DNA of 38,273 nucleotides from positions 1 to 38,273 of the forward strand of contig JAFTQX010000006.1 of the NCBI GenBank assembly GCA_017462545.1, written 5' to 3'. The translations under genes and the position numbers were made by a program. Positions 1 to 38,273 of this stretch are shown here, piece after piece (the first letter of the stretch is position 1; each line of letters opens with the position of its first letter). The notes below the pieces were generated by a model. The model was not told where the DNA came from, did no database searches, and was given only the letters and a program-made list of their open reading frames with translations. Origin of the DNA: Clostridia bacterium (GTDB lineage: Bacteria > Bacillota > Clostridia > Oscillospirales > CAG-272).

Positions 1-34
1 CCAAGGGCACAAAAGAAGCCGTATAACACAGCAA

Positions 35-68
35 GAGGTATTGTGACCAAAATCGGTCACAATACCTC
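35..68. other. 14-bp perfect inverted repeat (hairpin) in first leader
   Basis: Bases 35-48 (GAGGTATTGTGACC) and 55-68 (GGTCACAATACCTC) are exact reverse complements around a 6-base loop. No T-run follows on either side, so this is not a plain intrinsic terminator. It stands 26 bases before a terminator-like hairpin and 80 bases before the lipoprotein start. It may be a regulatory leader, a protein-binding palindrome, or part of the end of a gene lying outside the window. Confidence 0.6.
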
Positions 69-93
69 CTACATACAAATACTTCCTTATGGG

Positions 94-131
94 GCGGCAA
101 CTTCGGTTGGCGCACTTTTTTATTTTATTTT
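94..131 (+). terminator. Intrinsic terminator-like hairpin with TTCG tetraloop
   Basis: The arms 94-101 and 106-113 pair with one G-G mismatch around a TTCG tetraloop, followed after two bases by TTTTTTATTTTATTTTT. This is the form of an intrinsic terminator. It ends only about two bases before the ribosome binding site of the lipoprotein gene. It therefore either ends an upstream gene or acts as an attenuator for the lipoprotein gene. Confidence 0.55.
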
Positions 132-147
132 TGAGGAGGAAAGACTC

Positions 148-1146
148 ATGAGACGCAAATTCACAAAAGCAATTACCCTAATTCTTGTAGCAGCAATGCT
201 GCTGCCCACCTTGGCCGGCTGTCATTTTCACGCATACGAGGACGCGACTTGTACGGCTCCTGCACTCTGCGAGTGCGGCGAGAGCAAGGGCGACGCGCTC
301 GGACATGATTATGCGGATGCTACCTGTACCGATTCACAGGTTTGCTCGCGCTGTGGAAAAAGCACCGGTGTCCCGCTTGGTCACGATTATGTGGGGGCCT
401 TGAGCTGCACCGAGCCGCAGACCTGTAGCCGCTGCGGTAAGAAGGGCGGAACGATCTTGGGGCACGATTATTCGAGTGCCACTTGTAATCTGCCGCAGGT
501 CTGCGACCGCTGTGGCGAGAGCACCGGTACAGCACTTGGTCATTCGTATTATCAAGCCACCTGTTCCACGCCGCAAATTTGTCGACGCTGTGAGGAGACA
601 AAGGGCTCACCCCTTGGCCATAACTTTTCTGAGGCGACTTGTGTGCTGCCCGAAATCTGTAAGCGCTGTGGCAATACCAAAGGCAACCCGCTGGGGCACA
701 AATATTCATCTAACAAATGCATCCGTTGCGGGCAGATCGACCCAGATAGCCTGCCGGTGGGGTTGGATAAGTTGTATGTAATTGATAAAGATAGTAATTA
801 TACATACTCGTCTGGTGTTTTTACTGATGTGTTTGGAGATTCTTATAATGGAGTGCATAGATATAAGCATTACAAGGCATATTCTATTCACAATTTGCGT
901 AAGGAATACACTACTTTTTCTGGCTCTTTTGTTGCTGGATCTGACATGGATGGGTCAACTGAAGTTACTATTGAAATCTATGTAGATGATGTTTTAGTGT
1001 ATAGTATAAAAGATTATATGAGAGAAACTGGTAAGATAGATTTTAGTATCAGTGTGAAAAACGCATCAAAATTGAAAATTAAATTTACATACCAATATAA
1101 TAGCTGGATAGATATAGGTCTAGTCAACGCCGAGTTGAAAAAGTAA
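148..1146 (+). CDS. Secreted lipoprotein with Cys/His repeats and an NPCBM-like C-terminal domain
   Basis: The start at 148 is chosen because GAGGAGGAAAG lies just before it and a signal peptide follows at once; the frame opens further upstream but without these signs. The 332-residue product begins with a lipoprotein signal and lipobox LAGC (Cys25). Residues about 28-205 hold six full repeats of about 26 residues plus one partial copy. Each repeat has a His near its start, then mostly C-x5-C-x2-C, ending in a Gly-rich LGH turn. The last 120 residues look like a beta-sandwich resembling NPCBM/NEW2 carbohydrate-binding modules (inference from pattern). The repeat half is GC-rich, while the C-terminal half (from about 780) is strongly AT-rich, which suggests mosaic origin. 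The repeats could bind metal or be disulfide-stabilised stalk units; the ligand is unknown. Another lipoprotein gene follows after 31 bases. Confidence 0.8.
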   Translation: MRRKFTKAITLILVAAMLLPTLAGCHFHAYEDATCTAPALCECGESKGDALGHDYADATCTDSQVCSRCGKSTGVPLGHDYVGALSCTEPQTCSRCGKKGGTILGHDYSSATCNLPQVCDRCGESTGTALGHSYYQATCSTPQICRRCEETKGSPLGHNFSEATCVLPEICKRCGNTKGNPLGHKYSSNKCIRCGQIDPDSLPVGLDKLYVIDKDSNYTYSSGVFTDVFGDSYNGVHRYKHYKAYSIHNLRKEYTTFSGSFVAGSDMDGSTEVTIEIYVDDVLVYSIKDYMRETGKIDFSISVKNASKLKIKFTYQYNSWIDIGLVNAELKK

Positions 1147-1177
1147 ACACTTCTATGAAAACAGTAAGGAGAACAAT

Positions 1178-1738
1178 ATGAAAAGAACATTTTTAGCAAT
1201 TTCGTTGCTTGTTTGTATGCTTTTATCCTTTGTTGGTTGCGCTTCTCATCCGATCGCGGGGACATACAAACCTCTTACTGATGAGCTGTTTGACAGCAAA
1301 GAGGCAAAGCTGGTATTAAAAGCGAAGGATGATGAATCCGGTACCTTTGCGGTGTATGACGAAGATGGTAATCCGCTCAATGCAAGCAACAAACGCTATA
1401 CATGGACTTTTGAGGACAATATTGTTACATTGACCCAAAGTGACGACTCGCTTTATCTGTATGTATCGGGAAATGCGTTGATCTTGGTTGATGAAGATGG
1501 AAAAGCCGAGCTGCATGATTATATCGCACCCAAGGGCAAGCGTTTTGATTGGGAGTGTAACGGCTATGTATTTTTCGATGATGGCACATATACCTCTCGA
1601 TATGATAATGGTAACTATTATGTAAAGGACAATACGATCTTTGTTGCATCCGAGGATGATGAAGAATATAAGGCAAAGTTTTATATTTACGATGATGATT
1701 ATATTACCTATGCCAGGTATGTTTTCTTGAAAAAATAA
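1178..1738 (+). CDS. Small lipoprotein of unknown function
   Basis: A 186-residue product with an N-terminal hydrophobic signal and a lipobox ending FVGC (Cys21), so it is probably anchored to the outer face of the membrane. The mature part is acidic and rich in Tyr, Asp and short beta-strand patterns such as GTYTSRYDNGNYYV, like small lipocalin-type or beta-barrel lipoproteins; no family is recognised with confidence. It starts 31 bases after the repeat lipoprotein with AAGGAG at about 1165 before the ATG, so the two are probably cotranscribed. A strong terminator follows immediately. Confidence 0.75.
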   Translation: MKRTFLAISLLVCMLLSFVGCASHPIAGTYKPLTDELFDSKEAKLVLKAKDDESGTFAVYDEDGNPLNASNKRYTWTFEDNIVTLTQSDDSLYLYVSGNALILVDEDGKAELHDYIAPKGKRFDWECNGYVFFDDGTYTSRYDNGNYYVKDNTIFVASEDDEEYKAKFYIYDDDYITYARYVFLKK

Positions 1739-1739
1739 G

Positions 1740-1781
1740 AAAACAAGCGCGGAAAGATGTTGCTTTCCGCGCTTGTTTTTT
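1740..1781. terminator. Bidirectional intrinsic terminator between convergent genes
   Basis: A 17-bp perfect stem (1740-1756 with 1763-1779, GC-rich core) has a 6-base loop and is flanked by A-runs on the left and T-runs on the right. It can end the lipoprotein pair rightward and the oxidoreductase operon leftward. Confidence 0.92.
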
Positions 1782-1787
1782 GAAATA

Positions 1788-2771
1788 TTACCCTATCGTC
1801 AGGACGACCTTGCCGGCGTTTTCGCCGCGGTAGAGGATGTCATGGGCGGCCTCTGCCTCGGTGATGGGGAGCACCTTGTAGATGGTGGGCTTGACCTCGC
1901 CGGTCGCCACCTTCGGCCATACGTCACGCACAAGGGATGCAAGGATGCTTGCCTTCACCTCGGGCGTACGGGAGCGCAGGGTGCTGCCGATGATGCGCAC
2001 ATTGCGCACATAGATGTTCTTTAGGTCGATCTCGGTCAGCTGACCGGCCAGCGCCGCAATCATGATCCAGCGGCCGCCGCGCTGCATGTAGGGCAGGCAT
2101 TCGCCCATGACCTTGCCGCCAAGGCAGTCAATGGCAACATCAACAGGGTGGCCCTCCTCCAATTCGCGCTTCAAGACGTCTACAATGCTTTCGCATTCGG
2201 TGGCTACGACAACATCCGCGCCGAGGTGCGCGATGGCAGCGGCCTTTTCCTTGGTCTGCACGGTGGTGATGACACGAATACCAAATGCCTTGGCCATCGG
2301 AATGATGACGCTGGCCAGACCACTGGCACCGGCGTTCATCAGCAGGGTGTTGCCCGGCTTGATGCCGCCTTCTATAAACAGATTGAGGTAGGCGGTAGCA
2401 AAGGCCTCGGGCATAGCGGCGGCCTCTACTGCTGTGCAGTTTTCGGGAATGGGCATCAGCATGTCGTACTTCACGTTGGCGTATTCGGCATAGCCGCCGC
2501 CGCCCAGCAGGGCACAAACACGGTCGCCGATCTTCCAGCTCGATTTTTCAGATACCTTGCTGCCAACCTCGATGATCGTACCGGCAATCTCCAAGCCCAT
2601 CCATTCCGGGCAGCCGGGCGGGGGCGGGTAGTCGCCCTCTCTTTGCATCAGGTCTGCGCGGTTGAGTGCGGCAGCCTCAATCTTGACCAGTACATCCTCG
2701 TCGCCCACGATGGGGTTGGGTACATCCTGCCAAAGCAGCTCACGGTTTTTACCAACTAAAATTGCCTTCAT
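1788..2771 (-). CDS. Zinc-free MDR-family NAD(P)H:quinone oxidoreductase-like protein
   Basis: The 327-residue product has the medium-chain dehydrogenase/reductase fold: an N-terminal GroES-like part with ALNRADLMQREGDYPPPPG (about residues 35-53), as in the PIG3/quinone oxidoreductase group, and a nucleotide-binding part with NAGASGLAS at 146-154. The zinc ligands of classical alcohol dehydrogenases are absent. The family reduces quinones or alpha,beta-unsaturated carbonyls with NADPH. It is the last gene of a three-gene leftward operon: its ATG directly abuts the TAA of the gene before it, implying translational coupling. The true substrate is unknown; the neighbours suggest a step in breakdown of a cyclic or hydroxylated carbon compound. 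Confidence 0.85.
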   Translation of the reverse strand: MKAILVGKNRELLWQDVPNPIVGDEDVLVKIEAAALNRADLMQREGDYPPPPGCPEWMGLEIAGTIIEVGSKVSEKSSWKIGDRVCALLGGGGYAEYANVKYDMLMPIPENCTAVEAAAMPEAFATAYLNLFIEGGIKPGNTLLMNAGASGLASVIIPMAKAFGIRVITTVQTKEKAAAIAHLGADVVVATECESIVDVLKRELEEGHPVDVAIDCLGGKVMGECLPYMQRGGRWIMIAALAGQLTEIDLKNIYVRNVRIIGSTLRSRTPEVKASILASLVRDVWPKVATGEVKPTIYKVLPITEAEAAHDILYRGENAGKVVLTIG

Positions 2772-3548
2772 TTATGCTTCCTCACTTTCAAACAATGCAA
2801 AATTATCACGGATCGCCTTTACCTGATGCAAAAGCGGCTGCATGGGGGTAGAGAGTGCGTCATGCTCGTAGACGCAGAGATACATGCATACACCCATGAG
2901 CGGCCCGATGCGACGAATCAGATGGCACTGGTTGCTCGTCAAAAACAGATAGGGAATACCAAGCTCCTGCTTCAGCAGCTCGATGGTGGAAAAATGCTCG
3001 ATCTGCTGTGCCGGCGTGTCGGTGTTGATGACGATCTTGGCAATATCCGCGCCGCGTGTCTTTTGCATTTTGGCAGCCTCCAGCACGCGTAGCGGGGTGG
3101 CGTACTTATTGAAGTGGGCGGAAACCAGCACCTCGGCCCCCATGCTATGCAGATTGTCGATCAGCTTTATCTGGCGGGCAACGGCCGCCTCGTCTGTGGC
3201 TACCTGGTCAGGGTGCGGGGCGTAGAAATCGCTCATCACGTCGCAAAGCGTTGCGCCGGCAGAGGCCAGCTTATACAACCCTTCCTCCAGCTCCTCGTCG
3301 GGGCGGTCACCGTTTTGGTTGCCACGGTAATAGGTCACATAAACAGGACGTCCCTCCATGGCGGCAAAGATCTCACGGTAAACCTCTTCGGTGTGATATT
3401 GCCGCTCCAGCTGGTCGATCTGAATGCCAAAGGCCTCTGCCCCGGCGGGGATGGCCTTTTGTATGGTGGCAATGATCTCGCCCGGTGTGCGCTTTTGAAT
3501 CATGGTGGTGAGCCACGGTTTTTGGGGGTTCAAAAATGTAGGCTTCAT
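2772..3548 (-). CDS. Type I 3-dehydroquinate dehydratase-like protein, altered active site
   Basis: The 258-residue product matches the TIM-barrel class I dehydroquinase layout. By alignment from memory with E. coli AroD it keeps the Schiff-base lysine (K171 in DIAKIV), the catalytic histidine (H145 in SAHFNKYATP), R75, the R212/R213 pair and the S-x3-Q pair S233/Q237. The N-terminal E-W-R motif that helps hold the substrate carboxylate in AroD is replaced by G-I-Q (residues 41-43). Hence it may act on a different substrate or a different step. It sits between an SDR gene (4-base gap) and an MDR gene (zero gap), not with other aro genes, which also argues for a specialised catabolic role rather than the main shikimate pathway. 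Confidence 0.7.
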   Translation of the reverse strand: MKPTFLNPQKPWLTTMIQKRTPGEIIATIQKAIPAGAEAFGIQIDQLERQYHTEEVYREIFAAMEGRPVYVTYYRGNQNGDRPDEELEEGLYKLASAGATLCDVMSDFYAPHPDQVATDEAAVARQIKLIDNLHSMGAEVLVSAHFNKYATPLRVLEAAKMQKTRGADIAKIVINTDTPAQQIEHFSTIELLKQELGIPYLFLTSNQCHLIRRIGPLMGVCMYLCVYEHDALSTPMQPLLHQVKAIRDNFALFESEEA

Positions 3549-3552
3549 ATCG

Positions 3553-4308
3553 TTATTCCTTATTTATCATCACGTTTCTGCCGCCATCCATCAGGAAGGT
3601 GGTGCCGGTAACGCTGGCACCGGTATCGGCGCAAAGGAAGAGGATCATATCCACGATTTCCTGCGGCTCAGACGCGCGACCGAGCAGTGTTTTCATATTT
3701 GCCATGGCGGCACGCGTCAGCACCGGGCCGGGGGCAACACAGCAGGCGCGCACGTTATGGGGAGCACCGAGCATGGCAAGCGATTTTACCACACCGTTCA
3801 TCAAGGCGCTTTTGGCAGCTGCGTAGGCAACACTACCCTCGCCACCCTCTATACCGGTGATAGAGCCCAGCAGAATAATAACTCCCGATTTCTGCTTTTG
3901 CATTTGCGGCAAAACGGCGTGCGAAAAATAAGCAGGCCCCTTTAGATTCAGGTCGATGCCGAAATCAAATACGTCGATCGGCAGTTCGTGAAAGCGACCG
4001 TACTGGCCAAGCAAGCGTGTCTCTGCGCCGCCTGCGCAGCAAACGAGAAAATCAATGCGGCCAAATCTTTCAACGGCGGCATCCTTCGTAGCAACGACCT
4101 GCGCATAGTCGCGCACATCCCCCGCTACGGTCAGAATACGGTCGGCGGGGACGGTTTTGCCGATCTCGGCGGCGGCCTTGTCAAGCCCCTCTTGGTTAAT
4201 ATCCGCCAACACGACACACGCGCCCTCCTCGGCCATGCATTTGGCTGTTAAAAAGCCCATGCCGGAGGCGGCGCCCGTGATCAGGGCGGTCTTATTTTCA
4301 AAACGCAT
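3553..4308 (-). CDS. Short-chain dehydrogenase/reductase (SDR)
   Basis: A classical SDR of 251 residues. The NAD(P)-binding TGAASGMG is at 11-18, D36 after the second strand suggests NAD preference, N121 lies in LNLKGP, and the catalytic Ser149, Tyr162 and Lys166 (YAAAK) are in place. It oxidises or reduces a hydroxyl/keto substrate; the context (dehydroquinase-like and MDR genes downstream) suggests a cyclic alcohol or sugar-derived substrate, but this is inference. It is the first gene of the operon, preceded by AGGAGA and a good promoter, and is divergent from an AraC regulator. Confidence 0.9.
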   Translation of the reverse strand: MRFENKTALITGAASGMGFLTAKCMAEEGACVVLADINQEGLDKAAAEIGKTVPADRILTVAGDVRDYAQVVATKDAAVERFGRIDFLVCCAGGAETRLLGQYGRFHELPIDVFDFGIDLNLKGPAYFSHAVLPQMQKQKSGVIILLGSITGIEGGEGSVAYAAAKSALMNGVVKSLAMLGAPHNVRACCVAPGPVLTRAAMANMKTLLGRASEPQEIVDMILFLCADTGASVTGTTFLMDGGRNVMINKE

Positions 4309-4328
4309 TGTCAGTCTCCTTTTGTGAA

Positions 4329-4343
4329 ATATCTGATAGATAT
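4329..4343. promoter_or_regulatory. Candidate operator at the SDR operon start site
   Basis: ATATCT-GAT-AGATAT is a perfect 6-3-6 palindrome placed directly downstream of the leftward -10 box, so it would cover the transcription start. A bound dimeric protein would block the operon. The divergent AraC-type gene is the obvious candidate regulator, although AraC proteins more often use direct repeats. Confidence 0.4.
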
Positions 4344-4372
4344 ATCATAGCGTATCCGGTCCTCGGTTGCAA
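4344..4372 (-). promoter_or_regulatory. Promoter of the SDR/dehydroquinase-like/MDR operon
   Basis: On the minus strand TTGCAA (4372-4367), a 17-base spacer and TATGAT (4349-4344) fit a sigma-A promoter, starting transcription about 30 bases before the SDR start codon. Confidence 0.65.
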
Positions 4373-4425
4373 TGCGAAAAACGATAATTTTTTGCACTTT
4401 TTGATACAAATTTCAAGAAAATGGC

Positions 4426-4453
4426 TTGCTTTCTTTGCGAAAAATGGTATAAT
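4426..4453 (+). promoter_or_regulatory. Promoter of the AraC-type regulator
   Basis: TTGCTT (4426-4431), 16-base spacer, TATAAT (4448-4453) preceded by TGG, an extended -10. Transcription would begin near 4460, giving almost no leader before the AAGGAGGGGG site at 4461-4470. Confidence 0.75.
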
Positions 4454-4475
4454 GACAATGAAGGAGGGGGAACGA

Positions 4476-5246
4476 ATGGAAATGCTGGACAAAATCACAC
4501 TCACCTCGATCAATGAGGTCATCACTGTACCTGTTGCACGCGGCTATAAGGCGGATATGGTCAATCGGCGGCAATATGGCCTCTCCTTTTGCGAGGGCGA
4601 GGGACGGATTCTTTATCACCACAACGGCAAAGAATACCTATCTGACCATGCCCACGCGGTTTGGCTGCCCATGGGGGCTACCTATTTGCTGGATTGCCGT
4701 GAAAGCGGTTATTTTCCCTTGATCAATTTTGATTGCGCTGCGCCTGCCATCCATCACTTTCTATCGATCCCGTTACGTAAAGCCGAAGGACTTTTGCGCA
4801 GCTATGAGACGCTAAAGGAGATTTTTCTCTATCGCCATCAGCGTGCGCGGGCAATGAGTGTGCTGTACGATATGCTGGCCTCCCTTTCGGCGGAAGCACA
4901 GCGCGAGGAGGGTGAAACGCTGCTCGCGCCTGCCATGCGCTATTTGGAGGAGCATATTGCCGATCCCGATCTGCAAAACGGCGTGCTTTCCGATCAAGCG
5001 CATATCAGCGAGGTCTATTTTCGCCGCCTGTTCAAGGAGGCCTACCATACAACGCCGCGGCAGTATATTCTTGACCTGCGTATGAAGCGAGCCAAGGAGC
5101 TGCTTGCCGGTGGTGTGACCTCTGTCAGCCGCGTGGCCGAGCTGTGCGGCTTTTCGGGCGTATATCATTTTTGCCGCGTTTTTCGTGCTGCCACGGGGCA
5201 AACGCCGACCGAATATCGCCGTCGCGTGGGCGGCGTGCGCATCTGA
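4476..5246 (+). CDS. AraC-family transcriptional regulator
   Basis: The start at 4476 is fixed by the ribosome site AAGGAGGGGG; the open frame extends upstream into the promoter and should be ignored. The 256-residue product has an N-terminal cupin-like sensing region (about 30-110, with HHNGKEYLSDHAHAVWLPMG) and a C-terminal pair of helix-turn-helix motifs (about 150-250). The second contains VSRVAELCGFSGVYHFCRVF and ends in TGQTPTEYRR, the AraC signature. It is divergent from the SDR operon with 167 bases between, so it probably activates or represses that operon in response to a small-molecule substrate (inference). Confidence 0.93.
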   Translation: MEMLDKITLTSINEVITVPVARGYKADMVNRRQYGLSFCEGEGRILYHHNGKEYLSDHAHAVWLPMGATYLLDCRESGYFPLINFDCAAPAIHHFLSIPLRKAEGLLRSYETLKEIFLYRHQRARAMSVLYDMLASLSAEAQREEGETLLAPAMRYLEEHIADPDLQNGVLSDQAHISEVYFRRLFKEAYHTTPRQYILDLRMKRAKELLAGGVTSVSRVAELCGFSGVYHFCRVFRAATGQTPTEYRRRVGGVRI

Positions 5247-5251
5247 AGCTG

Positions 5252-5317
5252 CCTCTTGTATAGTTTTCTCTCCTCGTGGAAAACTATAGCCGTGATTTCG
5301 GCATTGACAAGAGGGGG
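5252..5317 (+). promoter_or_regulatory. Folding leader over the sugar transferase ribosome site
   Basis: Bases 5252-5259 (CCTCTTGT) pair with 5307-5314 (ACAAGAGG), closing a three-way junction. Inside are a 10-bp perfect hairpin (5259-5268 with 5279-5288) and a 4-bp GC hairpin (5289-5292 with 5299-5302). The closing strand overlaps the ribosome site GAGGGGG (5311-5317), so folding would hide it. There is no T-run, so it is not a terminator. TTGACA (5304-5309), 17 bases, TAAAAT (5327-5332) also reads as a promoter, but its -10 lies inside the coding start; which reading is real is not decided by the sequence. Confidence 0.45.
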
Positions 5318-5322
5318 AATTT

Positions 5323-5985
5323 GTGATAAAATTAAAAAAGCCTGCCATGTTTCATCCCAAACGGGCAAGGGGCTATGCCGGATGGAAGACCGTGCTGGAC
5401 GCGTGCGCCGCTTTTTCTGCCCTGCTGCTGCTTTGGCCGCTGCTGCTTGTGATCGCGTTTGGCATTCGCTGTACCTCCCCCGGGCCTGTGCTGTTTCGCC
5501 AGGTGCGCCTGGGGCGTGGGATGGAGCCGTTTCTTGTCTACAAGTTTCGCACCATGTCTTGCCGCGCACCGCGCAACGTTCCTACTGCCTGCCTTGTCAA
5601 TGCCGAACGGTATATCACTCGCTTTGGGGCATTTTTGCGCAAAACGAGCCTCGATGAGCTACCGCAGCTTTTTAATGTGCTTCGCGGGGAAATGAGCTTG
5701 ATCGGCCCGCGCCCGGTTGTGCTTTCGGAGGGGGAGCTGATTTCCCGCCGTGCGTGCGCCGGAGTGTACCGTGTGAAGCCGGGCATTTCCGGCCTTTCAC
5801 AGGTGCGGGGGCGGGATCTATTAAATAATGAAGAGAAAACGCGCCTCGATGGTGAGTATGCCTGCCGTCTTTCCTTTTGGCGCGATAGCTGGCTTTTTCT
5901 TGCTACGGCGGTTGCTGTGGTGGTTCGCCATGGCATACGGGAGGGGAGTGCTCTTTCCGCATCATCCTACAGAAGGGGAGGATAA
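5323..5985 (+). CDS. Polyprenyl-phosphate priming sugar-phosphate transferase
   Basis: The product (220 residues, GTG start with GAGGGGG six bases upstream) is a bacterial sugar transferase of the PglC/WcaJ-core type. It moves a sugar phosphate from a nucleotide sugar to undecaprenyl phosphate, the first step of capsule, exopolysaccharide or glycan assembly at the inner membrane. A hydrophobic re-entrant segment lies at about 25-48, then [14 protein letters not shown] (52-65), KFRTM (74-78), the catalytic-region motif [19 protein letters not shown] (108-126), IGPRP (127-131) and PGISGLSQV (143-151). It lacks the long N-terminal membrane domain of WcaJ, so it is the minimal form. An ATG nine codons in (5347) is an alternative start. 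The next gene follows after four bases. Confidence 0.92.
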
Positions 5986-5989
5986 AACC

Positions 5990-7132
5990 TTGTTAGAAAA
6001 AGAATATCAGGCGCTGCTTGCCTTGATCGCACCGCTTTGCGGCGGTGTAAAGACCGAGGTGGCGGTAGAGGATTACAAAACGCTTTGCCTGCTTGCCAAG
6101 CGGCATAGTGTCACCAATCTGCTTTACCTCGCCTGTAAGGACGACCCCGCGCTGCCGGATGAGCTGCGCCGTGCGCTGGAGGGCATGCTCTTTTCTTCTG
6201 TGCGACAGCAGCTTGCACAGGAATATGAGGCAGAGCGTGTCTTTGCCGCCTTGGAGAAGGCAGGCATTCGCTTTTTGCCAACCAAGGGGATCGTGCTGCG
6301 GCCCTATTATCCCAAGCCGGAAATGCGTATCTCCTGCGATGTTGACATTTTTTTCGATAAGAGCAAGCGTACCGAGGTTGGTGAGCTGATGACATCGCTG
6401 GGGTTCGTGCTGGATGGTACAGATGCCAATCAAGAGGCGTTTAAAAAGGGTATTGTTTCGATTGAGATGCACCATAACCTGATGACACATTTTGAAACGA
6501 TTGATGCCTATTACGAGAATATTTGGGATCGCCTGATTCCCGTTTCCGATTATCGCTACAAAATGAGCGATGAGGATTTTTACATATACGCTACCATTCA
6601 TACGATGAAGCACTTTGCCGTTGGCGGTACGGGTATTCGCTCGGTGCTGGATGTGTTTGTGTATCTGCGTGCCAAGCCTGCGTTGGATATGGCATATATT
6701 GAGCGTGAGCTGGCAAGCATTGGCCTTCTTGACTTCCATAAGACCTTTTTGTCACTTGCGGATGCCTACTTTGGCGGTGCTGCGTTGCCGCCCGATCTGC
6801 AAGGGGTTTCGGACTATATTCTCGGTAGCGGAACGTACGGCGTTTTTTCGCAGTCTGTTGCCAATATCGCCGCTGCACGCAGGGGCGGCAAGCTCGGCTT
6901 TTATTTCCGCCGTGCCTTTCCCGCCTATCGGTTGATGGCAGAGAAGTTCCCGTCTCTTCGCCGTTTTCCGCCCGCCTTGCCGTTTTATTGGCTGTATCGC
7001 CTGTTTGGTGCCGCCTTCGGCCGTGAGCGTCAGCTTAGCCGAGAGGTGCGTGCTGTCAACTCCGTGGATAAAGCCGAGCAAAAACGGCTGGATGATGTCA
7101 TGACGCGGGTTGGTCTGCGCGGATATCATTGA
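5990..7132 (+). CDS. Nucleotidyltransferase-like protein (NTP_transf_5 type)
   Basis: The start is taken as TTG at 5990 because AGGGGAGG lies eight bases before it and the upstream gene ends at 5985; no ATG has comparable signals. The 380-residue product carries the signature of the uncharacterised nucleotidyltransferase family: FLPTKGIVLRPYYP at about 95-108, followed by R113 and the metal-binding-type pair D117/D119 in CDVDIFF. Members are often found in polysaccharide clusters; the reaction is not established. A later block, FYIYATIHTMKHFAVGGTGI, also matches this family. Its position between a priming transferase and a ligase suggests a part in decorating or controlling a surface polymer (inference). 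Confidence 0.8.
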   Translation: MLEKEYQALLALIAPLCGGVKTEVAVEDYKTLCLLAKRHSVTNLLYLACKDDPALPDELRRALEGMLFSSVRQQLAQEYEAERVFAALEKAGIRFLPTKGIVLRPYYPKPEMRISCDVDIFFDKSKRTEVGELMTSLGFVLDGTDANQEAFKKGIVSIEMHHNLMTHFETIDAYYENIWDRLIPVSDYRYKMSDEDFYIYATIHTMKHFAVGGTGIRSVLDVFVYLRAKPALDMAYIERELASIGLLDFHKTFLSLADAYFGGAALPPDLQGVSDYILGSGTYGVFSQSVANIAAARRGGKLGFYFRRAFPAYRLMAEKFPSLRRFPPALPFYWLYRLFGAAFGRERQLSREVRAVNSVDKAEQKRLDDVMTRVGLRGYH

Positions 7133-7145
7133 GGGGGAGGGGAAC

Positions 7146-8525
7146 ATGAAAGAATTTGCTCAAAAGGTCCACCGATTTGCGCTGTCCGACCTTTCCATGC
7201 TGCTCATCTTCCTTTCTGTTTATGCCTGTGCCGTGTTGGATGCCCCTGCTGTTGGTATTTGTCTGATGGCGATCATCGCGAGCCTTTATTGCGTGTGTGA
7301 CTGTGATGTCGTACCCTTGATTTTGCCGTTGCTGCTGATCTACTGCCTCTCGTTTTTGTGCCCCTCGGCCGTGTTCTTGGTTTGGCTGGGCATTCCGTGT
7401 GGCGCAGCCCTGGTCTTCTGTCTTTGGAAAAACCGACACACCATGCGCCCCGGCAGGACCTTTCCCGGCCTTTTGGCTACCTCGGCAGCCATTTTGCTTG
7501 GTGGTCTTGGCTCTATTTCGGCAGAGGAGTACTTCGCGCCCAGCGCGGTCTTCATCGTATTAGGACTTAGTGTCATGCTGATCGCCTTTTACCTGCTTTT
7601 GCGCGGTAGCCTGGCACGCCCCCGCACGTATGATGTTGGGGATCATGTTGCCCGCGCGATGTATGTCTGTGCCGTGTTTGCGGTATTCCTGATTTTGCGT
7701 GTATGCATCACCAATCCCGAAATTTTGGATGGTGGGATGGACGGCTTTGTTGGACGCTTGGAGCAATTGATCGTCTGGCGTAACGGTGCTTCCAATCTCG
7801 CGGTGATCTGTCTTCCTTTTATATTCTATTATGCGCGCAAGCATAGCGCATGGCATCTTCTCTCTGCGGTGCTGGTTTATGTGATCGTTGCCTGTGCCGG
7901 CTCGCGCGCAGCCCTGCTGCTTGGCGCGCTGATGGTGTTTGTCGGCTTTTTATATTATGCCTATAACCGCCCGGTTTTGATGGGAATCTTTTTAACGCTG
8001 TCGGCCGTTTCCCTTGTGCTGCTGTTCTGCTTCCGTGGTCAGGTCGTATATTTTGTAGAAGAAGTGTTGTGTTTTCAGCTAGACCGAGATTATCACGACG
8101 AAGCACGCTACAAGCTCTTTATTCGTGCCTTGGAGGATTTTCGGCACGCGCCTATTTTTGGCCGTGGCATGGGGTATACCGGGAACGATGATATTTACCC
8201 TCTTCTTTCCGTATCGGATGAGGCTGCCCGCTGGCGTGTGCATTGGTATCATTGCTTGATTCCGCAAATTGTCGGCGCCCTCGGCACATTTGGCATTTTG
8301 ACCTATGCGTATCAATTCCTGCTGCGCCTGCGCGAATTTTGGACGGCCCGTCGGACAGCGTTTGTCGGCGTTTTGGCCATCACCTACTTTGGTATTCTTG
8401 CGTATTCTATGCTCGACCCCGGCATCTTCAGCCCCATGCCCTTTGGTATCTTGAACGTGCTGGTGATCGCCCTGCTGGAGGTGCAGCCGAGACGTGAGCA
8501 AGGAAAGCAAATTCTTGTAAAATAA
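7146..8525 (+). CDS. O-antigen ligase/polymerase-type membrane protein (Wzy_C-like)
   Basis: The start at 7146 is chosen for the GAGGGGGAGGGGAAC just before the ATG. The 459-residue product is very hydrophobic with about ten or more membrane segments. A larger loop near residues 315-375 contains IFGRGMGYTGNDD and then HWYHCLIPQIVGALGTFGIL. This His-containing loop before a membrane segment is typical of O-antigen ligases and Wzy-type polymerases, which join lipid-linked glycans. It is the last gene of the three-gene module and ends in a strong terminator. No flippase or ordinary glycosyltransferase is nearby, so the remaining machinery must be elsewhere. Confidence 0.85.
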   Translation: MKEFAQKVHRFALSDLSMLLIFLSVYACAVLDAPAVGICLMAIIASLYCVCDCDVVPLILPLLLIYCLSFLCPSAVFLVWLGIPCGAALVFCLWKNRHTMRPGRTFPGLLATSAAILLGGLGSISAEEYFAPSAVFIVLGLSVMLIAFYLLLRGSLARPRTYDVGDHVARAMYVCAVFAVFLILRVCITNPEILDGGMDGFVGRLEQLIVWRNGASNLAVICLPFIFYYARKHSAWHLLSAVLVYVIVACAGSRAALLLGALMVFVGFLYYAYNRPVLMGIFLTLSAVSLVLLFCFRGQVVYFVEEVLCFQLDRDYHDEARYKLFIRALEDFRHAPIFGRGMGYTGNDDIYPLLSVSDEAARWRVHWYHCLIPQIVGALGTFGILTYAYQFLLRLREFWTARRTAFVGVLAITYFGILAYSMLDPGIFSPMPFGILNVLVIALLEVQPRREQGKQILVK

Positions 8526-8526
8526 C

Positions 8527-8594
8527 GTGCAAAAAAAGAACGCTACCATGTAGCGTTCTTTTTTTGCACTCTCCACGGCGGTTGCCGTGGAGAG
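8527..8594. terminator. Tandem terminator hairpins between convergent genes
   Basis: The first hairpin has a 20-bp perfect stem (8527-8546 with 8550-8569), a 3-base loop, and long A and T runs within its arms, so it can end transcription both ways. A second hairpin (8569-8579 with 8584-8594, 11 bp, loop GGTT) follows and lies directly after the stop of the large leftward gene. Confidence 0.92.
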
Positions 8595-8608
8595 CGGATA
8601 AGTTAAGA

Positions 8609-11600
8609 TTAGCGAGCAGCGTTTGCAGTCTTGCAGAGAACCAGCATCGCATCAAGCAGCTCAATCAGCTTGGTGTTGAAGGGATCCTGCTCGTACTTAC
8701 GAGCCACATAAGACTCTACGCTGTAGGTCAGCACGCCGGACTGAACATCGCCGCGCTGATCCATTACCTTGAAGTAGAAGGGCTTGCTGAATTCAGCCGT
8801 TCTAATCTGAACGGTTACCTGATATTCGCCCTCTACGCCGGTTTCTTTCGCAGCCAGCTTCTGCGGGGTGAGGAAGGCTGCGTTATCATCCATCAGTACC
8901 GTCAGCTTTCTGGCGGGCAGATTGGAGGAGAAGGTGATGACCAGGTCGATCGTCTCACCCAGCACGAGGTTTGCACCGGTGATGGTAACCTCGCCACCTT
9001 CCAGGGTGGTCAGGCTGTAAACATTCTCCGGAACGATAACGGGCATAACAGGCAGCTCTTCAGGCATCGTCAGACCGTTGTCTACGCCACGGTACTGATC
9101 CAGCGCGATGGCGTACTTCAGCAGCGCGGTAGCAACACGGTTGAGCGAAGAGCTGGTAGAGGTTGCGTTGATGGCATTCTGTGCGTAGTCAGCAACGCTG
9201 ATCTCCACAACATTGCCATCAGCGATCGTACCATCGGCATATTCAACCCAAGTACGAGCATAGAAGGTCTTGCTCAGCTCCCATGCCGAGATACCCGTGA
9301 TGTTGTAGATCTCGGATACATCGGACATCATGGCATCCTCTGCAGTGTTGTCCTCAACGGAAACAGCGGAGAGAGCCTTGTAGCCGTCAGCCATTGCCTC
9401 AGCATCGGCAAGCGAGGTCCAGATCTTCAGACCGGTGGCAACATAGTCGGTGCGGGTGGTGTTAAGATGCGTGTAAACATTCAGCGTGAAGGTCTCCTTG
9501 ACCGTAACGCCGGTAGCCGTGATCTTCGGTGCATTCTCAAATGCGGTGTAGGTGATGGCGGGGTTGATCTGGATCATACGGCTGGAGTCATAGCCCTTTT
9601 CAACGCGGAACTCGATGGTGTCGCCCACGTTGACAGTCTCTGTCAGCGGGAACTGACCGGGGTAGAGCTCGTTGATCACGTTGAGCAGATCGATCTCGGA
9701 AGCCTGTGCCTCGTAGGTAAACCACTCGTCGCCTGCGGGCCAGATCTGCTCGCCGTTCTTAAAGATGGCAAGCTTGAAGCCAAGGGGCATTGCCTTTTCG
9801 GCATCGTTGGTGGTATTCTTGATACCCAACAGGTTCTTCAGCTCGATCGAAATGGTACCGTCCGTCGGGGCGGTGTACTGCAGCTGTGCCCAGAAGGCGC
9901 CGTCAGCACCCATATTGCGGGAAAGAGCAAAGCGGGGGTCTTTCTCGTTGTAAAGACCACCGAAGGTTTGCCAAGCCTCGTCATAATGGCAGAACAAACC
10001 GTCTGAATTCAATGTAGTATAAGGCAGGAACTTTTCGCCAACCTTATCGTAAGCACCAGCCTGCCAACCACCATAATAGCTGACAACCGAGTTCATCTCG
10101 TCATACGACGGGCGGCAGCTCGAGAAGTCAGAGTCGCCTGTCAGTACCGGCTTGAGCTCGATATCGGTGTTGCCCACCGTCAGCTTTTCGCCGGGCTTGT
10201 AGTCAACCTCGCCGTCGTCGTTAATATCCCAACCAAAGAAGGGGTAGCCTGCGGGGTAGGAGGGGAGGGAAATCGTGCCGCCTGCGGTGGTCTGGGTGAT
10301 CACCTTGTTGCCGGTCTTGGGGTGCGTGTAGTAAACGGAGACGATCTCCGAGGAGTCGATCATATCGCTGACATAACCAATCGAGGCACGGAATCCTGTA
10401 CAGAAGTCAGGACTGCTCCAACCGGTGCTCATGTTCTTTGCACGGAAGAGGAAGACAAGCTGATCGCCTGCATTGACATCAATATTCTTCGCCTTTTCGG
10501 TTTTTGCGCCGTTCGTGGTATATTTCATGCCAACACCTTCTTCGGCGGCATTGGCAGTATCACCATAAACAACCTTCTCCGTGCCATCGGCTGCGATCTT
10601 CACAATCGCATAGTAAACGGCGCCGAGATCGGTAGCACTGGGAACATTGAAGGAGGAGTTGATATTGATCGTGCCGTTTTGAGGAACGGTGTAGGAAAAA
10701 CCAACGCCCTGCGTTTTGAAGTCAGCGGCGGAGCCATTGATGTTACAGCGTGCCAGATCGCCATTCCAAACTTCTGTCCCGTTGTTGCGCGGCAGCCACA
10801 GAATACCCTGGTTCCATTCGCCATAGGTGGCGAAGGTGGGATTGTAGTTCAGCTTGGTAACCACACCGTCGTCATACTTTACAACAGCCCAGCTGTCGGT
10901 AAAGTCGCTTGCCAGCGTAAACGGTGCGCTAGTTCCGGAGTAGACGGGCCAGTTCTCGCCGCCCGTTACCAGCTTGGAGGCCTCGGTAGGCTCCTTCTCG
11001 ATCTTGGTGTAGGTCACGGTCATGTCCAACACGTTACCGCGGCACTGCCAAATGCCATCACCGCTCTTGACCAGCAGCTCGATGGTGTCCCCCTTTTCAA
11101 CCTCGATGTTCTTGAGGTTGGAATAGCCCTCAGATGCCTTGGCCTCATCCAGCATGTCAGCCTCGGTAGCGGGGAACCAGTCGTTCTTATCAACATAGTT
11201 GCCGTTCTTCGGCCATACCATGTTGCCGTTTACAAGAACGGCAAAGCGAGCGCTATAGTTGCCGTTCCCGAGAAGACCGGGGGCTTTGGTGCTCAACTTG
11301 GTAATATCAATGGTAATGGTGCCGGTGTATTCCGCCGTGTAGCGGATACCGCCGTTCCATTCCCAGTTTGCGGAAACGGCGCCGGTATTGCCCCATTCAC
11401 CATGCCAGTTGCCACGGAATACGGGTGTGGTGGGACCCCACAGAGCGGTACGATCGGCCGATCCAATGAAAATCTCCGTATTGGAAAGATCTGCATTGTT
11501 CCATGTCGAATCACCACCGCGAACGGTGTTGCAAACAACCGTCTGCGCCCAGCTGTCCTTATAGTGGCCAACCCAATCCCAGTTGCCCTTGAAGGTAAGC

Positions 11601-11758
11601 TTGGAGCCGCCGACGGTAGTAAAGGTCGGCATGTTCTCAGAGGCTTTTGTGGTGTGTGTAGTCGGTGTTTCTGCCGCCGTGGCAATGATCGCGCCAACGG
11701 GAACCATCGGCAGCACCATGCACAGCACCAGAAGCAGAGATAACAGCTTCTTTTTCAT
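8609..11758 (-). CDS. Very large secreted modular surface protein (paralogue A)
   Basis: The 1049-residue product begins with a Sec signal (KKKLLSLLLVLCMVLPMVPV, likely cleaved after ATAA near residue 29). Modules in order: beta-rich domain A (about 50-255, FKGNWDWVGHY and GNTGAV blocks), domain B (about 265-470), an InlB-type repeat with an EF-hand-like loop DINDDGEVD (about 475-545), domain C (about 555-740, YYGGWQAGAYD and GEQIWPAGDEW blocks), and a C-terminal region. That region has two copies of a helical motif, VADYAQNAINA...LLKYAIAL and YSVESYVARKYE...AMLVLC. Such ends occur in secreted proteins of gut clostridia. No LPxTG, SLH or cell-wall-binding repeat is seen, so the mode of anchoring is unclear. 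Its promoter, leader and signal peptide match those of the divergent gene at 12370. Function unknown; adhesion or glycan binding is only a guess. Confidence 0.85.
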   Translation of the reverse strand: MKKKLLSLLLVLCMVLPMVPVGAIIATAAETPTTHTTKASENMPTFTTVGGSKLTFKGNWDWVGHYKDSWAQTVVCNTVRGGDSTWNNADLSNTEIFIGSADRTALWGPTTPVFRGNWHGEWGNTGAVSANWEWNGGIRYTAEYTGTITIDITKLSTKAPGLLGNGNYSARFAVLVNGNMVWPKNGNYVDKNDWFPATEADMLDEAKASEGYSNLKNIEVEKGDTIELLVKSGDGIWQCRGNVLDMTVTYTKIEKEPTEASKLVTGGENWPVYSGTSAPFTLASDFTDSWAVVKYDDGVVTKLNYNPTFATYGEWNQGILWLPRNNGTEVWNGDLARCNINGSAADFKTQGVGFSYTVPQNGTININSSFNVPSATDLGAVYYAIVKIAADGTEKVVYGDTANAAEEGVGMKYTTNGAKTEKAKNIDVNAGDQLVFLFRAKNMSTGWSSPDFCTGFRASIGYVSDMIDSSEIVSVYYTHPKTGNKVITQTTAGGTISLPSYPAGYPFFGWDINDDGEVDYKPGEKLTVGNTDIELKPVLTGDSDFSSCRPSYDEMNSVVSYYGGWQAGAYDKVGEKFLPYTTLNSDGLFCHYDEAWQTFGGLYNEKDPRFALSRNMGADGAFWAQLQYTAPTDGTISIELKNLLGIKNTTNDAEKAMPLGFKLAIFKNGEQIWPAGDEWFTYEAQASEIDLLNVINELYPGQFPLTETVNVGDTIEFRVEKGYDSSRMIQINPAITYTAFENAPKITATGVTVKETFTLNVYTHLNTTRTDYVATGLKIWTSLADAEAMADGYKALSAVSVEDNTAEDAMMSDVSEIYNITGISAWELSKTFYARTWVEYADGTIADGNVVEISVADYAQNAINATSTSSSLNRVATALLKYAIALDQYRGVDNGLTMPEELPVMPVIVPENVYSLTTLEGGEVTITGANLVLGETIDLVITFSSNLPARKLTVLMDDNAAFLTPQKLAAKETGVEGEYQVTVQIRTAEFSKPFYFKVMDQRGDVQSGVLTYSVESYVARKYEQDPFNTKLIELLDAMLVLCKTANAAR

Positions 11759-11763
11759 AGTGA

Positions 11764-11856
11764 ATCCTTTCTTGGGGTTTTGCCCCCATATAGAAGATTG
11801 GTTACTTCTATAAATAATCTGCCTATATTTTACACCATTTCCATGCCTTCTGTCAA
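11764..11856 (-). promoter_or_regulatory. Promoter and two-hairpin leader of surface protein A
   Basis: On the minus strand TTGACA (11856-11851), an 18-base spacer and TAAAAT (11832-11827) form the promoter. The roughly 60-base leader holds hairpin 1 (TATAGAAG 11812-11805 with CTTCTATA 11796-11789, 8 bp) and hairpin 2 (GGGG with CCCC, 11787-11774, A-rich loop), then the AAAGGAT ribosome site. The same order, folds and flanking bases recur before the paralogue at 12370, with a compensating A-T to G-C change in hairpin 1. Confidence 0.7.
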
Positions 11857-12262
11857 CACCTATTTTGACAAAATTTTTCTATATTTTTTGTACACATTGT
11901 ATAATTGCTTGACAATTTTTGCCTGGCAAACCAAATTTTTTCGGAAATGTCCGTTTTTTTCTCAATTGTCAACCCAATTTACGAGAACGGGTGACAATGA
12001 TTTTGCAACAAATTTTGCAGCTGCGAACGAATGGCAGCACCGCCACACGCCCCTCTCCGTCACGCTACGCGTGCCACCTCTCCCTGCGGAGAAGGCTGTT
12101 TGTCGCCGGCCGTTCCGCTGCGCTCCACTACCCGGCGGGGAGGCTTATTTTGCGGGGCAATGGGCGAAAGAAAACGGCAAAAATCCCGTTTGTGGCAGAT
12201 TTGCTCTTTTTTCTATGCATTCTGTACAAAAATTTTATATAAATATTGTGAAGAATTTCGTG
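11857..12262. other. Long intergenic spacer between divergent surface-protein genes
   Basis: No coding sequence was recognised. The flanks are very AT-rich. TGTCAA (11851-11856) and TTGACA (11865-11870) form an inverted repeat across the -35 of the leftward promoter and might be an operator. The centre (about 12040-12175) is a GC-rich island described separately as a probable extragenic repeat. Confidence 0.6.
12040..12175. repeat. Probable GC-rich extragenic repeat element (REP/MITE-like)
   Basis: A sharply GC-rich block sits inside AT-rich spacer DNA. It holds nested short palindromes, such as CACGC-TAC-GCGTG (12061-12073), CTCC/GGAG pairs near 12080-12092, and CGCCGG (12104-12109) with CCGGCG (12132-12137). 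The wording CCTCTCCGTCACGC...GCGTGCCACCTCTCCC resembles dispersed intergenic repeats I recall from gut Firmicutes. Only one copy is in this window, so repetition is not shown here. Confidence 0.4.
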
Positions 12263-12369
12263 TTGACAGATGACGTAAAAAGTAGTAAAATAAGGGTAGA
12301 TTATTTTATGGAAGTAAAAGCATGCTTTTTCTTCCGTAAAAGGGGCAAAGACCCCGGAAAGGATACACT
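12263..12369 (+). promoter_or_regulatory. Promoter and two-hairpin leader of surface protein B
   Basis: TTGACA (12263-12268), 17 bases, TAAAAT (12286-12291). The leader has hairpin 1 (TATGGAAG 12307-12314 with CTTCCGTA 12331-12338, its loop containing the palindrome AAAAGCATGCTTTT), hairpin 2 (GGGG 12342-12345 with CCCC 12352-12355, loop CAAAGA), then GGAAAGGAT before the ATG at 12370. Promoter, hairpins and ribosome site match those of the divergent paralogue base for base in many places. Confidence 0.7.
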
Positions 12370-13236
12370 ATGAAAAAAAGACTACTTTCTTTGCTTCTGG
12401 TGCTGTGCATGGTATTGCCGATGGTTCCCGTTGGCGCGATCATTGCGGCAGCAGCAGACGCTCCTGCCGTGACGCTATATGATGCGGACGGCGGCGTATT
12501 CGCCACGTTGAGCGGTCAGCGCGGTGATATGGTAAAGCTGCCTGCCTTTACCGGCACGCCCGATGGCAAGACCTTTGTCGGTTGGGATATGACCGGTGAT
12601 GGCAAGGCTGACCACAATGACGGCGCTACCGTGATCATCCCCAGCCGCGCGCTGGAGCTGGTTCCCGTGTTTGAGGAAAAGGTTGTGATTGAGGAGCAGC
12701 CCTTTGTTGCCGGTAAGGTTCCCTTTGCCGGTAATGAGCCTGTTGTTTCCGGCGGCACGGTTACCTGGAGAGCCGGCTGGCAGGTCGGTTTCTACAATGG
12801 CAACACCTTTACCCCGTATAAGGCGCAGAGTGGCGGCATCAATCTCCACAACGGTGATGCGTGGGGTGGCCAGGGCGGCATGTACAATGCCGGCAGCAGC
12901 TATAAGATCGCTATGACCAAGGCGCCGAACTACAGCACCATTCTTTACACCATGCCCTTTACCGGTACGGTTGAGCTTGGCTACGATAAGCTGGTCTCTC
13001 GCCGCGAAACCAATCCGAGTGATGTGGCCGCTACTGTTGCTTTGGATGTCGCTATTTACGTGAATAACGTAAAGGTCTGGCCTACAGATGCGGAGTGGTA
13101 TCATTATGAGGGCACGACCGTTTATCCCGCAGGCCAAAATGAGCATAATGAGGATGCGTTGGCATATATGATGGAGAAGGGCATGCTGATGCTGATGGTG
13201 TGGTTACTACCATTGCCGTTAACTGTGGCGATGTGA
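12370..13236 (+). CDS. Surface protein B, N-terminal fragment before a frameshift
   Basis: This reading frame gives a Sec signal almost identical to paralogue A (KKRLLSLLLVLCMVLPMVPV). An InlB-type repeat with the loop DMTGDGKAD follows (about 35-105), then a domain resembling the C domain of paralogue A (AGWQVGFYNG ... VWPTDAEWYHYEG, about 125-255). Homology stops near residue 265; the last residues (MLMLMVWLLPLPL...) are out-of-frame translation. The protein clearly continues in the frame of 13200-16550. The shift is a net +2/-1 between 13152 and about 13200, most simply one lost G after 13182 or two extra bases in the ATATAT run at 13164-13169. No slippery heptamer supports programmed shifting. 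The restored protein would be about 1393 residues. Confidence 0.75.
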   Translation: MKKRLLSLLLVLCMVLPMVPVGAIIAAAADAPAVTLYDADGGVFATLSGQRGDMVKLPAFTGTPDGKTFVGWDMTGDGKADHNDGATVIIPSRALELVPVFEEKVVIEEQPFVAGKVPFAGNEPVVSGGTVTWRAGWQVGFYNGNTFTPYKAQSGGINLHNGDAWGGQGGMYNAGSSYKIAMTKAPNYSTILYTMPFTGTVELGYDKLVSRRETNPSDVAATVALDVAIYVNNVKVWPTDAEWYHYEGTTVYPAGQNEHNEDALAYMMEKGMLMLMVWLLPLPLTVAM

Positions 13237-16200
13237 TCTCCTTCCGTGCTTCGCGCGGCAACAGCACCACCTGGATGCTGTATGAGCAGCCCTTTGTGGA
13301 TGTTATCAGCAACGTAGGGCCTGAAAAGCCCGTAACCACGGTTACTTCCACCTTCTCGGATAATTTCCCCTACTATGTAGGCAATCAGACGGAGTTCCCC
13401 TACAACTCGACCGTTCTTTTCAAGGGCAACTGGAGTTGGATCGCTCACTCTGTTAACGATTATTCTATCGCTACGCTGGTAGACACCATTCGTCGTGGTA
13501 ACCATAATCCCGCAGATGATCCTTGGGGTGACCCGTTTGTAGAGCCTGAGGCCGCAACCGGTCTCGGTGCAAGCGGCTATCCTGTCATTCGCGTTGGTGG
13601 ATGGAATGGCTGGTGGGGCAATACCGGTGCATTTGCGGTATATACCGGCTATACCACCGGTTTGCGTTACATTGCGGAATATGATGGTAAGATCAGCATT
13701 GATATTACCAAGCTTGGTGCCGGTACTGCTGCCGACACGCTGTATGCCGTATTTGTAAACGGCCAGATGGTATGGCCGAACGTAGGCGACTATTATACCG
13801 ATAACAGCAAGTGGCACGATCCGGACGTTACGCCGGGTGAGGCTACCACGCTGACCAATGTTTCCTCGGTGGAGGCTACCGGGATTTTTGTGAACGCCGG
13901 CGATGCAGTCGAGCTGCTGATCAAGTCTCCTACAACGACCTCTCGCCACAACGAAGTGGATATGAAGGTGATCTACAATACCATCTACGGTGGCGATACG
14001 CTGCTGGTTTCCATAGAGGATGCCGCAACCCACGTGGAGACGAAGACTGAATATAAGAACGGCGATAAGTTGGATCTCCCCACCTATGACATCGTTCCCG
14101 ATGATTTCCTTGGTTGGGACGCAAACGGTGACGGAGCTGTTGACTATGAGATGGGCGAGACGGTTACCGTTGAAACCAACCTCAAACTGGTTCCTGTATT
14201 TAAAGAGTATGAAAAGTACACCGAGCTGGTATTTAAGGGCACGAACTGGCCTACCAGCCATGATGATACCTCCATTGCCTCTGGCACTCCCGGATCTTTT
14301 GTTCTGGATAGTGACTTTGCTGGTGGCTGGGCTGCTGTTGGTTACAACTACGGCGCGATCACCACGATGCCTTTTGATTCCAAGTGGAATTCCTACGGTA
14401 GCTGGGGTGCCGGTATTCTGTGGCCTGCCAGCATCGATGGTAATTTTGCCCGCACCGATCTGGCCGACGTAGAGAACCAGGGCGTTGGTTATACCTATAC
14501 CGTTCCGTATACCGGCGTGATCAGACTGGAGACCTCCTTTACAACGCCTGTTGCAAAGGCATTTGAAAACGGCGGCTGTGATGCAGTCTACTTCTCCATT
14601 CTCAAGCTCGCTGCAGACGGTACCGCTACCACGGTCGTAGATACCATTGAATACACCGATACTACTCTGAAGACCAATGCGGCAAAGCATGTAGAGGTCA
14701 ACGCCGGTGATACTATTCTGTATCTCTACCGTGTCAAGACCTCCCGCAGTGGCGCAAATAACGGTGTCGGCTTTGTTGCCAACTTTAATGCAGTTGTCTA
14801 CTATGAGAGCAACATTGATCCTGACAATACCGTATTCGTTACTTACAAGCATCCTGCTACCGGCCGCGATGTCATGCTGGATGCGGTCAAGGGGGAGAGC
14901 TTCACGCTGCCCGAGTTCCCCGCCGGTTATGTATTCTACGGTTGGGATCTGAACAACGATGGCGTGGTAGATGGCAAGCCCGGCTCTACCATCGAGGTAG
15001 GCGATACGAGTGTCGAGATTAAGCCCGTTTTGGCGGCTACCTCTGAGTTCCACAAGAACCTTCCCGTCTATGATGCTCTTGACTCGCATGTCAACTACTA
15101 TGGCGGTTGGCAGGTTGGTGCCTATGACAAGGTAGGCGACAAGTTCTTGCCGCTGATCGACTATATCGAACAGTATAAGCTGTTCTGCAATTATAACAAC
15201 GCATGGATTGATTTTGGCGGTTTCTATGTAGATGGTAACCCGCGTTTCGCTATGTCGCAGGGCTCTCTGACGGATGGCCCCTTCTGGAGCCAGATCCAGT
15301 ACACCACGCCCATGGCCGGTGCCATCTCGATCGATCTGCTGAAGCTGGAAGGCACCGAGAATGGTAACCCCCCCGATCCTCTCGCATTTAAGATCGCTAT
15401 CTACAAAAACGGCGAAAAGATCTGGCCCGCAGGCGATGAATGGGCCTATGTTGAGAAGGATGCCAATGGCGATCTGTTGAGTATTTTGAAGACACAGTAT
15501 CCGGATGCGTTCCCGCTGAGTGTGAATGTGAATGTTGGTGATACGATCGAGTTCCGCGCTGAAAAGCAGAATGCTGCCAGCTATATGCTTGCGCTCAACC
15601 CCGCCATCACCTACACCGCGCTGAACACTGCACCCAAGGTAACGGCTACCTCCGTTTCTGTGAAGGATACCTTCACCCTGAATATCTACACCATTCTCAA
15701 CAGCGTTCGTACCGACTTTGTTGCTACCGGTCTGAAGATTTGGACCTCTCTTGCCGATGCTGAGGCAATGAACGAGAACTATTCGAACCCCGCCGCTACG
15801 ATCTACAACAACAATACGGCAGAGGGCGCGCTTGTGACAGATGTGACGGCCATGTACTCCATCAAGAACATTGCCGCTCAGAACATGAGCAAGACCTTCT
15901 ACATTCGTACTTGGGTAGAGTATGCTGACGGTATCGTTTATGGTGATGTGATCGAGGTTAGCGTTGAGCAGTACGCCAAGAATGCCGCCAACGCTTATAG
16001 AGAGAACAATGCACTCAAGCGTGTTGCTACCGCGTTGCTGCAGTACAACATCGCTGTCAATGAGTACTACGGCATTCAGTCTGACCTTGTTTTGCCGGAG
16101 GATCTGCCTGTTATGCCCGAGGTTACTCCCGAGGATAGCTTCAACATGACCGAGTTCGAGGGCAACCCCATCACCGGTGCTACGTTGAATATTACCGATA

Positions 16201-16550
16201 AGATCAACATCGTTGTCTATGTAGAGACCGATAAGAACATCAGCGGCTGGCGTATGTGGGTGGATGACAATGCTGCCTTCACCACGCCCAAGAAGTGCAA
16301 GCTGGTGAAGATCGACGAGCGCTTTGGCGGTGGCTACTATGTGACCGTTGAGGTCAACCTGTCCGATTATCAGGATGAGTTCTACTTCAAGATCGTTGAT
16401 GCGCTTGGAGAAGAGCAGTCCGGCGTGCTGACCTATAGTGTTGAGTCTTACGTCGCTCGTAAGATCGAGCAGGATCCCGATAACGAAAAGCTGATCGCCC
16501 TGCTGAAGTCTATGCTCGTGCTTTGCAAGACTGCAAAGGATCTGCGCTGA
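13200..16550 (+). CDS. Surface protein B, main part after the frameshift
   Basis: This frame continues the secreted paralogue B; the GTG at 13200 is only the first possible start, not the true one, since no ribosome site or signal peptide precedes it. Modules: end of the first C-like domain, domain A (SWIAHSVNDYS ... WWGNTGAF), an InlB-type repeat with loop DANGDGAVD, domain B (GTNWPTSHDD ...), an InlB-type repeat with loop DLNNDGVVD, domain C (YYGGWQVGAYDKVGDKFLP ...), then the paired C-terminal motifs VEQYAKNAANAY and YSVESYVARKIEQ ending in AMLVLCKT-like sequence (SMLVLCKTAKDLR). Over domains A, B, C and the C-terminus it aligns along its length with paralogue A, with extra repeat modules. 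If the frameshift is real the cell cannot export this part; if it is a sequencing error the gene is whole. Confidence 0.8.
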   Translation: MVTTIAVNCGDVISFRASRGNSTTWMLYEQPFVDVISNVGPEKPVTTVTSTFSDNFPYYVGNQTEFPYNSTVLFKGNWSWIAHSVNDYSIATLVDTIRRGNHNPADDPWGDPFVEPEAATGLGASGYPVIRVGGWNGWWGNTGAFAVYTGYTTGLRYIAEYDGKISIDITKLGAGTAADTLYAVFVNGQMVWPNVGDYYTDNSKWHDPDVTPGEATTLTNVSSVEATGIFVNAGDAVELLIKSPTTTSRHNEVDMKVIYNTIYGGDTLLVSIEDAATHVETKTEYKNGDKLDLPTYDIVPDDFLGWDANGDGAVDYEMGETVTVETNLKLVPVFKEYEKYTELVFKGTNWPTSHDDTSIASGTPGSFVLDSDFAGGWAAVGYNYGAITTMPFDSKWNSYGSWGAGILWPASIDGNFARTDLADVENQGVGYTYTVPYTGVIRLETSFTTPVAKAFENGGCDAVYFSILKLAADGTATTVVDTIEYTDTTLKTNAAKHVEVNAGDTILYLYRVKTSRSGANNGVGFVANFNAVVYYESNIDPDNTVFVTYKHPATGRDVMLDAVKGESFTLPEFPAGYVFYGWDLNNDGVVDGKPGSTIEVGDTSVEIKPVLAATSEFHKNLPVYDALDSHVNYYGGWQVGAYDKVGDKFLPLIDYIEQYKLFCNYNNAWIDFGGFYVDGNPRFAMSQGSLTDGPFWSQIQYTTPMAGAISIDLLKLEGTENGNPPDPLAFKIAIYKNGEKIWPAGDEWAYVEKDANGDLLSILKTQYPDAFPLSVNVNVGDTIEFRAEKQNAASYMLALNPAITYTALNTAPKVTATSVSVKDTFTLNIYTILNSVRTDFVATGLKIWTSLADAEAMNENYSNPAATIYNNNTAEGALVTDVTAMYSIKNIAAQNMSKTFYIRTWVEYADGIVYGDVIEVSVEQYAKNAANAYRENNALKRVATALLQYNIAVNEYYGIQSDLVLPEDLPVMPEVTPEDSFNMTEFEGNPITGATLNITDKINIVVYVETDKNISGWRMWVDDNAAFTTPKKCKLVKIDERFGGGYYVTVEVNLSDYQDEFYFKIVDALGEEQSGVLTYSVESYVARKIEQDPDNEKLIALLKSMLVLCKTAKDLR

Positions 16551-16723
16551 TGATGTATCAAGCCCCCGTGGCAGAGATGCTTTCCCTTGCCGAGGATGTC
16601 TTAATGGCATCCTCAGGCAGCACGGGTGGCGGTACCGGTACTACCGATCCGAATCCCGATATCGGAAGCGATACGGATACGGAGTATCCCTCTTTGCCAC
16701 CTGACGATTTTACAAAGCCATAA
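16550..16723 (+). CDS. Small overlapping gene, 57-residue acidic peptide with EDVL motif
   Basis: The ATG at 16550 overlaps the TGA of surface protein B (TGATG), and AAAGGAT about ten bases upstream serves as ribosome site, so translation is probably coupled. A second ATG (16553) follows. The product begins MMYQAPVAEMLSLAEDVLMA, then a Ser/Gly/Thr-rich linker and an acidic Pro-rich tail. I recall short unannotated clostridial proteins of the type Y-x-x-P-x-x-E-x-L-x-L-x-x-E-D-V-L, but no function is known to me. There is no signal peptide or membrane segment. A terminator follows at once, so it is the last gene of the surface-protein transcript. Confidence 0.65.
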   Translation: MMYQAPVAEMLSLAEDVLMASSGSTGGGTGTTDPNPDIGSDTDTEYPSLPPDDFTKP

Positions 16724-16727
16724 AAAA

Positions 16728-16764
16728 ATCTCCCGTGCACGCTGTGCGCGGGAGATGGTTTTTT
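16728..16764. terminator. Bidirectional intrinsic terminator
   Basis: A 13-bp stem with one G-T pair (16728-16740 with 16744-16756), loop GCT, A-run before and GGTTTTTT after. It ends the surface-protein transcript rightward and the hom-lysC-asd operon leftward. Confidence 0.9.
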
Positions 16765-16776
16765 ATATAGGAAAGA

Positions 16777-17781
16777 TTATTTTTCGATCAGCAACTCGGC
16801 AATCTGTACCGCGTTGGTAGCAGCACCCTTGCGTACTTGGTCGCCGCAGCACCAAAGTGCAATGCCCTTCTCAAAAGCAAGATCAGAACGGATACGGCCA
16901 ACAAATACGATATCCTGATTGCTGGTGTCCAGCGGCATGGGATACTGCTTGTTTGCAGCATCATCCACCAAACGGCAGCCGGCCTCCTCTGCAATGGCGG
17001 CCTTGACCTCCTCGGGGGTCAGCTTCTTTTCGGTAAATACGGAAACCGAGATGGAGTGCGAGCGCACAACGGGAACGCGTACACAGGTACAGGTTACGCG
17101 CAGATCGGGCAGGTGCAGGATCTTGCGCCCCTCCTTCTGCATCTTCATTTCCTCGGTGGTATAGCCGTCTTCGTTGAAGGAACCGATCTGCGGAATGAGG
17201 TTTTCAGCGATCTGGTAGGGGAAGGTCTTGCATTCGATTGGCTCACCTGCTGCCAAGGCCTTTTGCTGCGCGGCAAGCTCAATCGGGCCGCCCGCACCGG
17301 CACCGCTGACGGCCTGATAGGTCGAGGCGATCATCGTGCGGATGGGGGAGAGGCGATTGATGCCCTTGACAGCCATCAGGGTGATGATGGTCGAGCAGTT
17401 GGGGTTGGAAATAATGCCGTTGTGGCGAAGAGCATCCTCAGGGTTGATCTCCGGAACGACCAGCGGCACATCGTCCTGCATGCGGAAGGCACTGGAATTG
17501 TCAACAAATACGGCACCTGCCGCCGTGATCGCGGGGGCAAGCTCACGCGCAAGATCAGCAGAGGCAGCACCAAGAACGATATCCATACCGGCAAAGCTGT
17601 CCTTTGTGGCTTCCTCAACCGTCAGCTCGCGTCCTGCAAAGGTCATTTTTTTGCCGGCACTGCGGGCAGAGGCAAGCAGCTTCAGCTCTGCAAGCGGAAA
17701 TTTGCGTTCTTCTAAGATTTTCATCATCTCGCGGCCAACCTCACCGGTTGCGCCCAAGATGGCTACACGATATTGTTTCAT
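16777..17781 (-). CDS. asd: Aspartate-semialdehyde dehydrogenase
   Basis: The start is the ATG at 17781, preceded by AAAGGAGAC; the frame extends further but without homology. The 334-residue product reduces aspartyl phosphate to aspartate semialdehyde with NADPH, the shared second step towards threonine, methionine and lysine. NADP-binding GATGEVG lies at 10-16, the catalytic cysteine is C129 in SNPNCSTI, and a substrate-site block VRVPVVRSHSISVSV holds the conserved Arg and His. It is third in the hom-lysC-asd operon, 13 bases after lysC. Confidence 0.97.
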   Translation of the reverse strand: MKQYRVAILGATGEVGREMMKILEERKFPLAELKLLASARSAGKKMTFAGRELTVEEATKDSFAGMDIVLGAASADLARELAPAITAAGAVFVDNSSAFRMQDDVPLVVPEINPEDALRHNGIISNPNCSTIITLMAVKGINRLSPIRTMIASTYQAVSGAGAGGPIELAAQQKALAAGEPIECKTFPYQIAENLIPQIGSFNEDGYTTEEMKMQKEGRKILHLPDLRVTCTCVRVPVVRSHSISVSVFTEKKLTPEEVKAAIAEEAGCRLVDDAANKQYPMPLDTSNQDIVFVGRIRSDLAFEKGIALWCCGDQVRKGAATNAVQIAELLIEK

Positions 17782-17794
17782 GTTTGTCTCCTTT

Positions 17795-19111
17795 TTAGGT
17801 AAAGCTGTTATACAGCGTTTGGATGGTGGTGATGAAGTCGGCCTCCTCGACACCAACGATAATGTTGATCTCGTCCGAGCCCTGCTCCACCATGCGAATG
17901 TTGATGCCGCGTTCACCAAGCGTGCCGAAGATCTTACCGGATACACCGGGTGCGCCCGCCATACGGCGGCCAACCACGGCTACCAGACCAATGCCGTCGC
18001 ACACCTTAACGGTGTCAGGGTTGCACTGGCTTTGGATGTCGGCAATTAGCGCGTGCAGACAGCCGGAAAGCGCCTTGGTGGCAATGACAAGTGAGAAACT
18101 GTCTACGCTGCTGGGAATGTGCTCCACTGTCAAGTTATATTTTTCGGTCACCTCTAGCACGCGGCGGACAAAGCTGATGTCGTCTGTCATACTGGTCTTG
18201 CTGATGGTGATGATGGAATAGTGCTTTTTGCCGGTAATACCCGTGATAAAGTGGGTGCTTTCATCCCCATCCTCATCCGTAAAGCTCTCCATGATCAGTG
18301 TGCCGGGATCCTCGGGGGCGTTGGTGTTTTTGATATACAGCGGAATATTTGCCTGCCGAACGGGGAACACCGTTTCTTGATGCAGCACCTCTGCGCCCAT
18401 GTAAGAAAGCTCGCGCATTTCGCTGAAGGTGATGCGGTTGATGATCTTGGGGTTGTCTACGATCTTGGGATCGGCCATCATAATGCCGGAAACATCTGTC
18501 CAGTTCTCGTAGCTTTCGGCCGAAAGGGCTGCCGCTGCCAGCGCGCCGGTTACGTCCGAGCCACCACGGGAAAAGACATGCAGCTTGCCGTCCGGCAGGG
18601 TGCCGTAAAAGCCGGGCAGTACCATGTGCGGATGCTTGGCATACAGCTCACGCAGAGATTGATAGGTGCCCTCATAGTCTACGGTGCCGTCATAATTGAA
18701 GTGCAGCCACTCCTTTGCGTCTACAAAGTCGTAGCCGAGATACTCTGCCATCAGTCTTGCATTGAGGTACTCGCCGCGAGAAACGATGTCGTCAATGCTT
18801 GCAGAGCGGGTCATGCTTTCGCGAACCTCGTCAAGATATTGCTCAATGTTATCACTTAAACCACAGGTCTTTACGATCTCGCGATATCTGCCGGCAACAT
18901 CCTCCCACATATCGTCAAAGCTGACCTTGTAACGGATATGCGAATGGCAGACATAGAGCAGATCGGTGACCTTGGTGTCGCCCGAAAAACGCTTGCCGGG
19001 GGCAGAGACGACCACAACGCTGCGCGCAGGGTCTGCTGTGATGATATTTTTTACGCGTTGAAATGTCTCGCCACAGGCGAGCGAGGAGCCGCCAAATTTT
19101 ACGACTTTCAT
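17795..19111 (-). CDS. lysC: Aspartate kinase
   Basis: The 438-residue enzyme phosphorylates aspartate, the first step of the aspartate family pathway. KFGGSS at 5-10 is the kinase signature; the catalytic domain runs to about 280 with FSRGGSDVTGALAA, and two ACT-type regulatory domains follow (about 300-438, with GISGKIFGTLGERGINIRMV-like sequence near the end), so feedback control by an end product is likely. The ATG overlaps the TGA of hom by four bases (19108-19111), showing tight coupling. Its place between hom and asd suggests a threonine-branch isoenzyme; which amino acid inhibits it cannot be read from the sequence. Confidence 0.95.
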   Translation of the reverse strand: MKVVKFGGSSLACGETFQRVKNIITADPARSVVVVSAPGKRFSGDTKVTDLLYVCHSHIRYKVSFDDMWEDVAGRYREIVKTCGLSDNIEQYLDEVRESMTRSASIDDIVSRGEYLNARLMAEYLGYDFVDAKEWLHFNYDGTVDYEGTYQSLRELYAKHPHMVLPGFYGTLPDGKLHVFSRGGSDVTGALAAAALSAESYENWTDVSGIMMADPKIVDNPKIINRITFSEMRELSYMGAEVLHQETVFPVRQANIPLYIKNTNAPEDPGTLIMESFTDEDGDESTHFITGITGKKHYSIITISKTSMTDDISFVRRVLEVTEKYNLTVEHIPSSVDSFSLVIATKALSGCLHALIADIQSQCNPDTVKVCDGIGLVAVVGRRMAGAPGVSGKIFGTLGERGINIRMVEQGSDEINIIVGVEEADFITTIQTLYNSFT

Positions 19112-20253
19112 ACGATGCTATCCTCCAATCCCGCAAAGAATGCTTGCGGGTCGATATTTGCCGCTGCGCTTGCCAGCGTGTGAATTTCGGTACGGGTGAG
19201 CGGACGGGTGATGTATTTGTTACCGTCACGCCGCTCGATCACATCGCAAGGCACAGGGGCATTGGTGCGAATATAGTAGCGGTGCGGGTAAATGGTTTGA
19301 TCCATGACCGGCGCCGTCAGCGAAATGGGGGTCTTGCCGGAATGCTCCATAATATCCAGCATATCCTGCACCAGCGCGTTGCCGGTGGGATATTTGCCGG
19401 CCCCCTGGCCGACAAAGGAGAGGCAACCGACGTATTTGCCCCACAGGGAAATGCAGTTGAAATTTGAGCCGATCGCGCTTTCAATCGCGCCGGACGGGAG
19501 CAGGGTGGGTTCTACGTACGCGGTTACGCGACCGTTTTCTTCCCGTGCGCAGGCCAGCAGCTTGCAGGAGAGATCAAGAGACTCAAAATAGGCAATATCT
19601 TCCTTTGTAATATAGCGAATGCCGAAGGTGGGCACATCCTCCTCGCCAAGCACTGTGTGAAAGGCAAGGGAGGCAGAGATGGCGCACTTGCGGCGAACAT
19701 CCCATCCGTCAATATCGGCAGAAGGATCCGCCTCGGCATAACCAAGTGCTTGTGCGGTAGCCAGCACCTCGGCAAAATCGCTGCCTAAATGCTGCATCGC
19801 ATCCAGAATATAGTTGGTCGTGCCGTTCATAATACCGCGAAGGGATTCGATTTTATCACAGCGCGCTGCGCGACGAAGATTGTAGAGCCAGGGAATACCA
19901 CCACCGGCAGACGGGGTAAAGCGGATCTCACAGCCGTGCTCGGCTGCCAGCTCATGCAGCTCTTTATAGTAATGGCAGATCAGGTGCTTGTTGGCGCTGA
20001 CCACATGCTTGCCCGCACGCAGCGCGGCGGTAACAAATTCATAGGCCGGGTGCAGGCCGCCAATCGCCTCTGCCACGATCTCAATTTCGGGGTCGGAGAG
20101 GATCACCTGATAATCGGTGGTCACCAGCTCCTCATAACCGGCAGGTACACGCACATCCAGCACGCGCTTTACGGTAAGACCGCACTTGCCGTCGCGAATA
20201 ATTTCATACGCGCCGGATCCAACGGTGCCGAAGCCTAAAATTGCCACTTTCAT
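19108..20253 (-). CDS. hom: Homoserine dehydrogenase (short form without ACT domain)
   Basis: The 381-residue product reduces aspartate semialdehyde to homoserine. It has the Rossmann motif GFGTVGSGAYE at 7-17, SANKHLI with the conserved Lys, GIMNGTTNYILDAM, and the substrate/catalytic block GYAEADPSADIDGWD. It ends near residue 380, without the C-terminal ACT domain of many homologues, so feedback control may rest on the aspartate kinase encoded next to it. It is the first gene of the leftward operon, with AGGGAGG before the ATG, and it is divergent from thrC. Confidence 0.95.
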   Translation of the reverse strand: MKVAILGFGTVGSGAYEIIRDGKCGLTVKRVLDVRVPAGYEELVTTDYQVILSDPEIEIVAEAIGGLHPAYEFVTAALRAGKHVVSANKHLICHYYKELHELAAEHGCEIRFTPSAGGGIPWLYNLRRAARCDKIESLRGIMNGTTNYILDAMQHLGSDFAEVLATAQALGYAEADPSADIDGWDVRRKCAISASLAFHTVLGEEDVPTFGIRYITKEDIAYFESLDLSCKLLACAREENGRVTAYVEPTLLPSGAIESAIGSNFNCISLWGKYVGCLSFVGQGAGKYPTGNALVQDMLDIMEHSGKTPISLTAPVMDQTIYPHRYYIRTNAPVPCDVIERRDGNKYITRPLTRTEIHTLASAAANIDPQAFFAGLEDSIV

Positions 20254-20293
20254 GTTTTTGTACCTCCCTGTTCATTCACTTTGCAAAAAAAAC

Positions 20294-20322
20294 TTGCAAT
20301 TAACAAAAAAATGGTGTATGAT
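20294..20322 (+). promoter_or_regulatory. Promoter of thrC-thrB-mutY
   Basis: TTGCAA (20294-20299), 17 bases, TATGAT (20317-20322). A second TTGCAA lies at 20281-20286, seven bases upstream, giving a spaced pair that might be an operator. A TATAAT at 20326-20331 is an alternative -10 but has no well-spaced -35. Confidence 0.55.
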
Positions 20323-20335
20323 TACTATAATCGGT

Positions 20336-20364
20336 ATTTTACCATGAAAAACAGAAAAAATCAA
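20336..20364 (-). promoter_or_regulatory. Promoter of hom-lysC-asd
   Basis: On the minus strand TTGATT (20364-20359), 17 bases, TAAAAT (20341-20336) preceded by TGG. Its start point (about 20329) coincides with that of the rightward thrC promoter, so the two RNA polymerase footprints overlap face to face. Confidence 0.5.
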
Positions 20365-20380
20365 GAGGAAATCCTGGAAA

Positions 20381-20896
20381 ATGAAGTATTTTAGCACAAG
20401 AAATTTTGAATTACGCCGTTCCCCGGCTGAGGCGATCACCGAAGGGATCGCGCCGGATGGCGGTCTTTACCTGCCTGAACAGTTTTTGCCGTTCCCGATG
20501 GAGGCACTTCCCGGCATGAGTCAGACAGACATTTCGGTGGCTGTGCTTTCTCGCTTGTTTGATGATTTTTCGGAGGAAGAGCTGGCTGAGGCCGTGCATG
20601 CTTCCTACGATACCGCCTTTGAGAATGGAGATATCTCTCCGCTTGCTCCCGTGGGGAATGCCTATTCGATGGAGCTGTGGCATGGCCCGACCTGCGCCTT
20701 TAAGGACGTGGCGCTCTCGCTCCTGCCGCGCCTGTTGACGATGGCTGCGAAAAAATGCGGCATCACGGATGAGATCTGTATTCTTACCGCTACCAGCGGC
20801 GATACCGGTAGTGCTGCACTTTCCGGCTTTTCCGATGTGCCCGGCACGCGTAGTATCTTCTTTTATCCGGATGGCGGTGTCAGCCCCGCTCAATAG
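20381..20896 (+). CDS. thrC: Threonine synthase, N-terminal part up to an in-frame amber codon
   Basis: Threonine synthase converts phosphohomoserine to threonine with pyridoxal phosphate. This part has the family start KYFSTRN and the PLP lysine K108 in HGPTCAFKDVAL, and continues to PDGGVSPAQ, where codon 172 is TAG (20894-20896). The same frame then runs on with clear thrC sequence (KPMVTCRGQ...RGNFDDAQSGVKSIF). Homologues have Lys at this place (SP-x-Q-K), so a single A to T change (AAG to TAG) explains the stop. Unless suppressed or a sequence error, only an inactive 171-residue fragment would be made. The mutY gene nearby ends with TAG, so TAG does act as a stop here. Confidence 0.88.
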   Translation: MKYFSTRNFELRRSPAEAITEGIAPDGGLYLPEQFLPFPMEALPGMSQTDISVAVLSRLFDDFSEEELAEAVHASYDTAFENGDISPLAPVGNAYSMELWHGPTCAFKDVALSLLPRLLTMAAKKCGITDEICILTATSGDTGSAALSGFSDVPGTRSIFFYPDGGVSPAQ

Positions 20897-20902
20897 AAGC
20901 CG

Positions 20903-21853
20903 ATGGTCACCTGCCGTGGTCAGAAAACGGCCGTTTGTGCCGTGCGCGGCAACTTTGATGATGCGCAGAGCGGGGTAAAGAGCATCTTTGCTACCGTTAA
21001 GCCTGCGGGAAATATGCGGTTTTCCAGCGCCAACTCGATCAATATCGGTCGTCTTGCGCCGCAGATCGCCTATTACTTCAAGGCCTACCGCGATCTTTTG
21101 AACGCAGGGCGTATTTGCTCGGGTGACCCTGTGAACTTTGTTGTTCCGACCGGTAACTTTGGCGATATCCTGGCCGGCTATTTTGCCAAGCAGATGGGGT
21201 TGCCTGTTGGCCGTCTTGTTTGTGCCTCGAATGAGAACAACGTCCTCTCTGACTTTTTTGCAAGCGGCACCTATGACCGCCGCCGTGATTTCCACCTCAC
21301 GACCTCGCCCTCTATGGATATTCTGATCTCCAGCAATCTGGAGAGACTGCTTTGCATGCTGTGTGGGGCAGAGAAGACGGCGGAGATGATGAAGAGCCTG
21401 AAGGAAGAAGGCGCTTACACGCTGGATGAGACGACAAGAGCCGCCCTTTCTTGTGAGTTTTGGGCTGCCTTTGCAGATGATTCCGAAACACAGGCCACCA
21501 TTCGCTCCTATTATGACAAGCATCACTATCTTATGGATCCGCACACCGCCGTTGGCTTTGCGGTCTATGAGAAGTGGTTGCAATCGGATGCGGCAAACGA
21601 GGCACCTACCGTGATCCTCTCTACCGCCTCGCCCTATAAATTTTCGCGTACCGTGCTTGCCGCGCTCGGTCATGAGACGAGCGAGGACGAGTTTGCCGAT
21701 ATGGAAAAGCTCTCTTGCAAGACAGACACACCCGTGCCCGCACCGCTTGCCGCCGTTGCACGGCGTGATGTGGTGCATACGGCCATTTGTGACGTAAACG
21801 ATATGCCGACCTACGTATACCGCAAAACGGAGGAGAAGGAATGGATGCGGTAA
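20903..21853 (+). CDS. thrC: Threonine synthase, C-terminal part after the amber codon
   Basis: In the same frame as the preceding fragment, this segment carries the rest of threonine synthase: GNFDDAQSGVKSIF, the PLP-phosphate-type loop VVPTGNFGDILAGYFAKQMG, the substrate block CASNENNVLSDFF, and the conserved tail HPTA-like DPHTAVGFAVY and LSTASPYKF. The ATG at 20903 is only the first possible restart and has no good ribosome site. Together the parts make 490 residues, normal for the family. No other decay is visible, so the stop is very recent or an error. The stop codon overlaps the start of thrB. Confidence 0.88.
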   Translation: MVTCRGQKTAVCAVRGNFDDAQSGVKSIFATVKPAGNMRFSSANSINIGRLAPQIAYYFKAYRDLLNAGRICSGDPVNFVVPTGNFGDILAGYFAKQMGLPVGRLVCASNENNVLSDFFASGTYDRRRDFHLTTSPSMDILISSNLERLLCMLCGAEKTAEMMKSLKEEGAYTLDETTRAALSCEFWAAFADDSETQATIRSYYDKHHYLMDPHTAVGFAVYEKWLQSDAANEAPTVILSTASPYKFSRTVLAALGHETSEDEFADMEKLSCKTDTPVPAPLAAVARRDVVHTAICDVNDMPTYVYRKTEEKEWMR

Positions 21854-22719
21854 AAATTCGCGTTCCCGGCACCTCTGCCAATATCGGTCCCGGATTTGAT
21901 TCGTTGGGCTGCGCCTTCAATATATATAATATGCTCACCTTTACGCGTGCGGCAAACACAACCGTCACCGGCTGCCCCGCCGCGTATGCTAATGAGGATA
22001 ATCTCGCGCTGCAAGCCTTTCGCGCTGCCTGCCGCCGTGCAGGGCGCGAGGCATGCCCCGTTTCGCTGCATATTGAGACGAGCGTACCGGTTTCCCGCGG
22101 GCTTGGCTCTTCGGCCACATTAATTGTCGGTGGTGCGCTGGGGGCAGATCGGCTGCTTTCGCTTGGGCTCACCAAAACCGATATCTTTGAGATCGCTAAC
22201 GAGTTAGAGGGACACCCCGATAACGTAGCCCCTGCCACCTTCGGCGGCTTTACCGCCTGCATGGTCGAAAACGGACATCCGTATGCGACACAGGTGCAAA
22301 TCCACCCTACGTTGCGCTTTTGCGCCCTGGTGCCGGATTTTGAGCTGCCAACCAGTCGGGCACGCGCCGTGCTGCCCGCCACCGTGCCGTTTGGCGATGC
22401 GGTGAGAAATCTCACGCACGTTGCTGTGCTGCTTTCTGCCATTCGTGATGGTAATACCGATCTGATCAGGCGGGCTCTTTCCGATCGCCTGCATGAGCCC
22501 TATCGCCGTCCTCTGATCCCAGGCTTTGCGGAGGCAGAGCGCGAGGCGCTTGCGCTTGGTGCGCATGCTTTCTTTATCAGCGGTAGCGGCTCTACCTGTA
22601 TGGCGATCTATACCGACGAGGCATTTCCTGCCGCTCTGACCGCCCGTATCGCTGCCCTGCTGCCCACTTGGCGTGTTCTCTCCCTGGAGGTGGACCGTGA
22701 CGGCGCCATTGCCCTGTAA
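21841..22719 (+). CDS. thrB: Homoserine kinase
   Basis: A 292-residue GHMP-family kinase that phosphorylates homoserine, giving the substrate of threonine synthase. It shows VPGTSANIGPGFDSLGCAF near the start, the ATP-loop PVSRGLGSSAT at 83-93, and HPDNVAPATFGG, then a C-terminal block FFISGSGSTCMAIY. GGAGGAGAAGG precedes the ATG, which overlaps the end of thrC by 13 bases, so the two are translationally coupled. With hom, lysC, asd and thrC it completes the route from aspartate to threonine. Confidence 0.96.
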   Translation: MDAVKIRVPGTSANIGPGFDSLGCAFNIYNMLTFTRAANTTVTGCPAAYANEDNLALQAFRAACRRAGREACPVSLHIETSVPVSRGLGSSATLIVGGALGADRLLSLGLTKTDIFEIANELEGHPDNVAPATFGGFTACMVENGHPYATQVQIHPTLRFCALVPDFELPTSRARAVLPATVPFGDAVRNLTHVAVLLSAIRDGNTDLIRRALSDRLHEPYRRPLIPGFAEAEREALALGAHAFFISGSGSTCMAIYTDEAFPAALTARIAALLPTWRVLSLEVDRDGAIAL

Positions 22720-23803
22720 TATGGAAGCACTTTCTTTGATCGTTACACCGCTTTGCGCATGGTACGGGAAGTATGCAAGACCCTTGCCGTGGCGAGAGGG
22801 GAGCGACCCGTATCACATCTGGCTCTCCGAGGTGATGCTGCAGCAAACACGTATTGAGGCGGTAAAGCCTTATTATGCCCGCTTTCTTGCTGCTGCGCCA
22901 ACTGTCTCTGCGCTGGCTGCCTTGCCGGATGACCGTTTGATGAAGCTATGGGAGGGACTGGGCTATTACAGTCGTGCCCGTAATCTGAAGCGTGCGGCGC
23001 AGGCGATTTGTGAGAAGCATGGCGGCGTTTTGCCTGCCGATTATGAAGCCCTGCGGGCGTTGCCCGGCATCGGTGATTACACCGCCGGCGCGATCGCCTC
23101 GATCGCCTTTGGGCTTCCGTATCCCGCTGTAGACGGCAATGTACTGCGCGTGGTGACACGCCTTGTGGGGGATGAAGATGACATTCTGCGGCCCGAGACG
23201 AAAAAACGAATTACAGCCGCGCTTACCGAGGTTTATCGCACCGCTCCCGATCCTGCCGCGCTCACACAAGGGCTGATGGAGCTTGGAGAGGTGGTTTGTA
23301 TGCCGAACCGTGCGCCGCTGTGTGAGGAATGTCCGCTTGCCGCGCTTTGCCGTGCAAGAGCAGAGGGGAGCTGGGATCACATCCCTTACCGTGCCCCCAA
23401 AAAAGGCAGAAAAATCATACGCAAGCTGGTTTTGATGCTGCATGATGAGAATGGCTGCTACGCCATCCGTCGCCGCCCGGAGGACGGGCTGTTGGCCGGC
23501 CTTTGGGAACTGCCGCAGCTTGACCTACCGGATGCTCTTGCGGATGGAGATGATGCCGCGCTTGATGAACTTGCGCGCGATTTTTGCCGCAGGCATGGCT
23601 TGATTGCCGCAGAGAGTGCCGCCGCCCCGGCTGCAAGACATATTTTCACGCATCTTGAATGGCATATGCAGGGGCGTTTCCTCAATGTCAAACAAGAGGA
23701 GACGGTAGACGGTCTGCTTTTTGTCAGCGCTGATGAGCTTGCCTCTACATATGCGCTGCCGACGGCCTTTCGCGCCTATGCACGGGTGATATACGGCAAA
23801 TAG
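22697..23803 (+). CDS. mutY: A/G-specific adenine glycosylase
   Basis: The enzyme removes adenine paired with 8-oxoguanine. Start GTG 22697 is preferred because GGAGG lies six bases upstream inside thrB; the ATG at 22721 is possible but has no ribosome site. The 368-residue product has EVMLQQTRIEAV with the catalytic Glu, the helix-hairpin-helix LPGIGDYTAGAI, VDGNVLRV with the catalytic Asp, and four iron-sulfur cysteines in CMPNRAPLCEECPLAALC (spacing 7-2-5). A Nudix-like C-terminal domain that recognises 8-oxoguanine follows (about 240-368). Its coupling to a threonine gene is probably only positional. It ends in TAG. Confidence 0.96.
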   Translation: MTAPLPCNMEALSLIVTPLCAWYGKYARPLPWREGSDPYHIWLSEVMLQQTRIEAVKPYYARFLAAAPTVSALAALPDDRLMKLWEGLGYYSRARNLKRAAQAICEKHGGVLPADYEALRALPGIGDYTAGAIASIAFGLPYPAVDGNVLRVVTRLVGDEDDILRPETKKRITAALTEVYRTAPDPAALTQGLMELGEVVCMPNRAPLCEECPLAALCRARAEGSWDHIPYRAPKKGRKIIRKLVLMLHDENGCYAIRRRPEDGLLAGLWELPQLDLPDALADGDDAALDELARDFCRRHGLIAAESAAAPAARHIFTHLEWHMQGRFLNVKQEETVDGLLFVSADELASTYALPTAFRAYARVIYGK

Positions 23804-23832
23804 TTGCTAAAACGGCGCATATGGGATATAAT
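23804..23832 (+). promoter_or_regulatory. Promoter of the YtxH-like gene
   Basis: TTGCTA (23804-23809), 17 bases, TATAAT (23827-23832), directly after the mutY stop. The gene is therefore probably transcribed on its own. Confidence 0.7.
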
Positions 23833-23876
23833 AATAATGGATCGTGCAATTTTTATTTTAAAAAGGAGAAACAGAT

Positions 23877-24308
23877 ATGAGTCAACATGGTACGCTTTTT
23901 GGCGTTGTTCTTGGTGCCGCTATTGTTGGCGCTACGCTCATTGTGCGTGACGCGATGGAGGATCCGCAAACGGCAGAGGCTGTTCGTGCCAAGGTCAAGG
24001 GTGGATATGAAAAAATGAAGAGCAAGGTGGGCGAAGGGTATTCCTTTGTTCGTGATAAGGTGCAGGATGGCTACACCGCTGCCCGTGAAAAGGCAAGCGA
24101 GGCAGGGGAGAGCATTCGCTCTGCTGTGGAGAACGCACCTGCTGTGCAGAAGATCAAGAAAAAGGTGAAGGATATCCACCGCGCGGCAGAGCCGGCCGAG
24201 GTGTATTTTGCCGAGGCTGAGGAGGCCGAGGAGGCACGCAAGGGTGAAAACGATGCCGAAACGGTCGTTGAGATCGAGGCAGGCATTCGCGAGCCGCAAG
24301 ACGAATAA
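23877..24308 (+). CDS. YtxH-like small membrane-anchored coiled protein
   Basis: A 143-residue protein with one N-terminal membrane segment (LFGVVLGAAIVGATLIV, about 7-23) followed by a long charged, helical region with repeating Lys/Glu/Ala heptad-like spacing (about 35-110) and a very acidic tail. This matches the YtxH group, whose members are linked to envelope or general stress but have no defined reaction. AAAGGAG precedes the ATG, and the gene has its own promoter. The identification rests on general form rather than on unique motifs. Confidence 0.7.
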   Translation: MSQHGTLFGVVLGAAIVGATLIVRDAMEDPQTAEAVRAKVKGGYEKMKSKVGEGYSFVRDKVQDGYTAAREKASEAGESIRSAVENAPAVQKIKKKVKDIHRAAEPAEVYFAEAEEAEEARKGENDAETVVEIEAGIREPQDE

Positions 24309-24340
24309 CATGGTTATCCCAAAATGACAACCGCGTAAAA

Positions 24341-24380
24341 AAGATAGCCGGTGGGCACAATCGTGCCCACCGGCTATCTT
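24341..24380. terminator. Bidirectional terminator, 18-bp perfect stem
   Basis: Bases 24341-24358 pair exactly with 24363-24380 around AATC. The A-run at 24337-24342 becomes a T-run on the minus strand, so it mainly ends the exonuclease gene, while also closing the YtxH-like gene. Confidence 0.9.
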
Positions 24381-24410
24381 TGCCCCGTGAAGGCCACTTG
24401 TGTGGCGGGG

Positions 24411-25394
24411 TCAGTTCGTCTCGCTGACGGCAGCGTCCTCTGCCGATTTTTTCGGCTTGCGGCGCGGGCGGCGGCGACGGGTAGAGGCTGCCGAATCCTG
24501 CAGCCGCTTGAGGTAGTCCTTTTCACCGGCCTCGTCTGCCGGCTGAATGACATACTTGGCACGGAAGGTGCCATTGAAGTTGCGCAGCATGTGCATTCGC
24601 AGAAACAGCTTTCCATGCTCGGGGCAGGAAAACAGCTGCGTGTACCGCTGGCCTTTGGAGTGGAGAATGGCGTTTTGCGGGGTAAGTGGAGCAGAGCAGA
24701 GCGGGCAAACGGGCGAGGTGACTGCAGCATCACCGAGAACGGCCTCAGGGGTCGGAAAGCCCTTTTCACCGCCGTCGGCATCGCCGATCACACGGGAGAG
24801 CAGATTGTCACCGCGACGCTCGTCATACTGGGCAACACCTGCCGCCACGTCCAGCTTTTGGGCAACCAGTGCCGTAAAGTAGGCGTCGTTGAGCGCGTCA
24901 TGCGCGGGCAGATTTTGCTCAATGCCGAAATGCTCCATTGCGTATTCAAGAGAACGCTGATTTTTGCTGCCGTCGGTCTGGCGATTGAAGATCAGCTGCA
25001 GGTCGTAAACGCGATGCAGCCAAGAGCCATCCAGCCGATGGGCGCGGAGGTTGTCCTCCAGCATCGGAATATCATCCGGTCCCCAGGTCAAAAAGGCAAA
25101 ATCCTCACCACACCAGCGGCGGAAACGCTCAATCGCCTCCGGCAGCGGCGTGCCGTGATCCAGCATGTCCTGGTCAATGCCCGTCAGGCGCATGACATAA
25201 CGCTGAATAACCTTAAAAAATTTGGGCTTTACCGTGATCCGATAACTGCCGATGAGGTTGAGATTCTCATCCAGCTTCACAGCGCCGATCTGAATTACCT
25301 CTCCGCGCAGGCGGCACTCCAGCCGTTTTTGTACGGCCAACGCCTTTTGCGCGTACGCCTGGTTCCACTCGAGATCGAGGGAAATGTAATTCAT
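24411..25394 (-). CDS. DEDDh-type 3'-5' exonuclease with zinc-finger and basic tail
   Basis: The 327-residue product begins NYISLDLEWNQ, giving the first two acidic metal ligands (D7, E9). FLTWGPDDIPMLEDN carries the second motif and LPAHDALNDAYF the third with its His and Asp, so it is an active-looking DnaQ-fold nuclease of the KapD/ERI-1-like group. About residues 227-265 hold CPLC and later CPEHG, a possible zinc site. The end is strongly basic (RRRRPRRKPKK), suited to nucleic acid binding. It could process RNA or DNA ends; the substrate cannot be told. It has its own promoter and terminator, so it is a single-gene unit. Confidence 0.85.
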   Translation of the reverse strand: MNYISLDLEWNQAYAQKALAVQKRLECRLRGEVIQIGAVKLDENLNLIGSYRITVKPKFFKVIQRYVMRLTGIDQDMLDHGTPLPEAIERFRRWCGEDFAFLTWGPDDIPMLEDNLRAHRLDGSWLHRVYDLQLIFNRQTDGSKNQRSLEYAMEHFGIEQNLPAHDALNDAYFTALVAQKLDVAAGVAQYDERRGDNLLSRVIGDADGGEKGFPTPEAVLGDAAVTSPVCPLCSAPLTPQNAILHSKGQRYTQLFSCPEHGKLFLRMHMLRNFNGTFRAKYVIQPADEAGEKDYLKRLQDSAASTRRRRPRRKPKKSAEDAAVSETN

Positions 25395-25435
25395 GACTTT
25401 GCTTCTTTCGTCTTGTTTTGTGCAAGCACTTTTCT

Positions 25436-25464
25436 ATTGTACCATTTTTCTTGTCGATATGCAA
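25436..25464 (-). promoter_or_regulatory. Promoter of the exonuclease gene
   Basis: On the minus strand TTGCAT (25464-25459), 17 bases, TACAAT (25441-25436) with a TGG just before, an extended -10 form. Confidence 0.65.
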
Positions 25465-25490
25465 GCCTTTTTTGAAAAAATGTCAATTGT

Positions 25491-26399
25491 TCAATCCTTG
25501 CCGTACTTGTTCAGCAGGTTGCGCATGATCTTGATGGCAAAGGCGGCCTCCTCTGCTGCCAGCTCGTCACCGAAGTGGCGGGGCGAAAGCTCCAGGTTGT
25601 AGTAGCCTTGATAGCCGATCTCGTCCAGCGCCTCGATAATATCCTTCCAATCGGCTGTTCCTGCCATTGGCATCAGGTGCTGATCGGCCTTGCCGTTGTT
25701 GTCGTGGATATGCAGAACCGAGATGCGGCTGCCCATGCGGCGGATGGTCTCGCCTACGGAAAGGTTGCCGGCAAACTGGGTGGCGTTGTGCGTGTGACCG
25801 GTATCCACGCATACGGTCAGGTATTTTCCAAGCTCCGGGTGAGAGGCCAGGCGGTCATAGGCCTCTATAAATTCAGGAATCAAGCCAAAAAACTCGCAGG
25901 TCTTGGTCGTGCCGCAAATGCCGTAGGTCTCGGTGGCAATTTTGATGTCCTGCTCCTTGGCAAAGGGCAGAACGGCCAGATACAGCTCGTCATTTTTGGC
26001 GTGCATCAGCGAGGCGGTTGCGTCTGCGCCGAAAACAGAGTTGGAATTGGTATGAATGACGCACACCGGCGCGCCGAGTGCACGCGTGGCAATGCAGTCA
26101 AGCCGCGCATTCTCGATCAGGGCAGCGTCCTGCTCCGGGTCGTTGACAAGCCCCGTGATCCGCCCATGTGTCTGTACAATGGCAATGCCCAGCTCCTTTG
26201 CATATTCTCGCAGGGCGGTGAAGTGGGCAATGACTGCCGCCTCCCCTTTGGCATAAACGCTGGATGCGCGGCGGTAATCATGGTCATCACAAAGGGTAAA
26301 GTCTACGCCGTCTGCCCCTAGCTCCTTTGCCAGATGCAGCGCCTCTCTATCGCCAAGACGGCTTTGAAAAAAACCGGTGGTAATGCTGATCTTTTTCAT
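25491..26399 (-). CDS. Sugar phosphate isomerase/epimerase-like TIM-barrel protein
   Basis: The start at 26399 (GTGAGGTAATT before the ATG) is chosen over the longer frame. The 302-residue product belongs to the xylose-isomerase-like TIM barrel (AP endonuclease 2) family: KELGADGVDFTLCDDHDY near the start, VQTHGRITG, VCIHTNSN, ATETYGICGTTK, CVDTGHTHNATQF with metal-type His/Asp, and ISVLHIHDNNGKADQHLMPM, then YYNLELSP. These residues fit a metal-dependent isomerase or epimerase on sugars or inositols; the substrate is not known. It is transcribed alone from a promoter that mirrors the glnN promoter. Confidence 0.85.
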   Translation of the reverse strand: MKKISITTGFFQSRLGDREALHLAKELGADGVDFTLCDDHDYRRASSVYAKGEAAVIAHFTALREYAKELGIAIVQTHGRITGLVNDPEQDAALIENARLDCIATRALGAPVCVIHTNSNSVFGADATASLMHAKNDELYLAVLPFAKEQDIKIATETYGICGTTKTCEFFGLIPEFIEAYDRLASHPELGKYLTVCVDTGHTHNATQFAGNLSVGETIRRMGSRISVLHIHDNNGKADQHLMPMAGTADWKDIIEALDEIGYQGYYNLELSPRHFGDELAAEEAAFAIKIMRNLLNKYGKD

Positions 26400-26423
26400 A
26401 ATTACCTCACTATTTTTTCTTTT

Positions 26424-26452
26424 ATTGTATATCTGCTTTTCCTTTTTGTCAA
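26424..26452 (-). promoter_or_regulatory. Promoter of the TIM-barrel gene
   Basis: On the minus strand TTGACA (26452-26447), 17 bases, TACAAT (26429-26424). The -35 lies in CCTTTTTGTCAAG (26441-26453), whose exact reverse complement contains the glnN -35. Confidence 0.8.
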
Positions 26453-26480
26453 GATGCGGGAAGGTTTTTACCGTCGCCCC

Positions 26481-26509
26481 TTGACAAAAAGGGGGAAAAG
26501 ACATATAAT
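26481..26509 (+). promoter_or_regulatory. Consensus promoter of glnN
   Basis: TTGACA (26481-26486), 17 bases, TATAAT (26504-26509): a full sigma-A consensus. The -35 is within CTTGACAAAAAGG (26480-26492), the mirror copy of the element at 26441-26453. Confidence 0.9.
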
Positions 26510-26545
26510 ATTCTTATTATAGATGAAGAAACAAGGAGAGCATAT

Positions 26546-28639
26546 ATGGAAATGGCAAGTCGGATCCCTGAGCTGTTTGGGTGTATGGTGTTCGGTGATC
26601 GGGAAATGAAGGCCCGTTTGCCGGAGGAGATCTATACCGCCCTGCGGCGTACCATCCGTCGCGGCGCACCCCTGAATTTGGATATCGCCAACCCCGTAGC
26701 CGAGGCCATGAAAAATTGGGCACTGGAGCTGGGGGCAACACACTTTACCCATTGGTTTCAGCCGCTGACCGGTATTACCGCCGAAAAGCACGATAGCTTT
26801 ATTGAGCCGGCCGAGGACGGACAGGTTATGATGAAGTTTTCGGGTAAGTCGCTTGTGCGCGGCGAGCCGGATGCCTCCTCCTTCCCCAACGGTGGTCTGC
26901 GTGCGACCTTTGAGGCACGCGGCTATACCGCCTGGGACCCCACCTCACCCGCCTTTGTGCGTGATAGCACGCTGTATATCCCTACCGCCTTCTGCTCCTT
27001 CAGTGGTGAGGCGCTGGATGCCAAAACCCCCCTTCTGCGCTCGATGGAGTGCTTGCGCAATTCGGCGCGACGCCTCATGTCCCTCTTTGGTAAAACGAGC
27101 ATCGGCACCATCAATCCCACCGTGGGCGCGGAGCAGGAGTATTTTCTCATTCCGCAGGAGCTGTATGATGAGCGTCTTGATCTGCGCATGTGCGACCGCA
27201 CGCTGTTTGGTGCGCCGCCCCCGCGCAGTCAGGAGATATCCGATCACTATTTCGGTGCGATCAAGCCCCGTGTCAAGGCCTTTATGGACGAGCTGGACCT
27301 GGAGCTTTGGAAGCTGGGCGTGACTGCCAAGACCGAGCATAACGAGGCAGCCCCCTGCCAGCATGAGCTGGCACCCATCTTCTGCACCACCAACATCGCC
27401 TGCGACCATAACCAGCTGACAATGGAGATGATGAAGCGCGTGGCAAAGAAGCACGGCATGGTCTGCATTCTGCATGAAAAGCCTTTTTGCTGTGTCACGG
27501 GCTCGGGTAAGCATAACAACTGGTCGATTTCCACCTCGCACGGCATCAACCTGCTTGAGCCGGGTGATTCGCCTGCTGATAACGCGCAGTTCTTACTCTT
27601 CTTGACTGCTGTGATCGCTGCGGTGGATGAATATGCCGATCTTCTGCGTATCTCGGTTGCCAACGCGGCAAACGACTACCGCCTTGGCGCGAATGAAGCA
27701 CCGCCCGCTATTCTTTCGATGTTCCTTGGCGACGAGCTGACCGAGATCCTGGAATGCCTTTCCGAGGGCAAGGCGTATGACCGGCACGAAAATGGCCGCT
27801 TGGATATCGGTGTCGAGGTGCTGCCCAAGTTCCCGAAGGATAATACCGACCGCAACCGCACCTCTCCCTTTGCCTTTACGGGTAACAAGTTTGAGTTCCG
27901 TATGCAGGGCTCCAGCTGCTCGATTGCCGATGCCAACGTGGTGCTCAATACGATCGTTGCTGAAATCCTCGACCGCTTCTCTGATCGTTTGGAGGCGGCT
28001 GACGATTTCAACGGTGAGGTCAAGGCCATCGCGCAAGAGACCTATCGCGCCCACAAGCGCATCGTCTTTAATGGCAACGGCTATTCAGAGGAGTGGCGTG
28101 AGGAGGCTGCCCGCCGTGGCCTGCACAATTATGCCACCGCGGCAGAGGCGATTCCGCATCTGCGTGATGCCGCCAACGTTGCCCTCTTTGAAAAGCACGG
28201 GATCTACACCGCAGCCGAGCTGCAGTCTCGCTGTGATATCATGCTGGATGCCGTTTCCAACAGCGTGGGGGTTGAGGCCAATACCATGCTGGAAATGACG
28301 CATAAGGATATCCTGCCTGCGGTGATCGCCTATACCTCGCACATAGCAGATGGTCTGCTGAAAAAGCAGAGCCTGGGTCTTGCTTCTGCAGCAGAAAATG
28401 AGCTGGTCAAATCGCTCTCCGGCCTGACCGATCGTATTGCCTCGGCCGCCGAGACGCTGAAGCGTACCGTCAAGAAGGCTGCTGCCAATGAGAATCACGC
28501 TGACCGCGCACAGGCCTACAGCCGCGATGTGCGCGCTGCCATGGCCAAGCTGCGTGCCGCTGTAGATGAGGCTGAGATGAAGGTAGGCCGTGAATGGTGG
28601 CCGTATCCCTCTTATACCGATATTCTGTTTTACAAATAA
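26546..28639 (+). CDS. glnN: Glutamine synthetase type III
   Basis: The 697-residue product makes glutamine from glutamate, ammonia and ATP. Length and motifs are those of the GSIII class: THWFQPLTG, FEARGYTAWDPTSPAF, NPTVGAEQEYFLIP, KTEHNEAAPCQHELAPIF, the ATP-site GSGKHNNWSIST, GANEAPPAILSMFLGDEL and the glutamate-site DRNRTSPFAFTGNKFEFR. GSIII forms double-ring dodecamers and is common in gut anaerobes. AAGGAG precedes the ATG, and the promoter is full consensus, so expression is probably high. No second nitrogen gene is adjacent. Confidence 0.97.
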   Translation: MEMASRIPELFGCMVFGDREMKARLPEEIYTALRRTIRRGAPLNLDIANPVAEAMKNWALELGATHFTHWFQPLTGITAEKHDSFIEPAEDGQVMMKFSGKSLVRGEPDASSFPNGGLRATFEARGYTAWDPTSPAFVRDSTLYIPTAFCSFSGEALDAKTPLLRSMECLRNSARRLMSLFGKTSIGTINPTVGAEQEYFLIPQELYDERLDLRMCDRTLFGAPPPRSQEISDHYFGAIKPRVKAFMDELDLELWKLGVTAKTEHNEAAPCQHELAPIFCTTNIACDHNQLTMEMMKRVAKKHGMVCILHEKPFCCVTGSGKHNNWSISTSHGINLLEPGDSPADNAQFLLFLTAVIAAVDEYADLLRISVANAANDYRLGANEAPPAILSMFLGDELTEILECLSEGKAYDRHENGRLDIGVEVLPKFPKDNTDRNRTSPFAFTGNKFEFRMQGSSCSIADANVVLNTIVAEILDRFSDRLEAADDFNGEVKAIAQETYRAHKRIVFNGNGYSEEWREEAARRGLHNYATAAEAIPHLRDAANVALFEKHGIYTAAELQSRCDIMLDAVSNSVGVEANTMLEMTHKDILPAVIAYTSHIADGLLKKQSLGLASAAENELVKSLSGLTDRIASAAETLKRTVKKAAANENHADRAQAYSRDVRAAMAKLRAAVDEAEMKVGREWWPYPSYTDILFYK

Positions 28640-28692
28640 AGAGGCTGTCTCATGAAAATGCAGCATGCACATGCTTTTTTGCGTAGCAAAAA

Positions 28693-28724
28693 GGGCGAGA
28701 AATGTTTTTCTCGCCCGCATTTTT
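28693..28724 (+). terminator. Intrinsic terminator after glnN
   Basis: GGGCGAGAAA (28693-28702) pairs with TTTCTCGCCC (28707-28716) around TGTT, followed by GCATTTTTAT. A smaller hairpin AGCATG/CATGCT with a TTTTTT run stands just before it (about 28667-28682). Confidence 0.85.
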
Positions 28725-28902
28725 ATATGTTGCAAGGGGCTCGGCGGATTTTGAGCAGAAATCTTCGTTTTTCGCCCGATAATCGTATTAACATGCGATG
28801 AGGGCGAAAAAACGGAGATAGTAAACAAAAATCAAATAAAAAAGGAGAAAACCGCAGGTTTTCTACCTTGGCACGATGCGGAACGGATATTCTCTTTGAT
28901 AG
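28725..28902. other. Structured non-coding spacer downstream of glnN
   Basis: No gene is recognised here. The DNA can form a long hairpin (28761-28777 with 28802-28819, about 17 bp with one bulge and one G-T pair) and a shorter one (AGAAAACC 28846-28853 with GGTTTTCT 28857-28864). AAAGGAG at about 28841-28847 resembles a ribosome site but no supported start follows. It might encode a small RNA or be the remnant of a mobile element. Confidence 0.4.
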
Positions 28903-28943
28903 AAAAGAGAAAGCGGGAAGAAATTCTTCCCACTTTCTTTTTT
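28903..28943 (-). terminator. Terminator of the Crp/Fnr-membrane protein operon
   Basis: Bases 28903-28920 pair with 28926-28943 (one C-A mismatch, one G-T pair) around AAATT, with A-rich and T-rich outer arms that can act in both directions. It lies 31 bases past the stop of the leftward membrane-protein gene. Confidence 0.75.
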
Positions 28944-28974
28944 GTTTACGGTTATGCCGAAATGCGACAGCTCA

Positions 28975-29493
28975 TTACTCTGTTTTTTCTGCCTGCATGA
29001 GGGGCAGGGTGCATTGCGGGCAGGCGTCATGGGCGTTTGCGGGGAAGTTGTGGCCGCAGAGCGGGCAAACGTACCGTTTGCTGCGGCGGTTGAGCAGAAG
29101 GGGGGCAGCAAGAGCCTTCGCGTAATAGATGCGGTCGCCTACCTGAAACAGCTCTGCAAGGCTTCTGTTTTCAAAAATGACCTCGCGCAGGACACCATGA
29201 TCCTGTTCGACACGCAGAACGAGATGATCGTCTTGGTTGCGCTCCATCTCGCGGATGATCCCCTCAAGCGGGCGAGAGAATGCCCCCTGCAGCGCAAGGC
29301 GCTCCGGCATGCGGTACAAGAGAAAGAGCCAAGCTGCCTCGGCAAACAAAAAGATGATAAGTACCGTGGTAGAATAGGCGGTAATCAGCCATGCGACCAA
29401 GAATGCCTCTACGAGAAAAAGCAAGGCGTAGATCAGAATGGCGGTGCGCTTCTTGGCGGCAAGATAGGCTTGCAGAAGAGAAAATTGTTCCAT
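28975..29493 (-). CDS. Two-helix membrane protein with C-terminal zinc ribbon
   Basis: A 172-residue product. Two membrane segments (about 18-37 and 42-61) are followed by a soluble region with beta-type pattern (LVLRVEQDHGVLREVIFENRSL) and a C-terminal zinc ribbon: CPLC near 142-145 and CPQC near 158-161. No family with known function is recognised. It follows the Crp/Fnr gene by 18 bases, so the two form one operon; the ribbon could sense metal or redox state or bind a partner, but that is speculation. Confidence 0.75.
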   Translation of the reverse strand: MEQFSLLQAYLAAKKRTAILIYALLFLVEAFLVAWLITAYSTTVLIIFLFAEAAWLFLLYRMPERLALQGAFSRPLEGIIREMERNQDDHLVLRVEQDHGVLREVIFENRSLAELFQVGDRIYYAKALAAPLLLNRRSKRYVCPLCGHNFPANAHDACPQCTLPLMQAEKTE

Positions 29494-29511
29494 CTTTGTC
29501 GTGAAACTCCT

Positions 29512-30171
29512 TTATAGTAGGGTAAATCGATTCTTTTGGCTGACCAGCACGCCTTCCTTTTGCAGCTTGCTGATTTCGGCCGAAAGACCGCTGCGGTCAA
29601 CCTCTAAATAATCGGCCAGATCCTGCCGGTCGAATGGAATGGTGAATTCATTGCTCTCGGCCTTTTTTGCCTGTAGCGCCAGGTAGGTGAGCAGCTTCTC
29701 ACGCGTGGTGCGCTTGGCGGTAACCTCAATGCGCTGCAAAAATTGGATGGTCTTGGAGGCCAGATCCTTCATTAAATTATAGATCAACTGCTGGTGAAAG
29801 CCGCAATGATTTTCACAGGTGTGCAGAATGTGGTCACAATCGATCAGCATGATCTCGCTCGGCTCCATGGCCACAGCCGTGATCGGCAAGGCACGTACCT
29901 CGGCGCAGGCAAATGCCTCGGCAAAGACCTCGCCTCTTCCTGCCTCGGTGAGAATGCTGCGGTTGCCGTAGTAGTCGATCTGTACGATCTGCACCGAGCC
30001 GGAGAGAACAATGCCAACATGCTTGGCAGGTGAGCCCTCGGCAAAAACGGTGTACTTTTTATCAAAGCTTACCACCCTTGCTCCAAGGCAATGCAGTATG
30101 GTTAGGAGGTTTTCGTCTGCGATCTGCGAAAAGAGCGGACATTTTTTCAAAATTTCCAAATATTTTTTCAA
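29512..30171 (-). CDS. Crp/Fnr-family transcriptional regulator
   Basis: The 219-residue product has a cyclic-nucleotide-binding-type beta-roll (about 20-125, with GSPAKHVGIVLSGSVQIVQIDYYGNRSIL), a long dimer helix, and a winged helix-turn-helix (about 150-219, REKLLTYLALQ and DRQDLADYLEVDRSGLSAEI). It lacks the N-terminal cysteine cluster of E. coli FNR but has three cysteines in CDHILHTCENHC at about 113-124, which could hold a cofactor or act as redox switch. Divergent from D-LDH and the oxygen-defence genes, it is the natural candidate to control them. Palindromes in the shared 88-base spacer fit autoregulation. Confidence 0.92.
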   Translation of the reverse strand: MKKYLEILKKCPLFSQIADENLLTILHCLGARVVSFDKKYTVFAEGSPAKHVGIVLSGSVQIVQIDYYGNRSILTEAGRGEVFAEAFACAEVRALPITAVAMEPSEIMLIDCDHILHTCENHCGFHQQLIYNLMKDLASKTIQFLQRIEVTAKRTTREKLLTYLALQAKKAESNEFTIPFDRQDLADYLEVDRSGLSAEISKLQKEGVLVSQKNRFTLL

Positions 30172-30184
30172 TTTTTTCTCCGTT

Positions 30185-30202
30185 TTGTTGAAAATTCAAC
30201 AG
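30185..30202. promoter_or_regulatory. Rex-like or Crp/Fnr palindromic operator
   Basis: TTGTTGA-AAAT-TCAACAG has perfect 7-2-7 symmetry in its core (30186-30201). It resembles the Rex consensus TTGTTAA-N4-TTAACAA in layout, and Rex is known to control lactate dehydrogenase genes by the NADH/NAD ratio. It covers the proposed -35 of the D-LDH gene and lies just past the start of the regulator transcript. The neighbouring Crp/Fnr protein is the other candidate binder. Confidence 0.5.
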
Positions 30203-30223
30203 AATTGTTGCTCATATTATACT
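30195..30223 (+). promoter_or_regulatory. Probable promoter of the D-LDH and oxygen-defence genes
   Basis: TTCAAC (30195-30200), 17 bases, TATACT (30218-30223). The weak -35 lies within the palindrome, as expected for a regulated promoter. A second palindrome, ATACTA-CAA-TAGTAT (30219-30233), spans the -10. Confidence 0.45.
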
Positions 30224-30244
30224 ACAATAGTATCAGAAAAGCAA
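30216..30244 (-). promoter_or_regulatory. Promoter of the Crp/Fnr operon
   Basis: On the minus strand TTGCTT (30244-30239), 17 bases, TATAAT (30221-30216). The start would be near 30209, so the palindrome at 30185-30202 would lie at about +8 to +25, a place suited to repression. Confidence 0.7.
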
Positions 30245-30259
30245 GGAGGTTTTTGAAAA

Positions 30260-31294
30260 ATGAAGGTCGCATTTTTTGATACAAAGCCGTATGATAAGTC
30301 CTCCTTTGAGCGCTTTGGTGCCGAGAAGGGCATGACGTTTAAATATTTTGAGACCAAGTTGAATGAGGACACGGTTGATCTGGCACATGGGTTTGACGCA
30401 GTTTGCGTGTTTGTCAATGATACCGTCAATGCCAAGGTGATTGACCGCCTTTGTGAGCTTGGTGTCAAGGTAGTAGCCTTGCGCTGCGCCGGCTTTAACA
30501 ATGTCGATATGAAGCACGCCTATGGCAAAATTCATGTCCTTCGCGTGCCGGCCTACTCCCCTTACGCAGTGGCCGAGCATACCATGGCCATGCTGCTTAC
30601 CTCGATTCGCCGCATTCATAAGGCCTATATCCGTACAAGAGATTTCAACTTCAGTCTGGCGGGTATGACGGGCTTTGATCTGCACGGCAAGACCGTCGGC
30701 GTTATCGGTACGGGGCGCATTGGTCGCGTGTTTATTGATATCTGCCGTGGCTTTGGCATGAAGGTGCTGGCATACGACAAATTCCCGGCCGCAGGCCTTG
30801 ATAACGGTGATACCATCCGGTATGTCTCGCTTGACGAGCTGTTTTCCCAAAGCGATATCATCTCCCTGCATTGCCCGCTGACCGAGGAGACCTACCACAT
30901 TATTGATGAAGAGAGCCTTGAAAAGTGCAAGCGCGGTGTGGTACTGCTCAACACCTCGCGCGGTGCGTTGGTAGATGCCGAGGCACTTCTGGCCGGCATC
31001 AAATCCCGCAAGGTGGGGGCTGCTTGCCTTGATGTGTATGAGGAGGAATCGGATTTCTTCTTTGAAGACTTCTCCGGCCATATTTTAGAGGATGACACGC
31101 TTGCTCGCCTGATCTCTATGCCCAATGTGATAGTTTCCTCACACCAGGCCTTCCTGACCGAGGAGGCACTCTCCAATATTGCCGAAACGACAGTCAATAA
31201 TATTATAGGCTTTTTTGAGAACAATCAGTGTCAGAATGAGCTTTGCTACCGTGCGGGCGGGGCGGAGGACTGCAAAAGCGGCAAGTGCTTTTGA
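30260..31294 (+). CDS. ldhA: D-lactate dehydrogenase (D-2-hydroxyacid dehydrogenase family)
   Basis: The 344-residue product reduces pyruvate to D-lactate with NADH. It starts KVAFFDTKPYDKSSFE, typical of fermentative LdhA; has RCAGFNNVD, VPAYSPYAVAEHTMAMLL, the NAD motif GVIGTGRIGRVF, LHCPLTEETYHII, the catalytic Arg in NTSRGALVD, the acid Glu in YEEESDFFFED, and the catalytic His in SSHQAFLTEEAL. The C-terminus adds a Cys-containing tail (CYRAGGAEDCKSGKCF), which is unusual. AAGGAGG stands ten bases before the ATG. It leads a gene series for oxygen and superoxide removal, so it may serve to balance NADH under oxidative stress. Confidence 0.93.
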   Translation: MKVAFFDTKPYDKSSFERFGAEKGMTFKYFETKLNEDTVDLAHGFDAVCVFVNDTVNAKVIDRLCELGVKVVALRCAGFNNVDMKHAYGKIHVLRVPAYSPYAVAEHTMAMLLTSIRRIHKAYIRTRDFNFSLAGMTGFDLHGKTVGVIGTGRIGRVFIDICRGFGMKVLAYDKFPAAGLDNGDTIRYVSLDELFSQSDIISLHCPLTEETYHIIDEESLEKCKRGVVLLNTSRGALVDAEALLAGIKSRKVGAACLDVYEEESDFFFEDFSGHILEDDTLARLISMPNVIVSSHQAFLTEEALSNIAETTVNNIIGFFENNQCQNELCYRAGGAEDCKSGKCF

Positions 31295-31308
31295 AGGAAG
31301 GAGAACCT

Positions 31309-32007
31309 ATGATAAGAAAAATCATTCACATAAATGAAGAGCTTTGTAACGGCTGCGGCGCTTGCGCCGCTGCCTGCCATGAGGGTGCCACTGCTATGGT
31401 AGATGGCAAGGCAAGGCTGATGCGGGAGGACTACTGCGACGGTCTTGGCGATTGCTTGCCCGCTTGCCCGACAAATGCCATCAGCTTTGTGGAGCGCGAG
31501 GCCCCTGCCTATGACGAGGCGGCTGTGCGGCAGTCCAAAATGCAAAAGCTTGGTGTGAAGCTGCCTTGCGGATGCCCCGGTACGCAATCGAAAGAAATCA
31601 GGCGTGAGGCACCGACCACCATCGGCAAAGCAACCACCGTGGCCAGTCAGCTTTCGCAATGGCCCTGCCAGATCAAGCTGGTGCCGCCGCGTGCCCCCTA
31701 CTTTGAGGATGCCAATCTGCTCATCGCTGCGGATTGCACCGCTTACGCCTACGGCAATTTTCATAACGAGTTTATCCGCAATCACATCACGCTGATCGGC
31801 TGCCCCAAGCTGGATGAGGGGGATTATGCCGAAAAGTTGACTGCCATTATCAAGAACAATAACATAAAGAGCGTTAAGATCGTACGTATGGAGGTGCCCT
31901 GCTGCGGCGGCATTGAAAACGCTGTTAAGCGTGCGCTGCAGGCAAGTGGCAAGTTCATCCCCTGGCAGGTGGTTACCATTTCCACCGATGGCAAAATTCT
32001 TGAATAA
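31309..32007 (+). CDS. 4Fe-4S ferredoxin-domain protein with extra cysteine motifs
   Basis: Start ATG 31309 is set by GGAAGGAGAACCT. The 232-residue product has one full cluster motif C13-x2-C16-x2-C19-x3-C23, then a second, incomplete one C43-x5-C49-x3-C53-P in which Leu46 stands where a Cys is usual. Two further motifs, LPCGCPG (near 85-91) and VPCCGG (near 198-203), lie in a C-terminal domain of unknown role that contains DANLLIAADCTAYAYGNFH. I recall this architecture beside Crp/Fnr genes in clostridia. It probably transfers electrons, perhaps to the flavodiiron protein encoded 21 bases downstream; the partner is not proven. Confidence 0.85.
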   Translation: MIRKIIHINEELCNGCGACAAACHEGATAMVDGKARLMREDYCDGLGDCLPACPTNAISFVEREAPAYDEAAVRQSKMQKLGVKLPCGCPGTQSKEIRREAPTTIGKATTVASQLSQWPCQIKLVPPRAPYFEDANLLIAADCTAYAYGNFHNEFIRNHITLIGCPKLDEGDYAEKLTAIIKNNNIKSVKIVRMEVPCCGGIENAVKRALQASGKFIPWQVVTISTDGKILE

Positions 32008-32027
32008 AGAAAAAGAGGTATAGAATC

Positions 32028-33818
32028 ATGATGATTACAAAGGATATCCGCTATATCGGTGTCAACGACCACAAGGTTGACCTGTTTGAGGGGCAGTACC
32101 GTGTGCCAAACGGCATGTCCTATAACTCCTATGCCATTCTCGATGAAAAGATCGCCATTATGGATACGGTAGATGTCTCCTTTACGCACGAGTGGCTGGA
32201 TAACATTCAGAACGCGCTTGGCGAAAGACAGCCTGATTATCTGATCGTGCAGCATATGGAGCCTGATCATTCGGCCAACATTTACAACTTTGTCAAGGCG
32301 TATCCGCAGGCAACGCTGGTGGCTTCTGCCAAGGCCTTCGCCATGATGCAAAACTTCTTTGGCACCGATTTTGCCGACAAGCGGATCGTAGTGGGCGAGG
32401 GGGATACCCTTTCACTTGGCAAGCATACGCTCACCTTTGTCACCGCGCCCATGGTGCATTGGCCGGAGGTGATTGTGACCTACGACAGCACGGACAAGGT
32501 GCTCTTCTCGGCCGATGGCTTTGGCAAGTTTGGCGCTTTGGATGTTGAGGAGCCGTGGGCTGACGAGGCAAGACGCTATTACATCGGCATTGTTGGCAAA
32601 TACGGCACACAGGTGCAGGCATTGCTGAAAAAGGCGGCAGGGCTGGAGATTGAGAAGATCTGCCCGCTGCACGGCCCCGTGCTGACCGAAAATCTTGGCT
32701 ATTACCTTGGCCTTTATAACACCTGGTCAAGCTACCAGCCCGAGGCAGAGGGCATCGTGATCGCCTATACCTCGGTTTACGGCAACACCAAAAAGGCTGT
32801 TGTGCAGCTTGCTGAAAAGCTGAAGGCAAACGGCTGCCCGAAGGTAACCGTTTACGACCTGGCCAGATGTGATATGGCTGCTGCCGTGGCAGACGCCTTC
32901 CGTTACAGCAAGCTGGTGCTGGCTACCACGACCTATAACGCGGATATCTTCCCCTTCATGCGGGAGTTTATCGATCACCTCACCGAGCGGAATTTCAGCA
33001 ACCGCACCGTTGCCTTGATCGAAAACGGCAGCTGGGCACCCCTTGCGGCCAAGGTCATGCGCGGTATGCTGGAGGGCTGCAAGAATCTCACCTATACCGA
33101 TACTACCGTCAAGATCCTCTCCTCTCTGAATGAGGAGAGCAGCGAGCAGCTGAACACCCTGGCCGAGGAGCTTTGCCGCGAGTATCTGGCCCAGCAGGAT
33201 GCCACCGCGAACAAGAACGATCTCAAGGCTCTCTTCAATATCGGTTATGGCCTGTATGTCATCACCTCGAATGATGGCAAAAAGGATAATGGGCTGATCG
33301 TCAATACCGTAACGCAGGTTACCAATACCCCGAACCGCATTGCCGTGACCATTAACAAAGAGAACTATTCGCATCACATCATCCGCCAAACGGGTATGAT
33401 GAATATCAACTGTCTGACGGTGGATGCGCCCTTCTCGGTTTTTGAGAATTTTGGGTTTGTCAGCGGCAGAAATGTGGATAAGTTTGCGAATTGCGAGCCG
33501 CTGCGCTCGGATAACGGGCTTGTGTTCTTGCCCCGCTATATCAATTCCTTCATGTCCTTGAAGGTGGAGCAATATATTGATCTTGAGACACACGGCATGT
33601 TCATCTGCTCGGTCACCGAGGCAAGAGTTCTTTCCGACCGCGAGACGATGACCTATACCTACTACCAAGAGCACGTGAAGCCGAAACCGCAGGTAGAGGG
33701 CAAAAAGGGATATGTTTGCACCGTGTGCGGTTATCTCTACGAGGGCGAGGAGCTGCCCGATGATTTTGTGTGCCCGCTTTGCAAGCACGGCGCATCCGAT
33801 TTTGAACCCGTAAAATAA
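32028..33818 (+). CDS. Flavodiiron protein fused to flavin reductase and rubredoxin (FprA-Hrb fusion)
   Basis: The 596-residue protein reduces oxygen (or nitric oxide) to harmless products. Domain order: beta-lactamase-like diiron core (1-about 245) with the ligands HMEPDH, MVHWPE, SADGFG and PLHGPV; flavodoxin (about 250-390, IAYTSVYGNTKKA); flavin reductase (about 405-545, NIGYGLYVITSNDG, VNTVTQVTNTPNRIAVTI); and a short rubredoxin (562-596) with C564/C567 and C582/C585. The spacing between Cys pairs is 14, half that of free rubredoxins. In Moorella the flavin reductase-rubredoxin unit (Hrb) is a separate partner of FprA; here it is fused, so electron input and oxygen reduction sit on one chain. 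ATG is doubled at 32028/32031. Confidence 0.93.
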   Translation: MMITKDIRYIGVNDHKVDLFEGQYRVPNGMSYNSYAILDEKIAIMDTVDVSFTHEWLDNIQNALGERQPDYLIVQHMEPDHSANIYNFVKAYPQATLVASAKAFAMMQNFFGTDFADKRIVVGEGDTLSLGKHTLTFVTAPMVHWPEVIVTYDSTDKVLFSADGFGKFGALDVEEPWADEARRYYIGIVGKYGTQVQALLKKAAGLEIEKICPLHGPVLTENLGYYLGLYNTWSSYQPEAEGIVIAYTSVYGNTKKAVVQLAEKLKANGCPKVTVYDLARCDMAAAVADAFRYSKLVLATTTYNADIFPFMREFIDHLTERNFSNRTVALIENGSWAPLAAKVMRGMLEGCKNLTYTDTTVKILSSLNEESSEQLNTLAEELCREYLAQQDATANKNDLKALFNIGYGLYVITSNDGKKDNGLIVNTVTQVTNTPNRIAVTINKENYSHHIIRQTGMMNINCLTVDAPFSVFENFGFVSGRNVDKFANCEPLRSDNGLVFLPRYINSFMSLKVEQYIDLETHGMFICSVTEARVLSDRETMTYTYYQEHVKPKPQVEGKKGYVCTVCGYLYEGEELPDDFVCPLCKHGASDFEPVK

Positions 33819-33847
33819 AAATATATAACTTTTAGGAGGATTTTTTC

Positions 33848-34222
33848 ATGAGTAAGTTTTACATTTGTGAGCATTGTGGCAACATTGTTGGCCTGATCCA
33901 GGATGCGGGCGTACCGCTGGTATGCTGCGGCCAGAAGATGACCAAGCTGGAGGCGGGCACGGTAGAGGCCAGCAGAGAAAAGCACATTCCCGTTGCCGAG
34001 GTAAAGGGGAACACCGTAGAGGTGATTGTTGGCTCTGTTCTGCACCCCATGACCGAGGAGCATAGCATTACCTGGGTGTACCTGGAGACCGATCGCGGCG
34101 GTCAGCGCAAGAATCTTGCCCCCGGCGCAGAGCCGAAGGTGACCTTTGCTTTGGCTGACGAAAAGCCGATTGCTGTATACGCGTATTGCAACCTCCACGG
34201 CTTGTGGAAGGTTGAGCTGTAA
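33848..34222 (+). CDS. dfx: Desulfoferrodoxin (superoxide reductase, two-iron class)
   Basis: The 124-residue product reduces superoxide to peroxide. The N-terminal desulforedoxin centre uses C7, C10, C26 and C27 (CEHC and CC). The superoxide reductase domain has EKHIPV (E44-K45-H46), HPMTEEHSI and AYCNLHG, giving the His4Cys iron site. All expected ligands are present. TTAGGAGG precedes the ATG. It follows the flavodiiron gene by 29 bases and is followed by rubredoxin, its likely electron donor. Confidence 0.96.
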   Translation: MSKFYICEHCGNIVGLIQDAGVPLVCCGQKMTKLEAGTVEASREKHIPVAEVKGNTVEVIVGSVLHPMTEEHSITWVYLETDRGGQRKNLAPGAEPKVTFALADEKPIAVYAYCNLHGLWKVEL

Positions 34223-34248
34223 TTTATAAATTTTAGGAGGATATCGTG

Positions 34249-34407
34249 ATGAAATATGTATGTGACGCTTGCGGCTTGGAATATGATGAGGAGCTGGGGG
34301 ATCCCGAGAACGGCATCGCTCCCGGCACGAAATTTGAGGACCTGCCCGAAGACTTTGAATGCCCCCTTTGCGGTGTAGGCAAGGATATGTTCAGCAAAGC
34401 GGACTAA
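34249..34407 (+). CDS. rd: Rubredoxin
   Basis: A 52-residue one-iron electron carrier. The ligands are C5, C8, C38 and C41 in CDAC and CPLC, with the usual 29-residue gap and the central [15 protein letters not shown] block. TTTTAGGAGG lies eight bases before the ATG at 34249; a GTG one codon earlier is possible. It ends the oxygen-defence operon and probably supplies electrons to desulfoferrodoxin or the flavodiiron protein. Confidence 0.95.
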
Positions 34408-34412
34408 AAAGA

Positions 34413-34441
34413 GATCCCGCAGCGCAACGCGCTGCGGGATC
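34413..34441. terminator. Bidirectional terminator after rubredoxin
   Basis: A 13-bp perfect GC-rich stem (34413-34425 with 34429-34441), loop AAC. The A-run at 34406-34410 gives a T-run on the minus strand for the convergent TIM-barrel gene; rightward it is followed by a weak T-rich stretch. Confidence 0.85.
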
Positions 34442-34444
34442 ATT

Positions 34445-35227
34445 CTATTTTCGAGCGGCCTCTACCGCGGCGGCAATCTTTTTTGCAGCGGCGGCGGCGC
34501 GGGCGTAGTAGGCCTCGGCACCCATCTCGGTATAGGCGGGGGAATTGCCTGCAAACACCTCCAGCATGAGGGCCTTTTCATAACCGACCTTGGCCAGCTT
34601 TTTTGCAACCTCGGCAAAGTCAATCTTGCCGTCAAAGGGCAGGCGGTGATCGTCTGCGTTATGCTCGGCGCGGTTGTCGTGAATGTGGATGGCGGCAAGC
34701 CGATTGCCAAAAAGCGACATATAATCCCACTTGCCATCGGTAAAGCAGGCCTCATGCCCGCAATCCCAGCAGAAGGCGGCGGTTGGAAACGTCTCCAAGG
34801 CAACCGAGAGGTTGCCCAGCATACGCTGGTTTTCGAAGGCGATGGTCACCCCGCACGCATCGGCATGCGCAACAAGCTGCTCAAAACGAGAAAGTCCAAG
34901 ATCGCCCACGCGCGGCGGCTGCTCACCGCTGGAAAGATGCACTACCAGTACGGGGATGCCGTAATCGCGGCAGGTGTCTGTGGCGGCGATCAGCTCGTGC
35001 AACATTCGCTCGCCGTCATCGGTGTCATACCAGATATCGTTGATATGGTCAAAGGGGGCGTGGCAGCTTTCGATCGTTAAGCTGTTTTGCGCGCATAGCG
35101 TGGCAATTTGTTCCATATTCTTGCAATCAGAAACGCAGAAAACGGAAGAAAATCCGTACTTTTTTATCAGCGCGATCTGTTCCTCATACGGCAGCGCAAA
35201 CGCGTCAAGATTGATACCGATTTGCAT
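34445..35227 (-). CDS. Second sugar isomerase/epimerase-like TIM-barrel protein
   Basis: Start ATG at 35227, eight bases after AGAGG. The 260-residue product is of the xylose-isomerase-like TIM barrel family, distantly like the protein at 25491. It has QIGINLDAF, SCHAPFDHINDIWYD, VLVVHLSSG, IAFENQRM with the metal-type Glu, FCWDCGHEACF with Asp/His, and AIHIHDNRAEHNADDHRLPF. These positions can form a divalent metal site for an isomerase or epimerase. The substrate is unknown. It is a single gene with its own near-perfect promoter and a terminator shared with rubredoxin. Confidence 0.85.
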   Translation of the reverse strand: MQIGINLDAFALPYEEQIALIKKYGFSSVFCVSDCKNMEQIATLCAQNSLTIESCHAPFDHINDIWYDTDDGERMLHELIAATDTCRDYGIPVLVVHLSSGEQPPRVGDLGLSRFEQLVAHADACGVTIAFENQRMLGNLSVALETFPTAAFCWDCGHEACFTDGKWDYMSLFGNRLAAIHIHDNRAEHNADDHRLPFDGKIDFAEVAKKLAKVGYEKALMLEVFAGNSPAYTEMGAEAYYARAAAAAKKIAAAVEAARK

Positions 35228-35261
35228 AAACAATACCTCTTTATTAGTATGCTCTATGAAT

Positions 35262-35289
35262 ATTATACCCTCTTTTTTGTGCTTGTCAA
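35262..35289 (-). promoter_or_regulatory. Consensus promoter of the second TIM-barrel gene
   Basis: On the minus strand TTGACA (35289-35284), 16 bases, TATAAT (35267-35262); both hexamers are exact consensus. Confidence 0.85.
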
Positions 35290-35303
35290 GTGGTCACCTT
35301 CCA

Positions 35304-35340
35304 AGAAAAAAGGAGCGGTGCCTGCAAGAACAGGCACCGC
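35304..35340 (-). terminator. Terminator of the XRE/S24 repressor gene
   Basis: GCGGTGCCTG (35315-35324) pairs exactly with CAGGCACCGC (35331-35340), loop of 6. On the minus strand it is followed by TCCTTTTTTC, the T-run of a leftward terminator. Confidence 0.85.
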
Positions 35341-35393
35341 AAGGGAGGGAAAATAAGAAATAGGCAGAGTGAATCGTGGATAAGAAAAGGATC

Positions 35394-36143
35394 TTATACG
35401 GCGATACGGCGGCGGCGCATACGGCCAATGACCTTGCCGCAGCAGCGGAATTCGGCAAAATTGGAGATGGGAATATCCTGATAGGCGGGGTTGTAGGAGC
35501 GCAGACATTTGCCGGTATAACGCTTGAAATAGCCCTCACCATCTGCAATGAAGATGCCAAGATCGCCAATATCCACAGCGTTCTGCCGCTTAACGAGCAG
35601 AATGTCACCATCCTCAAACTTGGGCTCCATGCTGTTACCGCTGACGCGCAGCGCATAATCCGCACCGATAGAAACACGGGTCGCACGCACCTCAATCGTT
35701 TCGTGGTAATTGTTTTCATCCAGTGCCGTGCCGGGGCCGGCTGAAACGGGCAGCATAAACAACGGCAGCGTCAGCAGGCGAATCTCCTCCGCCTCGCTTA
35801 CCTCAGGCACCGTGCCGGTGCTCTCCAGGCGAGAGATCTCCTTGTCCATCACCATTTCCACCAGCTCGCGGCCGCCTTCATCCAGGCGGCGATATTTTTT
35901 GATCAGGCGGCATTCATCCTCGCCCAGCGTATCGGAAAAATGACCATCTCCGTCCAGCAGCATACCAATCGGGCAATCAAATGCCTCGGCAATGGCCAGC
36001 GCGACCGAAAGCTTGGGCTCTCCTGTTGCGCCGGAAAGGATCTTGGTTAGGGTGCCGAGCGGAATGCCGCTTGCACGACTAAGCTGCTCGCTGGTGATAG
36101 ATCGTTCACTCTTTAAGGCTTTTACACGTTCTGCAAAGCTCAC
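35394..36143 (-). CDS. XRE-type repressor with S24/LexA-like self-cleaving domain
   Basis: The 249-residue product joins an N-terminal helix-turn-helix (about 17-40, TSEQLSRASGIPLGTLTKIL) to a C-terminal S24 peptidase domain. The catalytic serine is S171 in SGNSMEP, the lysine K207 in GYFKRY, and A135-G136 in VSAGPG is a LexA-like cleavage site. Such proteins repress genes until RecA filaments or another signal trigger self-cleavage. The start is supported by AAAGGAGAACGACC before a GTG/ATG-type start (ATG reading GTGAGC context is weak but the homology begins here). No phage genes are adjacent, so it may be a cellular stress repressor. An imperfect palindrome in its own promoter suggests autoregulation. 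Confidence 0.88.
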   Translation of the reverse strand: MSFAERVKALKSERSITSEQLSRASGIPLGTLTKILSGATGEPKLSVALAIAEAFDCPIGMLLDGDGHFSDTLGEDECRLIKKYRRLDEGGRELVEMVMDKEISRLESTGTVPEVSEAEEIRLLTLPLFMLPVSAGPGTALDENNYHETIEVRATRVSIGADYALRVSGNSMEPKFEDGDILLVKRQNAVDIGDLGIFIADGEGYFKRYTGKCLRSYNPAYQDIPISNFAEFRCCGKVIGRMRRRRIAV

Positions 36144-36173
36144 GGTCGTTCTCCTTTCGCGTTTTGTATGCTT

Positions 36174-36202
36174 ATTTTACCACAACCGATTACGTTTGTA
36201 AA
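36174..36202 (-). promoter_or_regulatory. Promoter with built-in operator of the XRE/S24 gene
   Basis: On the minus strand TTTACA (36202-36197), 17 bases, TAAAAT (36179-36174). Within it, ACAACCG-ATTA-CGTTTGT (36182-36199) is a palindrome with one mismatch between half-sites, lying over the spacer and -35, as expected for self-repression. Confidence 0.6.
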
Positions 36203-36448
36203 GGGGTTTTTCAAAATTTTTTTCCAAAAGTGGATATTTTTTTAGCAAAAGATGTGTTAAAATGACCTAAAAAGGAAAAAGCGGAGATATTCATCGGCAG
36301 ACGGGGAAAGAACTGCGGGGCATGGCAGGCAAGGGCATTTTTATAGGGCAAAAGCAGAAAAAACGCGCAAATTTTAACGCAAAGCACAATCATGGTTTTT
36401 GATGGCCATATAAAATAATTTTATAGATAAGTTTTTGCCAAAAAAGAG
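36203..36448. other. Non-coding AT-rich spacer upstream of rpoB
   Basis: No convincing gene or RNA was found. Near its end, TATAAAAT-A-ATTTTATA (36409-36425) is a 17-base perfect palindrome 23 bases before the rpoB -35; it could be an operator or an upstream AT element that contacts RNA polymerase. Confidence 0.5.
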
Positions 36449-36477
36449 TTGACAACCCTTGTTTTCGATGATATAAT
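36449..36477 (+). promoter_or_regulatory. Consensus promoter of rpoB
   Basis: TTGACA (36449-36454), 17 bases, TATAAT (36472-36477), both exact consensus. The start would be near 36484, giving a leader of about 110 bases. Confidence 0.9.
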
Positions 36478-36494
36478 AGTAAACTGCATTATAA

Positions 36495-36558
36495 TTGCCT
36501 ATTTTTAGGGGATTTTTGCGCCCTTTTGACGGGGGTGTGCGTCCTATAAAATAGGTAA
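36495..36558 (+). promoter_or_regulatory. Folding leader of rpoB
   Basis: TTGCCTATTTT (36495-36505) pairs with AAAATAGGTAA (36548-36558), an 11-bp stem with one G-T pair. Inside, AGGG can pair with the TCCT region near 36542-36545 and GCGCCC with GGGTGTGC (about 36518-36540) to make an apical stem. It could be an autoregulatory or attenuation element; no known riboswitch class is recognised. Confidence 0.45.
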
Positions 36559-36595
36559 ACGGCGCGAAAAATACATGGAATGGAGTGATAATGGC

Positions 36596-38273
36596 ATGGT
36601 AAAGCCCCAAAAGCTTGGCAAAAATGTGCGCATGAGCTTTTCCAAGATCGATGAAGCACTGGAGATGCCAAACCTTATTGAGGTTCAGAAGAAGTCCTTT
36701 CAGTGGTTCCTTGATGTAGGCATGAAAGAGGTTCTTCGTGATGTTTCTCCGATTGTTGACTACTCCGGCAATCTGTCGATCGAGTTTGTCAACTACACGT
36801 TGGATCTGCAAAACCCCCGTTACCCCGTAGAGGAGTGTAAGGACAGAGACGTGACCTACGACGCACCGCTGCGCGTAGAGGTTCGCCTGACCAACAAGCA
36901 AACGGGTGAGGTCAAGCAGTCCGAGATCTTTATGGGTAACTTCCCGCTCATGACCGAAAACGGTACCTTTGTGATCAACGGTGCAGAGCGTGTTATTGTT
37001 TCCCAGCTGGTTCGTTCTCCCGGTATCTATTATGACAGTGCTGTCGATAAGACCGGTAAGCACAGCTATACCGCAACGGTTATTCCGTATCGCGGTGCAT
37101 GGCTGGAGTATGAGACGGATGCCAGCGACGTCTTCTACGTCAAGATCGACAAAACGAGAAAGATTCCGATCACTGTGCTGATCCGCGCTCTGGGCGAGGA
37201 GACCGATGAGGATATCCAGCGCCTGTTTGGCGAGGAGGAGATCATCAATGCTACCTTCACCAAGGACGAGTGTGCTATGCTTGCTGCAGAAAGCAAGTGC
37301 ACGCTGGGTGAAGAGGCGCTGAAGGAGATCTACAAGAAGCTCCGTCCCGGTGAGCCGCCGCTGGTTGAGAGTGCACAGATTCTGATTAACAATCTGTTCT
37401 TTGATCCCAAGCGTTATGACCTGGCCAACGTAGGCCGTTATAAATATGATAAGAAGCTGGCTCTTGCCCGCCGTATCCAGGGCCACAAGCTGGCCGATAC
37501 CGTTGTCAGCCCGCTGACCGGCGAGGTGCTGGCCGAGGCCGGTGCTCTCCTGACGCGTGAGCTGGCAAGAGAGATCGAGCATGCTGCCGTGAACGAGGTC
37601 GATATTCTGACCGAGAATGGTCGTACTGTTCGTGTATTCGGCAACGGCACTGTGAAGCCCGAGTGGATTCTTGGTTATGATCTGACCGAGTGTGGCATCA
37701 ATGAGCGCGTTCGTTACAGCGTTCTGCGTGAGATCATCGACCAGGTGGCAGAGGAGAACCCGCTGGCAACCGACGAGGATCGCGCAGCTGCAATCAAGCG
37801 TGAGGCAAGTGCCCGCTTTGAGGAGCTGTGCCCGAAGCATATCACCAAGAATGATATCTTCGCCTCCATCAACTATCTGCTGAACCTGACGCACGGTGTG
37901 GGCAGCTTTGATGATATTGACCATCTCGGCAACCGTCGTCTGCGCTGTGTAGGTGAGCTGCTGCAGAACCAGATGCGCATCGGCTTTGCCCGTATGGACA
38001 AGAATATCAAGGAGCGCATGTCGGTTCACGATTCCGAGGAGATGACGCCTCAGGCGCTCATCAACACGCGCCCCGTCGCCACCGCTATTCGCGAGTTCTT
38101 CGGTTCTTCGCCCCTTTCCCAGTTTATGGATCAGAACAACCCCCTGGCAGAGCTGACACACAAGCGCCGTTTGTCCGCTCTCGGCCCCGGTGGTTTGTCG
38201 CGTGACCGTGCCTCCTTTGAGGTGCGTGACGTGCACTATACGCACTACGGCAGAATGTGCCCGGTAGAGACGC
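36596..38273 (+). CDS. rpoB: RNA polymerase beta subunit, 5' part (cut by window end)
   Basis: The first 559 codons of the beta subunit are present; the frame is open to the window edge. ATG 36596 is chosen because homology starts there ([20 protein letters not shown]) and GGAG lies ten bases upstream; another ATG five bases earlier is out of frame and stops after three codons. Recognisable blocks are [31 protein letters not shown], and the rifampicin-binding region at about 503-529 ([28 protein letters not shown]). Asp512, His522 and Ser527 correspond to E. coli Asp516, His526 and Ser531, the drug-sensitive residues. The ribosomal protein genes that often precede rpoB are not here; it starts from its own promoter. 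Confidence 0.98.

Follow-up and report, generated by a model that had tools for sequence, protein, structure and literature searches.

What do the two similar leaders that precede a pair of divergent genes in this DNA do, and how far does their use extend beyond this locus? The initial annotation of the window (the whole stretch of DNA that was analysed, 38,273 nucleotides) described a promoter, a GATTATTT block, two hairpins, an AAAGGAT ribosome site and a start codon in both leaders, each of which could be located (Table 1), and proposed that they form a cis-acting RNA element controlling the export-protein genes of the lineage. The analysis indicates a leader that is real and probably functional, ordinary in kind, and found here in two species, each time at a single gene pair.

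The two genes are divergently oriented and their predicted products are large exported proteins with near-identical signal peptides (21 of the first 22 residues match). Aligned over 811 columns, the plus and minus proteins have 48% of their amino acids in common, which marks them as diverged paralogues, not as a recent duplicate. Recent duplication had been named in the annotation as what could explain the similarity away; the hairpins are indeed found only in duplicates, but these are not recent. No Pfam or NCBIfam family was matched by the window proteins at 0.001. Weak matches to List_Bact_rpt (E 0.0073 to 0.085 for the window proteins and 2.9e-5 for the plus protein of G066, the second species considered below), all of which lie under the curated cut-off, would be compatible with an extracellular repeat protein, and the term surface protein is used here as a putative label based on the signal peptide and these matches. 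The reading frame of the plus gene is broken once, at about 13.15-13.24 kb (13150-13240), near CTGATG-like repeats, which may reflect an assembly error, a pseudogene or a real frameshift. Between both promoters, positions 12040-12150 are GC-rich and short parts of them match four other places in the genome, so this stretch may be an interspersed repeat.

Table 1. Positions in the window of the divergent genes and of the elements of their leaders
Feature	Position	Strand	Basis or detail
Minus gene, 1049-aa predicted exported protein, signal peptide MKKKLLSLLLVLCMVLPMVPVGA	8609..11758	-	start ATG 11758
Shine-Dalgarno AAAGGAT, minus gene	11764..11770	-	sequence
Hairpin 2, minus leader, GGGG/CCCC stem and outer U-A	11773..11788	-	fold
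Hairpin 1, minus leader, 8 bp, 8-nt loop	11789..11812	-	fold
GATTATTT block, minus leader	11819-11812	-	
Minus promoter, TTGACA 11856-11851, 18-nt spacer, TAAAAT 11832-11827	11827..11856	-	
Upstream DNA motif TGTACAAAA, 38 nt before -35 box of minus promoter	11886..11894	-	
Upstream DNA motif TGTACAAAA, 40 nt before -35 box of plus promoter	12223..12231	+	
Plus promoter, TTGACA 12263-12268, 17-nt spacer, TAAAAT 12286-12291	12263..12291	+	
GATTATTT block, plus leader	12299-12306	+	
Hairpin 1, plus leader, 11 bp, U.U and 5 bp	12304..12341	+	fold
Hairpin 2, plus leader, GGGGCAAAGACCCC, GGGG/CCCC stem	12342..12355	+	fold
Shine-Dalgarno AAAGGAT, plus gene	12358..12364	+	sequence
Plus gene, paralogue of minus gene, P0002 then P0003	12370..16550	+	start ATG 12370

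Both leaders of the window have promoters close to the consensus and fold better than their shuffles (z of -3.3 and -3.0, with 1 of 200 shuffles as good for each), and the values become -4.2 and -4.0 (0 and 1 of 300 shuffles) when only the stretch from the predicted start to the Shine-Dalgarno site is taken. Protein relatives at 1e-10 are present in 4 of the 69 genomes of the genus, viz. the window's own (G000), G066, G079 and G053; a contig scan with the P0001 protein, which may leave out near records, returned no relative. G066 has the same divergent pair and, by eye, the same neighbours (homoserine dehydrogenase, an O-antigen-ligase-like gene and one further gene), and its leaders contain a promoter and two hairpins as in the window; other members of the protein family in these genomes have leaders of a different kind. 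Without any alignment, all four leaders, i.e. those of two paralogues in each of two species, give the same pair of hairpins (z from -4.0 to -4.4; for none of them did more than 1 of 300 shuffles do as well), and the order of parts is constant: a short 5′ tail leads into the two hairpins in turn, and the Shine-Dalgarno site comes two or three bases after the second. All 12 pairwise alignments, whether of promoter plus leader or of the leader alone, score higher than any of 200 shuffles, from which we conclude that the four leaders are homologous.

Selection on the shape of the RNA had been argued in the annotation from a compensating change in hairpin 1, where an A-T pair of the minus copy is a G-C pair in the plus copy. 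The exchange is real, and it adjoins a U-A/U-G difference, but it is not significant alone. Across the four leaders one pair is A-U in two and G-C in the other two, with both partners changed, and another is U-A in two and U-G in two, with a single partner changed; as the exchange separates the plus type from the minus type in both species it counts, by parsimony, as one event; the covariation score was reached by 73 of 500 shuffles. In an alignment fitted to the structure, and hence biased toward pairing, 94.6% of the cells are paired (53 of 56), a level that 14 of 500 shuffles reach; sliding the partners lowers it to 45.5-61.7%. An alignment with the plus leader off by one column gives 83.3% and no signal. 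A covariance model built without the plus leader (R2) matched that leader independently at 52.8 bits and aligned it properly.

A better argument for selection on shape than the covariation is that the loops and the upper stem have turned over while the pairing persisted. The upper stems of the plus copies are unlike in sequence and comprise 5 bp and 9 bp, the loops of hairpin 1 differ in all four leaders and have no evident common sequence, and those of hairpin 2 have only a purine-rich make-up in common. The spacer between the named arms of hairpin 1, which are 6 to 10 nt long, measures 8, 8, 16 and 25 nt. In hairpin 2, the G066 leaders have an inner fifth pair, C-G in one and A-U in the other, which both leaders of the window lack. 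That the same hairpins recur in a second species despite changed loops, arm spacing and upper stem makes selection on RNA shape likely, as had been inferred from the window.

Gapped identity among the leaders is 69-78% for the leader alone and 70-82% with the promoter, just moderately above shuffled leaders (62-64%), and the stretch upstream of the promoter gives 58-70% by the same method; judged from these sequences, the case for conservation beyond descent is not strong. Such values would also suit an explanation in which shared descent and gene conversion between the inverted copies have kept the leaders alike and the hairpins are functionless. The leaders sit within a longer inverted similarity, which takes in codons of the signal peptide on one side and sequence upstream of the promoter on the other, and in a tree of the C-terminal parts the within-genome paralogues of the divergent pairs in G000 and G066 cluster (support 100/99 and 89/90), so that gene conversion between the copies is possible and could help keep their leaders alike. 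However, the plus type (ATGG/CCGT) and the minus type (ATAG/CTAT) are both kept in each species, which indicates that conversion has not levelled the leaders, and the fold persists in 4 of 4 leaders through the turnover described above. We regard functionless hairpins as unlikely, while granting the idea some weight. A comparison in which the leader seemed more conserved than synonymous sites (38-59% at fourfold sites) was dropped, since the identity that shuffled leaders reach by the gapped method means that it is not like for like.

The proposal of an element shared by the export-protein genes of the lineage did not hold up, as strong matches are confined to one gene pair. Relatives were searched with a covariance model, as the annotation had suggested, in this case one built from the four leaders (R1); with stricter filters and among 69 genomes of the genus, many of whose assemblies are incomplete, strong matches were obtained in two, at this gene pair only. 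The four leaders score 76-80 bits and the next match 29 bits. Among the 395 genomes of the family, 11 have a match at E up to 0.01, viz. G000, G066 and nine others at 26-34 bits, where about four would be expected by chance. Eight of these nine were inspected, and seven lie at gene starts that are unrelated to surface proteins (judged by eye to be two of dCMP deaminase, those of dnaN, ssb, proC and aroC, and a further one), which points to chance or convergence. The dCMP deaminase genes of two other genera (L189 and L192) have hairpins and a Shine-Dalgarno site that by eye are similarly arranged.

Within the genus, 15 places are listed below the four leaders, at 19-29 bits. The best of these, in G040 (29 bits), has a GGGGGC-AAAA-GCCCCC hairpin followed by a Shine-Dalgarno site and ATG; the start of its gene looks, by eye, like the one at the G067 place, where there is a hairpin of similar form. 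At L152 (436-505) and L155, from two species of the genus, a similar GGGGG/CCCCC hairpin directly precedes the Shine-Dalgarno site; the genes look corresponding and the hairpin loops differ.

A general leader of export genes was rejected, as 21 other signal-peptide genes have leaders of other kinds and no R1 match at E up to 10. Together with the four focal genes these form a list of 25 surface genes picked by eye for a signal peptide, from which the signal-peptide-like L054:5315-, L058:14087+, L064:8186+, L066:1786+ and window:148+ were omitted. The counts do not show a hairpin before the Shine-Dalgarno site to be a general design (16 of 165 intergenic leaders versus 14.6 in 20 shuffles); hairpins with four G-C pairs in this position number 10 of 165 versus 4.2, two of the ten being the G066 leaders, and the window pair is missing from these hits, probably through the crude gene caller. 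GGGG-N-CCCC stands before AAAGGA in 91 of 196 family genomes and before TCCTTT, the other-strand site, in 74 of 196; G000 has four matches and the backward control two. In G127, near-identical sequences ending GCCCTAAAGGA occur on many contigs, in at least 19 places, as an interspersed repeat. Leaders structured at the 5% level were found in 7 of 11 surface genes and 21 of 66 other genes (Mann-Whitney p 0.011), after 98 of 175 candidates had been dropped for want of a promoter or of length. The 11 include three focal leaders, and leaving these out gives 4 of 8. On the hand-picked list, once the four focal leaders are set aside, 7 of 21 surface genes have a structured leader at that level, which set against the 21 of 66 controls is no clear difference.

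This distribution bears on whether the two hairpins could be a regulatory RNA that binds a protein or a small molecule and switches the expression of the pair. Two stacked stems beside the ribosome site are kept in two species, along with a similar single-stranded GATTATTT-like stretch and GGAAAGGA, which speaks for such an element. Against it, strong matches are limited to a single gene pair, in 2 of 69 genomes, and the loops and upper stem vary in sequence and length where a riboswitch type has conserved loop or junction nucleotides. No terminator-like site was found at window positions 11740-12400, no Rfam model matched at the gathering score (with the threshold relaxed to E 10, nothing but miRNA models appeared, at E 8.8-9.9 and far below cut-off), and there is no sign of ligand sensing in the leaders. 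A switch of this kind seems to us decidedly improbable.

Upstream of the promoter, the pattern TGnACAAAA, which was chosen after inspecting the sequences, is present at 10 of the 25 surface genes (the window pair and sites at L052, L053, L056, L058, L061, L064 and L067) and at 4 of 146 controls; without the four focal leaders it is found at 6 of 21 surface genes (Fisher p 0.0003). Six of the ten sites lie 38-40 nt before the -35 box, two lie 54 nt and two 60 nt before it. When TGn is not demanded, ACAAAA-N27-33-promoter occurs at 36 places in four genomes against 3 for the backward control; 30 of these have loci and gene starts were seen for 28, among which a signal peptide was recognised by eye at 9 of 9 with TGnACAAAA (six of them outside the list of 25) versus 4 of 19 of the rest. 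A genus search with TGCACAAAA plus promoter gave nine places in 6 of 69 genomes: those in G053 and G066 precede surface genes in 5 of 5 cases, and those in genomes without a protein relative are in 4 of 4 cases not at surface genes, one of the four being membrane-protein-like. TGnACAAAA is thus a candidate regulator site, proposed from sequence comparison, which may be common to exported-protein genes with unlike leaders.

A motif shared in this way, together with hairpin-1 arms that form a near-perfect inverted repeat just past the promoter, raises the thought that a dimeric regulator uses hairpin 1 as its operator in the DNA and that the shared control of these genes is transcriptional. The arms are 8-25 nt apart and the half-sites vary symmetrically, instead of being fixed in sequence and spacing, and hairpin 1 is not seen in the leaders of the other motif-bearing genes; an operator here is very unlikely. 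We would give just as little credence to a dedicated cis-regulatory RNA, bound by an RNA-binding protein, which with an upstream TGnACAAAA site as the mark of exported-protein genes would balance the two inverted paralogues, whose coding sequences would be exchanged while their leaders stay distinct. A leader peptide or attenuator is hardly credible, for although an ATG lies inside hairpin 1 of both plus leaders, the minus leaders have none there, the frame from that ATG enters the main gene in G066 but not in the window, and no terminator-like site was found in the window leaders.

The explanation that we favour, with an even chance of being right, is that these are homologous constitutive 5′ leaders of divergent old paralogues, which would stabilise the mRNA and frame the ribosome site. 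Transcription would begin shortly upstream of hairpin 1, and this hairpin, close to the 5′ end, and hairpin 2, right beside the Shine-Dalgarno site, would make up a compact structured leader that may slow the decay of a long mRNA, frame the ribosome site and aid ribosome loading, and so yield abundant exported protein, with selection maintaining the stems and not the sequence of the loops or upper stem. AAAGGA follows hairpin 2 by 2-3 nt in all four leaders and is predicted to be unpaired at 0.55-0.80. That this is only slightly above shuffled leaders (98, 32, 12 and 44 of 200 shuffles are as open) weighs against the explanation, as do the start codons of the window mRNAs, which are mostly paired in the model (unpaired 0.37 and 0.15; the G066 values are 0.96 and 0.90), and the frequency of structured leaders on other genes of the lineage. 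Counted from a predicted start 5 nt after the -10 box, hairpin 1 begins after 8-10 unpaired nt in 4 of 4 leaders; a modelled tail of this size appears longer than a strict 5′-terminal stabiliser should have, and counts against that form of the explanation.

A protective role is suggested by published systems with stabilising leaders. Stem-loops and ribosome sites contribute to mRNA stability according to passages of a review (PMC7509114), sections of another paper describe S-layer mRNAs as unusually stable (PMC8056022), and the untranslated leader of slpA is presented, in an extract on that gene, as structured and thought to protect the mRNA (PMC6482533). Among the matches listed from the open-access literature no paper deals with the present leader, which is not proof of absence.

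Taken more widely, the locus illustrates what trust a covariation hint from raw sequence deserves, for the structure is real and has probably been under selection, but it is restricted to a single gene pair. Two ideas that are testable in uncultured gut Clostridia also follow, viz. structured leaders on the genes of large exported proteins, and TGnACAAAA, in most cases some 40 nt upstream of the -35 box, as a candidate site for a surface-protein regulon.

Three known systems invite comparison with a protective leader of this kind. The 5′ UTR of Escherichia coli ompA, a strict 5′-terminal stabiliser with a short unpaired 5′ tail, also places a 5′ stem-loop on the mRNA of an abundant envelope protein, although other ribonucleases act there and the unpaired tail of the present leaders is probably longer. 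The Bacillus subtilis aprE leader reportedly stabilises its mRNA by a 5′ stem-loop plus ribosome binding; like the genes described here, aprE is a Firmicute exported-protein gene, and its stem-loop near the 5′ end with a ribosome site close by resembles the predicted layout of the present leaders, which have two stems. In Lactobacillus acidophilus slpA one large stem-loop takes the place of the two small tandem stems found here, but it too is a surface-protein gene with a structured leader.
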